From Faecalibacterium prausnitzii (GTDB lineage: Bacteria > Bacillota > Clostridia > Oscillospirales > Ruminococcaceae): a DNA stretch of 35,809 nucleotides. The notes under the pieces were generated by a model. The model ran no database searches. It was not told the DNA's origin and saw only the letters and a program-made list of their open reading frames with translations. Made by a program: the position numbers and the translations under genes. Every line of letters starts with the position of its first letter. The first letter of the stretch is position 1. The stretch is taken from contig NZ_PRLE01000010.1 of assembly GCF_003287495.1 (NCBI RefSeq), positions 1-35,809 on the forward strand, in the 5' to 3' direction. Below, piece by piece: positions 1-35,809 of the stretch.

Positions 1-732
1 GGCACCCTGATGGGTGGCGAAAGCGGCACCAGCCACATGGGAAACACCTACTATTACTACAAGTGCGGCAACGCCAAACGCCACGGCAAGGCGCATTGCG
101 ACCTGAAAGCCATCCGCAAGGAGCCGCTGGAACGGTTCGTGGTGGAGACTGCCATCAAGGTGATTTTCAGCGATGAAATCATCGAACGGCTGATAGATTT
201 GGTCATGGAAGCCCAGCAGCAGGAGAACACCCGGCTGCCTGTTCTGAAAGAGCAACTCCGGGATACGGAGAAACGACTCGCAAACCTTCTGGAAGCCATT
301 GAACAGGGCATCCTGACCCCGACCACCAAGCAGCGGTTGGACGAGCTGGAAGCCCGGAAAGAAGCCCTGAACACCAGCATTCTGGAAGAAGAGCTGAAAA
401 AGCCAGTCCTGACCCGTGAGTGGATTCGGTTCTGGCTTGAAAAATTCCGCAAGGGTGACGTGGGCAGCACGGAACACCAGCGGCAGATCATTGATACCTT
501 TGTCAACTCGGTCTACGTCTTTGATGACCGGGTCGTACTCAATTTCAACTTCACGGACGATGCCAAGACGGTTACCCGTGAAGAGGTTTTAGGTTCGAGT
601 GCTGTGGACAATGCTCCACCAAACATGAGTCACCAACTTTGGTTGGTGGCTCTTTTTTGTTGTATTCTCGTTCGTAAGTCTGTGCGTGGAGAATTAGGGA
701 CTCGAACAGGGCGGCGGTGCGAAGCACCGTAA
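1..732 (+). CDS. Large serine recombinase, C-terminal part (5' end outside window)
   Basis: The reading frame is already open at base 1, so this is the 3' part of a longer gene. It starts inside the recombinase zinc beta-ribbon: a KCGNAKRHGKAHC segment supplies the second metal-binding half. A long charged helical region follows (about residues 50-145, rich in E, L, K and R), as in the coiled-coil of large serine recombinases of the TndX/TnpX type that insert and excise mobile elements. The catalytic serine domain is not visible. The last ~45 codons, after the VTREEVLGSS segment, run through the terminator hairpin at 629-658 and into the 257-bp repeat, so the native C-terminus was probably replaced when the element joined this site. 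The family call is firm; whether the enzyme is intact cannot be judged here. Confidence 0.8.
   Translation, partial: GTLMGGESGTSHMGNTYYYYKCGNAKRHGKAHCDLKAIRKEPLERFVVETAIKVIFSDEIIERLIDLVMEAQQQENTRLPVLKEQLRDTEKRLANLLEAIEQGILTPTTKQRLDELEARKEALNTSILEEELKKPVLTREWIRFWLEKFRKGDVGSTEHQRQIIDTFVNSVYVFDDRVVLNFNFTDDAKTVTREEVLGSSAVDNAPPNMSHQLWLVALFCCILVRKSVRGELGTRTGRRCEAP
592..707. repeat. Segment that is inverted in its second copy, orientation A
   Basis: Bases 616-689 are the reverse complement of about 9364-9437 with one mismatch. The right edge is a 22-bp arm (686-707) that contains the complement of a tRNA-type GTTCGAGTCCC T-arm and acceptor end. The left edge (592-618) is a diverged arm that begins GTTCGAGTG and ends GCTCCAC. 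The segment contains the recombinase terminator, which in this orientation serves the plus strand. Confidence 0.75.
628..660 (+). terminator. Intrinsic terminator behind the recombinase gene
   Basis: CACCAAC and GTTGGTG pair around a TTTG loop and are followed by GCTCTTTTTTG. It faces the same way as the recombinase gene but lies inside its open frame. The same hairpin occurs inverted at 9389-9425. Confidence 0.75.
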
Positions 733-942
733 GCAATCAGCCCAGTGCAACGACGACGACCACTGCCTGCGGCAGAAACAGGGAGGAGTTGTTGGGGCCG
801 CGTTCTGATTTTTCAAAGCCTCGCCAAGAGGCTGTGGAAAAATCAGCAAACGCAACCCGTCGCTGTTGCTTAGCTCGCGGGTCCTAGACCAGTAGGAATG
901 TCTACCGGGGACACAGTGCTTGCCAGAGTGCCTTTTCACCAA
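686..942 (+). repeat. 257-bp repeat, copy 1
   Basis: This stretch matches 9434-9690 base for base with two substitutions (715 C/T and 875 T/C). It holds several hairpins: GGTGCGAAGCACC, CTGCCTGCGGCAG, and a long one near 803-838 pairing CTGATTTTTC and AGCCTC with GAGGCT and GGAAAAATCAG. Open frames in it look spurious. Identity falls off sharply after CACCAA at its right edge. It may be a structured RNA or a dispersed repeat unit; I do not recognise the family. Confidence 0.85.
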
Positions 943-948
943 TCGTAA

Positions 949-981
949 AGCCGTTTACCTGAAATGGTAAGCGGATTTTTC
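949..981 (+). terminator. Intrinsic terminator after repeat copy 1
   Basis: CCGTTTACC (951-959) pairs with GGTAAGCGG (966-974), followed by ATTTTTC. The equivalent hairpin follows copy 2, with a few base changes that keep the stem. Confidence 0.7.
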
Positions 982-1073
982 TTGTATCTGCGTGCTTTTT
1001 GATGTGCAAAAGTGAAATGGATTCACTTTTATATATTGATAATGAAACGTGTAGGAGGCCCCCTTTTCAGTCG

Positions 1074-1104
1074 TTTGTAGCAAGTTTGTAGCAGATCTGT
1101 AGCA
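1074..1104. repeat. Three TTTGTAGCA direct repeats, 11-bp period
   Basis: TTTGTAGCA at 1074 and 1085 and TCTGTAGCA at 1096 lie exactly 11 bp apart, one helical turn, on the same face of the DNA. Two units with the same spacing recur at 9253 and 9264. Such phased direct repeats near an element end next to an integrase gene are typical of arm-type binding sites of tyrosine integrases; that function is inferred. Confidence 0.6.
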
Positions 1105-1216
1105 AAATTCGGAGAGAAACGGCAAAATGGCTCCGTAAACCCGATTTTTGCGAATTTTTGGGTGTAAAATTTTATCCTTGAGTTTTGTGCAGAATGACAG
1201 CGGCAAAACAAAAAAG

Positions 1217-1265
1217 AAAACCGTCAAACGCGAGAGATTGTTCTCTCATGCGTTGACGGTTTTTC
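1217..1265. terminator. Bidirectional hairpin terminator downstream of the integrase remnant
   Basis: ACCGTCAAACGC pairs with GCGTTGACGGT, with an inner GAGA/TCTC stem. Runs of A lie on the left and T on the right, so it can act on both strands; on the minus strand it follows the integrase stop codon directly. Confidence 0.75.
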
Positions 1266-1278
1266 TGGTTTGTGGGGA

Positions 1279-1437
1279 TTATTCTTCTGGCAGAGACAAA
1301 ACTTCATCTTTGACCAGTTGATTGGCCTTGTCAAAGGCTTCGATCATTTGGTTGGCTTTCGGATGGAGATAGACTTCATCCAGCGTTTTGGATTTGGGTG
1401 TGTGCCCAACAGCACGTTTCAGGATAAGGCGATGCAT
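1279..1437 (-). pseudogene. Tyrosine integrase, C-terminal remnant (52 codons)
   Basis: On the minus strand an open frame shorter than 60 codons encodes VGHTPKSKTLDEVYLHP followed by a helical tail (AFDKANQLVKDE). This matches the end of phage/ICE tyrosine recombinases: the conserved L/VGH histidine, then the nucleophile tyrosine (in EVYLHP) and a final helix. The catalytic R...HxxR part and all N-terminal domains are missing. The upstream edge abuts the broken DUF3846 frame at about 1419-1437, so a deletion probably removed most of int. The phased repeats at 1074-1104 just beyond fit its former arm sites. The family call rests on a short sequence. Confidence 0.6.
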
Positions 1438-1550
1438 TCGATCAGCCCGCCTACAAATTTCTGCATGGCTTCAAGGGTGTTGTCCAGCTCGATCTCCTTT
1501 GGCAGCTCCATTGGCAGGAGCGCAAGGACTTTGATTTTTTCCTCTTTCAT
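1419..1550 (-). pseudogene. DUF3846-like protein, truncated
   Basis: A 43-codon frame opens with MKEEKIKVLALLPMELP, then IDNTLEAMQKFVGG-type sequence (here LDNTLEAMQKFVGGLIE), which resembles the N-terminus of DUF3846 proteins found in phages and conjugative elements. GGAG lies 7 nt before the ATG. Family members are usually about 100 residues or longer, so the frame is broken; it ends just where the integrase remnant begins in another frame. The function of the family is not known. Confidence 0.55.
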
Positions 1551-1566
1551 TGTGTGTCTCCAAATA

Positions 1567-1632
1567 AAAACAGGACAATCCAAATGGATTGTCCTGTAAA
1601 AAGTGAAGGGGAGCATCCGAAGATACTCCCCT
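1567..1632 (-). terminator. Tandem terminators behind the nuclease-ATPase gene
   Basis: Reading leftward, the first hairpin has 10-bp arms closed by a TTCG loop (1608-1631). The second has a perfect 12-bp stem, ACAGGACAATCC with GGATTGTCCTGT (1570-1597), and is followed on the minus strand by TTTTTATTT. Confidence 0.8.
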
Positions 1633-1642
1633 AAGTGAATAA

Positions 1643-3316
1643 TTATTTTTTCCTTACCATGCAACGTTTTTTGAAGAATGCGATGCCATAGCAGAGAATG
1701 TCATCATAGTCATCCCGGAAGTCTGCTGCGTACATCCGGTCATTGATCTGCTGAATGGCAGTGTCACAGGCATCCGGCAGAGCATCCAGAGTTTTGGCAT
1801 ACTTGGCTTCAAAAATTGCCACACGACCATTGCGGATGTCCTTTACGATAACATCGCTGCGACCCTCGCCATGCTCTTTGTTGGATTCTACCACATAGCC
1901 AGCACCAGTAAAGATGCCTGCAAGGAAAGCGTGGTAAAAATCCTCCCGATAGTCATGGTAGCTGATGGTCATGCGAAGCAGCTTGGTCATTTCCTTTGTC
2001 AAAGCTTCGCTGTTTCCGCTCCAGACTGCATCAAACAAAGGGCTGCGGTTCCATGCCTTTGCACTGTCGTCAAACCATTTGCTTACAGTTGTTTCAAAAA
2101 TTTCCCGAATCTCTGCATTGGGAATCATCAACGCAGAGCAGCCATCCGGCAGCGAATCCGGCAAATCTTTATCACGCACTTTGGTCAGATAGCCTGTCAG
2201 ATACAGCACACTCCAAAGATTTTCCTCAGAGGAGTGTAGATAATCGTAGGTCAGGTTTTCTTCAATATGCTGAACAATAGAGCCGCCAGCCATCAGAGTT
2301 TCAAGCTTTGTGGTGATATTGTCGCCTGCATAGTCGATGAAAGAACGGATGATGGCGTTATCACTGGTGTTTTTCCAATAGCTTTTCGGCTTCTGTGCTA
2401 CACCATACTGGAAATCCCGCAGATAACTGATTACGTCCCACGGACAATAAATGTCTGCATCGCCAAAATGATAACCGTCGTACCATGCCTTGATTTCAGC
2501 AGACTGCGATTCAAGATCAGCATCTTTCAGCATTTGATCTACATCTGCCTGTGTAAAACCAAAGGATTCGCTCAACCGGGGAGAAAGAATCGTATCCGAA
2601 ACAAAATTGTTCGTCCCGGTAAAGATGCTTTCTTTTGCAATTTTCAGGCAGCCGGTAATAACAGCAAAGTCAAGCGAAGTATTGTCTTTGAGCGTGGTGC
2701 TCATCATAGCCCGCATCACGTCCAGCATCTGCGAATAATATCCGTTGCTGCTGGCTTTTGCAATGGGAACATCATACTCATCCAGAATGACGACCGCCGA
2801 TTTTTTGAAGTGGATTTCCAGCATCCGGGTCAATAGCAAAAAGCAGCTTTTGGTTTCATCTATGGATGCAGTGCGTCCCAGAATTCGCTTAAAGATGCCT
2901 TTGTCATCGTCAGAAATAGCATCGTCATCCAAAAGAAACTGATAATCCTGAAACGCAAATGCCAGTTTCATGCACAGCATTCCATAGGCACTTTCAAAGT
3001 TCAGACCGTCCGTGTCCTTGAAAGAGAAAAATACCACAGGACACTGGTTCATCCATTTTTTGCAAAGCTCTGTATTTTTGGAAATCGCCAATCCCTCAAA
3101 CAGTTGCTTGCTGTCTTTGCGGATGTCCAGAAAATTTGCGAGAGTGCTCATACCAAGGGATTTTCCGAAGCGACGAGGGCGAGTAATCAATGTTACTTCA
3201 GCGATACCTCCGCTAAGAAGTTCAGAAATCAGATTGGTCTTGTCAATATAATAATACCCGCCTTCTCGAATCTTCTCAAAATTCGAGATTCCGACAGGAA
3301 ACTGCAAATCTGCCAT
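1643..3316 (-). CDS. AAA-ATPase fused to a PD-(D/E)XK nuclease-like domain (DUF1703 type)
   Basis: A 557-residue protein of a family common and often multicopy in gut anaerobes. The N-terminal AAA-ATPase-like domain has a Walker A-like RPRRFGKS (about residues 47-53) and Walker B VVILDEYD (176-182). The C-terminal domain has GRSDVIV then IFEAKY, giving D488 and E503-x-K505 as a PD-(D/E)XK site. Both active sites look intact. I chose the ATG at 3314-3316 because AAAGGAG precedes it by 6 nt; an in-frame upstream start would add seven residues. It has its own promoter and tandem terminators, so it looks like a self-contained cassette in the operon. The cellular role of this family is not established; defence or selfish behaviour are guesses. 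Confidence 0.85.
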   Translation of the reverse strand: MADLQFPVGISNFEKIREGGYYYIDKTNLISELLSGGIAEVTLITRPRRFGKSLGMSTLANFLDIRKDSKQLFEGLAISKNTELCKKWMNQCPVVFFSFKDTDGLNFESAYGMLCMKLAFAFQDYQFLLDDDAISDDDKGIFKRILGRTASIDETKSCFLLLTRMLEIHFKKSAVVILDEYDVPIAKASSNGYYSQMLDVMRAMMSTTLKDNTSLDFAVITGCLKIAKESIFTGTNNFVSDTILSPRLSESFGFTQADVDQMLKDADLESQSAEIKAWYDGYHFGDADIYCPWDVISYLRDFQYGVAQKPKSYWKNTSDNAIIRSFIDYAGDNITTKLETLMAGGSIVQHIEENLTYDYLHSSEENLWSVLYLTGYLTKVRDKDLPDSLPDGCSALMIPNAEIREIFETTVSKWFDDSAKAWNRSPLFDAVWSGNSEALTKEMTKLLRMTISYHDYREDFYHAFLAGIFTGAGYVVESNKEHGEGRSDVIVKDIRNGRVAIFEAKYAKTLDALPDACDTAIQQINDRMYAADFRDDYDDILCYGIAFFKKRCMVRKK

Positions 3317-3331
3317 GCACTGCTCCTTTCT

Positions 3332-3396
3332 GCTCACAGATGTGAGCTTTCAGAACTTACTACTGTAAGTGTACCATGAAATATAGAATCATACAA
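3332..3396 (-). promoter_or_regulatory. Promoter with two dyads for the nuclease-ATPase gene
   Basis: On the minus strand TTGTAT (3391-3396) and TACACT (3368-3373) are 17 bp apart. A dyad ACTTAC-TACT-GTAAGT (3355-3370) overlaps the -10 region. A 16-bp palindrome GCTCACAGATGTGAGC (3332-3347) lies in the 5' leader. The two dyads are possible repressor sites. Confidence 0.55.
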
Positions 3397-3428
3397 GAAT
3401 CAAGTGACATCGAAATAGAGCAGTTTTA

Positions 3429-4139
3429 TTATGCTACGTTCAATCTGGTTGCCTTATAGCAGTCTGCGCACATCCCCTCATGGGTGGCTGCAAACTCTGC
3501 CGCCTGCATGATGGATCCGTCCTTCAGCTTGACCCTCTTGATGGGCTGGTTGCAGCGAGCGCAGATGCAGGGCACAGGCGGCTGTTCCTGCTTCGGGGTA
3601 GAGGATTTCGGCTTCGGCTGCTTTTGCGGTTCTGCCTCCGGCTGCGGTGCGGCATCCTCCGGCAAATCCTCTCCGGCGTAGACATACAGACCCAAGCCGA
3701 ACATAGCAAGGTTCTTTACCAAGCACCGCATGATAGCTTTATTCACATCGAACATGGAGGCTGCTTCTACGGTACGTTCTTCCATGCCGATCTTTTCACG
3801 GCGGCGGGTCTGTGGATTGTAGTCCCATTTCGGAGTGGTATAGGTGTAAGGCACAGCTTTCATGGCCTTGTTTGCGCCATCCAGTACAGGCAGCCACATT
3901 TCATGCGAAACGCCCTCAATCGTGACCGAGGTGTACACCATAAAGCCGGTTATGGGGTCATAAACATAGGGGAGGCCGTTGAATTTCTTGACCTCATAGC
4001 TGGCAGCAGGGTACAGCTTCTTCACCTCTGCCCAGGCATACGCCCAGCTTACATATTTCAGTTCCGTGTTGCCGGACTTTTTGACTTCCAGATGATCTTT
4101 GAAGTCGATAGCAAATAATTTTACGAATGGATTTTCCAT
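3429..4139 (-). CDS. Single-strand annealing protein, Sak3/DUF1071 family
   Basis: A 236-residue protein whose first ~165 residues match the DUF1071 (Sak3) pattern: LKYVSWAYAWAEVKKLYP near the N-terminus and a conserved NKAIMRCLVKNLAMFGLGLYVY-like stretch, as in phage annealing proteins that pair complementary single strands. A proline/lysine/glutamine linker (about 170-190) leads to a C-terminal zinc-finger-like module with C193-x2-C196 and C224-x2-C227. I chose the ATG at 4137-4139 because GGAGGC lies 6 nt before it. With the YqaJ exonuclease upstream it would form a Red-like recombination pair. The family call rests on sequence style and the neighbouring exonuclease. Confidence 0.75.
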   Translation of the reverse strand: MENPFVKLFAIDFKDHLEVKKSGNTELKYVSWAYAWAEVKKLYPAASYEVKKFNGLPYVYDPITGFMVYTSVTIEGVSHEMWLPVLDGANKAMKAVPYTYTTPKWDYNPQTRRREKIGMEERTVEAASMFDVNKAIMRCLVKNLAMFGLGLYVYAGEDLPEDAAPQPEAEPQKQPKPKSSTPKQEQPPVPCICARCNQPIKRVKLKDGSIMQAAEFAATHEGMCADCYKATRLNVA

Positions 4140-4163
4140 AAGAATGCCTCCAATTCTGATAAA

Positions 4164-4198
4164 GAAAAAGGGCACAACAGCGTCAACTGTTGTTCCCC
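4164..4198 (-). terminator. Terminator between the AAA_14 ATPase and sak3 genes
   Basis: On the minus strand GGGGAACAACAG pairs with CTGTTGTGCCC around TTGACG, followed by TTTTTC. It ends the ATPase transcript just before sak3, so sak3 must depend on read-through or a promoter I do not see. Confidence 0.65.
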
Positions 4199-4210
4199 AT
4201 GATGTGAAAA

Positions 4211-5410
4211 TTACGGATTGAGCAGAAAATCAATGATGTTTCGATGAATGATTCCGTTTCGGCTTAAATTCATCAAATCACCACTGATAACATACTTAGG
4301 ATAGTTGTCGTGCAGCCGCTCAAGATTACCGAACTCCCGTTCTTCATCGGCGGGAGTGATCAGGTAAGCAACCTGAATATAGAGCTTTTCATCTCCACGG
4401 TAGCAGATAAAATCAATTTCGGTGTCGTCCAGCTTGCCGACCTGAACTTCATAGCCACGGCTCCGCATTTCCAGATATACGATGTTCTCATACAGCTTGT
4501 TGCTGTCAAGCTTTTCGCTTTTCTTGATAACATTCCGCAGGCCAAGATCGACTGCATAGTACTTTTCTGTGCTGGACAGGAGTGCTTTTCCTTTGATATC
4601 ATAGCGGCTTGCATTCAGAAGGATAAAGGCTTCCTTGAAATAATCAACGTAGTTCAGTACGGTAGCAGTGGTTGTCTTGATTCCTTCCGAAACCATGCGT
4701 CCACTGATATTACGGGCAGAAAACGGATTGCCGATATTGTCCAGCAGGAATGCAAGGACATTACGTAATGCGGTCTGTTCGCGAATATTGTGGCGCAGCA
4801 TGATGTCACGGACAATGATAGCCTCGTAAAGATCGTCCAGATAGGTGGTGATTGAATGATCGTCAGGGAGGAAGAAACGCTGCGGAAAACCGCCGTACTT
4901 CAAATAGTCTGCGAAGAGCTTTTCATCCGAAGTATAGGTTCCGTTTTCAATGCATTGCTGTTTTGCTTCGGCCAGCGAAAAGGGGAAAACCTGAATCTGG
5001 ATGTATCGTCCGGAAAGATAGGTTGCCAATTCGCCGGAAAGCAGCTTGGAATTGGAGCCGGTCAGGTAAATATCACAATCGAAATCGACACGAAGAGAAT
5101 TGATTGCAATCTGCCAGCGCTCCACCTCCTGAATCTCATCCAGAAGAATATAGATTTTGCCGGTGTAGCCTTCCGCTTTTTCTGCGATGTAGTCGTAAAG
5201 CGTTTCTGCAGTACGGGTGTTGCGGAAGCGCATGGACTCAAAATTGGCCTGAATAATGTTCTGTGCGGGAATGTTGCGCTGGAGGAGCACGTCCTTGATC
5301 TGACCGAGAAGGACTGTTTTTCCACAGCGCCGGATTCCAACCAAAACTTTGATCAGATCCTGATCGATAAAAGGAATGATCTTATCCAAATAACTTTTGC
5401 GCAGAACCAT
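4211..5410 (-). CDS. AAA_14/DUF4143 family ATPase
   Basis: A 399-residue protein. The N-terminal P-loop domain has Walker A GIRRCGKT (residues 25-32), Walker B YILLDEIQEV (D91, E92) and a sensor-like LTGSNSKLL (from 116). The C-terminal half matches DUF4143, a nuclease-fold-like domain, with the YAVDLGLRN and LDDTEIDFICY patterns. Full length for the family. GAGGTGA lies 7 nt before the ATG. Many paralogues occur in anaerobe genomes; the role is unknown. It sits between yqaJ and sak3, which would be adjacent without it, and has its own promoter and terminator. Confidence 0.9.
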   Translation of the reverse strand: MVLRKSYLDKIIPFIDQDLIKVLVGIRRCGKTVLLGQIKDVLLQRNIPAQNIIQANFESMRFRNTRTAETLYDYIAEKAEGYTGKIYILLDEIQEVERWQIAINSLRVDFDCDIYLTGSNSKLLSGELATYLSGRYIQIQVFPFSLAEAKQQCIENGTYTSDEKLFADYLKYGGFPQRFFLPDDHSITTYLDDLYEAIIVRDIMLRHNIREQTALRNVLAFLLDNIGNPFSARNISGRMVSEGIKTTTATVLNYVDYFKEAFILLNASRYDIKGKALLSSTEKYYAVDLGLRNVIKKSEKLDSNKLYENIVYLEMRSRGYEVQVGKLDDTEIDFICYRGDEKLYIQVAYLITPADEEREFGNLERLHDNYPKYVISGDLMNLSRNGIIHRNIIDFLLNP

Positions 5411-5431
5411 TATGCATCACCTCATATTCTT

Positions 5432-5460
5432 ATCTTAGCATACAATTATTGTTGTGTAAA
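5432..5460 (-). promoter_or_regulatory. Promoter of the AAA_14 ATPase gene with spacer dyad
   Basis: On the minus strand TTTACA (5455-5460) and TAAGAT (5432-5437) are 17 bp apart. A dyad ACAAT-T-ATTGT (5442-5452) fills the spacer and could be an autorepressor site. Confidence 0.6.
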
Positions 5461-5505
5461 CAGTATTGTGCTTTTCTATTAAACAAAAATAGCTGAAGCA
5501 CAAAT

Positions 5506-5529
5506 TTTGTATGCCTATAGGCGTACAAA
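5506..5529. repeat. 24-bp near-perfect palindrome
   Basis: TTTGTATGCC, TATA and GGCGTACAAA form a dyad with one mismatched pair, two bases past the yqaJ stop codon. No T-run follows on either strand, so it is a poor terminator. It could be a protein-binding or recombination site, or a cassette junction. Confidence 0.6.
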
Positions 5530-5531
5530 AA

Positions 5532-6464
5532 TTATGCTGCATGGATAATGGTGAACCTGCGGCTGCTTACATTTTTGCTGTACTGGTTGAAAATGTCCGG
5601 CTGCTCTTTCCGCAGGCGTTGGGAATCCACACGCTTACTTTCGGAGGATACCCACGACACCTTATAGCCCGGTGCTGTGCCATAGGCAGCATCCTGCATT
5701 TGTAGCTTGACCTGCTGCTCGATGGCTGTTTTCTCCTGTTCCATCTGCTCGATTTGGTCAGAAAGCTCCTGCCGCTTATCCAGAAGTCCATGCAGAGCAC
5801 TCAGGTCAGCGGTCTTGTCCCGGTTGTCTACCTCATAAAGCTGGTTGATCTGCTGGGTGTCACAATCGCAACCGTTGGGTGCAGGGGGAATCTGCGGCAC
5901 GACATGACGTGTCCAGAACAGCTCTTCCTTATCAATAAGATCAGAAAGCACCTGCTTATCTGTCACGATTTTGTGGATCACCAGTTCTCTGCCGAAAATC
6001 AGAGCCGCCACATACCAGCAGTCGAAACCGCTGACGGCTAAGTAATGGTCAACCTGCGCCAGATAATGAGCCGGGATTTTCCCATCAGCCCACTTGTCCG
6101 CTGAAAACGGTGAGACCGTTTTGCATTCCAGCCCGGCCTTCTGTCCAACGATCAGGCGGTCGAAGTCTGCCAGAAGCAGCGGATGTTCCTCGCTCTGGTA
6201 AATGGCATTTGCACGGCGCACCTTAAAGCCCGTTTCTTCGGAAAACCGCTGCGCCACATAATCCTCCAAGTCACGGCCTTGCCGCATGGCTTCGTTGTCG
6301 ATATTTTCAATGGTATCGCTGATTTTGTCGTAGTACACCTGAAATGCGGAGCGATAGGGATTCAGGCCAAGAATAGCCCCAGCATCCGTGCCGGTAATGC
6401 CGCATTTGCGGTAGCGGAGCCAATCTTCTTTGGACAGGTTCCGTGTAGATACAAGTCGTTTCAT
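5532..6464 (-). CDS. YqaJ-type phage exonuclease (PD-(D/E)XK)
   Basis: A 310-residue protein with YqaJ viral recombinase features: ITGTDAGAILGLNPYRS (about residues 23-39), GRDLEDYVAQRF (63-74), an ADFDRL strand with D100 and D102, E113-C-K115 in GLECKTV, and AQVDHYLAVSG (136-145). Together these make a PD-(D/E)XK nuclease core like lambda exonuclease, which degrades one strand of duplex ends for annealing. A coiled-coil follows (about 225-260, rich in Q, E and K). The start overlaps the stop of the 112-aa gene by ATGA, so the two are translationally coupled. Probable partner of the Sak3 annealing protein. Confidence 0.85.
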   Translation of the reverse strand: MKRLVSTRNLSKEDWLRYRKCGITGTDAGAILGLNPYRSAFQVYYDKISDTIENIDNEAMRQGRDLEDYVAQRFSEETGFKVRRANAIYQSEEHPLLLADFDRLIVGQKAGLECKTVSPFSADKWADGKIPAHYLAQVDHYLAVSGFDCWYVAALIFGRELVIHKIVTDKQVLSDLIDKEELFWTRHVVPQIPPAPNGCDCDTQQINQLYEVDNRDKTADLSALHGLLDKRQELSDQIEQMEQEKTAIEQQVKLQMQDAAYGTAPGYKVSWVSSESKRVDSQRLRKEQPDIFNQYSKNVSSRRFTIIHAA

Positions 6465-6799
6465 GCAATGTTCAACCTCTCTTTCATCTGTTCTTCCGCA
6501 ATAGAGAAATCATATTCCACTAAGTCTTTGATAATGGTGGAAAATTCATCCACCAAGGTACGGTCATCGTCCAGCCACAGGGCATACAGGAAATCCAGAA
6601 TATTTCGCTGCACTCGGAGATGGTTCCAGAAACGCTCGTCCATCTGCTTTTCGGTGTCCAGCGTAATCAAGGCACTGACGATGGTGCTTTTCATCGTGAT
6701 CTCGTATGCCGTGGTGCAAGTAGGCTTTGGAAAATCGGCTTCGATGCTGTTCAGGAACTCAGAAAATTCCCGAACAGCCCGGTTGCTTACATCGTTCAT
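6461..6799 (-). CDS. Small protein of unknown function, coupled to yqaJ
   Basis: A 112-residue acidic, mostly helical protein without membrane segments or cysteine motifs. I do not recognise the family. Its stop overlaps the yqaJ start (ATGA) and GGAGG precedes its ATG, so it belongs to the recombination operon; a helper of the exonuclease is possible from position alone. Confidence 0.75.
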   Translation of the reverse strand: MNDVSNRAVREFSEFLNSIEADFPKPTCTTAYEITMKSTIVSALITLDTEKQMDERFWNHLRVQRNILDFLYALWLDDDRTLVDEFSTIIKDLVEYDFSIAEEQMKERLNIA

Positions 6800-6809
6800 A
6801 TGTCCTCCT

Positions 6810-7745
6810 TTATGCTGCGGCCAGCACCATCTTGTAAGCCTTGTCGATCATGGGATTGCCCTCTGCGGTGCGCAAGAACAGATTTTCGTTGTAGTTGCGA
6901 GTTTTACGGATGGGGTCTGCATGGGTGGCAAAGTCGGAAACAGCATTCACGAACCGCCAGCCGTTCTTGCCAACCCATTCCAGATCAGGTGCATTGTAGT
7001 AGCGAGCCTTCAAATCTTCCTGCAAGCGCAGGTTGTTCTTCCTCTGGCCATCGGTTAAGTCATCCGTGATGGGGAAGAACTCGTTGATAAACTCCTGCAC
7101 CTTGCGGTCAGACAGCTTGATGGTGGTCAGCTCATGGATGCCTTTGCCCAGTTCTGTCATATAACCGTTAGCAAGCTGCAAGGTTTCACGGGCATCCTGC
7201 ACCCGGAGCAGAACATTTTCGGTATGGCGGGCAGTCCAGATGCGCTTTGCAGTACCCAGAGCCAGATTCAGGGTGTTCTGGCAGACCACACGAACCGGGG
7301 TCATAGCGACTTTTACACCAGAACTGCCATCGTGACTGTTAAAGAACACAAGATATGGGGTCACTTCATCTCCGGCGATGATGTACTTCTCCGGCAGCTT
7401 TGCCAGCATCCAGACCTTCTTGCCGCCCTGCAAAGAACCGGCAGTTTCATAAGTAACGCCCTCACCCAACAGGTCATCCGTGAACTGGAACGCTTCTTCA
7501 TTCTGCACAATGCGGTAGCGGTCAGATACCACGCCCAGAACAGCATCATCGGTGCTGCGGACATTGGCGCGATAGCCGGGGATCATTGCACCCGTGCCGG
7601 AATAGATGTTGCGGCTTTCGACCTGCCAATCCAGACCAGCCAGCTCTAAGGCTTCACGGCTTGCAGGGGCATCCATCACGATGCGGCCAAGGCCATGCCA
7701 AGGGGTCTCACGGACAGAGAACATGGTTTCAACATTTGCAGACAT
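6810..7745 (-). CDS. DUF932 phage/plasmid-like protein
   Basis: A 311-residue protein with the DUF932 hallmarks: ETPWHGLG near the N-terminus, LGVVSDRYRIVQNEEAF, and VRVVCQNTLNLAL in the middle. Members are widespread in phages, plasmids and ICEs, usually near recombination genes; their biochemical function is not known. I prefer the ATG at 7743-7745, which has AAAGGAG 8 nt upstream. Another in-frame ATG at 7773-7775 overlaps the stop of the 30-codon ORF (TAATG) and would add ten residues by coupled initiation. The length is typical. It lies 10 nt before the 112-aa gene. Confidence 0.85.
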   Translation of the reverse strand: MSANVETMFSVRETPWHGLGRIVMDAPASREALELAGLDWQVESRNIYSGTGAMIPGYRANVRSTDDAVLGVVSDRYRIVQNEEAFQFTDDLLGEGVTYETAGSLQGGKKVWMLAKLPEKYIIAGDEVTPYLVFFNSHDGSSGVKVAMTPVRVVCQNTLNLALGTAKRIWTARHTENVLLRVQDARETLQLANGYMTELGKGIHELTTIKLSDRKVQEFINEFFPITDDLTDGQRKNNLRLQEDLKARYYNAPDLEWVGKNGWRFVNAVSDFATHADPIRKTRNYNENLFLRTAEGNPMIDKAYKMVLAAA

Positions 7746-7774
7746 AGTAAAATCTCCTTTTCGATTTGTTTTCA

Positions 7775-7867
7775 TTAGTTTTTCTTTTCAACTTCTTCAG
7801 CAATCAGCACGAGGACTTCAACAAGAACCGTGCCAAGTTTCTGAATGAGTTCAGGTAAAAAGTTCAT
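7775..7867 (-). CDS. 30-aa small protein upstream of the DUF932 gene
   Basis: An ATG with AGGAG 8 nt before it opens a 30-codon frame ending VEKKN. Its middle (LGTVLVEVLVLIAEEVEKK) would be a hydrophobic or amphipathic helix with an acidic, lysine-rich end. Its stop overlaps the alternative DUF932 start by TAATG. It may be a true micro-protein or a leader ORF that sets translation of the DUF932 gene. Confidence 0.5.
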   Translation of the reverse strand: MNFLPELIQKLGTVLVEVLVLIAEEVEKKN

Positions 7868-7897
7868 GGGGACATCTCCTTTCTGTGCGGATGCGGC

Positions 7898-7948
7898 TTA
7901 GAACGAAACCGTAATGGTGATGATAACAACGATGATACGGAACAGCAT
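7898..7948 (-). CDS. 16-aa hydrophobic peptide at the head of the recombination operon
   Basis: A strong GGAGGTGA lies 6 nt before an ATG that opens MLFRIIVVIITITVSF and a stop. The near-consensus ribosome site in front of so short a frame argues that it is translated. The peptide is almost entirely hydrophobic with one arginine, so it could insert in the membrane or act as a leader peptide. It follows a terminator-like hairpin (7975-8005) and precedes the 30-codon ORF. Confidence 0.45.
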   Translation of the reverse strand: MLFRIIVVIITITVSF

Positions 7949-7969
7949 AGAAAATCACCTCCAGACATA

Positions 7970-8006
7970 AAAATAGCCCCTGAGTCTTTCGGCTCAGAGG
8001 TTTCGG
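7970..8006 (-). terminator. Leader hairpin, possible attenuator of the recombination operon
   Basis: On the minus strand CCTCTGAG and CTCAGGGG pair around CCGAAAGA, followed by CTATTTTTATG. It lies between the likely promoter and the first small ORF, so it may attenuate the operon. Confidence 0.5.
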
Positions 8007-8012
8007 ATCACG

Positions 8013-8018
8013 ATTATA
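8013..8018 (-). promoter_or_regulatory. Probable -10 box of the leftward recombination operon
   Basis: A perfect TATAAT on the minus strand, 65 bp before the 16-codon ORF and just upstream of the leader hairpin. The -35 region is weak (ATCCAA-like at 17-18 bp), so an activator or phage-type control is possible. Confidence 0.45.
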
Positions 8019-8061
8019 TTATCTGGGTGAGATTTTTTGGATTACAGTATGCAGAACAGGC

Positions 8062-8090
8062 TTGTTTTGCAAGTAGAAAGACGGTACAAT
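8062..8090 (+). promoter_or_regulatory. Promoter of the HipA-like kinase gene
   Basis: TTGTTT (8062-8067) and TACAAT (8085-8090) are 17 bp apart, 47 bp before the ATG. It diverges from the leftward operon promoter about 45 bp away. Confidence 0.6.
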
Positions 8091-8136
8091 AGTAAAAAAT
8101 GAAACTGTGTTCTAGTTAAATAAGGTGGTGAAAGCA

Positions 8137-9243
8137 ATGGGCGAAGCAATAGTCTATCATGTCATGCACATGGAAAAGTGCGTGGCACAGGTGAGCACGG
8201 CTGGTGAATGCAAGATTTACCTTGAAGATTTTATGCCATACGATTTGGTGCTGGAAGAATCGGATGACTTTGATGATCGAATCAATAATGTAACCAATTT
8301 TTATTATTGGTGTGCATCCCGTATGCTAACGCTGGATCGTACCTACGCGAAAGAGATTCTGAATAGTATCGGCGCATCTCAGAGTGTTACGGATCGGGAG
8401 CGTGCACAGATTGCACTTTCGTACCATTGCTTGTCCCTGCTGGATGTGTTCTGGGTAAAAGGGGAAAAAGAGAATATCCGATTTGAGGATATCAATCTCT
8501 ACACACATTCTTTAAGCAATGCTCTTGTGGATATTGCACTGCGTGGGCATCAGATGACTGTGACAAATGCACATCTTTTGGCAAATGATTTGTCCACTGG
8601 TGGATGCTATCCTAAAGCGTGGGTGCGCAAGGATGATGGCTTCTATCTTTATAAAGATGGCGGACAAGATGCAGTCGAGCGTGAAGTGCTGGCAAGTAAA
8701 ATCTGCCGATGCTTTGACTGCAATCAAGTTCTGTATGAGCAGGGAATGTTTGAAAATGAGCCGGTTTCCATCAGCAAAATTATGACTTCACAGCGGTATA
8801 GCCTTGTGACGTATGCAGCCTATGATGTCTACTGCACAAACCATGATTGGAACACGCTGGATAAAATTCTGGAACTGGATGCTCACGGATACTATATGAT
8901 GAATATTCTGGATTATCTGGTGGGCAACACCGATCGCCATTGGGAAAACTGGGGGCTGTTGGTAGATAATGAGACGAATCAACCTATCCGGCTGCATGAC
9001 TTGATGGATTTCAACCGGGCGTTTCAGCAATATGATACATTGGATGGAGCAAACTGCCTGACCGTTGGAAAACGGCATTTGAGCCAGAGAGAAGCAGCGA
9101 TGGAGGCAGTACAAGCGATTGGCCTAAACCAGATTTGCGATGTAGAGGGTTCTGTATTTGTTGGATATGAGCAATATGGCGAAATGTTCAGCAGCAGATT
9201 GGAAGAAATAACCTCTGAATTTGTGCGAGATTGCGGTGAATAA
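8137..9243 (+). CDS. HipA/CtkA-like kinase-fold protein
   Basis: A 368-residue protein. Residues 160-300 carry a HipA/CtkA-type kinase signature: FYLYKDG with a candidate ATP-binding K173, AVEREVLASKIC with a helix glutamate, the catalytic loop NTDRHWENWG (D266, N271) and the metal-binding LMDFNRAF (D291). The N-terminal ~150 residues are not recognised. I chose the ATG at 8137, preceded by AAGGTGG; GTG starts at 8125 or 8128 are possible. No HipB-like regulator lies beside it; the gene stands alone between a divergent promoter and the element end, as cargo genes often do. It probably phosphorylates a protein, substrate unknown. A toxin or phage-defence role is only inference. Confidence 0.65.
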   Translation: MGEAIVYHVMHMEKCVAQVSTAGECKIYLEDFMPYDLVLEESDDFDDRINNVTNFYYWCASRMLTLDRTYAKEILNSIGASQSVTDRERAQIALSYHCLSLLDVFWVKGEKENIRFEDINLYTHSLSNALVDIALRGHQMTVTNAHLLANDLSTGGCYPKAWVRKDDGFYLYKDGGQDAVEREVLASKICRCFDCNQVLYEQGMFENEPVSISKIMTSQRYSLVTYAAYDVYCTNHDWNTLDKILELDAHGYYMMNILDYLVGNTDRHWENWGLLVDNETNQPIRLHDLMDFNRAFQQYDTLDGANCLTVGKRHLSQREAAMEAVQAIGLNQICDVEGSVFVGYEQYGEMFSSRLEEITSEFVRDCGE

Positions 9244-9252
9244 AAACTGCCG

Positions 9253-9272
9253 TTTGTAGCAGATCTGTAGCA
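9253..9272. repeat. Two TTTGTAGCA-type direct repeats at the right end of the element
   Basis: TTTGTAGCA at 9253 and TCTGTAGCA at 9264, 11 bp apart and in the same orientation and context as the last two units at 1085-1104. Together they delimit the inner element. Confidence 0.6.
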
Positions 9273-9337
9273 AATTAAGAATATTTAACGAATCATCGCT
9301 CTAAAAATCAAAAAGTCATCATGCATCACACGCAGGG

Positions 9338-9367
9338 GGTCTGGGGTTCGAGTCCCTAATTCTCCAC
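9338..9367 (+). other. tRNA- or tmRNA-like 3' end, probable attachment site
   Basis: TGGGG, TTCGAGT and CCCTA form a T-arm (five pairs, 7-nt TTCGA loop), followed by ATTCTCC A as the 3' side of an acceptor stem; the matching 5' side would read GGAGAAT. The sequence upstream has no D-arm or anticodon arm, so this is only the end of an RNA gene, as is left at the distal junction when an element inserts into a tRNA or tmRNA 3' end. The intact gene would lie beyond the left edge of the window. Confidence 0.55.
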
Positions 9368-9455
9368 GCACAGACTTACGAACGAGAATACAACAAAAAA
9401 GAGCCACCAACCAAAGTTGGTGACTCACGTTTGGTGGAGAATTAGGGACTCGAAC
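9346..9455. repeat. Segment flanked by perfect 22-bp inverted repeats, orientation B
   Basis: The arms at 9346-9367 and 9434-9455 are exact reverse complements of 22 bp, each holding the tRNA-type T-arm and acceptor end. The 66-bp centre plus inner edges equals 616-689 in reverse complement with one mismatch. The terminator hairpin inside (9389-9425) therefore points left here. On the minus strand the right arm reads out to an encoded CCACCA end followed by that terminator. Confidence 0.8.
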
Positions 9456-9690
9456 AGGGCGGTGGTGCGAAGCACCGTAAGCAATCAGCCCAGTGCAACG
9501 ACGACGACCACTGCCTGCGGCAGAAACAGGGAGGAGTTGTTGGGGCCGCGTTCTGATTTTTCAAAGCCTCGCCAAGAGGCTGTGGAAAAATCAGCAAACG
9601 CAACCCGTCGCTGTTGCTTAGCCCGCGGGTCCTAGACCAGTAGGAATGTCTACCGGGGACACAGTGCTTGCCAGAGTGCCTTTTCACCAA
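9434..9690 (+). repeat. 257-bp repeat, copy 2
   Basis: Same orientation as 686-942 at a fixed offset of 8748 bp, with two substitutions. The outer edges read TTGGTG (9431-9436) and CACCAA (9685-9690), a short terminal inverted repeat. Homologous recombination between the two copies would excise an 8.7-kb circle. Confidence 0.85.
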
Positions 9691-9697
9691 ATGCAAG

Positions 9698-9731
9698 GCC
9701 GTTTACCTGAAAGGGTAAGCGGCTTTTTTGT
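9698..9731 (+). terminator. Intrinsic terminator after repeat copy 2
   Basis: GCCGTTTACC pairs with GGTAAGCGGC and is followed by TTTTTTG. Confidence 0.75.
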
Positions 9732-9780
9732 TTGTTTTTTGTTTGTAGGGATCGTGATTGTTCTTTTTTGACATGAAAAT

Positions 9781-9832
9781 ACCCCCAGAGTATTCAGAGT
9801 TTTGTTTTTACTCTGTCTACTCCAGGGGGAGC
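9781..9832 (-). terminator. Long hairpin downstream of the CAP-domain lipoprotein gene
   Basis: CCCCC, GAGTA and AGAGT pair in order with ACTCT, TACTC and GGGGG. On the minus strand TATTTTC follows. It ends the lipoprotein transcript and separates the host gene from the element. Confidence 0.6.
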
Positions 9833-9877
9833 ATATCAAATCTTCTCGCAGGAAGCAGAGGGGAGTTTTTGCGCTGA

Positions 9878-10540
9878 TCAGCCATTGAGGAGCAGCAGCT
9901 CCCAATAGGGCACGCCGTCGGCATCCACGGCGTAGCCGATGCCGATCTGTGTGTACTGCGTATCGAGGACCGTTTCCCAGTCAACACCGCTGCGGCGGGT
10001 CTTCAAGTGTGAAACGAACTCGGCAGGGGTGGCCTGGCCGGATGCGTATAATTCCTTGGAAACAAAGCCGGGAAGATTGCTCCCGGGCAGGAGAGAAGTG
10101 TAATCTTTGCCATTGGGGCGTTTGTGGGAGAGCCTGCCCGTCTGCTGCAGCTCCTCTGCACGGGTTTGCGCGGCGTCGGACAAGGCGGAAGCCGGTGCGG
10201 AAAATGGAACGGTGCGCCCGGTGTTGAGCAATTGCAGTACCTCGCTCCGGTAAAGGGCCAGCCGCTGTTCCGGTGTCAGCTCCGGTTCCGAGGGCGCGGG
10301 CGGCTCCGAAGATGCCGGGGAGCTGGGCTCCTCAGAACTGCTTTCCGAGCTGGAGCTCTCGGGCGTGCTGCTGGAACTGCCGCTGCTGTCCGAAGCACTG
10401 CCGGAAGAGTGGGAGGGCTGGTACGGCGGATAATACGGGTAAGAATACCCGCTGCCCAGGCCGCCGCAGGCGGTCAGAAGGAGGGCGGCCGTGACAACAC
10501 CCACGGCACAGGCTTGCAGAACGAACGAGCGGGACTTCAT
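9878..10540 (-). CDS. Lipoprotein with a CAP/SCP-like domain
   Basis: A 220-residue surface protein. A type II signal peptide ends in the lipobox LLTAC (Cys about residue 25), then a Tyr/Pro-rich stretch and a very Ser/Glu/Pro-rich spacer (about 40-85) that would extend the domain through the wall. The C-terminal half has the CAP (SCP/PR1) pattern: hydrophobic ALYRSEVLQLLNTGR helix, AAQTRAEELQQTGRLSHKRPNG, and VDWETVLDTQYTQIGIGYA near the end. The role of bacterial CAP proteins is mostly unknown. I chose the ATG at 10538-10540, which has AAGGAG 10 nt upstream; a GTG start would add three residues. Confidence 0.8.
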   Translation of the reverse strand: MKSRSFVLQACAVGVVTAALLLTACGGLGSGYSYPYYPPYQPSHSSGSASDSSGSSSSTPESSSSESSSEEPSSPASSEPPAPSEPELTPEQRLALYRSEVLQLLNTGRTVPFSAPASALSDAAQTRAEELQQTGRLSHKRPNGKDYTSLLPGSNLPGFVSKELYASGQATPAEFVSHLKTRRSGVDWETVLDTQYTQIGIGYAVDADGVPYWELLLLNG

Positions 10541-10778
10541 AAGCGGCACACTCCTTGATCAAGACGGGAACGGGGCGACTTCGACGCAAAACAACGCTCT
10601 CTTTGACACAAAACGACACTATTCTGTTCTCAGTGTACCGGATCCCGGGCAGGCTGTCAATTACTTTTTGCGAGGACCCGCGCAAAAAAGACAAAGTACC
10701 TCGGGGAAAGAGCGGAACGAAAGAAAACACAAAAGTAATACTATTTCGAAAAGTTTAACAAAAACCTGCGTTGCAGCC

Positions 10779-10807
10779 TTGCATCCAACAAAGGCGTGTG
10801 GTATCAT
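10779..10807 (+). promoter_or_regulatory. Promoter of the symporter gene
   Basis: TTGCAT (10779-10784) and TATCAT (10802-10807) are 17 bp apart, 54 bp before the start codon. The remainder of the 320-bp gap (10541-10778) shows nothing else I can support. Confidence 0.6.
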
Positions 10808-10861
10808 AGGTCGAATGCGTACGAAACACACGATTTTATGAGGAAACAAGTGAGGAGACGT

Positions 10862-12211
10862 ATGGAAAATAATAAGAATAACAGCGGCGCGGCACTGGCA
10901 AAGAAAATGGCAGTGTCGCTGGTTTGCGGCCTTGTCGCGGGCTTTGCGTTCATGATGCTGCGCGAGAAGCTGAATGCTTCCGGCAACAGTGCACTCTGGA
11001 AGACCATCAACGATCTGCTGTTCCAGGATATCACGGCAGAGGGAGCCGAGCAGGCGTTCGGCATCTTCTATATCATCGGGCAGCTGTTCATCAAGGCGCT
11101 GCAGCTGGTCATCATCCCGATGGTGTTCACCTCCATCTCGCTGGCCATTGGCAGCATCTCGGATACCCGTACCATGGGACGGATTGCTTCCAAGACCCTC
11201 TTCTGGTTCCTGCTGAGTTCTTTCCTGGCACTGCTGCTGGCAGGCGTTGTGGGCTATACCACGTTCTCTATGGGCCTGTTCAATGCACACATCGAGGGCC
11301 TGGCCGAGGCTTCCGGTTCTACCGGCTCCAACCCTCTGAATGTGGTGCTGAACATCATTCCTTCCAACATCATCACGGCCTTTGGCAGCAACGGCGCGGT
11401 GCTTTCTTCCGTTTTCCTGGCGATAGCCACCGGCCTGAGCATGAATGTGCTGGGCGAGAGCCGCACCGCCACCATGCGCCGCCTGATGGGGGAAGTGAAC
11501 GACGTGGTGGTCGTTTTCCTGAACTTCGTCGTCACCAAGTTTGCACCGTTTGCAGTCTTTGTGCTGCTGACCCGTACCTTTGCCATCTACGGCGTGGATT
11601 ACCTCAAGCCGGCGCTGGTCTATGTGGTGACCACCGTGATCCTGCTGTTCGTGTTCCTGCTGGTGGGCTACCCGACCATCGTGGCGGTGGGCGCAAAGCT
11701 GAACCCGTTCACGTTCATCAAGAAGATCGCGAATGTGGCGGTCTTCGGTTTCTCCACTTCTTCCAGTGCAGCTACCCTGCCCCTGAGCATCAAAGTCTGC
11801 ACCGAGGACATGGGCGTGGATGATTCCATTGCTTCCTTTGTCCTGCCCCTGGGCATGACCATCAACATGGATGGCACCGCCATCATGCAGGTGATCGCCA
11901 CGGTCTTCATCGCGGGCTGCGCGGGCTACGACCTCACGCCCATGGAGCTGGTGGTCATCGCCCTGCTGGCCCTGCTGGCCTCGGTGGGCACGCCTGCCGC
12001 TCCCGGCGCGGGGGCTGTCATCCTCTTCACCATCCTGTCCGGTGTGGGCTTCGTCAATGACAAGGCCCTGCTTGCCTACTCCCTGATCCTGGCCATCAAC
12101 CGCCCCATCGAGATGCTGGTCACCTCCCTGAACGTGGTGGGCGACGCGACTTCCTGCATCTGCGTGGCCAAGAGCGAGGGCATGCTCGACGAAGAAAAGT
12201 ACAACGCGTAA
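10862..12211 (+). CDS. Dicarboxylate/amino acid:cation symporter (DAACS family)
   Basis: A 449-residue inner-membrane carrier with about eight membrane segments and two re-entrant hairpins. Family motifs are present in order: the Ser-rich hairpin FGFSTSSSAATLPLS (about 290-305), NMDGTAIMQ in TM7, GTPAAPGAGAV in hairpin 2, and NVVGDATSCICVAK in TM8, where the Asp and neighbours bind cation and substrate. This fits Na+- or H+-coupled uptake of glutamate, aspartate, serine/threonine or cystine; the substrate cannot be fixed. GAGGAG stands 4 nt before the chosen ATG; an ATG 24 nt upstream is in frame. Single-gene unit with its own promoter and terminator. Confidence 0.9.
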   Translation: MENNKNNSGAALAKKMAVSLVCGLVAGFAFMMLREKLNASGNSALWKTINDLLFQDITAEGAEQAFGIFYIIGQLFIKALQLVIIPMVFTSISLAIGSISDTRTMGRIASKTLFWFLLSSFLALLLAGVVGYTTFSMGLFNAHIEGLAEASGSTGSNPLNVVLNIIPSNIITAFGSNGAVLSSVFLAIATGLSMNVLGESRTATMRRLMGEVNDVVVVFLNFVVTKFAPFAVFVLLTRTFAIYGVDYLKPALVYVVTTVILLFVFLLVGYPTIVAVGAKLNPFTFIKKIANVAVFGFSTSSSAATLPLSIKVCTEDMGVDDSIASFVLPLGMTINMDGTAIMQVIATVFIAGCAGYDLTPMELVVIALLALLASVGTPAAPGAGAVILFTILSGVGFVNDKALLAYSLILAINRPIEMLVTSLNVVGDATSCICVAKSEGMLDEEKYNA

Positions 12212-12232
12212 GATCATAAGATAAAGTGACAA

Positions 12233-12271
12233 CCCCCGGGAACCAGTTTGGTTTCCGGGGGCTGTTTTTTT
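12233..12271 (+). terminator. Terminator of the symporter gene
   Basis: A 12-bp stem, CCCCCGGGAACC with GGTTTCCGGGGG, followed by CTGTTTTTTT. Confidence 0.9.
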
Positions 12272-12444
12272 ACACACCTTTCCTGTTCTTTACACTGGGC
12301 CGCAAAATGCCGCGCCAGTTTTACCAAAGCTTTGCGCGGGCATGGTTTCGCGGCGGCGGGCGGGGCGATAGAATAAAGGCGTCCCAAGCAAGTGAATTTG
12401 AACAGAGAGCCGGGGTCGGCTCTGGAAAAGAGAGGTTTCGTGTT

Positions 12445-13995
12445 ATGAAAGAGAGTAAAATGTCCCGCCGCAATTTCCTCAAGGCCGGTGCGCTGGCTTC
12501 TGCTGTCGGCATGATGGCCGCCGCTCCGGTGGCCGCCAATGCTGCGGCTCCCACGGCTGTGCAGGCAGAGGATGAGGAAAATGGGATGCTGGACGTTTTT
12601 GGCAAAAAGCCCAAGTATGTGTTCCTGTTCATCGGCGACGGCATGGGCACGGCTCAGATCCAGTCTGCCCGGTTCTATCAGGGCACTGCGACCAACAACG
12701 GTGCAATCACCGAGGCGGAGCTGAGCTTCACCCAGTTCCCTGAAGTAGGCAGCGTGACCACCTACGACAGCACTTCGTTCTGCCCGGATTCGGCTTCCAC
12801 CGCGACTTCCATCGCCACCGGCCACAAGACCGAGAGCGGCGTCATCAACATGTGCCCCTGGACCCGTGATGTGCCCTATGAGACCATTGCCGAGAAGCTG
12901 CACAAGCAGAGAGGCTACAAAGTCGGCGTCATTTCCTCTGTCAACATCGACCACGCCACCCCGGCAGCGTTCTATGCCCACCAGAAAAGCCGCAAAAATT
13001 ACTACGACATCGGTGTGGAGCTGGCAAACTCCGGCTTTGAATACTTTGCAGGCGGCGAGTTCCAGAAAGTGAATGGCGACGGCACTGTGCCCAACAACCA
13101 TGAGGTGGCTGCCCAGGCAGGCTACAATGTCGTTACCACCCAGGCGGGTGCGGCTGCCCTGACCGCCGGTGCGGGCAAGACCCTCATCATTGCGGAGAAC
13201 CTGGCCGACGGCAAAGCCATGAATTACGCCATGGATGCTGCCCCGGGTGAGTGGCAGCTGACGGACTATGTCCGCAAGGGCATTGAGCTGCTGGACAACA
13301 AAAAGGGCTTCTTCCTGATGACCGAGTCCGGAAAGATCGACTGGGCCTGCCATGCCAACGATGCTGCCGCTTCCATCCACGATGTGCTGGAGATGAGCAA
13401 CGCCGTGCAGGCCGCGGTGGAGTTCTACAACATGCACCCGAACGAGACACTGATCCTCGTTACTGCCGACCACGAGACGGGCGGTATGGGCATTGGCTAC
13501 AAGACCACCAACTACGACACATTCCTCACCAACCTGACCCACCAGAAGATGTCCTACGCCAAGTTTGATTCCACCTATGTGGAGGGCTACATCGCCAACA
13601 AGACCCCCTTTGAGGCAGCCATGGCCGACGTGAAAGCAAACTTTGGCCTGACCCTGCCCACGGACCCGGATGCCGCCAGCGCGGGCAAGCTGCTGCTGAC
13701 GGATTACGAGGTGGAGAACCTGCGCAAGGCTTATGAGCGCACCCTGAATGTGGGGGCCGATGCCCAGAAGAACATGAGTCAGGAGGACTATGAGCTGTAC
13801 GGCACTTACATCCCGTTCTCCATGGCCGTCTGCCACACCATCAACCACAAGTCCGGTATGGACCACACCACCTATGCCCACACCGGCGCTCCGGTCAACA
13901 TCTACGCCAAGGGCGTGGGTGCCGAGAAGTTCCGCGGGGTGTTTGATAACACCGAAATCTATTACAAGCTGGCAGAACTGACCAAGGTGCAGTAA
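12445..13995 (+). CDS. Alkaline phosphatase, Tat-exported
   Basis: A 516-residue protein. The N-terminus has a twin-arginine signal (SRRNFLKAG, residues 7-15), a hydrophobic stretch and an AxA-type cleavage region near 33-36, so it is exported folded. The alkaline phosphatase core follows: metal ligand D65 in FIGDGMG, nucleophile S116 in CPDSAST, ESGKIDWACHAND (294-306), and ADHETGG (341-347), with a late HTGAPV histidine. It would release phosphate from monoesters outside the membrane. I chose the ATG at 12445, with GAGAGG upstream; the ATG of MSRR is an alternative. I see no clear Pho box, so phosphate control is unproven. Confidence 0.9.
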   Translation: MKESKMSRRNFLKAGALASAVGMMAAAPVAANAAAPTAVQAEDEENGMLDVFGKKPKYVFLFIGDGMGTAQIQSARFYQGTATNNGAITEAELSFTQFPEVGSVTTYDSTSFCPDSASTATSIATGHKTESGVINMCPWTRDVPYETIAEKLHKQRGYKVGVISSVNIDHATPAAFYAHQKSRKNYYDIGVELANSGFEYFAGGEFQKVNGDGTVPNNHEVAAQAGYNVVTTQAGAAALTAGAGKTLIIAENLADGKAMNYAMDAAPGEWQLTDYVRKGIELLDNKKGFFLMTESGKIDWACHANDAAASIHDVLEMSNAVQAAVEFYNMHPNETLILVTADHETGGMGIGYKTTNYDTFLTNLTHQKMSYAKFDSTYVEGYIANKTPFEAAMADVKANFGLTLPTDPDAASAGKLLLTDYEVENLRKAYERTLNVGADAQKNMSQEDYELYGTYIPFSMAVCHTINHKSGMDHTTYAHTGAPVNIYAKGVGAEKFRGVFDNTEIYYKLAELTKVQ

Positions 13996-14008
13996 CTGCA
14001 CACGACGC

Positions 14009-14043
14009 AAAAAGTCCGCTGTGGAAAACACAGCGGACTTTTT
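14009..14043. terminator. Bidirectional terminator between phosphatase and mscL
   Basis: AAAAAGTCCGCTGTG pairs with its complement around GAAAA, leaving T or A runs on both sides. It serves the two convergent genes. Confidence 0.9.
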
Positions 14044-14054
14044 GTGTCTGAAAC

Positions 14055-14507
14055 TTAATCGTTGATCTCCGGGAAGCCCTCGAGCTTGGTGGTGCAGTGG
14101 GGGCAGCGGACTGCCTTGATGGCGATTTCGCTCTGGCAGTAGGGGCACACCTTGGTGGTGGGCTCTGCCGGGGCCTCGGGCTCGGCGGGCTTTTTGTGCA
14201 GAGCGTTGACGGTCTTGATGACCATGAACAGCACAAATGCCACGATGAGGAAATTGATGATGGCGTTGATGAACGAGCCGACGCCGATGGTCACATCGCC
14301 AATGTGGATGCCGACATTCGAGAAGTCCGCATTGAAGAACAGGCCGATGGCGGGGTTGATGATATCATTGACCAGAGAGTTCACGATGGCTGTGAACGCC
14401 GAGCCGATGACCACACCAACTGCCATGTCCAGCACGTTGCCGCGCATGGCAAAGGCTTTGAATTCTTCCAGAAACTTTTTGATGCCTTTGATTTCTTTTT
14501 CTGCCAT
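14055..14507 (-). CDS. mscL: Large-conductance mechanosensitive channel with zinc-ribbon tail
   Basis: A 150-residue protein. The N-terminal amphipathic helix and TM1 (FKAFAMRGNVLDMAVGVVIG) and TM2 (IINFLIVAFVLFMVIK) are typical of MscL, the pentameric inner-membrane valve that opens under hypo-osmotic stress. After TM2 the usual short helical bundle is replaced by a Pro/Glu linker and a CPYCQSEIAIKAVRCPHC zinc ribbon (C121, C124, C135, C138). AAAGGAGCGG lies before the ATG. Monocistronic with its own promoter. Confidence 0.95.
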   Translation of the reverse strand: MAEKEIKGIKKFLEEFKAFAMRGNVLDMAVGVVIGSAFTAIVNSLVNDIINPAIGLFFNADFSNVGIHIGDVTIGVGSFINAIINFLIVAFVLFMVIKTVNALHKKPAEPEAPAEPTTKVCPYCQSEIAIKAVRCPHCTTKLEGFPEIND

Positions 14508-14554
14508 AGCAATACCGCTCCTTTTACGCCCGGTGGGTTGATTTTCTACCTATT

Positions 14555-14583
14555 ATAATAACGGATTTGGAGCGGTGCGTCAA
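14555..14583 (-). promoter_or_regulatory. Promoter of mscL
   Basis: On the minus strand TTGACG (14578-14583) and TATTAT (14555-14560) are 17 bp apart, directly after the oligopeptidase stop codon. No terminator separates the two genes, so read-through is possible. Confidence 0.65.
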
Positions 14584-14585
14584 CA

Positions 14586-16277
14586 TCAGACCTGATGCGC
14601 GGCGATCCACTGGCCCATCTCCTGGGCAATGGCCTTGATGGAGCCATCCATGAACGGCACTTTCAGGCCGGCAGTCTCGCACAGCTCGGTGTAGCTGGCC
14701 AGACCGGCCCGACGCACCAGCTTGAGATAGCGCTGCCATGCATCCTTGTGGTCCTTGAGGCTGAGCAGGAAGAACTGCAGGGCAGCCATGGTGGACAGGC
14801 AGTAGTCGATATAATAGAACGGGCACTCATAGATGTGGAGCTGACGCTGCCAGCCGGCACCACGGCCATAGAACGGCAGGTTGTCAAAATCTACCCAGGG
14901 GCGGTATTTGTGCTCCAGCTCCAGCCAGACGGCGTTCCGCTCGTCGGGGGTCAGGTCCGGGTTCTGGTACATCTTGTGCTGGAACTCGTCCACGATGCAG
15001 CCGTATGCCAGGAAGAGGAAGCTGTCCTCGGCGTGCTGCAGGGCGTATTTATCCACGTCCTTGCCAAACAGCAGCTTGTGCCAGGGCGCGGTGAGAAACT
15101 CCATGGCCATGGAGTGGATCTCAGCACTCTCCATGCCGGGGCACTCGAGGTCGGCGGGGACATGGGGGTCCCGCTCGGCCACGTAGCCCTCAAAAGCGTG
15201 GCCGCACTCATGGGTCAGCACGTCCACATCCGCAGAGGTGCCGTTCCAGTTGGCAAAGATAAAGGGGGCCTTGTAGCTGGGCAGGCTGGTCATATAGCCG
15301 CCGTTCATCTTGCCGGGGCGGCTCTCCACGTCAAACAGCTCATTGTCCTGCATGAAGTCGATGAACTCGGCCGTCTCGGGGCTCAACTCATGGTACATGG
15401 TGCGGGCAGCGGCCATCCGGGCATCATAGCCCTCGATGGGCTTGGGGTTGCCGTCCTTGAACGAGACGGGCAGATCACAGAACGTGGGATGCTCGATGCC
15501 CGTCCGTTTGGCCTTGAGGGCAATCACTTTCTGCAGCTCAGGGACCACATCGTGGGCCACCTGGTCGCGGAAGCGCTGGATCTCCTCGGGGCCGTAGCCA
15601 ATGCGGTTCATGCGCACATAGGAGAGCTCACTGTAATCGTGGTAGCCCATGAGCTTGGCCTGAGCGTTGAGGTTTTTGACGATCTTGGTGTACAGCTCGT
15701 CCAGCTCGGCGCGGTGGGCGTCGAAGTAACCGGCCTCAGCCTCATAGGCGGCCCGGCGGGTCTTGGCGTCCAGGCTCTCCTTGTAGGGGCCCAGCTGGGG
15801 GATAGTGAGCTGTTTGCCGTCCAGTTCCACCAGAGCACCGCCGTAGATCTGCTGGTACTGGCTGACGAGGGCGTTGTACTCTTTCTGCAGGTCCAGCGTC
15901 CGCTCGTCCATGCCCAGCACGGCGTTCTTCATGCCGGCCACGCAGGTGGTGCCCAGAGCTTTGGTCAGGGCATCCACATGGGGGTTGGAGAGGAACGCGC
16001 GGCTGATCTCCACGCTGGCGTTGGAGACAGCAGGACCGTTGGCGTCAAAGAAATCCTGCTCGGCTTTCCAGTAGGCGTCACGGGTGTCGCAGGTGTAGTG
16101 GATGTTGGCCAGGTTGGAGGCCGTGGTGTAATCGGCAAAGGCGCGGCTCTGCTCATAGTAGGTCTCGACAATGGCTTCGTCGCTGTCAGCGGCAGCAGCC
16201 TTGGCGGCCAGCTGCTTGCACTCGGCCAGCAAAGCGTCGATGTCGGGGCGGGTATAGGTCATCTCATTGAATTTCAT
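14586..16277 (-). CDS. M3 family oligoendopeptidase
   Basis: A 563-residue cytosolic metallopeptidase. The zinc site is LTHECGHAFEG (H356, E357, H360) with the third ligand probably E386 in MESAEIHSM. The N-terminal helical PepF-like domain and the C-terminal GAGWQRQLHIYECPFYYIDY region, which lines the substrate channel, are present. It cleaves short peptides, probably in nutrient peptide turnover. Length is normal for the short PepF-like M3 branch. AAAGGA lies 7-8 nt before the ATG. Confidence 0.92.
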   Translation of the reverse strand: MKFNEMTYTRPDIDALLAECKQLAAKAAAADSDEAIVETYYEQSRAFADYTTASNLANIHYTCDTRDAYWKAEQDFFDANGPAVSNASVEISRAFLSNPHVDALTKALGTTCVAGMKNAVLGMDERTLDLQKEYNALVSQYQQIYGGALVELDGKQLTIPQLGPYKESLDAKTRRAAYEAEAGYFDAHRAELDELYTKIVKNLNAQAKLMGYHDYSELSYVRMNRIGYGPEEIQRFRDQVAHDVVPELQKVIALKAKRTGIEHPTFCDLPVSFKDGNPKPIEGYDARMAAARTMYHELSPETAEFIDFMQDNELFDVESRPGKMNGGYMTSLPSYKAPFIFANWNGTSADVDVLTHECGHAFEGYVAERDPHVPADLECPGMESAEIHSMAMEFLTAPWHKLLFGKDVDKYALQHAEDSFLFLAYGCIVDEFQHKMYQNPDLTPDERNAVWLELEHKYRPWVDFDNLPFYGRGAGWQRQLHIYECPFYYIDYCLSTMAALQFFLLSLKDHKDAWQRYLKLVRRAGLASYTELCETAGLKVPFMDGSIKAIAQEMGQWIAAHQV

Positions 16278-16355
16278 AGAGAACGTCCTTTCTTATCACA
16301 TGTTAGTCCCATCTTATCACGTTTGGCGGGAAAAAGAAAGACCACTAAGCACATC

Positions 16356-16383
16356 TGCTAAAAATGTGCGATACATTTTAGCA
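16356..16383. promoter_or_regulatory. Inverted repeat between divergent pepF-like gene and folT
   Basis: TGCTAAAAATGT and ACATTTTAGCA face each other across 5 bp (one extra A in one arm). It lies 20 bp before the folT -35 box and about 80 bp before the peptidase start. Possible operator; regulator unknown. Confidence 0.5.
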
Positions 16384-16402
16384 AATGTGATGCACCGTGT
16401 GG

Positions 16403-16431
16403 TTGAAAAGCCACGGAAAAAGGCATATAAT
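16403..16431 (+). promoter_or_regulatory. Promoter of folT-folC
   Basis: TTGAAA (16403-16408) and a perfect TATAAT (16426-16431) are 17 bp apart. Transcription would start near 16438, directly before the riboswitch. Confidence 0.75.
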
Positions 16432-16442
16432 AACAGTATCAA

Positions 16443-16536
16443 CAGAGTAAGGCCATGTGCGTTAAGTGCCGCATCAACGGGGAGTTGTGCTGCGGACGAA
16501 GGGCGACCCGCGGTGCATGGCCTGCATCCCGCTGCT
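16443..16536 (+). ncRNA. Tetrahydrofolate riboswitch aptamer
   Basis: It has the conserved blocks of the THF riboswitch class in order: GAGTA, GCGTTAAGTG, GGGAGTTG, ACGAAGGGCGA, GCGGTG and GCATCCCGCT. Pairings close as expected: AGGCCATG with CATGGCCT, CCGCA with TGCGG, GGGC with the CCC before GCGGTG. THF binding should reduce expression of folate uptake and polyglutamylation genes. The downstream folT and folC are the classical targets. Confidence 0.9.
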
Positions 16537-16604
16537 GCATGGACTTGGGTGCAGGCGCGGGCCGCTTGCGGCTCAGTGCCTGGAAGTGAAACTTGTTGGA
16601 TTCA

Positions 16605-16650
16605 CGCCCTCCTTTGTGCGGTTTGTCACACGGGAGGGCGCTTTATTTTG
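16605..16650 (+). terminator. Expression-platform terminator of the THF riboswitch
   Basis: CGCCCTCC pairs with GGAGGGCG, with inner TGTG/CACA, followed by CTTTATTTT. It lies 70 bp after the aptamer and 50 bp before folT. Confidence 0.8.
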
Positions 16651-16698
16651 AACGTCCTCTCCGGAAAGATTCCTTTTTCCTAAGGGAGGACAATTGAT

Positions 16699-17214
16699 AT
16701 GAAAAGCGCAAAAAATTCAACCCGCACCCTGACAGTGCTGGCCCTGCTCATCGCCATGAGCATCGTGTTCAGCCGGGTGCTGAGCATCTCCACGGGCTTT
16801 GTCCGGTTCAACCTGGGCAGCCTTCCCGTGCTGCTGGCGGGCATCGTGTTCGGGCCCGGGGCAGGTTTTGCCGTGGGTGCGCTGGCGGATATGATCGGCG
16901 GTATCCTGGCGGGCTACGCCATCAACCCGCTCATCGCGCTGGGGGCGGCCTCCATCGGCCTTGTAGGCGGCTGGCTCTGGCAGACTCTGCCTCACACCCT
17001 GCGGCTTGGCCAGCGGCTCCTGCTCAGTGTGGTGGCGGCCCATGTGGTGGGCTCTATCATCATCAACTCGCTGGCGCTCCACATTTTTTATGGCTACGCC
17101 TGGAGCGTGCTGGCAGCCCGTGTCCCCAACGCGCTGATTCTGACGGCGGTGAACACCGTGCTGCTCCGGCTGCTGATGGAGAATAAGGCTGTGATGGCAG
17201 CCGTGAAAAAGTAA
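16699..17214 (+). CDS. folT: ECF transporter S component for folate
   Basis: A 171-residue membrane protein with about six hydrophobic segments. It opens with a KNSTRTLTVLALLIAMSIVFSRV helix containing the alanine-rich face through which S components dock on EcfT, and has VRFNLGSLPVLLAG and GFAVGALADMIGG, usual in FolT. It would capture folate and work with an EcfA/A'/T module encoded elsewhere. The THF riboswitch in front and folC behind support the substrate. AAGGGAGGA lies 8 nt before the ATG. Confidence 0.92.
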   Translation: MKSAKNSTRTLTVLALLIAMSIVFSRVLSISTGFVRFNLGSLPVLLAGIVFGPGAGFAVGALADMIGGILAGYAINPLIALGAASIGLVGGWLWQTLPHTLRLGQRLLLSVVAAHVVGSIIINSLALHIFYGYAWSVLAARVPNALILTAVNTVLLRLLMENKAVMAAVKK

Positions 17215-17228
17215 AGAAGGCTTATGGT

Positions 17229-18494
17229 ATGAATTACGAATCGGCATTGGAATACATCCACGCGGTGCAGTGGGCGGGCCACAAACCCGGTCTGACCCGT
17301 ACCCGTACGCTGCTGGCGGCGCTGGGCGACCCGCACAAACAACTCAAATTTATCCATGTGGCGGGCACCAACGGCAAGGGCAGCACTGCCGCCATGCTGG
17401 CCTCCTGTTTGCAGGCGGCCGGGTACCGCGTGGGCCTGTACACCTCGCCGTTCATCAACCGCTTCAATGAGCGGATCCAGGTCAACGGCCAGCAGATCCC
17501 GGACGAGGAACTGGTGCGGCTGGTGGAGCGGGTAAAACCCGCTGCCGATGCCATGGCCGATGTGCCCACCGAGTTTGAGATCATCACGGCACTGGGAATG
17601 CTTTACTTTGCCGAGCGGCACTGTGACATCGTGGTGCTGGAGGTGGGTCTGGGCGGCACGCTGGACTCCACCAATGTCATTGACCCGCCGGAGTGCGCGG
17701 TCATCACGGCGCTGGGCATGGACCATGTGAAAGAGCTGGGCCCCACCATTGCGGACATTGCCGCAGCCAAGGCGGGCATCATCAAACCGGGGAGCCCGGT
17801 GGTGAGCTACGGCGGTGTGCCGGAGGCGGATGCCGTCATCGTCCGGGTGGCAAAAGAGCGGAACGCCCCGCTGACTGTGGTGGATTTTGACAAGCTGAAA
17901 TTCGAGGGCGGTGATCTGGATGCCGTGACCTTTGATTTTGATGGCCTTGATGGCGTGAAGCTGCCCCTCATCGGCAGCTACCAGCCGCGGAACGCGGCCG
18001 TGGCCATCACGGCCTTGCGGGTGCTGCGGGGCAGGGGATGGAATATCCCGGAAGAGGCCATCCGCAGGGGTCTGGAAACGGTGAGCTGGCCGGGCCGCTT
18101 TGAGCTGCTGCGGCATACCCCGCCGTTTTTGCTGGACGGCAGCCACAACGCCCACGGGATGCGGGCCACGGTGCAGAGCCTGAAAGACCGCTTCCCCGGC
18201 GAAAAGTTCGTCTTCCTTGTCAGTATTATGGCAGACAAGGATGTGGACGAGATGCTGGCCCTGCTGGCCCCGCTGGCAAAGCAGTTTGTAACGGTAGCGG
18301 CCCACACTCCCCGCGCGATGCCCGCCGAGACGCTGGCCGGGCATATCCGCGCCCGGGGCTGCAAAGCCGAGGCGGCTCCCAGCATTGAAGCAGGCGTGGC
18401 CCGGGCCGTGGCGTTGGGCGGGGATGGCCCGGTGTGTGCACTGGGAACCCTCTACTTCTCCGGCGACGTGCGCACAGCATTTGAAAATTTGTGA
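17229..18494 (+). CDS. folC: Folylpolyglutamate synthase / dihydrofolate synthase
   Basis: A 421-residue Mur-ligase-family enzyme. It has the ATP-binding HVAGTNGKGST loop (residues 43-53), LYTSPFINRFNERI, the IVVLEVGLGGTLDSTN motif with the Mg-binding glutamate, ITALGMDH, and LDGSHNAHG in the C-terminal domain. It adds glutamates to folates, which keeps them in the cell, and may also make dihydrofolate from dihydropteroate; which activity dominates is not visible. It lies 14 nt after folT and shares its riboswitch. Confidence 0.95.
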   Translation: MNYESALEYIHAVQWAGHKPGLTRTRTLLAALGDPHKQLKFIHVAGTNGKGSTAAMLASCLQAAGYRVGLYTSPFINRFNERIQVNGQQIPDEELVRLVERVKPAADAMADVPTEFEIITALGMLYFAERHCDIVVLEVGLGGTLDSTNVIDPPECAVITALGMDHVKELGPTIADIAAAKAGIIKPGSPVVSYGGVPEADAVIVRVAKERNAPLTVVDFDKLKFEGGDLDAVTFDFDGLDGVKLPLIGSYQPRNAAVAITALRVLRGRGWNIPEEAIRRGLETVSWPGRFELLRHTPPFLLDGSHNAHGMRATVQSLKDRFPGEKFVFLVSIMADKDVDEMLALLAPLAKQFVTVAAHTPRAMPAETLAGHIRARGCKAEAAPSIEAGVARAVALGGDGPVCALGTLYFSGDVRTAFENL

Positions 18495-18499
18495 TTCCG

Positions 18500-18606
18500 C
18501 AATTTGGCTCCCCTGCTAGGACAGACTCCCTCCGGCCGGAGGGAGATGTCGCGTTCGCGACAGAGGGAGGCCAGCTGGACGCGCCAAAGCGCGGCCTGAG
18601 AGGTTT
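18500..18606. repeat. Palindromic intergenic repeat unit
   Basis: A 20-bp perfect palindrome (18526-18545, centre CCGGCCGG) is followed at once by TGTCGCG-TT-CGCGACA (18547-18562) and further GC-rich complementary blocks. This is the style of dispersed palindromic repeats of related genomes. It occurs once in this window, so repeat status is inferred. Confidence 0.5.
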
Positions 18607-18630
18607 TATTTCCAATAAAAATGCAAAAAG

Positions 18631-18670
18631 AAAAAGCGATGGCCCTTGCAGGTAGGCCATCGCTTTTCTT
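18631..18670. terminator. Bidirectional terminator after folC
   Basis: AAAAAGCGATGGCC pairs with GGCCATCGCTTTT around a 10-nt loop. Confidence 0.85.
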
Positions 18671-18773
18671 TGTCCCCACGGGGGGACAACAGGGTAAATG
18701 ATAAGAAGGTAAATGAAGAAAATAGCAATATATAATAAAGAAGAAGAAAGAACACAGAAACAGGGATGGAACG

Positions 18774-18805
18774 TTGTGTTCAACAACCTGTCCTGTTGGA
18801 TACAA
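18774..18805. promoter_or_regulatory. Inverted repeat, possible operator upstream of the MATE gene
   Basis: TTGTGTTCAACA and TGTTGGATACAA are complementary at 10 of 12 positions across 8 bp. It lies 220 bp before the likely promoter, in an AT-rich stretch without a gene. The rest of 18671-19000 shows nothing I can name. Confidence 0.35.
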
Positions 18806-19000
18806 CAATAGCACGCTTACCGGAAAAATGCAAGAGATTTTTGAAAAATTTTTCTTACAGAAGTAGAAAAATCACACTTTTCCATAAAATGTTGCAAAGA
18901 GTGACCGGGGAAAGCGGCGCGTGGGGAACAGCACTCCCGGCGGGGAGCCATGTACCTCAAAAGCCGGGCGGGCTTTGCAGTGGGAAGATGCATCCAGCGC

Positions 19001-19029
19001 TTTACAAGCACCGGGCGCTGTGCTAAGAT
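19001..19029 (+). promoter_or_regulatory. Promoter of the MATE gene
   Basis: TTTACA (19001-19006) and TAAGAT (19024-19029) are 17 bp apart, 51 bp before the start codon. Confidence 0.6.
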
Positions 19030-19080
19030 AAACCTGTATTGCATAAAATCAGAGAGCATATTTTAGAGGGAACAAAACCC

Positions 19081-20457
19081 ATGGGAGAAAAAACAAAACA
19101 AAGTACAAAAGCGCCGCTCTTTGGCGGGCGAGAGCTTTTATTCAGCCAGCGGGAGTTGTTGCTGCTGGTGGGGCCGCTGCTGGTGGAGCAGCTGCTGGAA
19201 GTGACAGTGGGCATGGCGGATACCATGATGGTGTCCCGCTGCGGCGAGGCGGCCATCTCGGGTGTCAGCCTGGTGGATATGATCAACAACCTCATCATCG
19301 TGCTGTTTGCGGCACTGGCCACCGGCGGCGCGGTGGTGGTGAGCCAGTATCTGGGAGCACGGGAACAGAAAAAGGCCGACGCAAGCTCCGGCCAGCTCAT
19401 CCTGCTCAGCGCACTGCTGGGCGCGGGTGTGGCGCTGTTCTGCTTTGTGCTGGCCCGGCCCATGCTCCGGCTCTGCTATGGGTCCATTGAAGCGGACGTG
19501 CTGGACGCGGGCGTGCTGTACTTAAAGATCACGGCCCTGAGCTACCCCTTTTTGGCGCTGTACAATGCGGGCGCGGCCCTCTTCCGCAGTATGGGCAACT
19601 CCAAAATTTCCATGCAGATCAGTGTGCTCATGAACATCATCAACATCGTGGGCAACGCGGTCTGCATCTTTGGCCTGAAAATGGGAGTGGACGGTGTTGC
19701 CTGGCCCAGCGTCATTTCCCGCGTGGTGGCGGCGGCCCTCATTCTGGTCCGCTGCTACCAGAAAGGCCACGCCCTCACCGTGCCCAAGACCATCAAGCTG
19801 GATGGCAAGATGGCAAAGCGCATCCTGGGCATCGGCATCCCGTCTGCCTTTGAGAACAGCCTGTTCGAGGCCGGGCGCATTCTGGTGGTGAGCATGATCT
19901 CCACCTTTGGCACGGTGCAGATCGCGGCCAATGCCGTGGCCAATAACCTCGATGGCATGGGCACCATCCCGGGCAAGGCGCTGGGCCTTGCCATGATCAC
20001 GGTGGTGGGCCGCTGCATCGGTGCGGGCGACAGTGAGCAGGCCGTGTACTATACCAAAAAGCTGATGGTCTGGGCCTACATCGCCATGGGCGTGTTCAAC
20101 GGGGCCATTCTGCTGTTCCTGCCGCAGATCGTAAGTATCTATGCGCTGTCCGGTGCAACGATGCAGCTGGCCATCCTGCTGGTGCAGATCCACGCCGGGT
20201 TTGCGATCCTGCTCTGGCCGGCCTCGTTTGTGCTGCCCAACGCCCTGCGTGCCGCCAACGACGTGAAATTTACCATGGTGACCTCCATCCTCAGCATGGC
20301 CATCTGGCGGCTGGGTTTCAGCTACCTCATCGGCGTGCATATGGGGCTGGGTGCCATTGGTGTTTGGATCGCCATGGTGGTGGACTGGGTCTGCCGCGTG
20401 GTCTGCTTTGTGCTGCGGTTCCGCAGCGGCGTCTGGAAAACGAAATACATTGCGTAA
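19081..20457 (+). CDS. MATE family efflux transporter
   Basis: A 458-residue protein with about twelve membrane segments in two similar halves. The N-terminal GPLLVEQLLEVTVGMADTMMV helix and the LATGGAVVVSQYLGA segment are standard for the NorM/DinF-like MATE family, which exports cationic drugs or metabolites using Na+ or H+. I start at 19081, preceded by AGAGGGA; an in-frame upstream ATG at 19039 would add 14 polar residues. Substrate not predictable. Monocistronic or followed by xth 36 nt downstream with no visible terminator. Confidence 0.92.
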   Translation: MGEKTKQSTKAPLFGGRELLFSQRELLLLVGPLLVEQLLEVTVGMADTMMVSRCGEAAISGVSLVDMINNLIIVLFAALATGGAVVVSQYLGAREQKKADASSGQLILLSALLGAGVALFCFVLARPMLRLCYGSIEADVLDAGVLYLKITALSYPFLALYNAGAALFRSMGNSKISMQISVLMNIINIVGNAVCIFGLKMGVDGVAWPSVISRVVAAALILVRCYQKGHALTVPKTIKLDGKMAKRILGIGIPSAFENSLFEAGRILVVSMISTFGTVQIAANAVANNLDGMGTIPGKALGLAMITVVGRCIGAGDSEQAVYYTKKLMVWAYIAMGVFNGAILLFLPQIVSIYALSGATMQLAILLVQIHAGFAILLWPASFVLPNALRAANDVKFTMVTSILSMAIWRLGFSYLIGVHMGLGAIGVWIAMVVDWVCRVVCFVLRFRSGVWKTKYIA

Positions 20458-20493
20458 CCACAACGTGAAAAATTACAGATTGGAGCAACGGAT

Positions 20494-21246
20494 ATGAAAC
20501 TCATCAGCTGGAACGTCAATGGCCTGCGGGCCTGCCTGACCCACGATTTTGCCGCAAGCTTTGCCGCGCTGGACGCCGACGTCTTTTCGGTACAGGAGAC
20601 CAAGATGCAGCCGGGCCAGGCGGATTTTGCGCCGGAAGGCTACACAGAATATACTTACTCGGCGGAGAAAAAGGGCTACAGCGGCACGGCCTGCTGGTGC
20701 AGGACCCAGCCGCTGGCCGTGACGACGGGCATTGGCATCGACCAGCATGACCACGAGGGCCGGGTGCTGACGCTGGAATATCCGGAGTTCTATCTTGTCA
20801 ACTGCTACACCCCCAACAGCCAGGACGGCCTCAAGCGGCTGGATTACCGGATGCAGTGGGAAGACGATTTCCGGGCCTACCTGTTGGGGTTGGACGCAAA
20901 AAAGCCGGTCATCCTCTGCGGCGACCTGAATGTGGCTCATACCGAAATGGATATCAAGAACGCCAAGACCAACCGGATGAGCGCCGGCTTTACCGACCAG
21001 GAGCGGGCCAAGATGACCGAGCTGCTGGCGGCTGGCTTTACGGACAGTTTCCGTGCCCTCCACCCGGACGAGGTAAAGTACAGCTGGTGGAGCTACCGTT
21101 TCCATGCCCGGGAGAAGAACGCGGGCTGGCGGATCGACTATTTTATTGTCTCCAACCGCGTTGCCGATAAGATCAGAGTGGCGGAGATCCACAACGAGGT
21201 GTTTGGCTCGGATCACTGCCCGGTGGAGCTGGTCATTGACCTGTAA
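20494..21246 (+). CDS. xth: Exodeoxyribonuclease III / AP endonuclease
   Basis: A 250-residue enzyme of the EEP fold. It has all motifs: ISWNVNGLRA (Mg-site Asn), VFSVQETKM (catalytic Glu), the active-site Tyr in NCYTPNSQ, ILCGDLNVAH (Asp/Asn), WRIDYFIVS and FGSDHCPV (catalytic Asp-His). It cuts at abasic sites and trims 3' ends in base-excision repair. Length is normal. GGAG lies 9 nt before the ATG. Confidence 0.95.
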   Translation: MKLISWNVNGLRACLTHDFAASFAALDADVFSVQETKMQPGQADFAPEGYTEYTYSAEKKGYSGTACWCRTQPLAVTTGIGIDQHDHEGRVLTLEYPEFYLVNCYTPNSQDGLKRLDYRMQWEDDFRAYLLGLDAKKPVILCGDLNVAHTEMDIKNAKTNRMSAGFTDQERAKMTELLAAGFTDSFRALHPDEVKYSWWSYRFHAREKNAGWRIDYFIVSNRVADKIRVAEIHNEVFGSDHCPVELVIDL

Positions 21247-21261
21247 ACAAGGAGTATTTTT

Positions 21262-21747
21262 ATGATAAAGAATTACCTGCTGGTCTTCCTGATCTCGATG
21301 TTCCCCCTCATCGAGCTGCGCGGTGCCATCCCGGTGGGACTGGGGCTGGGCCTGCCCATCCTGCCCACCTACCTCGTCTGCGTGGTGGGCAACATGATCC
21401 CGGTGCCGTTCATCTACCTGTTTGCCCGCAAGTTCCTCATTTGGGGCTATCACAAGCCGGTCATCGGGCCGTTCTGCCGCTTCTGCATCAACAAGGGCGA
21501 AAAAGGCGGCCGCGCGCTGGAAGCCAAGGCCGGGCGTGGCCTGGTGGTGGCGCTGCTGCTGTTTGTGGGCATCCCGCTGCCGGGCACCGGTGCCTGGACT
21601 GGTACGCTGGCGGGCTCCATCCTGGATATGAAATTTAAAGATGTGCTCATTGCCTGCATGGGCGGCGTGCTGCTGGCGGGCATCATCATGGGTCTGGCCA
21701 GCGCCGGGCTGCTGGGAGCTGTGAGCACGCTTTTTGCAGTGAAATGA
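21262..21747 (+). CDS. Small-multidrug-export-family membrane protein (PF06695 type)
   Basis: A 161-residue protein with four to five hydrophobic segments and the typical MFPLIELRGAIPVGL start, GNMIPVPFIYLFARKF, and a VGIPLPGTGAWTGTLAGSI loop near the middle. The family name is historical and transport of drugs is not proven for most members. It follows xth by 15 nt with an AAGGAG site and is likely cotranscribed. Confidence 0.85.
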   Translation: MIKNYLLVFLISMFPLIELRGAIPVGLGLGLPILPTYLVCVVGNMIPVPFIYLFARKFLIWGYHKPVIGPFCRFCINKGEKGGRALEAKAGRGLVVALLLFVGIPLPGTGAWTGTLAGSILDMKFKDVLIACMGGVLLAGIIMGLASAGLLGAVSTLFAVK

Positions 21748-21748
21748 C

Positions 21749-21777
21749 TAGCAATCTGCTATGAAATATGCTAGAAT
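21749..21777 (+). promoter_or_regulatory. Possible promoter of the dipeptidase gene
   Basis: TAGCAA and TAGAAT are 17 bp apart, 42 bp before the ATG. The -35 box is weak. Confidence 0.4.
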
Positions 21778-21819
21778 GAGTACGATGTGTCGCTTACGAC
21801 AAAGAAAGGACGAACCAAC

Positions 21820-23208
21820 ATGGATCAGGCATTGAACCAGAAGATCGACGCGTTTATTGCGGCGAACAAAGAACAGATCTTGCAGGACATTGCAGCCCTC
21901 GTTGCCATCAACAGCGTGGAGGGGGAGCCCGCGGAGGGCGCTCCCTACGGCGTGGGCCCCCGTGCAGCCCTGGATAAGACCCTGGAGCTGGCGGCAGGCA
22001 TGGGCTTTGCCACCCGCAACTGTGAAAATCACATCGGCTATGCCGAGCTGGCGGGCGCGGACCCGGAAAAGTATCTGGCAACCATCTGCCATGTGGACGT
22101 GGTGCCTGAGGGCAATGGCTGGACGGCAGACCCCTTTACCATGCAGATCAAGGACAACTACATGATCGGCCGCGGCGTGGCAGACGATAAGGGCCCCATG
22201 GTGGCGACCCTGTATGCCCTGAAGTTCCTCAAGGAGGAGGGCGTCTCCCTGCGCTATCCCATCCGCGCCCTCGTCGGCGACAACGAAGAGACCCACATGC
22301 GCGATGTGGACTACTATCTGGAGCACTACAAAGCTCCCGTCTTCTGCTTTACCCCGGACGCGGAGTTCCCCGTCTGCAACGGTGAGAAAGGCCAGTTCAA
22401 CGGCAAGCTGGTCAGCCCGGTGTGCAATGGCGAGATCAAGGAGTTTGTGGGCGGTGTCGCCAACAACGCGGTGCCGGACCGTGCCAGCGCTCTGGTGGAG
22501 ACCGATATCACCAAACTGAGCAATGCCCCCAACATCACGCTGGAGCCGGAGGGCAACGGCGTCCGTATCCGCGGCTGGGGCAAGAGCGGCCACGCCGCCA
22601 TGCCGGAGGGTACCGTGAACGCCATTGGGCTGGTGGTCAACTACCTGCTGGACAATAACCTCTGCAACGACGCCGAGCGCGAGTACCTGAAAGCCATCCA
22701 GAAGCTGCACAGCTCCACGGCCGGTGAGGGCCTGGGCATCCAGTGCGCCGACGGCCCCTTTGGCCCCCTGACCATCATTGGCGGGCGTATTTATATGGAG
22801 AATGGCCGCATCGTCCAGACGCTGGACAGCCGTTTCCCCACCTGCACCGACGGCGAGACCATCGAGAAGCAGATCAAGGCCGCCATTGGCAGCGGTGCCG
22901 AGCTGACCGACATCGGCGTGAACAAGCCGTTCTACATCGAGGCGGACACCCCCGCCATCAAGGCCTGCATCGACACCTACAATGAGGTGACGGGCGACCA
23001 CGCCACCCCGTTTACCATGGGCGGCGGCACCTATGCACGCCACTTCCCCTATGCCGTCAGCTTTGGCCCGGAGCACGCGGAGCTGCCCATCCCCGAGTTC
23101 GGCGGCCCGATGCACGGTGCCAACGAGTCCGCTCCCATCGACAAGCTGCTGGAGGCCCTGAAGATCTACATTCTGGCCCTGCTGCGGCTGGAAGAGATCG
23201 ACTTCTAA
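21820..23208 (+). CDS. M20 family dipeptidase (PepV/Sapep type)
   Basis: A 462-residue zinc dipeptidase. Metal and catalytic motifs are CHVDVVPEG (His, Asp), GRGVADDKGP (bridging Asp), GDNEETH (catalytic Glu and a ligand Glu), and the C-terminal MGGGTYARHFP. The insertion domain that closes the active site is present, as expected for PepV rather than simple M20 peptidases. It hydrolyses dipeptides, often those with a D-residue or beta-Ala; the exact substrate is open. GAAAGGA lies 11 nt before the chosen ATG; an upstream in-frame start is unlikely. Confidence 0.92.
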   Translation: MDQALNQKIDAFIAANKEQILQDIAALVAINSVEGEPAEGAPYGVGPRAALDKTLELAAGMGFATRNCENHIGYAELAGADPEKYLATICHVDVVPEGNGWTADPFTMQIKDNYMIGRGVADDKGPMVATLYALKFLKEEGVSLRYPIRALVGDNEETHMRDVDYYLEHYKAPVFCFTPDAEFPVCNGEKGQFNGKLVSPVCNGEIKEFVGGVANNAVPDRASALVETDITKLSNAPNITLEPEGNGVRIRGWGKSGHAAMPEGTVNAIGLVVNYLLDNNLCNDAEREYLKAIQKLHSSTAGEGLGIQCADGPFGPLTIIGGRIYMENGRIVQTLDSRFPTCTDGETIEKQIKAAIGSGAELTDIGVNKPFYIEADTPAIKACIDTYNEVTGDHATPFTMGGGTYARHFPYAVSFGPEHAELPIPEFGGPMHGANESAPIDKLLEALKIYILALLRLEEIDF

Positions 23209-23211
23209 GCC

Positions 23212-23631
23212 ATGCGGGTGCTGGTCATTGATGGACAGGGCGGCGGGCTGGGCCGTCAGCTGGTGACGGCCATCACGGCCCTCTGCCCGGAGGTGGAACT
23301 GACCGCCGTGGGCACCAACAGTATGGCCGCTTCGGCCATGCTCAAGGCGGGTGCCGCCCGGGCGGCTACCGGCGAGAATGCCGTGGTGGTCAACGCCCGC
23401 CGCGCGGACATCATCGTGGGGCCCATCGGTATCGTCATTGCAGATGCCCTGCTGGGCGAGATCACTCCCGCCATGGCGGCGGCCATCTGCCAGGCGGACG
23501 CCAAGCGGGTGCTCATCCCGGTGAACCACTGCGAGAACTTCGTGGTCGGCGTGCCGGAGGGGCCCGTCAGCCAGCTGGTGCAGACTGCGGCTCAAAAAGT
23601 AAAAGAGCTGTGCACCACAGGCTGTAAATAA
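23212..23631 (+). CDS. DUF3842 family protein
   Basis: A 139-residue protein that opens with a Rossmann-like MRVLVIDGQGGGLGRQL and continues TNSMAASAMLKAGA, NARRADIIVGPIGI and a late PVNHCENFVVGV, which fits DUF3842. Function unknown; the glycine-rich start suggests nucleotide binding. It lies 3 nt after the dipeptidase stop, so the two are translated from one mRNA. Confidence 0.85.
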   Translation: MRVLVIDGQGGGLGRQLVTAITALCPEVELTAVGTNSMAASAMLKAGAARAATGENAVVVNARRADIIVGPIGIVIADALLGEITPAMAAAICQADAKRVLIPVNHCENFVVGVPEGPVSQLVQTAAQKVKELCTTGCK

Positions 23632-23644
23632 GCGGAAACAACAA

Positions 23645-23686
23645 AAGCAGGTACGTTTGAGGAAACTCAGACGTACCTGCTTTTTG
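23645..23686. terminator. Bidirectional terminator between the DUF3842 gene and cysE
   Basis: GCAGGTACGT and ACGTACCTGC enclose an inner TGAG/CTCA stem; TTTTT follows on the plus strand and the mirror run on the minus strand. Confidence 0.85.
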
Positions 23687-23702
23687 CATCTTAAAATAAG
23701 GG

Positions 23703-24374
23703 TCAATTCTTCCGGCGTTTGGCCAGCTGCTCGGCGGTAGGGGGAATGTCGCCCTGGGCGGCGCGCTCGATGGCGCTGATGCGGCGGTCCAGCTCGGTGA
23801 GGCGCTGGGCGGTGACATCGGGCAGGTCCTGCTGGTCGAGGTCGTCCGAGGGGACGATGGCCTTGTTGTTGATGCGGACCACCTCGGCGGGGACGCCCAC
23901 GGCGGTGCAGTTGGCGGGCAGGTTGTGCAGCACCACGCTGCCGGCACCCACACGGGCGTTATCGCCGATGAAGACGGGGCCCAGCACCTTGGTGCCCGCG
24001 CCGATGAGGACGTTGTTGCCCAGGGTGGGGTGACGCTTGCCGGTGTCCTTGCCGGTGCCGCCCAGAGTCACACCGTGGTAGATGGTGCAGTTGTCGCCGA
24101 TCTCGGTGGTCTCGCCAAAGACGATGCCCATACCGTGGTCGATGAACAGGCACTTGCCGATCTTGGCACCAGGGTGGATCTCGATGCCCGTTTTGTGGCG
24201 GCCATGCTGGCTGACCCACCGGGCCAGGAAAAAGTGCTTGTGCTCATACAGCCAGTGTGCTACCCGGTGATACACCAGAATATGGAAACCGGGGTAGAGC
24301 AGAATGACCTCCAGCACGTTGCGCGCGGCGGGATCTTTGCGCTGGATGTTGCGTGCGTCCTCCAATAAGCTCAT
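23703..24374 (-). CDS. cysE: Serine O-acetyltransferase
   Basis: A 223-residue left-handed beta-helix enzyme. It has GFHILVYHRVAHWLY, the catalytic FIDHGMGIVFGETTEIGD region with the active-site His, and the GVTLGGTGKDTGKRHP loop that binds acetyl-CoA, followed by hexapeptide repeats. It makes O-acetylserine for cysteine synthesis. The C-terminal tail after the helix is charged and may be variable. I chose the ATG at 24372-24374 with AAAGGAGG 8 nt upstream. I see no T-box or other riboswitch in its short leader. Confidence 0.93.
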   Translation of the reverse strand: MSLLEDARNIQRKDPAARNVLEVILLYPGFHILVYHRVAHWLYEHKHFFLARWVSQHGRHKTGIEIHPGAKIGKCLFIDHGMGIVFGETTEIGDNCTIYHGVTLGGTGKDTGKRHPTLGNNVLIGAGTKVLGPVFIGDNARVGAGSVVLHNLPANCTAVGVPAEVVRINNKAIVPSDDLDQQDLPDVTAQRLTELDRRISAIERAAQGDIPPTAEQLAKRRKN

Positions 24375-24453
24375 GGAAGAGCCCTCCTTTATATACAATG
24401 TTCCCAATGCAACGCCGCCCGTCTCTTGGCGGCCCTCTCTTTTGTGCTCCTTT

Positions 24454-24482
24454 ATAATAGCACAGGTGAACTTTAATGTACA
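24454..24482 (-). promoter_or_regulatory. Promoter of cysE
   Basis: On the minus strand TGTACA (24477-24482) and TATTAT (24454-24459) are 17 bp apart. Confidence 0.55.
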
Positions 24483-24513
24483 GTGAAACGGTAGGAATTA
24501 GACCGGATTTTTT

Positions 24514-24596
24514 GCGGTTTGCCTGCCCGGCGGGGGAGCGTGGTGGATTTTCGGTAGAGTAGCTAAAAATCCGGGCAATGAGCGGCAAACCTTTTT
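24514..24596 (+). terminator. Structured terminator-like element upstream of the pyr promoter
   Basis: GGTTTGCC and GGCAAACC close an inner TGCCCGG/CCGGGCA stem, and within that GGATTTT faces AAAAATCC; TTTTT follows at 24592-24596. It could insulate the pyr promoter or be a small RNA. No gene on this strand is near. Confidence 0.45.
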
Positions 24597-24618
24597 ACAG
24601 GAAAAAAGCGCAGAAGCA

Positions 24619-24648
24619 TTGACACATTTTGCGTTTCTATGATAAAAT
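24619..24648 (+). promoter_or_regulatory. Promoter of pyrC-pyrF-pyrK-pyrD
   Basis: A perfect TTGACA (24619-24624) and TAAAAT (24643-24648) with 18 bp between. Transcription would begin about 30 nt before the leader ORF ribosome site. Confidence 0.75.
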
Positions 24649-24687
24649 ATATCGAAATAAATCGCAAACTGAAAAGGAGAAAACACG

Positions 24688-24777
24688 ATGCAGGCTAAAA
24701 TGATGCGCGCAAAACTGAAAAAGCAGTTTGCAGCCGTTTTTGCTGTGGGTTCGTTGTTTCCTTTTTTCGCATTTTGA
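24688..24777 (+). CDS. 29-aa pyr leader peptide with U-rich codons
   Basis: AAAAGGAG lies 7-9 nt before an ATG that opens a 29-codon frame. The first part is basic (KMMRAKLKKQ); the second is hydrophobic and ends SLFPFFAF. The DNA of the second half has T runs at 24737-24741, 24757-24759, 24762-24767 and 24772-24775. Its TGA ends on the first base of the following terminator stem, so a ribosome at the stop codon would cover the stem. This is the design of the enterobacterial pyrBI leader, in which RNA polymerase pausing at U runs when UTP is low lets the ribosome catch up and block termination. Function is inferred from architecture and the pyr genes downstream; a Phe-responsive reading is possible but fits those genes poorly. 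Confidence 0.7.
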   Translation: MQAKMMRAKLKKQFAAVFAVGSLFPFFAF

Positions 24778-24808
24778 ACTTTTCCATTGTGGAAAAGTTC
24801 TTTTTTTT
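24777..24808 (+). terminator. Attenuator terminator of the pyr operon
   Basis: AACTTTTCCA pairs perfectly with TGGAAAAGTT around TTG, followed by C and eight T. It lies between the leader ORF and pyrC (54 nt further), so every pyrC transcript must read through it. I see no competing antiterminator hairpin and no match to the PyrR-binding loop in 24650-24860. Confidence 0.85.
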
Positions 24809-24861
24809 GCCCGTCCGCGGGCAGTCCGCCCATTGAAACCGAAACAGGGAGGTAAATTGAG

Positions 24862-26049
24862 ATGCTGCTCATCAATGCTGTGAACACCGAGGGGTACCCC
24901 CTCGAAATCTACATTCGGGACGGCAAGATCGCTGCCGTCGGCCAGGATCTGAGCGCGCTGGCCGGTGAGGGCGAGACCGTCCTCGATGCAGGCGGCCTGA
25001 CGGTGCTGCCCGCCTTTGTAGATCTGCACTGTCACTGGCGCACCCCGGGCTTTGAGTACAAAGAGGACATCGGGACCGGCAGCCGGGCGGCTGCGGCAGG
25101 CGGTTACACGTTCGTGAACCTGATGCCCAACACCAAGCCCGTCTGCTCCTCGGCGGCACAGGCTGAGATGGTGGAACAGAAAGCCGCCGAAATCGGTCTG
25201 TGCGACGTGAACCAGACCGTCTCCATCACCAAGGACTTTGACGGCAAGACGCTGGACCACCTCAAGACCCTGCCCGCCAGCGTGAAGTTCATCACCGAGG
25301 ACGGCCACGGCGTGCAGGACAACGCCACGATGGCCCGGGCATTCGCCATCTGCACCCAGCGGGACATCACGGTGATGAGCCACGCCGAGGATATGGAGAT
25401 CAGCCCCTGGGACTACCGCCTGGCCGAGGATCTGGAGACCGTCCGCAACTGCTGGCTGAGCGAGTATTACCAGACCAAGCTCCACATGTGCCACGTTTCC
25501 ACCCGGGGCGCCATCGAGGCCATCCAGATGGCAAAGCTGCACGGCGCTCCCGTTACCTGCGAGGTGACGCCCCACCACCTGTGGTTCACCAACGATGTCT
25601 GCGATTACCGCGTCAACCCGCCCATCCGGACGGCGGACGATGTGCAGGCACTGGTGGACGCCATCCGGGCCGGTGTGGTGGACGCCATTTCCACCGATCA
25701 CGCGCCCCACTCCGAGGAGGACAAGCTGAAAGGCATGGCCGGTATGGTGGGCAGCGAGACGGCGTTCGGCGTCTGCTATACCAAGCTCTGCAAAGAGGAG
25801 GGCCTGCCGCTGGAGCTGCTGGTCCACCTGATGAGCACCCGCCCGGCAGAAATTCTGGGCCTGGCCAAGGGTCAGCTGGAGCCGGGCTACGACGGCGACT
25901 TTGTGCTGGTGGATCTGGAGCACCCCTATACGGTGGACAAGGACAAGCTGCACTCCAAATCCCACAACACCCCGTTTGATGGAGCCGAGCTGTACGGCAA
26001 GGTGTACGCCACCGTCAAGGGCGGAAAGCTGACCTATCAGGCGGAGTGA
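24862..26049 (+). CDS. pyrC: Dihydroorotase
   Basis: A 395-residue amidohydrolase that closes carbamoyl aspartate to dihydroorotate. Zinc ligands H56 and H58 lie in DLHCHWRTPG, H174 in MSHAED, further histidines in VTPHH (about 238), and the catalytic D279 in STDHAPH. PNTKP at 89-93 is a family marker. GGGAGG precedes the ATG by about 11 nt. First gene behind the attenuator; 50 nt from pyrF. Confidence 0.95.
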   Translation: MLLINAVNTEGYPLEIYIRDGKIAAVGQDLSALAGEGETVLDAGGLTVLPAFVDLHCHWRTPGFEYKEDIGTGSRAAAAGGYTFVNLMPNTKPVCSSAAQAEMVEQKAAEIGLCDVNQTVSITKDFDGKTLDHLKTLPASVKFITEDGHGVQDNATMARAFAICTQRDITVMSHAEDMEISPWDYRLAEDLETVRNCWLSEYYQTKLHMCHVSTRGAIEAIQMAKLHGAPVTCEVTPHHLWFTNDVCDYRVNPPIRTADDVQALVDAIRAGVVDAISTDHAPHSEEDKLKGMAGMVGSETAFGVCYTKLCKEEGLPLELLVHLMSTRPAEILGLAKGQLEPGYDGDFVLVDLEHPYTVDKDKLHSKSHNTPFDGAELYGKVYATVKGGKLTYQAE

Positions 26050-26099
26050 CCCGGTTTAGTAGATTCATTTATATATAAGAGAGTATGGAGGAACCAATT

Positions 26100-26966
26100 A
26101 TGACGAACATGGATAAGCTGTACGAGGCAGTAGAGGCCCGGGGCCCGGTCTGCGTGGGTCTGGATACCGATTTCAGCTACCTGCCCGCTGATTTTGTGGA
26201 TAGCACCCTGTCCAAGGGCGAGAACATCGTCCGCTTCAACAAAAAGCTCATCGACGCCACCAAGGCGGTAGCAGGCTGCTACAAGGTGCAGATCGCATAC
26301 TATGAGTCTCTGGGTCTGGAGGGCCTGAAAGCCTACGCCGACACCCTGAAAGCCGTCCGTGAGGCAGGCGTGCCCGTCATCGCTGATATCAAGCGCGGCG
26401 ACATTGCCAAGACCGCTGAAATGTACGCGATGGGCCACTTTACCGGTGATTTTGAGGCCGACTTCGTCACGCTGGCTCCCTATATGGGTCTGGACTCCAT
26501 CAGCCCCTACCTGCCCTACGCGGAGAAGCAGGGTAAGGGCATGTTCGTGCTCTGCCGCACCTCCAACGGCGGTGCCAAGGACTTTGAGTACGAGAAGCTG
26601 GCCGATGGCCGTCACGTTTATGACCTGGTGGGTGACAAGCTGAACGCTCTGGGCAAGGACTACATGGGCGAGCATGGCTACTCCTCCATCGGTCTGGTCA
26701 TCGGCGGCACCCACATTGAGGAGGCCACCGAGATCCGCGCCAAGTATCAGGACAGCTTCTTCCTCATCCCCGGTTACGGCGCGCAGGGCGGCAAGGCCGA
26801 GGACATTGCCCAGTACCTGACCAAGGGCAACGGCGGCGTGGTCAACTCCAGCCGCGGCATCCTGCTGGCCTACAAGAAGCAGCCCGGCACTGCCTTTGAC
26901 GAGGCTGCTTACAATGAGTGCGTGAACATGAAGGAGGCCATTGCCCATGCGTGCAGCCTGCTGTGA
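26100..26966 (+). CDS. pyrF: Orotidine-5'-phosphate decarboxylase, long type
   Basis: A 288-residue enzyme for the last step to UMP. The catalytic network is in VIADIKRGDIAKTAEMYA (D96, K98, D101), with substrate contacts in GLDTDFSYLP (from 20) and a late IPGYGAQGG phosphate loop. It is longer than the ~230-residue E. coli form and fits the second PyrF subgroup. TGGAGG lies 9 nt before the ATG; its 3' end overlaps pyrK by 20 nt. Confidence 0.95.
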   Translation: MTNMDKLYEAVEARGPVCVGLDTDFSYLPADFVDSTLSKGENIVRFNKKLIDATKAVAGCYKVQIAYYESLGLEGLKAYADTLKAVREAGVPVIADIKRGDIAKTAEMYAMGHFTGDFEADFVTLAPYMGLDSISPYLPYAEKQGKGMFVLCRTSNGGAKDFEYEKLADGRHVYDLVGDKLNALGKDYMGEHGYSSIGLVIGGTHIEEATEIRAKYQDSFFLIPGYGAQGGKAEDIAQYLTKGNGGVVNSSRGILLAYKKQPGTAFDEAAYNECVNMKEAIAHACSLL

Positions 26967-27717
26967 GGCCACTGTCCTGCGCCATGAGGTGATCGCGGAC
27001 GACATCCGTCTGCTCCGTGTCCTCTGGCCGGACCGCGACCATGCGCCCCATGCGGGCCAGTTCTTCACCCTGCGGGCCTGGGGTGCCGACGAGGCCCCGT
27101 TCCTCTCCCGGCCCATCAGCGTCCACAAGTGGGAGCCCGAGACCCAGACGGTGGAGTTCCTGTATCAGGTCATCGGTGAGGGTACCCACAAGCTGGCAGC
27201 CCTGAAAGAGGGCGACAGCTTCCAGCTGACCGGCCCCATGGGCAACGGCTTTGATGTGGAAAGCCTGACCAAAACTTACAAAAAATTCGCCGTCGTGGGC
27301 GGCGGCATCGGCACCGCGCCCATGTATCAGGTGGCGCGGGAGCTGGCGGCGGCGGGCTGCAAACCGGATGTGTTTTTCGGCTTCCGGGACAAGCCCTACT
27401 GCATGGAGGAGTACCGCTCCATTGCAAACCTCGTCAAAGTCTCGACCGACACGGGCGCTGTGGGCTTCCATGGCTTTGTGACCCAGCTGTATGACCCGGC
27501 GGATTATGACGCGGTGCTGGTCTGCGGCCCCACGGTCATGATGAAGAACGCCGCCCGCCTCTGCGCCGAGAAACACACCCCCTGCTTTGTGAGCCTGGAG
27601 AAAAAGATGGCCTGCGGCATCGGGGCCTGCCTGGGCTGCACCTGCGAGACCAAGAGCGGCGAGGGCAAGAGCGTGTGCAAAAACGGCCCGGTGTTTGATG
27701 CAACGGAGGTGTTCTGA
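26947..27717 (+). CDS. pyrK: Dihydroorotate dehydrogenase B, electron-transfer subunit
   Basis: A 256-residue flavo-iron-sulfur protein that passes electrons from PyrD to NAD+. FAD-binding RPIS at 55-58, the NAD-site GGGIGTAPMY, and a [2Fe-2S] cluster from C223, C228, C231 and C244 are all seen. The start at 26947 lies inside the end of pyrF, and its TGA shares an A with the pyrD start (TGATG), so the three are coupled. Confidence 0.95.
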   Translation: MRAACCEATVLRHEVIADDIRLLRVLWPDRDHAPHAGQFFTLRAWGADEAPFLSRPISVHKWEPETQTVEFLYQVIGEGTHKLAALKEGDSFQLTGPMGNGFDVESLTKTYKKFAVVGGGIGTAPMYQVARELAAAGCKPDVFFGFRDKPYCMEEYRSIANLVKVSTDTGAVGFHGFVTQLYDPADYDAVLVCGPTVMMKNAARLCAEKHTPCFVSLEKKMACGIGACLGCTCETKSGEGKSVCKNGPVFDATEVF

Positions 27718-28643
27718 TGGCAGACCTGAAAACGAACCTGCTGGGGTTCAGCATGAACAGCCCCATCATCGGTGCTTCCGGCACCGTGGGCTACGGCGTG
27801 GAGTACGAGGAGCTGGCGGATTTTAGCAAGATCGGCGGCATCTCGGGCAAGGGCCTGACCCTGCACGGCCAGTACGGCAACAAGGGCGAGCGGCTGTGGG
27901 AGACCCCCTCCGGCCTCATCAACAGCATCGGTCTGCAGAACCCCGGCGTCCAGCACTTCATTGATGTGGAGCTGAACGAGATGCTGGAGCTCAAGCAGAA
28001 ATACGGCACGGTGGCCATCGCCAACCTGGGCGGCCACAGTGAGGAAGAGTACGTCGAGGGCGCGGCCATGCTGAGCGAGAGCGGCGTGGACATCGTGGAG
28101 CTGAACATCTCCTGCCCCAACGTCAAGGTGGGCGGCATGGCCTACGGCGTCAAGGCCGAGGCTGCCGGTGAGGTGGTGCGGATGGTTCGTGACGCCTGCA
28201 AAAAGCCCCTGATGGTCAAACTGAGCCCCCAGGCCGAGAACATCCCCGAGATGTGCAAGGCTGTGGAGGCCGCCGGTGCCGACGCCATCAGCCTGACCAA
28301 TACGTTCCAGGCCTGCGCCATTGATCTGGAAAAGCGCAAGCCTGTCTTCAACAACATCTTTGCGGGCTTGTCCGGCCCGGCGGTGCGCCCCATCGCTTTG
28401 CGGATGGTCTGGCAGGCGGTGGGGGCTGTGAACATCCCCGTCGTCGGCCTGGGCGGCATTGCCACGGGCAGAGACGCGCTGGAATTCATCATGGCAGGTG
28501 CCACGGCGGTGCAGGTGGGTGCAGCAAACTTTGCCAACCCCCGCGCCATGGAGACCATTGCGGAAGAGATGGCCGCCTGGATGGATGCCCATGGCGTGAA
28601 GACGCTGGAGGAGATCCGCGGCTGCGCCCGCAACGCTGAATAA
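27717..28643 (+). CDS. pyrD: Dihydroorotate dehydrogenase B, catalytic subunit
   Basis: A 308-residue FMN TIM-barrel enzyme of class 1B. It has IIGASGTVGYG, the FMN-phosphate K45 in ISGKGLTL, and catalytic C133 in ELNISCPNV. Cys rather than Ser at this place marks class 1, and the adjacent pyrK marks the NAD-linked 1B type. It oxidises dihydroorotate to orotate. Last gene of the first pyr unit. Confidence 0.95.
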   Translation: MADLKTNLLGFSMNSPIIGASGTVGYGVEYEELADFSKIGGISGKGLTLHGQYGNKGERLWETPSGLINSIGLQNPGVQHFIDVELNEMLELKQKYGTVAIANLGGHSEEEYVEGAAMLSESGVDIVELNISCPNVKVGGMAYGVKAEAAGEVVRMVRDACKKPLMVKLSPQAENIPEMCKAVEAAGADAISLTNTFQACAIDLEKRKPVFNNIFAGLSGPAVRPIALRMVWQAVGAVNIPVVGLGGIATGRDALEFIMAGATAVQVGAANFANPRAMETIAEEMAAWMDAHGVKTLEEIRGCARNAE

Positions 28644-28706
28644 AACACCAATTACACGCATACGAATTGCAAATATGCATCTTGACAAAATAAAAGATGA
28701 ATAAAT

Positions 28707-28735
28707 TTGCGTTTCAACCAAAAGCGTGGTACAAT
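28707..28735 (+). promoter_or_regulatory. Promoter of pyrE-carA-carB
   Basis: TTGCGT (28707-28712) and TACAAT (28730-28735) are 17 bp apart. A TTGACA at 28682 lacks a good -10. No leader ORF or terminator like that before pyrC is visible. Read-through from pyrD is also possible. Confidence 0.55.
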
Positions 28736-28780
28736 ACCGTAGAATACAACACATGGAACAAACAGAGAGGGAGAAGTACA

Positions 28781-29374
28781 ATGAGTGAAGCAATTGAGAT
28801 CTTGAAGAGCTGTGACGCGTTCCTGGAGGGCCATTTCCTGCTCTCCTCCGGCCGCCATTCCAGTGCGTACTGCCAGATGGCTTACCTGCAGCAGTACCCT
28901 GACCGCTGCGCCGAGGCGATGAAGGCTGTGGCGGAAAAGATCAAGGAGATGGACGTGGACGTCATCGTGGGACCTGCCATGGGCGGTATCGTCTATGCCT
29001 ATGAGCTGGCCCGCCAGACCGGCAAGCGCGCCATCTTTACCGAGCGCGTGGACAATGTGATGACCCTGAAGCGCTTTGCCATCCACCCGGGTGAGAAGTG
29101 CCTCATCGCCGAGGACGTGGTCACCACCGGCATCTCCTCTCTGGAGACCAAGCGTGTCATCGAGGAGAACGGCGGCATCTGCGTGGGCATTACCTGCGTG
29201 GTGGACCGCACCAAGGCGGAGGCCCCGTCTCCCATCCCCATCGTGGCAAGCGCCCTCAAGCTGGACCTGCCCAACTATGCACCCGAAGAGTGCCCCATCT
29301 GCAAGGAGGGCAAGCTGCCCCTGGTGCACCTGGGCAGCCGCAAGATGAAGCAGGAAGCCAAGCAGACCCTGTAA
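28781..29374 (+). CDS. pyrE: Orotate phosphoribosyltransferase
   Basis: A 197-residue enzyme joining orotate and PRPP to OMP. The PRPP loop is CLIAEDVVTTGISS (107-120), the flexible loop holds TLKRFAIHPGEK, and GPAMGGI (64-70) lies before it. A C-terminal CPICKEGKLPLVHLGSRK extension has a CxxC and is frequent in Clostridia. GAGGGAG lies 8 nt before the ATG. Confidence 0.95.
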   Translation: MSEAIEILKSCDAFLEGHFLLSSGRHSSAYCQMAYLQQYPDRCAEAMKAVAEKIKEMDVDVIVGPAMGGIVYAYELARQTGKRAIFTERVDNVMTLKRFAIHPGEKCLIAEDVVTTGISSLETKRVIEENGGICVGITCVVDRTKAEAPSPIPIVASALKLDLPNYAPEECPICKEGKLPLVHLGSRKMKQEAKQTL

Positions 29375-29392
29375 GCACAAAGGAGTACCTCT

Positions 29393-30499
29393 ATGAACGC
29401 ATATCTTCTTTTGGCAAACGGCATGGTCTTTGCCGGGCAGTCGGTGGGCGCTGAGGGCGTCACCGTGGGCGAGGTCGTTTTTGCTACCGGTATGGTGGGC
29501 TTTGAGGAAACGCTGACCGACCCCAGCTACTATGGCCAGATCATCACCCAGACTTACCCCCTGATTGGCAACTACGGCATGAACAAGGATGATATGGAGT
29601 CCGACCGTGTCTGGGCCAAGGGCTATATTGTTCGCGAAGCCTGCAAGACGCCCTCCAACTGGCGCTGTGAGGAAACGCTGGACAGCTTTTTGAAGAAAAA
29701 CAATACCATCGGCATCGAGGGCATCGACACCCGCCACCTGACCCGCGTCATCCGGGAGAGCGGCGTGATGAACGGTGCCATCCTGACGACCTTTGACCCT
29801 GCCGACCCTGCCAATCAGGCGGAGACGGACAAGCTCTTGGAGACCATCCGCGCCTATGCTGTCACCGACGCCGTCAAGAGCGTGACCTGTGCAGAGCCCG
29901 AGGTCTACAACGAAAAGGGTGAGACCCACATTGTGCTGATGCACTACGGCTGCAAGCGGAACATCGTCCGCTGCCTGGTCAAGCGTGGCTGCAAGGTGAC
30001 GGTGATGCCCGCTTTTGCCACGGCCGAGCAGGTCAAGGCCCTGAACCCGGACGGCATCATGCTCTCCAATGGCCCCGGCGACCCTGCCGAGCCCGTGGAG
30101 GTCATTGAGAACCTGAAGCATATTTTTGAGCTGGGCATCCCGACGTTCGGCATCTGCCTGGGCCACCAGCTCAGCGCGCTGGCCGCTGGTGCCAAGACCA
30201 TGAAGCTGAAATACGGCCATCGCGGTGCCAACCAGCCTGTGACGGATTTTGAGTCCGGCCGCACCTTTATCACCAGCCAGAACCACGGCTATGCAGTCGT
30301 GGGCGAGGAGCTGCCCGCCGAGATGGGCGAGGTGGCCCAGGTGAACGCCAACGACGGCACCTGCGAGGGCATCAAGTACAAGAAGTGGAACTGCTTTACC
30401 GTCCAGTTCCACCCGGAAGCAAACGGCGGCCCCAAGGACACCGAATTCCTGTTCGACCGCTTCCTGAACAACGTCAAAGCAGCAAAGGAGGCACGCTGA
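29393..30499 (+). CDS. carA: Carbamoyl-phosphate synthase, small (glutaminase) subunit
   Basis: A 368-residue subunit that releases ammonia from glutamine for CarB. The N-terminal CPSase small-chain domain (to about 160) includes GNYGMN and IEGIDTRHLTR. The class I amidotransferase has nucleophile C255 in FGICLGHQ with H340 and E342 in FHPEANGGPKDT. AAGGAG lies before the ATG; 1 nt separates it from carB. Confidence 0.95.
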   Translation: MNAYLLLANGMVFAGQSVGAEGVTVGEVVFATGMVGFEETLTDPSYYGQIITQTYPLIGNYGMNKDDMESDRVWAKGYIVREACKTPSNWRCEETLDSFLKKNNTIGIEGIDTRHLTRVIRESGVMNGAILTTFDPADPANQAETDKLLETIRAYAVTDAVKSVTCAEPEVYNEKGETHIVLMHYGCKRNIVRCLVKRGCKVTVMPAFATAEQVKALNPDGIMLSNGPGDPAEPVEVIENLKHIFELGIPTFGICLGHQLSALAAGAKTMKLKYGHRGANQPVTDFESGRTFITSQNHGYAVVGEELPAEMGEVAQVNANDGTCEGIKYKKWNCFTVQFHPEANGGPKDTEFLFDRFLNNVKAAKEAR

Positions 30500-30500
30500 A

Positions 30501-33500
30501 ATGCCTAAGGACCCCAGAATCAAAAAGGTACTGGTCATCGGCTCCGGCCCCATCATCATCGGTCAGGCCGCTGAGTTCGATTACTCCGGTACGCAGGCGT
30601 GCCGCGCGCTGAAAGCAGAGGGCATTGAAACGGTCCTGCTCAACTCCAACCCCGCTACCATCATGACCGACCCCGATGTGGCCGACCATGTTTACATTGA
30701 GCCCATGACCCTCGAAGTCGTGGAGCGCATCCTCGATCTTGAAAAGCCGGACTCCGTGCTGCCCAATCTGGGCGGCCAGATGGGCCTGAACCTCTCCATG
30801 GAGCTGGCCCGCTCCGGCTACCTGGACCGCACGGGCATCCGTCTGCTGGCCTGCAAGCCTGAGACCATTGACCGCGCCGAGGACCGTGAGCTCTTCAAGG
30901 AGACCATGGAGAAGCTGCACCAGCCCATCATCCCCTCCGAAGTCGTCGAGACGCTGGAGGATGCCCTGGCCTGCGCCGACCGCATCGGTTACCCGGTCAT
31001 CGTCCGTCCGGCCTTTACCATGGGCGGCACCGGCGGCGGCATCTGCGAGACCCGCAAGAAGCTGATCGAGATCGGCACCAACGGCCTGCGTCTGTCGCCC
31101 ATCCACCAGATCCTTGTGGAAAAGTGCATTGCGGGCTGGAAAGAGATCGAGTATGAGGTGATGCGTGACCACAAGGGCAATGTCATCACCGTCTGCAACA
31201 TGGAGAACCTGGACCCCGTGGGCATCCACACCGGCGACTCCGTCGTCGTGGCACCCTCCCAGACCCTGAGCGACCACGAGTATCAGATGCTGCGCACCGC
31301 TGCTCTGGATATCATCACCGAGCTGGGCATTGAGGGCGGCTGCAACTGCCAGTTTGCCCTGAAGCCCGACAGCTTTGATTATGCCGTCATCGAGGTCAAC
31401 CCCCGTGTGTCCCGCTCTTCCGCACTGGCTTCCAAGGCCACAGGCTATCCCATCGCCAAGGTGGCCACCAAGATCGCCATTGGCTACACGCTGGACGAGA
31501 TCACCAACGATGTTACCGGCAAGACCTGCGCCTGCTTTGAGCCGGCTCTGGACTACATCGTGGTCAAATACCCGAAGTGGCCCTTTGATAAGTTCGTTTA
31601 CGCCGATAAGTCCCTGGGCACCCAGATGATGGCTACCGGCGAGGTCATGAGCATCGGCAACAGCTTTGAGGCTGCCATGATGAAAGCGGTCTCCTCCATT
31701 GAGCTGGGCATGGACACTTTGACCCACAAGCCCTTTGAGGAGCTGGACGACGACGAGATCGTGGCCCATATGCATGTGCAGGATGCAGAGCGCGTCTTCT
31801 GCGTCTACGAGGCCCTCAAGCGCGGCATTGACCATCAGACCATCTACAACATTACAAAGATCGACTGGTGGTTCCTGGACAAGATGCAGCATCTGGCCAA
31901 CCTCGAAAACGGCCTGAAGAAGTGCCACGGCACCCTGTCTGAGGCGCAGTATAAAGAGGCCAAGAAGTACGGCTTCCAGGACAAGACCATCAAGCGCCTG
32001 GCCGAGGTGGACGCCCTGCCCGTGGAGAATTACCGCGCCGGCTTCAAGATGGTGGATACCTGCGCGGCAGAGTTCTCCGCCAACACCCCCTACTTCTACT
32101 CGACGTATGACGGCGACAACGAAGCCGCTGAGTTCATTGCCGAAAAAGAGGCCAAGGCCGCTGCAAATGGCGAGCCCAAAAAGAAGAAAGTGCTGGTCTT
32201 TGGTTCCGGCCCCATCCGCATTGGTCAGGGCATCGAGTTTGACTACTGCTCGGTCCACTGCGTCTGGACGCTGAAAAAGCACGGCTGTGAGGCCATCCTG
32301 GTCAACAATAACCCCGAGACGGTCTCCACCGACTTTGATACCGGCGACCGCCTGTATTTCGATCCGCTGAACCCGGAGAGCGTGGACAACATCATTGCCA
32401 CCGAAAAGCCGGATGCCTGCGTGGTCCAGTTCGGCGGCCAGACGGCCATCAAGCTGGCCAAGCATATGGACGAGATCGGCCTGCCCATTCTGGGCACCCC
32501 GGCGGACGCCATCGACGAGGCCGAGGACCGCGAACGCTTTGACGAGCTGCTGGAGCGCTGCAAGATCCCCCGTGCCCCGGGCCGCACCGTTTTCAATCTG
32601 GACGAGGCGCTGGCCGCTGCCGATGAGATCGGCCTGCCGGTGCTGATGCGCCCCTCCTACGTCCTGGGTGGCCAGAACATGATCGTGGCCTACACCAAGG
32701 CGGATGTCATTGAGTACATGGGCGTCATCACCGAGCATGTGGACATGGACCACCCGGTCCTGCTGGATAAGTACATTCTGGGCACCGAGTGCGAAGTGGA
32801 CGCCATCTGCGATGGCGAAAACTTCCTGATCCCGGGCATCATGGAGCAGGTGGAGCGCACGGGCGTCCACTCCGGCGACTCCATCTGTGTCTACCCGGCA
32901 CAGCACCTGACCCAGGCCGAGATCGACACCATGGTGGACTACACTGGCCGCTTTGCCCGTGAGCTGCATGTCACGGGTCTGGTCAACGTCCAGTATGCGG
33001 TGTCCAACGGCAAGGTCTACGTCATCGAGGTCAACCCCCGTTCCTCCCGTACCGTTCCGTACATCTCCAAGGTCACCGGCGTGCCCATGGTCGATCTGGC
33101 TGTCCGCTGCTGCCTGGGCGAGAAGCTGACCGATATGGGCTACGGTACCGGCCTGCACCCCAACGCGCCCTATGTGGCCGTCAAGGTACCTGTGTTCAGT
33201 TTTGAGAAACTGCACGGCGTGGACACCCAGTTTGGCCCTGAGATGAAGTCCACGGGCGAGGTGCTGGGCATTGCCCCCAACTACCACGATGCCCTGCTCA
33301 AGGGCCTCATTGGCGCGGGCTATACCTTTAAGACCCCCGGCCCGGCTTCCTGCTGCATCTTCACGGTGAAAGACAGCGATAAGCCTGAGTTTGTGGATAT
33401 CGCCTGGAAGCTCAAGAGCATGGGCTACAAGCTCTATGGCACCTCCGGCACCTGCGCATGGCTCAACAAGCACATGGTGCCCTGCAACGAGGTGCGCAAT

Positions 33501-33752
33501 ATGTCCGGCGAGGCCCCCAACATCGTGGACCTGCTGCAGAGCGGCCTGGTGGACTATGTGTTCTCCACCAGCGCCAAGGGCCGCGACCCCAAGCGCGATT
33601 CTGTCCGCCTGCGCCGCAAGGCCGTGGAGCTGAGCATCCCCTGCGTCACTGCCGTGGATACCGCCAACGCTCTGGTCGACTGCCTGCGCAGCGACCACAG
33701 CATGAAGAACATCCCGCTGGTGGATATTGCAACGCTGTATCATAAAAATTAA
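30501..33752 (+). CDS. carB: Carbamoyl-phosphate synthase, large subunit
   Basis: A 1083-residue subunit with two ATP-grasp halves. The first begins VLVIGSGPIIIGQAAEFDYSG, the second VLVFGSGPIRIGQGIEFDY (from about 560); each is followed by its PSYVLGG- or PAFTMGG-type nucleotide loop and an EVNPRSSR/EVNPRVSR metal site. The last ~130 residues form the MGS-like regulatory domain that binds UMP or ornithine in relatives. It makes carbamoyl phosphate for pyrimidines and arginine. Long antisense frames over it are codon-bias shadows. Confidence 0.97.
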   Translation: MPKDPRIKKVLVIGSGPIIIGQAAEFDYSGTQACRALKAEGIETVLLNSNPATIMTDPDVADHVYIEPMTLEVVERILDLEKPDSVLPNLGGQMGLNLSMELARSGYLDRTGIRLLACKPETIDRAEDRELFKETMEKLHQPIIPSEVVETLEDALACADRIGYPVIVRPAFTMGGTGGGICETRKKLIEIGTNGLRLSPIHQILVEKCIAGWKEIEYEVMRDHKGNVITVCNMENLDPVGIHTGDSVVVAPSQTLSDHEYQMLRTAALDIITELGIEGGCNCQFALKPDSFDYAVIEVNPRVSRSSALASKATGYPIAKVATKIAIGYTLDEITNDVTGKTCACFEPALDYIVVKYPKWPFDKFVYADKSLGTQMMATGEVMSIGNSFEAAMMKAVSSIELGMDTLTHKPFEELDDDEIVAHMHVQDAERVFCVYEALKRGIDHQTIYNITKIDWWFLDKMQHLANLENGLKKCHGTLSEAQYKEAKKYGFQDKTIKRLAEVDALPVENYRAGFKMVDTCAAEFSANTPYFYSTYDGDNEAAEFIAEKEAKAAANGEPKKKKVLVFGSGPIRIGQGIEFDYCSVHCVWTLKKHGCEAILVNNNPETVSTDFDTGDRLYFDPLNPESVDNIIATEKPDACVVQFGGQTAIKLAKHMDEIGLPILGTPADAIDEAEDRERFDELLERCKIPRAPGRTVFNLDEALAAADEIGLPVLMRPSYVLGGQNMIVAYTKADVIEYMGVITEHVDMDHPVLLDKYILGTECEVDAICDGENFLIPGIMEQVERTGVHSGDSICVYPAQHLTQAEIDTMVDYTGRFARELHVTGLVNVQYAVSNGKVYVIEVNPRSSRTVPYISKVTGVPMVDLAVRCCLGEKLTDMGYGTGLHPNAPYVAVKVPVFSFEKLHGVDTQFGPEMKSTGEVLGIAPNYHDALLKGLIGAGYTFKTPGPASCCIFTVKDSDKPEFVDIAWKLKSMGYKLYGTSGTCAWLNKHMVPCNEVRNMSGEAPNIVDLLQSGLVDYVFSTSAKGRDPKRDSVRLRRKAVELSIPCVTAVDTANALVDCLRSDHSMKNIPLVDIATLYHKN

Positions 33753-33780
33753 GCAGGAATTTACACAATTCAAACTGTAC

Positions 33781-33846
33781 AAATGCGGGCCGTGCGCAAA
33801 AAGACACCTTTTGTGCGCAATCTCTCGTAAAGAGGGCCCGCATTTG
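33781..33846 (+). terminator. Nested hairpin between carB and the HU gene
   Basis: AAATGCGGGCC pairs with GGCCCGCATTT, and inside GTGCGCAAAA faces TTTTGTGCGCA. A short TTTGTTAT follows, so termination may be partial; TTATACT here may be the -10 of the HU gene. Confidence 0.55.
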
Positions 33847-33913
33847 TTATACTCAACAACGCAAAATTTGCCAAAAGACGTTACTTTTGGACGTTCCAGG
33901 AGGATATTGATAC

Positions 33914-34222
33914 ATGACTCGTTCCCAGATGATTGAGACCGTGGCACGCAAGACCGGCTTTACGGAAGCTCAGGTCGAGACCACGATGGACGCTTTGTTT
34001 GATCAGATCGCCGACTGCCTGCGTGCAGACGAGAAAGTGACCATTGCCGGTTTTGGCCGTTTTGAGATGCGTCCCCGCAAGCCGAAGGCTTACACCAACC
34101 CCAAGACGAAGGTGTCCAGCCGTTTGGAGTCCACCTCCATCCCCGGTTTCAAGGCCAGCGGCCGTTTCAAGCAGAAGCTTGAAGTGGGCAAGGCTGCCAA
34201 GAGCGTCGAGGAGACTGCCTGA
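33914..34222 (+). CDS. HU-family nucleoid DNA-binding protein
   Basis: A 102-residue protein with the HU dimer fold: VARKTGFTEAQVETTMDALFDQI helices, the VTIAGFGRFEMR strand, then the basic DNA-binding arm. The arm (AYTNPKTKVSSRLESTSIPGFKASGRFKQ) differs from the common GRNPQTGE... form but keeps an NPKT and an IPGFKAS proline region. It ends with a short acidic tail. AGGAGG lies 8 nt before the ATG. It compacts and bends DNA. Confidence 0.92.
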   Translation: MTRSQMIETVARKTGFTEAQVETTMDALFDQIADCLRADEKVTIAGFGRFEMRPRKPKAYTNPKTKVSSRLESTSIPGFKASGRFKQKLEVGKAAKSVEETA

Positions 34223-34244
34223 TCTACCAGCATCCGAGCATGAG

Positions 34245-34286
34245 AGAGCTGCTTTTCCGCATTTGGCGGGAGGCGGCTCTTTTTTG
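34245..34286 (+). terminator. Terminator of the HU gene
   Basis: AGAGCTGC pairs with GCGGCTCT, with an inner CCGC/GCGG stem, followed by TTTTTT. Confidence 0.85.
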
Positions 34287-34357
34287 CTGACAAGCGGCGC
34301 TTTTCATGATATACTGATGATAACAGAATCCAAAACAGAACGGAGTAATCAAAACCT

Positions 34358-35545
34358 ATGCAGTACAGCGAATTACAGTGCAGTGAGGCCATCCACAAGG
34401 CCGTGGAGCGGATGGGCTTTGCGGAGATGACCGAGATCCAGGAAAAGACCATCCCTGTCATGCTGGCAGGCCGCGATGTCATCGCCAAAGCACCCACCGG
34501 CACGGGCAAGACCTGCGCCTTTGGCATCCCGGTGGCAGAGCATATTGATGCCGCCCTCAAGGCCCCGCAGGCTGTTATCATGGCTCCTACCCGGGAGCTG
34601 GCCCAGCAGATCGCAGAGGAGCTCACCGCGCTGACCTATTTTATGCCGGAAGTGGAAGTGGCCTGCGTCTACGGCGGCGCGAACATGGAAAAACAGGCAA
34701 AGCGCCTGGCAGAGGGCTGCCAGATCGTCGTGGCGACCCCGGGCCGCCTCATGGACCATTACAAGCACCACAACATTGACCTGAGCCATGTGACGCAGAT
34801 CGTCCTCGATGAGGCCGATGAGATGCTGAACATGGGCTTTTACAAGGATGTCCGGCATATCATCGAGATGATGAAGAACCGCAAATCCCTCTCCATGTTC
34901 TCGGCCACCATCAGCCGCGAGGTCATGGACATCGGCTGGCTGTACCAGAACAACGCCGAGGAAATCACTGTCCAGCCCAAAGAGGAGAGCCAGCCCAAAA
35001 TCACGCAGTACATGCTGGAGACCTCCGGCCGCAACAAGCTCTCTGACCTGGCCCAGATCATCATTGGCGAGGGCTACAAGCGTGTCATGGTCTTCTGCGA
35101 TACCAAGTTCAACACGGCCACGCTGGCCAATCAGCTGGCCCGTCTGGGCTTCTCAGTGGACTGCCTGCATGGCGACCTCTCCCAGAAAGAACGGAACCAG
35201 ATCATGCAGAACTTCCGGGACGGCAAACTGGCCATCCTGGTCGCCACCGATGTGGCCGCCCGCGGCATTGATGTTTCGGACGTGGATGCGGTCATCAACT
35301 ATGACGTCCCCGGCGATAACGAGCACTACACTCACCGGATTGGACGCACGGGCCGCGCCAAAAAAGAGGGCGTCAGCTACTTGTTCTATGTGCCAGAGGA
35401 GAAAAAACGGGTGCAGGAGCTTCTCCGCCTGACCCGCAATACCGAGCTGTGCACGCCGGTCCACTTTGATTTCAACCATGAGCGGATCGTGGTGGAAAAG
35501 AAAAAGGACGAGGAAGATCGTTTCCAGATCAAGTGCTATTTCTAA
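34358..35545 (+). CDS. DEAD-box RNA helicase, core only
   Basis: A 395-residue ATP-dependent RNA helicase. Motifs: Q motif MTEIQEKTIP (24-33), I APTGTGKT (45-52), APTRELAQQ (76-84), II DEAD (151-154), SAT (182-184), ATDVAARGID (296-305) and VI HRIGRTGR (326-333). Only ~40 residues follow the core, ending in a basic-acidic tail, so the RNA-binding tail of CshA or DeaD is missing. It probably remodels rRNA or mRNA. GGAG lies 12 nt before the ATG. Confidence 0.93.
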   Translation: MQYSELQCSEAIHKAVERMGFAEMTEIQEKTIPVMLAGRDVIAKAPTGTGKTCAFGIPVAEHIDAALKAPQAVIMAPTRELAQQIAEELTALTYFMPEVEVACVYGGANMEKQAKRLAEGCQIVVATPGRLMDHYKHHNIDLSHVTQIVLDEADEMLNMGFYKDVRHIIEMMKNRKSLSMFSATISREVMDIGWLYQNNAEEITVQPKEESQPKITQYMLETSGRNKLSDLAQIIIGEGYKRVMVFCDTKFNTATLANQLARLGFSVDCLHGDLSQKERNQIMQNFRDGKLAILVATDVAARGIDVSDVDAVINYDVPGDNEHYTHRIGRTGRAKKEGVSYLFYVPEEKKRVQELLRLTRNTELCTPVHFDFNHERIVVEKKKDEEDRFQIKCYF

Positions 35546-35555
35546 GGGCGGAATA

Positions 35556-35602
35556 AGGGCTCCGGTGCGCTGCAAAAGCGTGCCTGGAGCCCTATATTTA
35601 TA
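35556..35602 (+). terminator. Terminator of the DEAD-box helicase gene
   Basis: AGGGCTCC, GCGC and their complements form a long stem around TGCAAAA, followed by ATATTTATAAT. Confidence 0.75.
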
Positions 35603-35700
35603 ATAAGGAAGATACCTGTCAAAAATGAGGAGATGACGGGGAGAAAAACTGTCCGTTGTATACAAATGACAAGAAAAACGAAAAAACTTGTAAAAAACAC

Positions 35701-35729
35701 TTGCCAAAGCCTCTTGAATGTGGTACTAT
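35701..35729 (+). promoter_or_regulatory. Promoter of a gene beyond the window
   Basis: TTGCCA (35701-35706) and TACTAT (35724-35729) are 17 bp apart. The transcript would start near 35736. Confidence 0.7.
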
Positions 35730-35743
35730 ATATGAGCGCCAAG

Positions 35744-35779
35744 CGCTGAGGCAAAAGAATGACTTCCAAAGCCTCAGCG
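35744..35779 (+). promoter_or_regulatory. Leader hairpin at the transcript start
   Basis: CGCTGAGGC pairs with GCCTCAGCG around 18 nt. No T-run follows, so this is a leader structure or mRNA-stabilising stem, not a terminator. No start codon with a ribosome site is visible before the window ends. Confidence 0.5.
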
Positions 35780-35809
35780 AGAAGCCCTTGAAAAGAACCA
35801 ATAGACGTT

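Follow-up and report, generated by a model that had tools for sequence, protein, structure and literature searches.

In Escherichia coli, the pyrE attenuator is blocked by the ribosome that completes rph, a full-length gene ending just before the terminator. The pyrBI operon of enterobacteria has instead a short leader ORF (pyrL) with a U- and Phe-rich stretch, followed by an intrinsic terminator before the pyr genes, and tight coupling between transcription and translation has been described as necessary to prevent this terminator from forming (PMC5021804). Terminators of this species are also repressed, provided that translation takes place, when a stop codon lies nearby (PMC4824070). A current review attributes the control of Gram-positive pyr genes to regulators such as PyrR and control by premature termination to Gram-negative bacteria (PMC13328217), and the Bacillota have been classed, at the phylum level, as carrying out runaway transcription (PMC13323073). 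Leader-ORF attenuation as such is already known in Firmicutes: histidine leader peptides were predicted in bacilli by Naville and Gautheret (PMC2965389), and the tlrB leader of Bacillus subtilis relies on NusG-dependent pausing at T-rich sequence, which lets the leader ribosome start before a hairpin hides the Shine-Dalgarno (SD) sequence and thereby sets a time limit, the ribosome near the leader stop then disturbing the terminator (PMC6851288). The vmlR leader likewise has an ORF and a TTNTTT pause (PMC9226507), this motif being the NusG pause motif of B. subtilis. Among the matches listed from the open-licence literature, none described an attenuator of Clostridia that senses UTP through a leader ORF.

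The stretch of DNA analysed here (35,809 nucleotides, hereafter the window) belongs to a genome of 2.68 Mb in 19 contigs, and the closest named relatives of its pyrC are from Faecalibacterium, with up to 92% identity. On its plus strand, the gene order pyrC-pyrF-pyrK-pyrD-pyrE-carA-carB spans positions 24862 to 33752. The first gene, pyrC, encodes dihydroorotase (24862–26049; TIGR00857, 314.8 bits with a cut-off of 279.05) and has the SD sequence AGGGAGG (24846–24852); it is followed by genes for orotidine-5'-phosphate decarboxylase (pyrF, 26085–26966; TIGR02127), the dihydroorotate dehydrogenase electron transfer subunit (pyrK, 26941–27717, with an unrefined start; NF000798), dihydroorotate dehydrogenase (pyrD, 27717–28643; NF005574), and orotate phosphoribosyltransferase (pyrE, 28697–29374; TIGR01367), and by carA (29393–30499; NF009475) and carB (30501–33752; NF003671). 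The window also carries a THF riboswitch (16441–16536, 85 bits), and the product of the next gene matches ECF transporter S components.

Upstream of pyrC, the initial annotation had announced a strong promoter, a 29-codon ORF with a good ribosome site, and four T runs in the second half of this ORF, all of which were recovered on the plus strand. The promoter is of the sigma-70 type (TTGACA-18-TAAAAT, 24619–24648), with 11 of 12 consensus bases and a TG before the -10 element, and is the only promoter-like site that was found upstream of the gene on this strand, none being detected between the terminator and pyrC. Its sequence is nearly identical in the Faecalibacterium loci L034–L051 but not in L052. 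The spacer between the -35 and -10 elements (TTTTGCGTTTCTATGA and near variants) is also kept in the window and in L034–L051, despite differing flanks, and is not kept in L052, Gemmiger, and Fournierella. The leader SD sequence AAAAGGAG (24672–24679; computed pairing of −8.9 kcal/mol with the 16S tail) precedes the leader ORF MQAKMMRAKLKKQFAAVFAVGSLFPFFAF (24688–24777), which has an ATG start, 29 codons, and a TGA stop. The U-rich half of the ORF (24737–24775), our proposed UTP-dependent pause region, includes a TTNTTT motif and contains the runs TTTTT (24737–24741), TTT (24757–24759), TTTTTT (24762–24767), and TTTT (24772–24775). Within it, the candidate anti-SD segment TTTCCTTTTTTC (24757–24768) can pair with the SD region (24671–24680) in the minimum-energy fold. 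An intrinsic terminator, the putative attenuator, follows at 24776–24808, with an 11-bp stem (24776–24786 and 24790–24800), a 3-nt loop (24787–24789), and eight T (24801–24808); with the last A-T pair open, the stem has 10 bp and the loop 5 nt. The terminator does lie at the stop codon, as initially annotated, but its stem begins with the last two bases of this codon (24776–24777) rather than with the last one and comprises 11 bp. A small hairpin (GCCCGTCCGCGGGC, 24809–24822) lies directly 3' of the T tract and has counterparts in several Faecalibacterium loci.

PyrR attenuation in Firmicutes acts on the same genes with the same terminator strategy, but the window genome lacks both of its components: no PyrR protein was found (top score of 26.6 bits, against a cut-off of 138), nor was the PyrR-binding RNA loop (RF00515), in a search that was positive in a B. 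subtilis control. This agrees with the initial annotation, which had seen no such loop before pyrC and had proposed to look for pyrR in the genome; positions 24560–24900 have no Rfam match at all up to E = 1. In view of the absence of both protein and loop, we set PyrR control of this operon aside; leader translation would here replace the protein. PyrR protein was likewise absent from all four genomes of genus g1. Across the 247 genomes of the family sample, 107 have a PyrR protein above the cut-off, and PyrR RNA was detected at E ≤ 0.001 in 83, 12 of them above the gathering score, in a search whose filters lose some weak matches.

We consider, with a probability of roughly 0.7, that the element is a ribosome-coupled attenuator that senses pyrimidine nucleotides and works like enterobacterial pyrBI, its response to UTP being what we infer from the arrangement. 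With ample UTP, RNA polymerase would get through the U-rich part of the ORF too quickly for a ribosome to close in and, with the polymerase ahead, the terminator would fold and expression of the pyr genes would stay low. When UTP is scarce, the polymerase would slow down or pause in the U tracts, possibly at the NusG-type TTNTTT sites, so that a ribosome could load and translate up to the stop codon, where it would cover the first arm of the terminator and allow read-through into pyrC. Some lineages may add a further step, in which the U-rich segment pairs with the leader SD sequence once the polymerase has passed, which would shut loading and sharpen the timing.

The arrangement is conserved beyond the window. 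Among 37 named loci chosen by PyrC similarity alone (38 with L071, a fragmentary match in a myxobacterium that was left out), and so without any selection for the ORF, 35 show an ORF that is led by an SD sequence and stops at a strong terminator; the element stands upstream of pyrC, except where pyrI lies immediately ahead of pyrC, in which case it stands upstream of pyrB. In 29 of these loci, the stop codon reaches two bases into the stem (offset -2), and in the other 6 it reaches three bases (-3). In the two exceptions, Clostridium acidisoli and C. akagii, pyrB is preceded by a loop of the PyrR type (53.6 and 47.7 bits, slightly below the gathering score of 54). A set of 60 non-redundant leaders gave a similar picture, with ORFs of 16 to 42 codons ending in TGA (45), TAA (10), or TAG (5) and with an offset of -2 in 47, -3 in 7, and another value in 6, the stop lying within the hairpin in five of the latter (-12 to -19) and 7 nt before the stem in one. 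Four detector matches with a different layout of ORF and terminator (L077, L081, L144, and L188) were excluded from this set. Reading by eye showed that the ORF passes through the whole hairpin in L077, with 43 codons, and in L169, with 67 codons and overlooked by the detector, two leaders that are counted among the 37 leader-bearing genomes of the family (see below) and not among the 60. With the single exception of the leader that has 7 intervening nucleotides, a ribosome standing on the stop would cover the first arm of the terminator or lie beyond it. Across related upstream regions, the peptide varies, whereas the presence of the ORF, the richness of its end in U, and the distance from stop to stem are conserved, which is the pattern that the initial annotation had anticipated. 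A search for terminator patterns with wider spacers found only the copy of the window itself.

Such a precise offset might arise trivially, either because an ORF ends there by chance or because small genes often end close to their terminators; indeed, terminators are frequently found a few nucleotides past stop codons in species with runaway transcription (PMC7858274). Dinucleotide-shuffled leaders, however, would place 0.4 stops at -2 or -3, against 34 observed in 39 representative leaders, which had been picked for having such an ORF, and a chance ORF was set aside. Likewise, of 48 ordinary gene-end terminators from the fetched loci and the window, only 2 are at -2 or -3 and 5 at or below 0, with a median of +16.5. 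In 20 regions before pyrR, a terminator was detected in 11, one of which has a qualifying ORF, and none has it at -2 or -3. The leader peptide, moreover, is weakly constrained, only loosely held in comparison with the enzyme encoded behind it (pN/pS of 0.68 against 0.26 for pyrC, over the same 136 pairs from 17 Faecalibacterium leaders). The gene-end offsets and the poorly conserved peptide speak against an ordinary gene end and, together with the position of the element at the head of the first pyr gene, whether pyrC or pyrB, make it quite improbable that we are dealing with a small protein gene that happens to sit before pyrC with its own terminator, or with a fixed partial terminator devoid of sensing.

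What seems to be selected in the leader is U rather than the peptide. T occupies 252 of 802 four-fold degenerate codons in the leaders and 519 of 7920 in the downstream genes (odds ratio of 6.5), counts that, like all tests made on these leaders, overstate independence because the sequences are related. A rises less at the same sites, from 451/7920 in the genes to 88/802 in the leaders. This comparison used 279 codons per gene and was restricted to those leaders, 55 out of 60, whose downstream gene was covered that far; the 39 representatives alone give 167/518 against 372/4945, and the U use of the leader exceeds that of its own gene in all 35 representatives for which the gene sequence was available. 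The T fraction of the 60 leaders reaches 0.61 over the six bases that adjoin the stem and does not exceed some 0.2 at distances above 60 bases. Phe represents 15.8% of the leader codons and 2.8% of those in the genes behind, which might suggest an amino-acid leader of the trp/phe type, with the ribosome stalling on Phe codons when charged tRNA-Phe runs short. Yet T is also enriched at the four-fold sites of amino acids other than Phe, and Phe itself is encoded by TTT and TTC in a proportion of 174:82 in leaders and 204:220 in the genes behind. The bias at four-fold sites points to selection on the RNA rather than to the sensing of Phe, and we know of no link between the supply of Phe and the pyr genes. 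The stop codon lies, in addition, in the stem, whereas amino-acid attenuators keep their terminator more than 20 bp away from the leader gene (PMC4824070). An amino-acid leader was rejected on these two grounds, the codons not being those of one amino acid and the terminator not being well separated from the stop, and Phe sensing seems to us barely credible.

In the 39 representative leaders, the SD region pairs more strongly with the U-rich segment of its own leader than with those of other leaders, with a mean of −17.98 kcal/mol against −14.86 (sd 0.47) for swapped partners, a difference exceeded in none of 20000 permutations; the computed duplex of the F. hattorii leader (L039) measures 20 bp. 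When the own segment was shuffled, the mean z was −1.23 and 11 of the 39 leaders fell below −2, compared with a mean z of 0.02 and 2 of 35 below −2 for a control region after the terminator. This excess is absent (z from −0.2 to 1.4) in L055–L057, L079, L096, L120, L019c, L040, and L064, and the helix of the window itself is not significant (z of −0.6). Covariation on alignment A1 was not counted for this helix, the SD being shifted by one base in two rows. We take the SD-hiding helix to be probably real in a subset of lineages, supported on average and not for the window alone. Neither this helix nor the parallel with tlrB had been foreseen in the initial annotation.

The element has a T-rich leader ORF like that of tlrB, with which it would also share a ribosome disturbing the terminator from near the leader stop and, in a subset of lineages, a candidate SD-hiding hairpin that may act as a time limit (PMC6851288), and it shares the combination of leader ORF and TTNTTT with vmlR (PMC9226507); the motif occurs in 42 of the 60 leaders, against 16.5 expected from base-shuffled ORFs. 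The frequency of this motif, the mean SD/anti-SD pairing, and the tlrB precedent itself all lend substance to a reading in which the attenuator depends on translation but reads translation capacity, or a fixed NusG pause, instead of UTP: the U tracts would merely hold the polymerase until the ribosome comes, as in tlrB, and the pyr genes would track ribosome supply. That the U tracts could serve as fixed NusG pauses, blind to UTP, counts against a pyrBI-like device. However, tlrB responds to tylosin by ribosome stalling on an RYR motif and vmlR uses an antiterminator, whereas a reading of the peptide C-termini revealed no shared stall motif, the ends differing between lineages, and the genes downstream are pyrimidine genes. 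The association with pyr operons and with a uracil-permease-like gene, together with the absence of PyrR, points to a pyrimidine signal, so that we regard control by ribosome supply or fixed pausing as unlikely.

The uracil-permease-like gene just mentioned is preceded in the window genome by a leader whose layout suggests that this control may have another member. Its leader ORF MRDSMFRSKGAAVSVPSYISS (L283:2758–2823, minus strand; about 238841–238906 of contig C8 of the window genome, G000) has an SD sequence, 21 codons, a pyrimidine-rich end, and a terminator 4–7 nt past the stop. The NCS2 gene downstream has its best match with NF007995 (uracil permease, 320.8 bits, below the cut-off of 477), followed by the ncs2 superfamily (316.2 bits) and RutG (272.1 bits). 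The predicted fold pairs the SD with the end of the ORF, with a z of −3.84 for the whole leader and terminator and of −1.6 for the SD/anti-SD duplex by itself. That the stop is located 4–7 nt before the stem and not inside it counts against the pyrBI-like reading. No such leader was seen by eye in the 420 bases before a xanthine-permease-like gene and a third NCS2 member, and a pattern scan detected two weak terminator-like sites before the former. As to the conservation of the uracil-permease leader, a scan of viral contigs yielded no relative, and plasmid searches with this leader and with the pyr leader gave no match.

Within the family, the leader is present in 37 genomes of the sample, which belong to 19 genera (counted by hand) and none of which has PyrR. 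Of the 140 PyrR-lacking genomes in the sample, 86 were inspected at pyrB or pyrC; 37 of them have the leader and the other 49 have none at those sites. It was found in none of the 33 genomes with PyrR that were inspected at pyrB or pyrR. In other families of the order, the detector could read 52 of 61 pyrB upstream regions from PyrR-lacking genomes and found the leader in none of the 52, so that, as far as pyrB is concerned, the element seems to be restricted to one family and to only part of it. One weak candidate outside the family (L228) was left uncounted. Two loci of another family of the order (L249 and L261) have a terminator stem (TCTTTTCGG..CCGAAAAGA) 23 nt before pyrB, preceded by a very short ORF (ATGCGGTTAAAATAA and ATGCGAGTATAA, respectively), perhaps another kind of pyr leader. 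Before pyrB of L160 and L168, a purine-rich GGAGGGA can fold onto a downstream stretch of the TTCTTCCTTTT type with a T-rich tail, soon after a likely promoter and with no leader ORF visible by eye, which we read as a different way of controlling pyrB.

Not every pyrimidine gene is under the control of the leader, since genomes that have it at pyrC lack it at a separate pyrB in 22 of 22 cases according to the detector, and the window genome's own pyrBI also lacks it by reading. There, a GntR-family gene with a UTRA domain (L072:589–1479) directly precedes pyrB-pyrI, with 18 bases between them and no terminator seen, and possibly provides a separate control of aspartate carbamoyltransferase. 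An HDV-like F. prausnitzii ribozyme (L072:3432–3503, minus strand; RF02682, 74.2 bits for a gathering score of 44) is found near pyrBI. This regulator gene, placed directly before pyrBI elsewhere in the genome, and the promoter spacer kept in L034–L051 would be compatible with a pyrC operon governed by the GntR-family protein, or by some unknown RNA-binding protein, with only a minor part for the leader. Against such control, Gemmiger and Fournierella keep the leader but not the spacer, and there is no Rfam match; we grant it very little likelihood.

Compared with the described systems, the element resembles pyrBI in having a leader ORF between the promoter and the pyr genes, an ORF that reaches the terminator, and a U tract selected as RNA. 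The stop of Salmonella pyrL falls in the hairpin loop and 3' arm, and it is likewise inside the hairpin in L141, L143, L165, and L192; the leaders L077 and L169, with their run-through ORFs, can also be likened to pyrBI. By contrast, the stop here mostly overlaps the stem by two or three bases, the element heads pyrC or pyrB-pyrI-pyrC, the host is a member of the Clostridia, and the SD/anti-SD helix supported in a subset of lineages has no such support in the Salmonella copy (z of −0.1). The likeness proposed here concerns the working principle only, peptides of such small size and such variability giving no basis for a claim on descent from pyrL. E. coli pyrE offers a parallel for the last step, since its terminator is blocked, as proposed here, by a ribosome that completes an ORF immediately upstream, although that ORF is a full-length gene. 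The exact offset, the synonymous U bias, the absence of PyrR wherever the leader occurs in the family, and the uracil-permease leader all fit the pyrBI-like reading put forward in the initial annotation. One objection comes from runaway transcription, under which the ribosome behind would come too late if the polymerase did not pause; pausing in the U tracts would be a way round it, and therein lies the interest of the case. Other points that weigh against this reading are the relatedness of the sequences counted, the 49 PyrR-lacking genomes of the family in which no leader was seen, and the lack of the leader at pyrB outside the family and at separate pyrB genes.

The element would then combine, by analogy with both systems, the coupling of E. 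coli pyrL with the pausing and SD hairpin of tlrB. A further and rather doubtful extension, which we advance tentatively, is that it may be a kinetic UTP timer able to work even where polymerases outrun ribosomes, in which UTP supply would decide whether the ribosome enters in time, and that it may have replaced PyrR across a set of genera of gut Clostridia and also control uracil uptake. A pyrBI-like layout is unexpected in this bacterial group, and here a variant of it occurs in a phylum classed as runaway. As this conserved attenuator would be meaningful only if a ribosome arrives at the terminator in time, it would constitute a natural reporter of the timing between transcription and translation in human gut bacteria, and it suggests how a lineage can lose PyrR and yet keep feedback on its pyrimidine genes.
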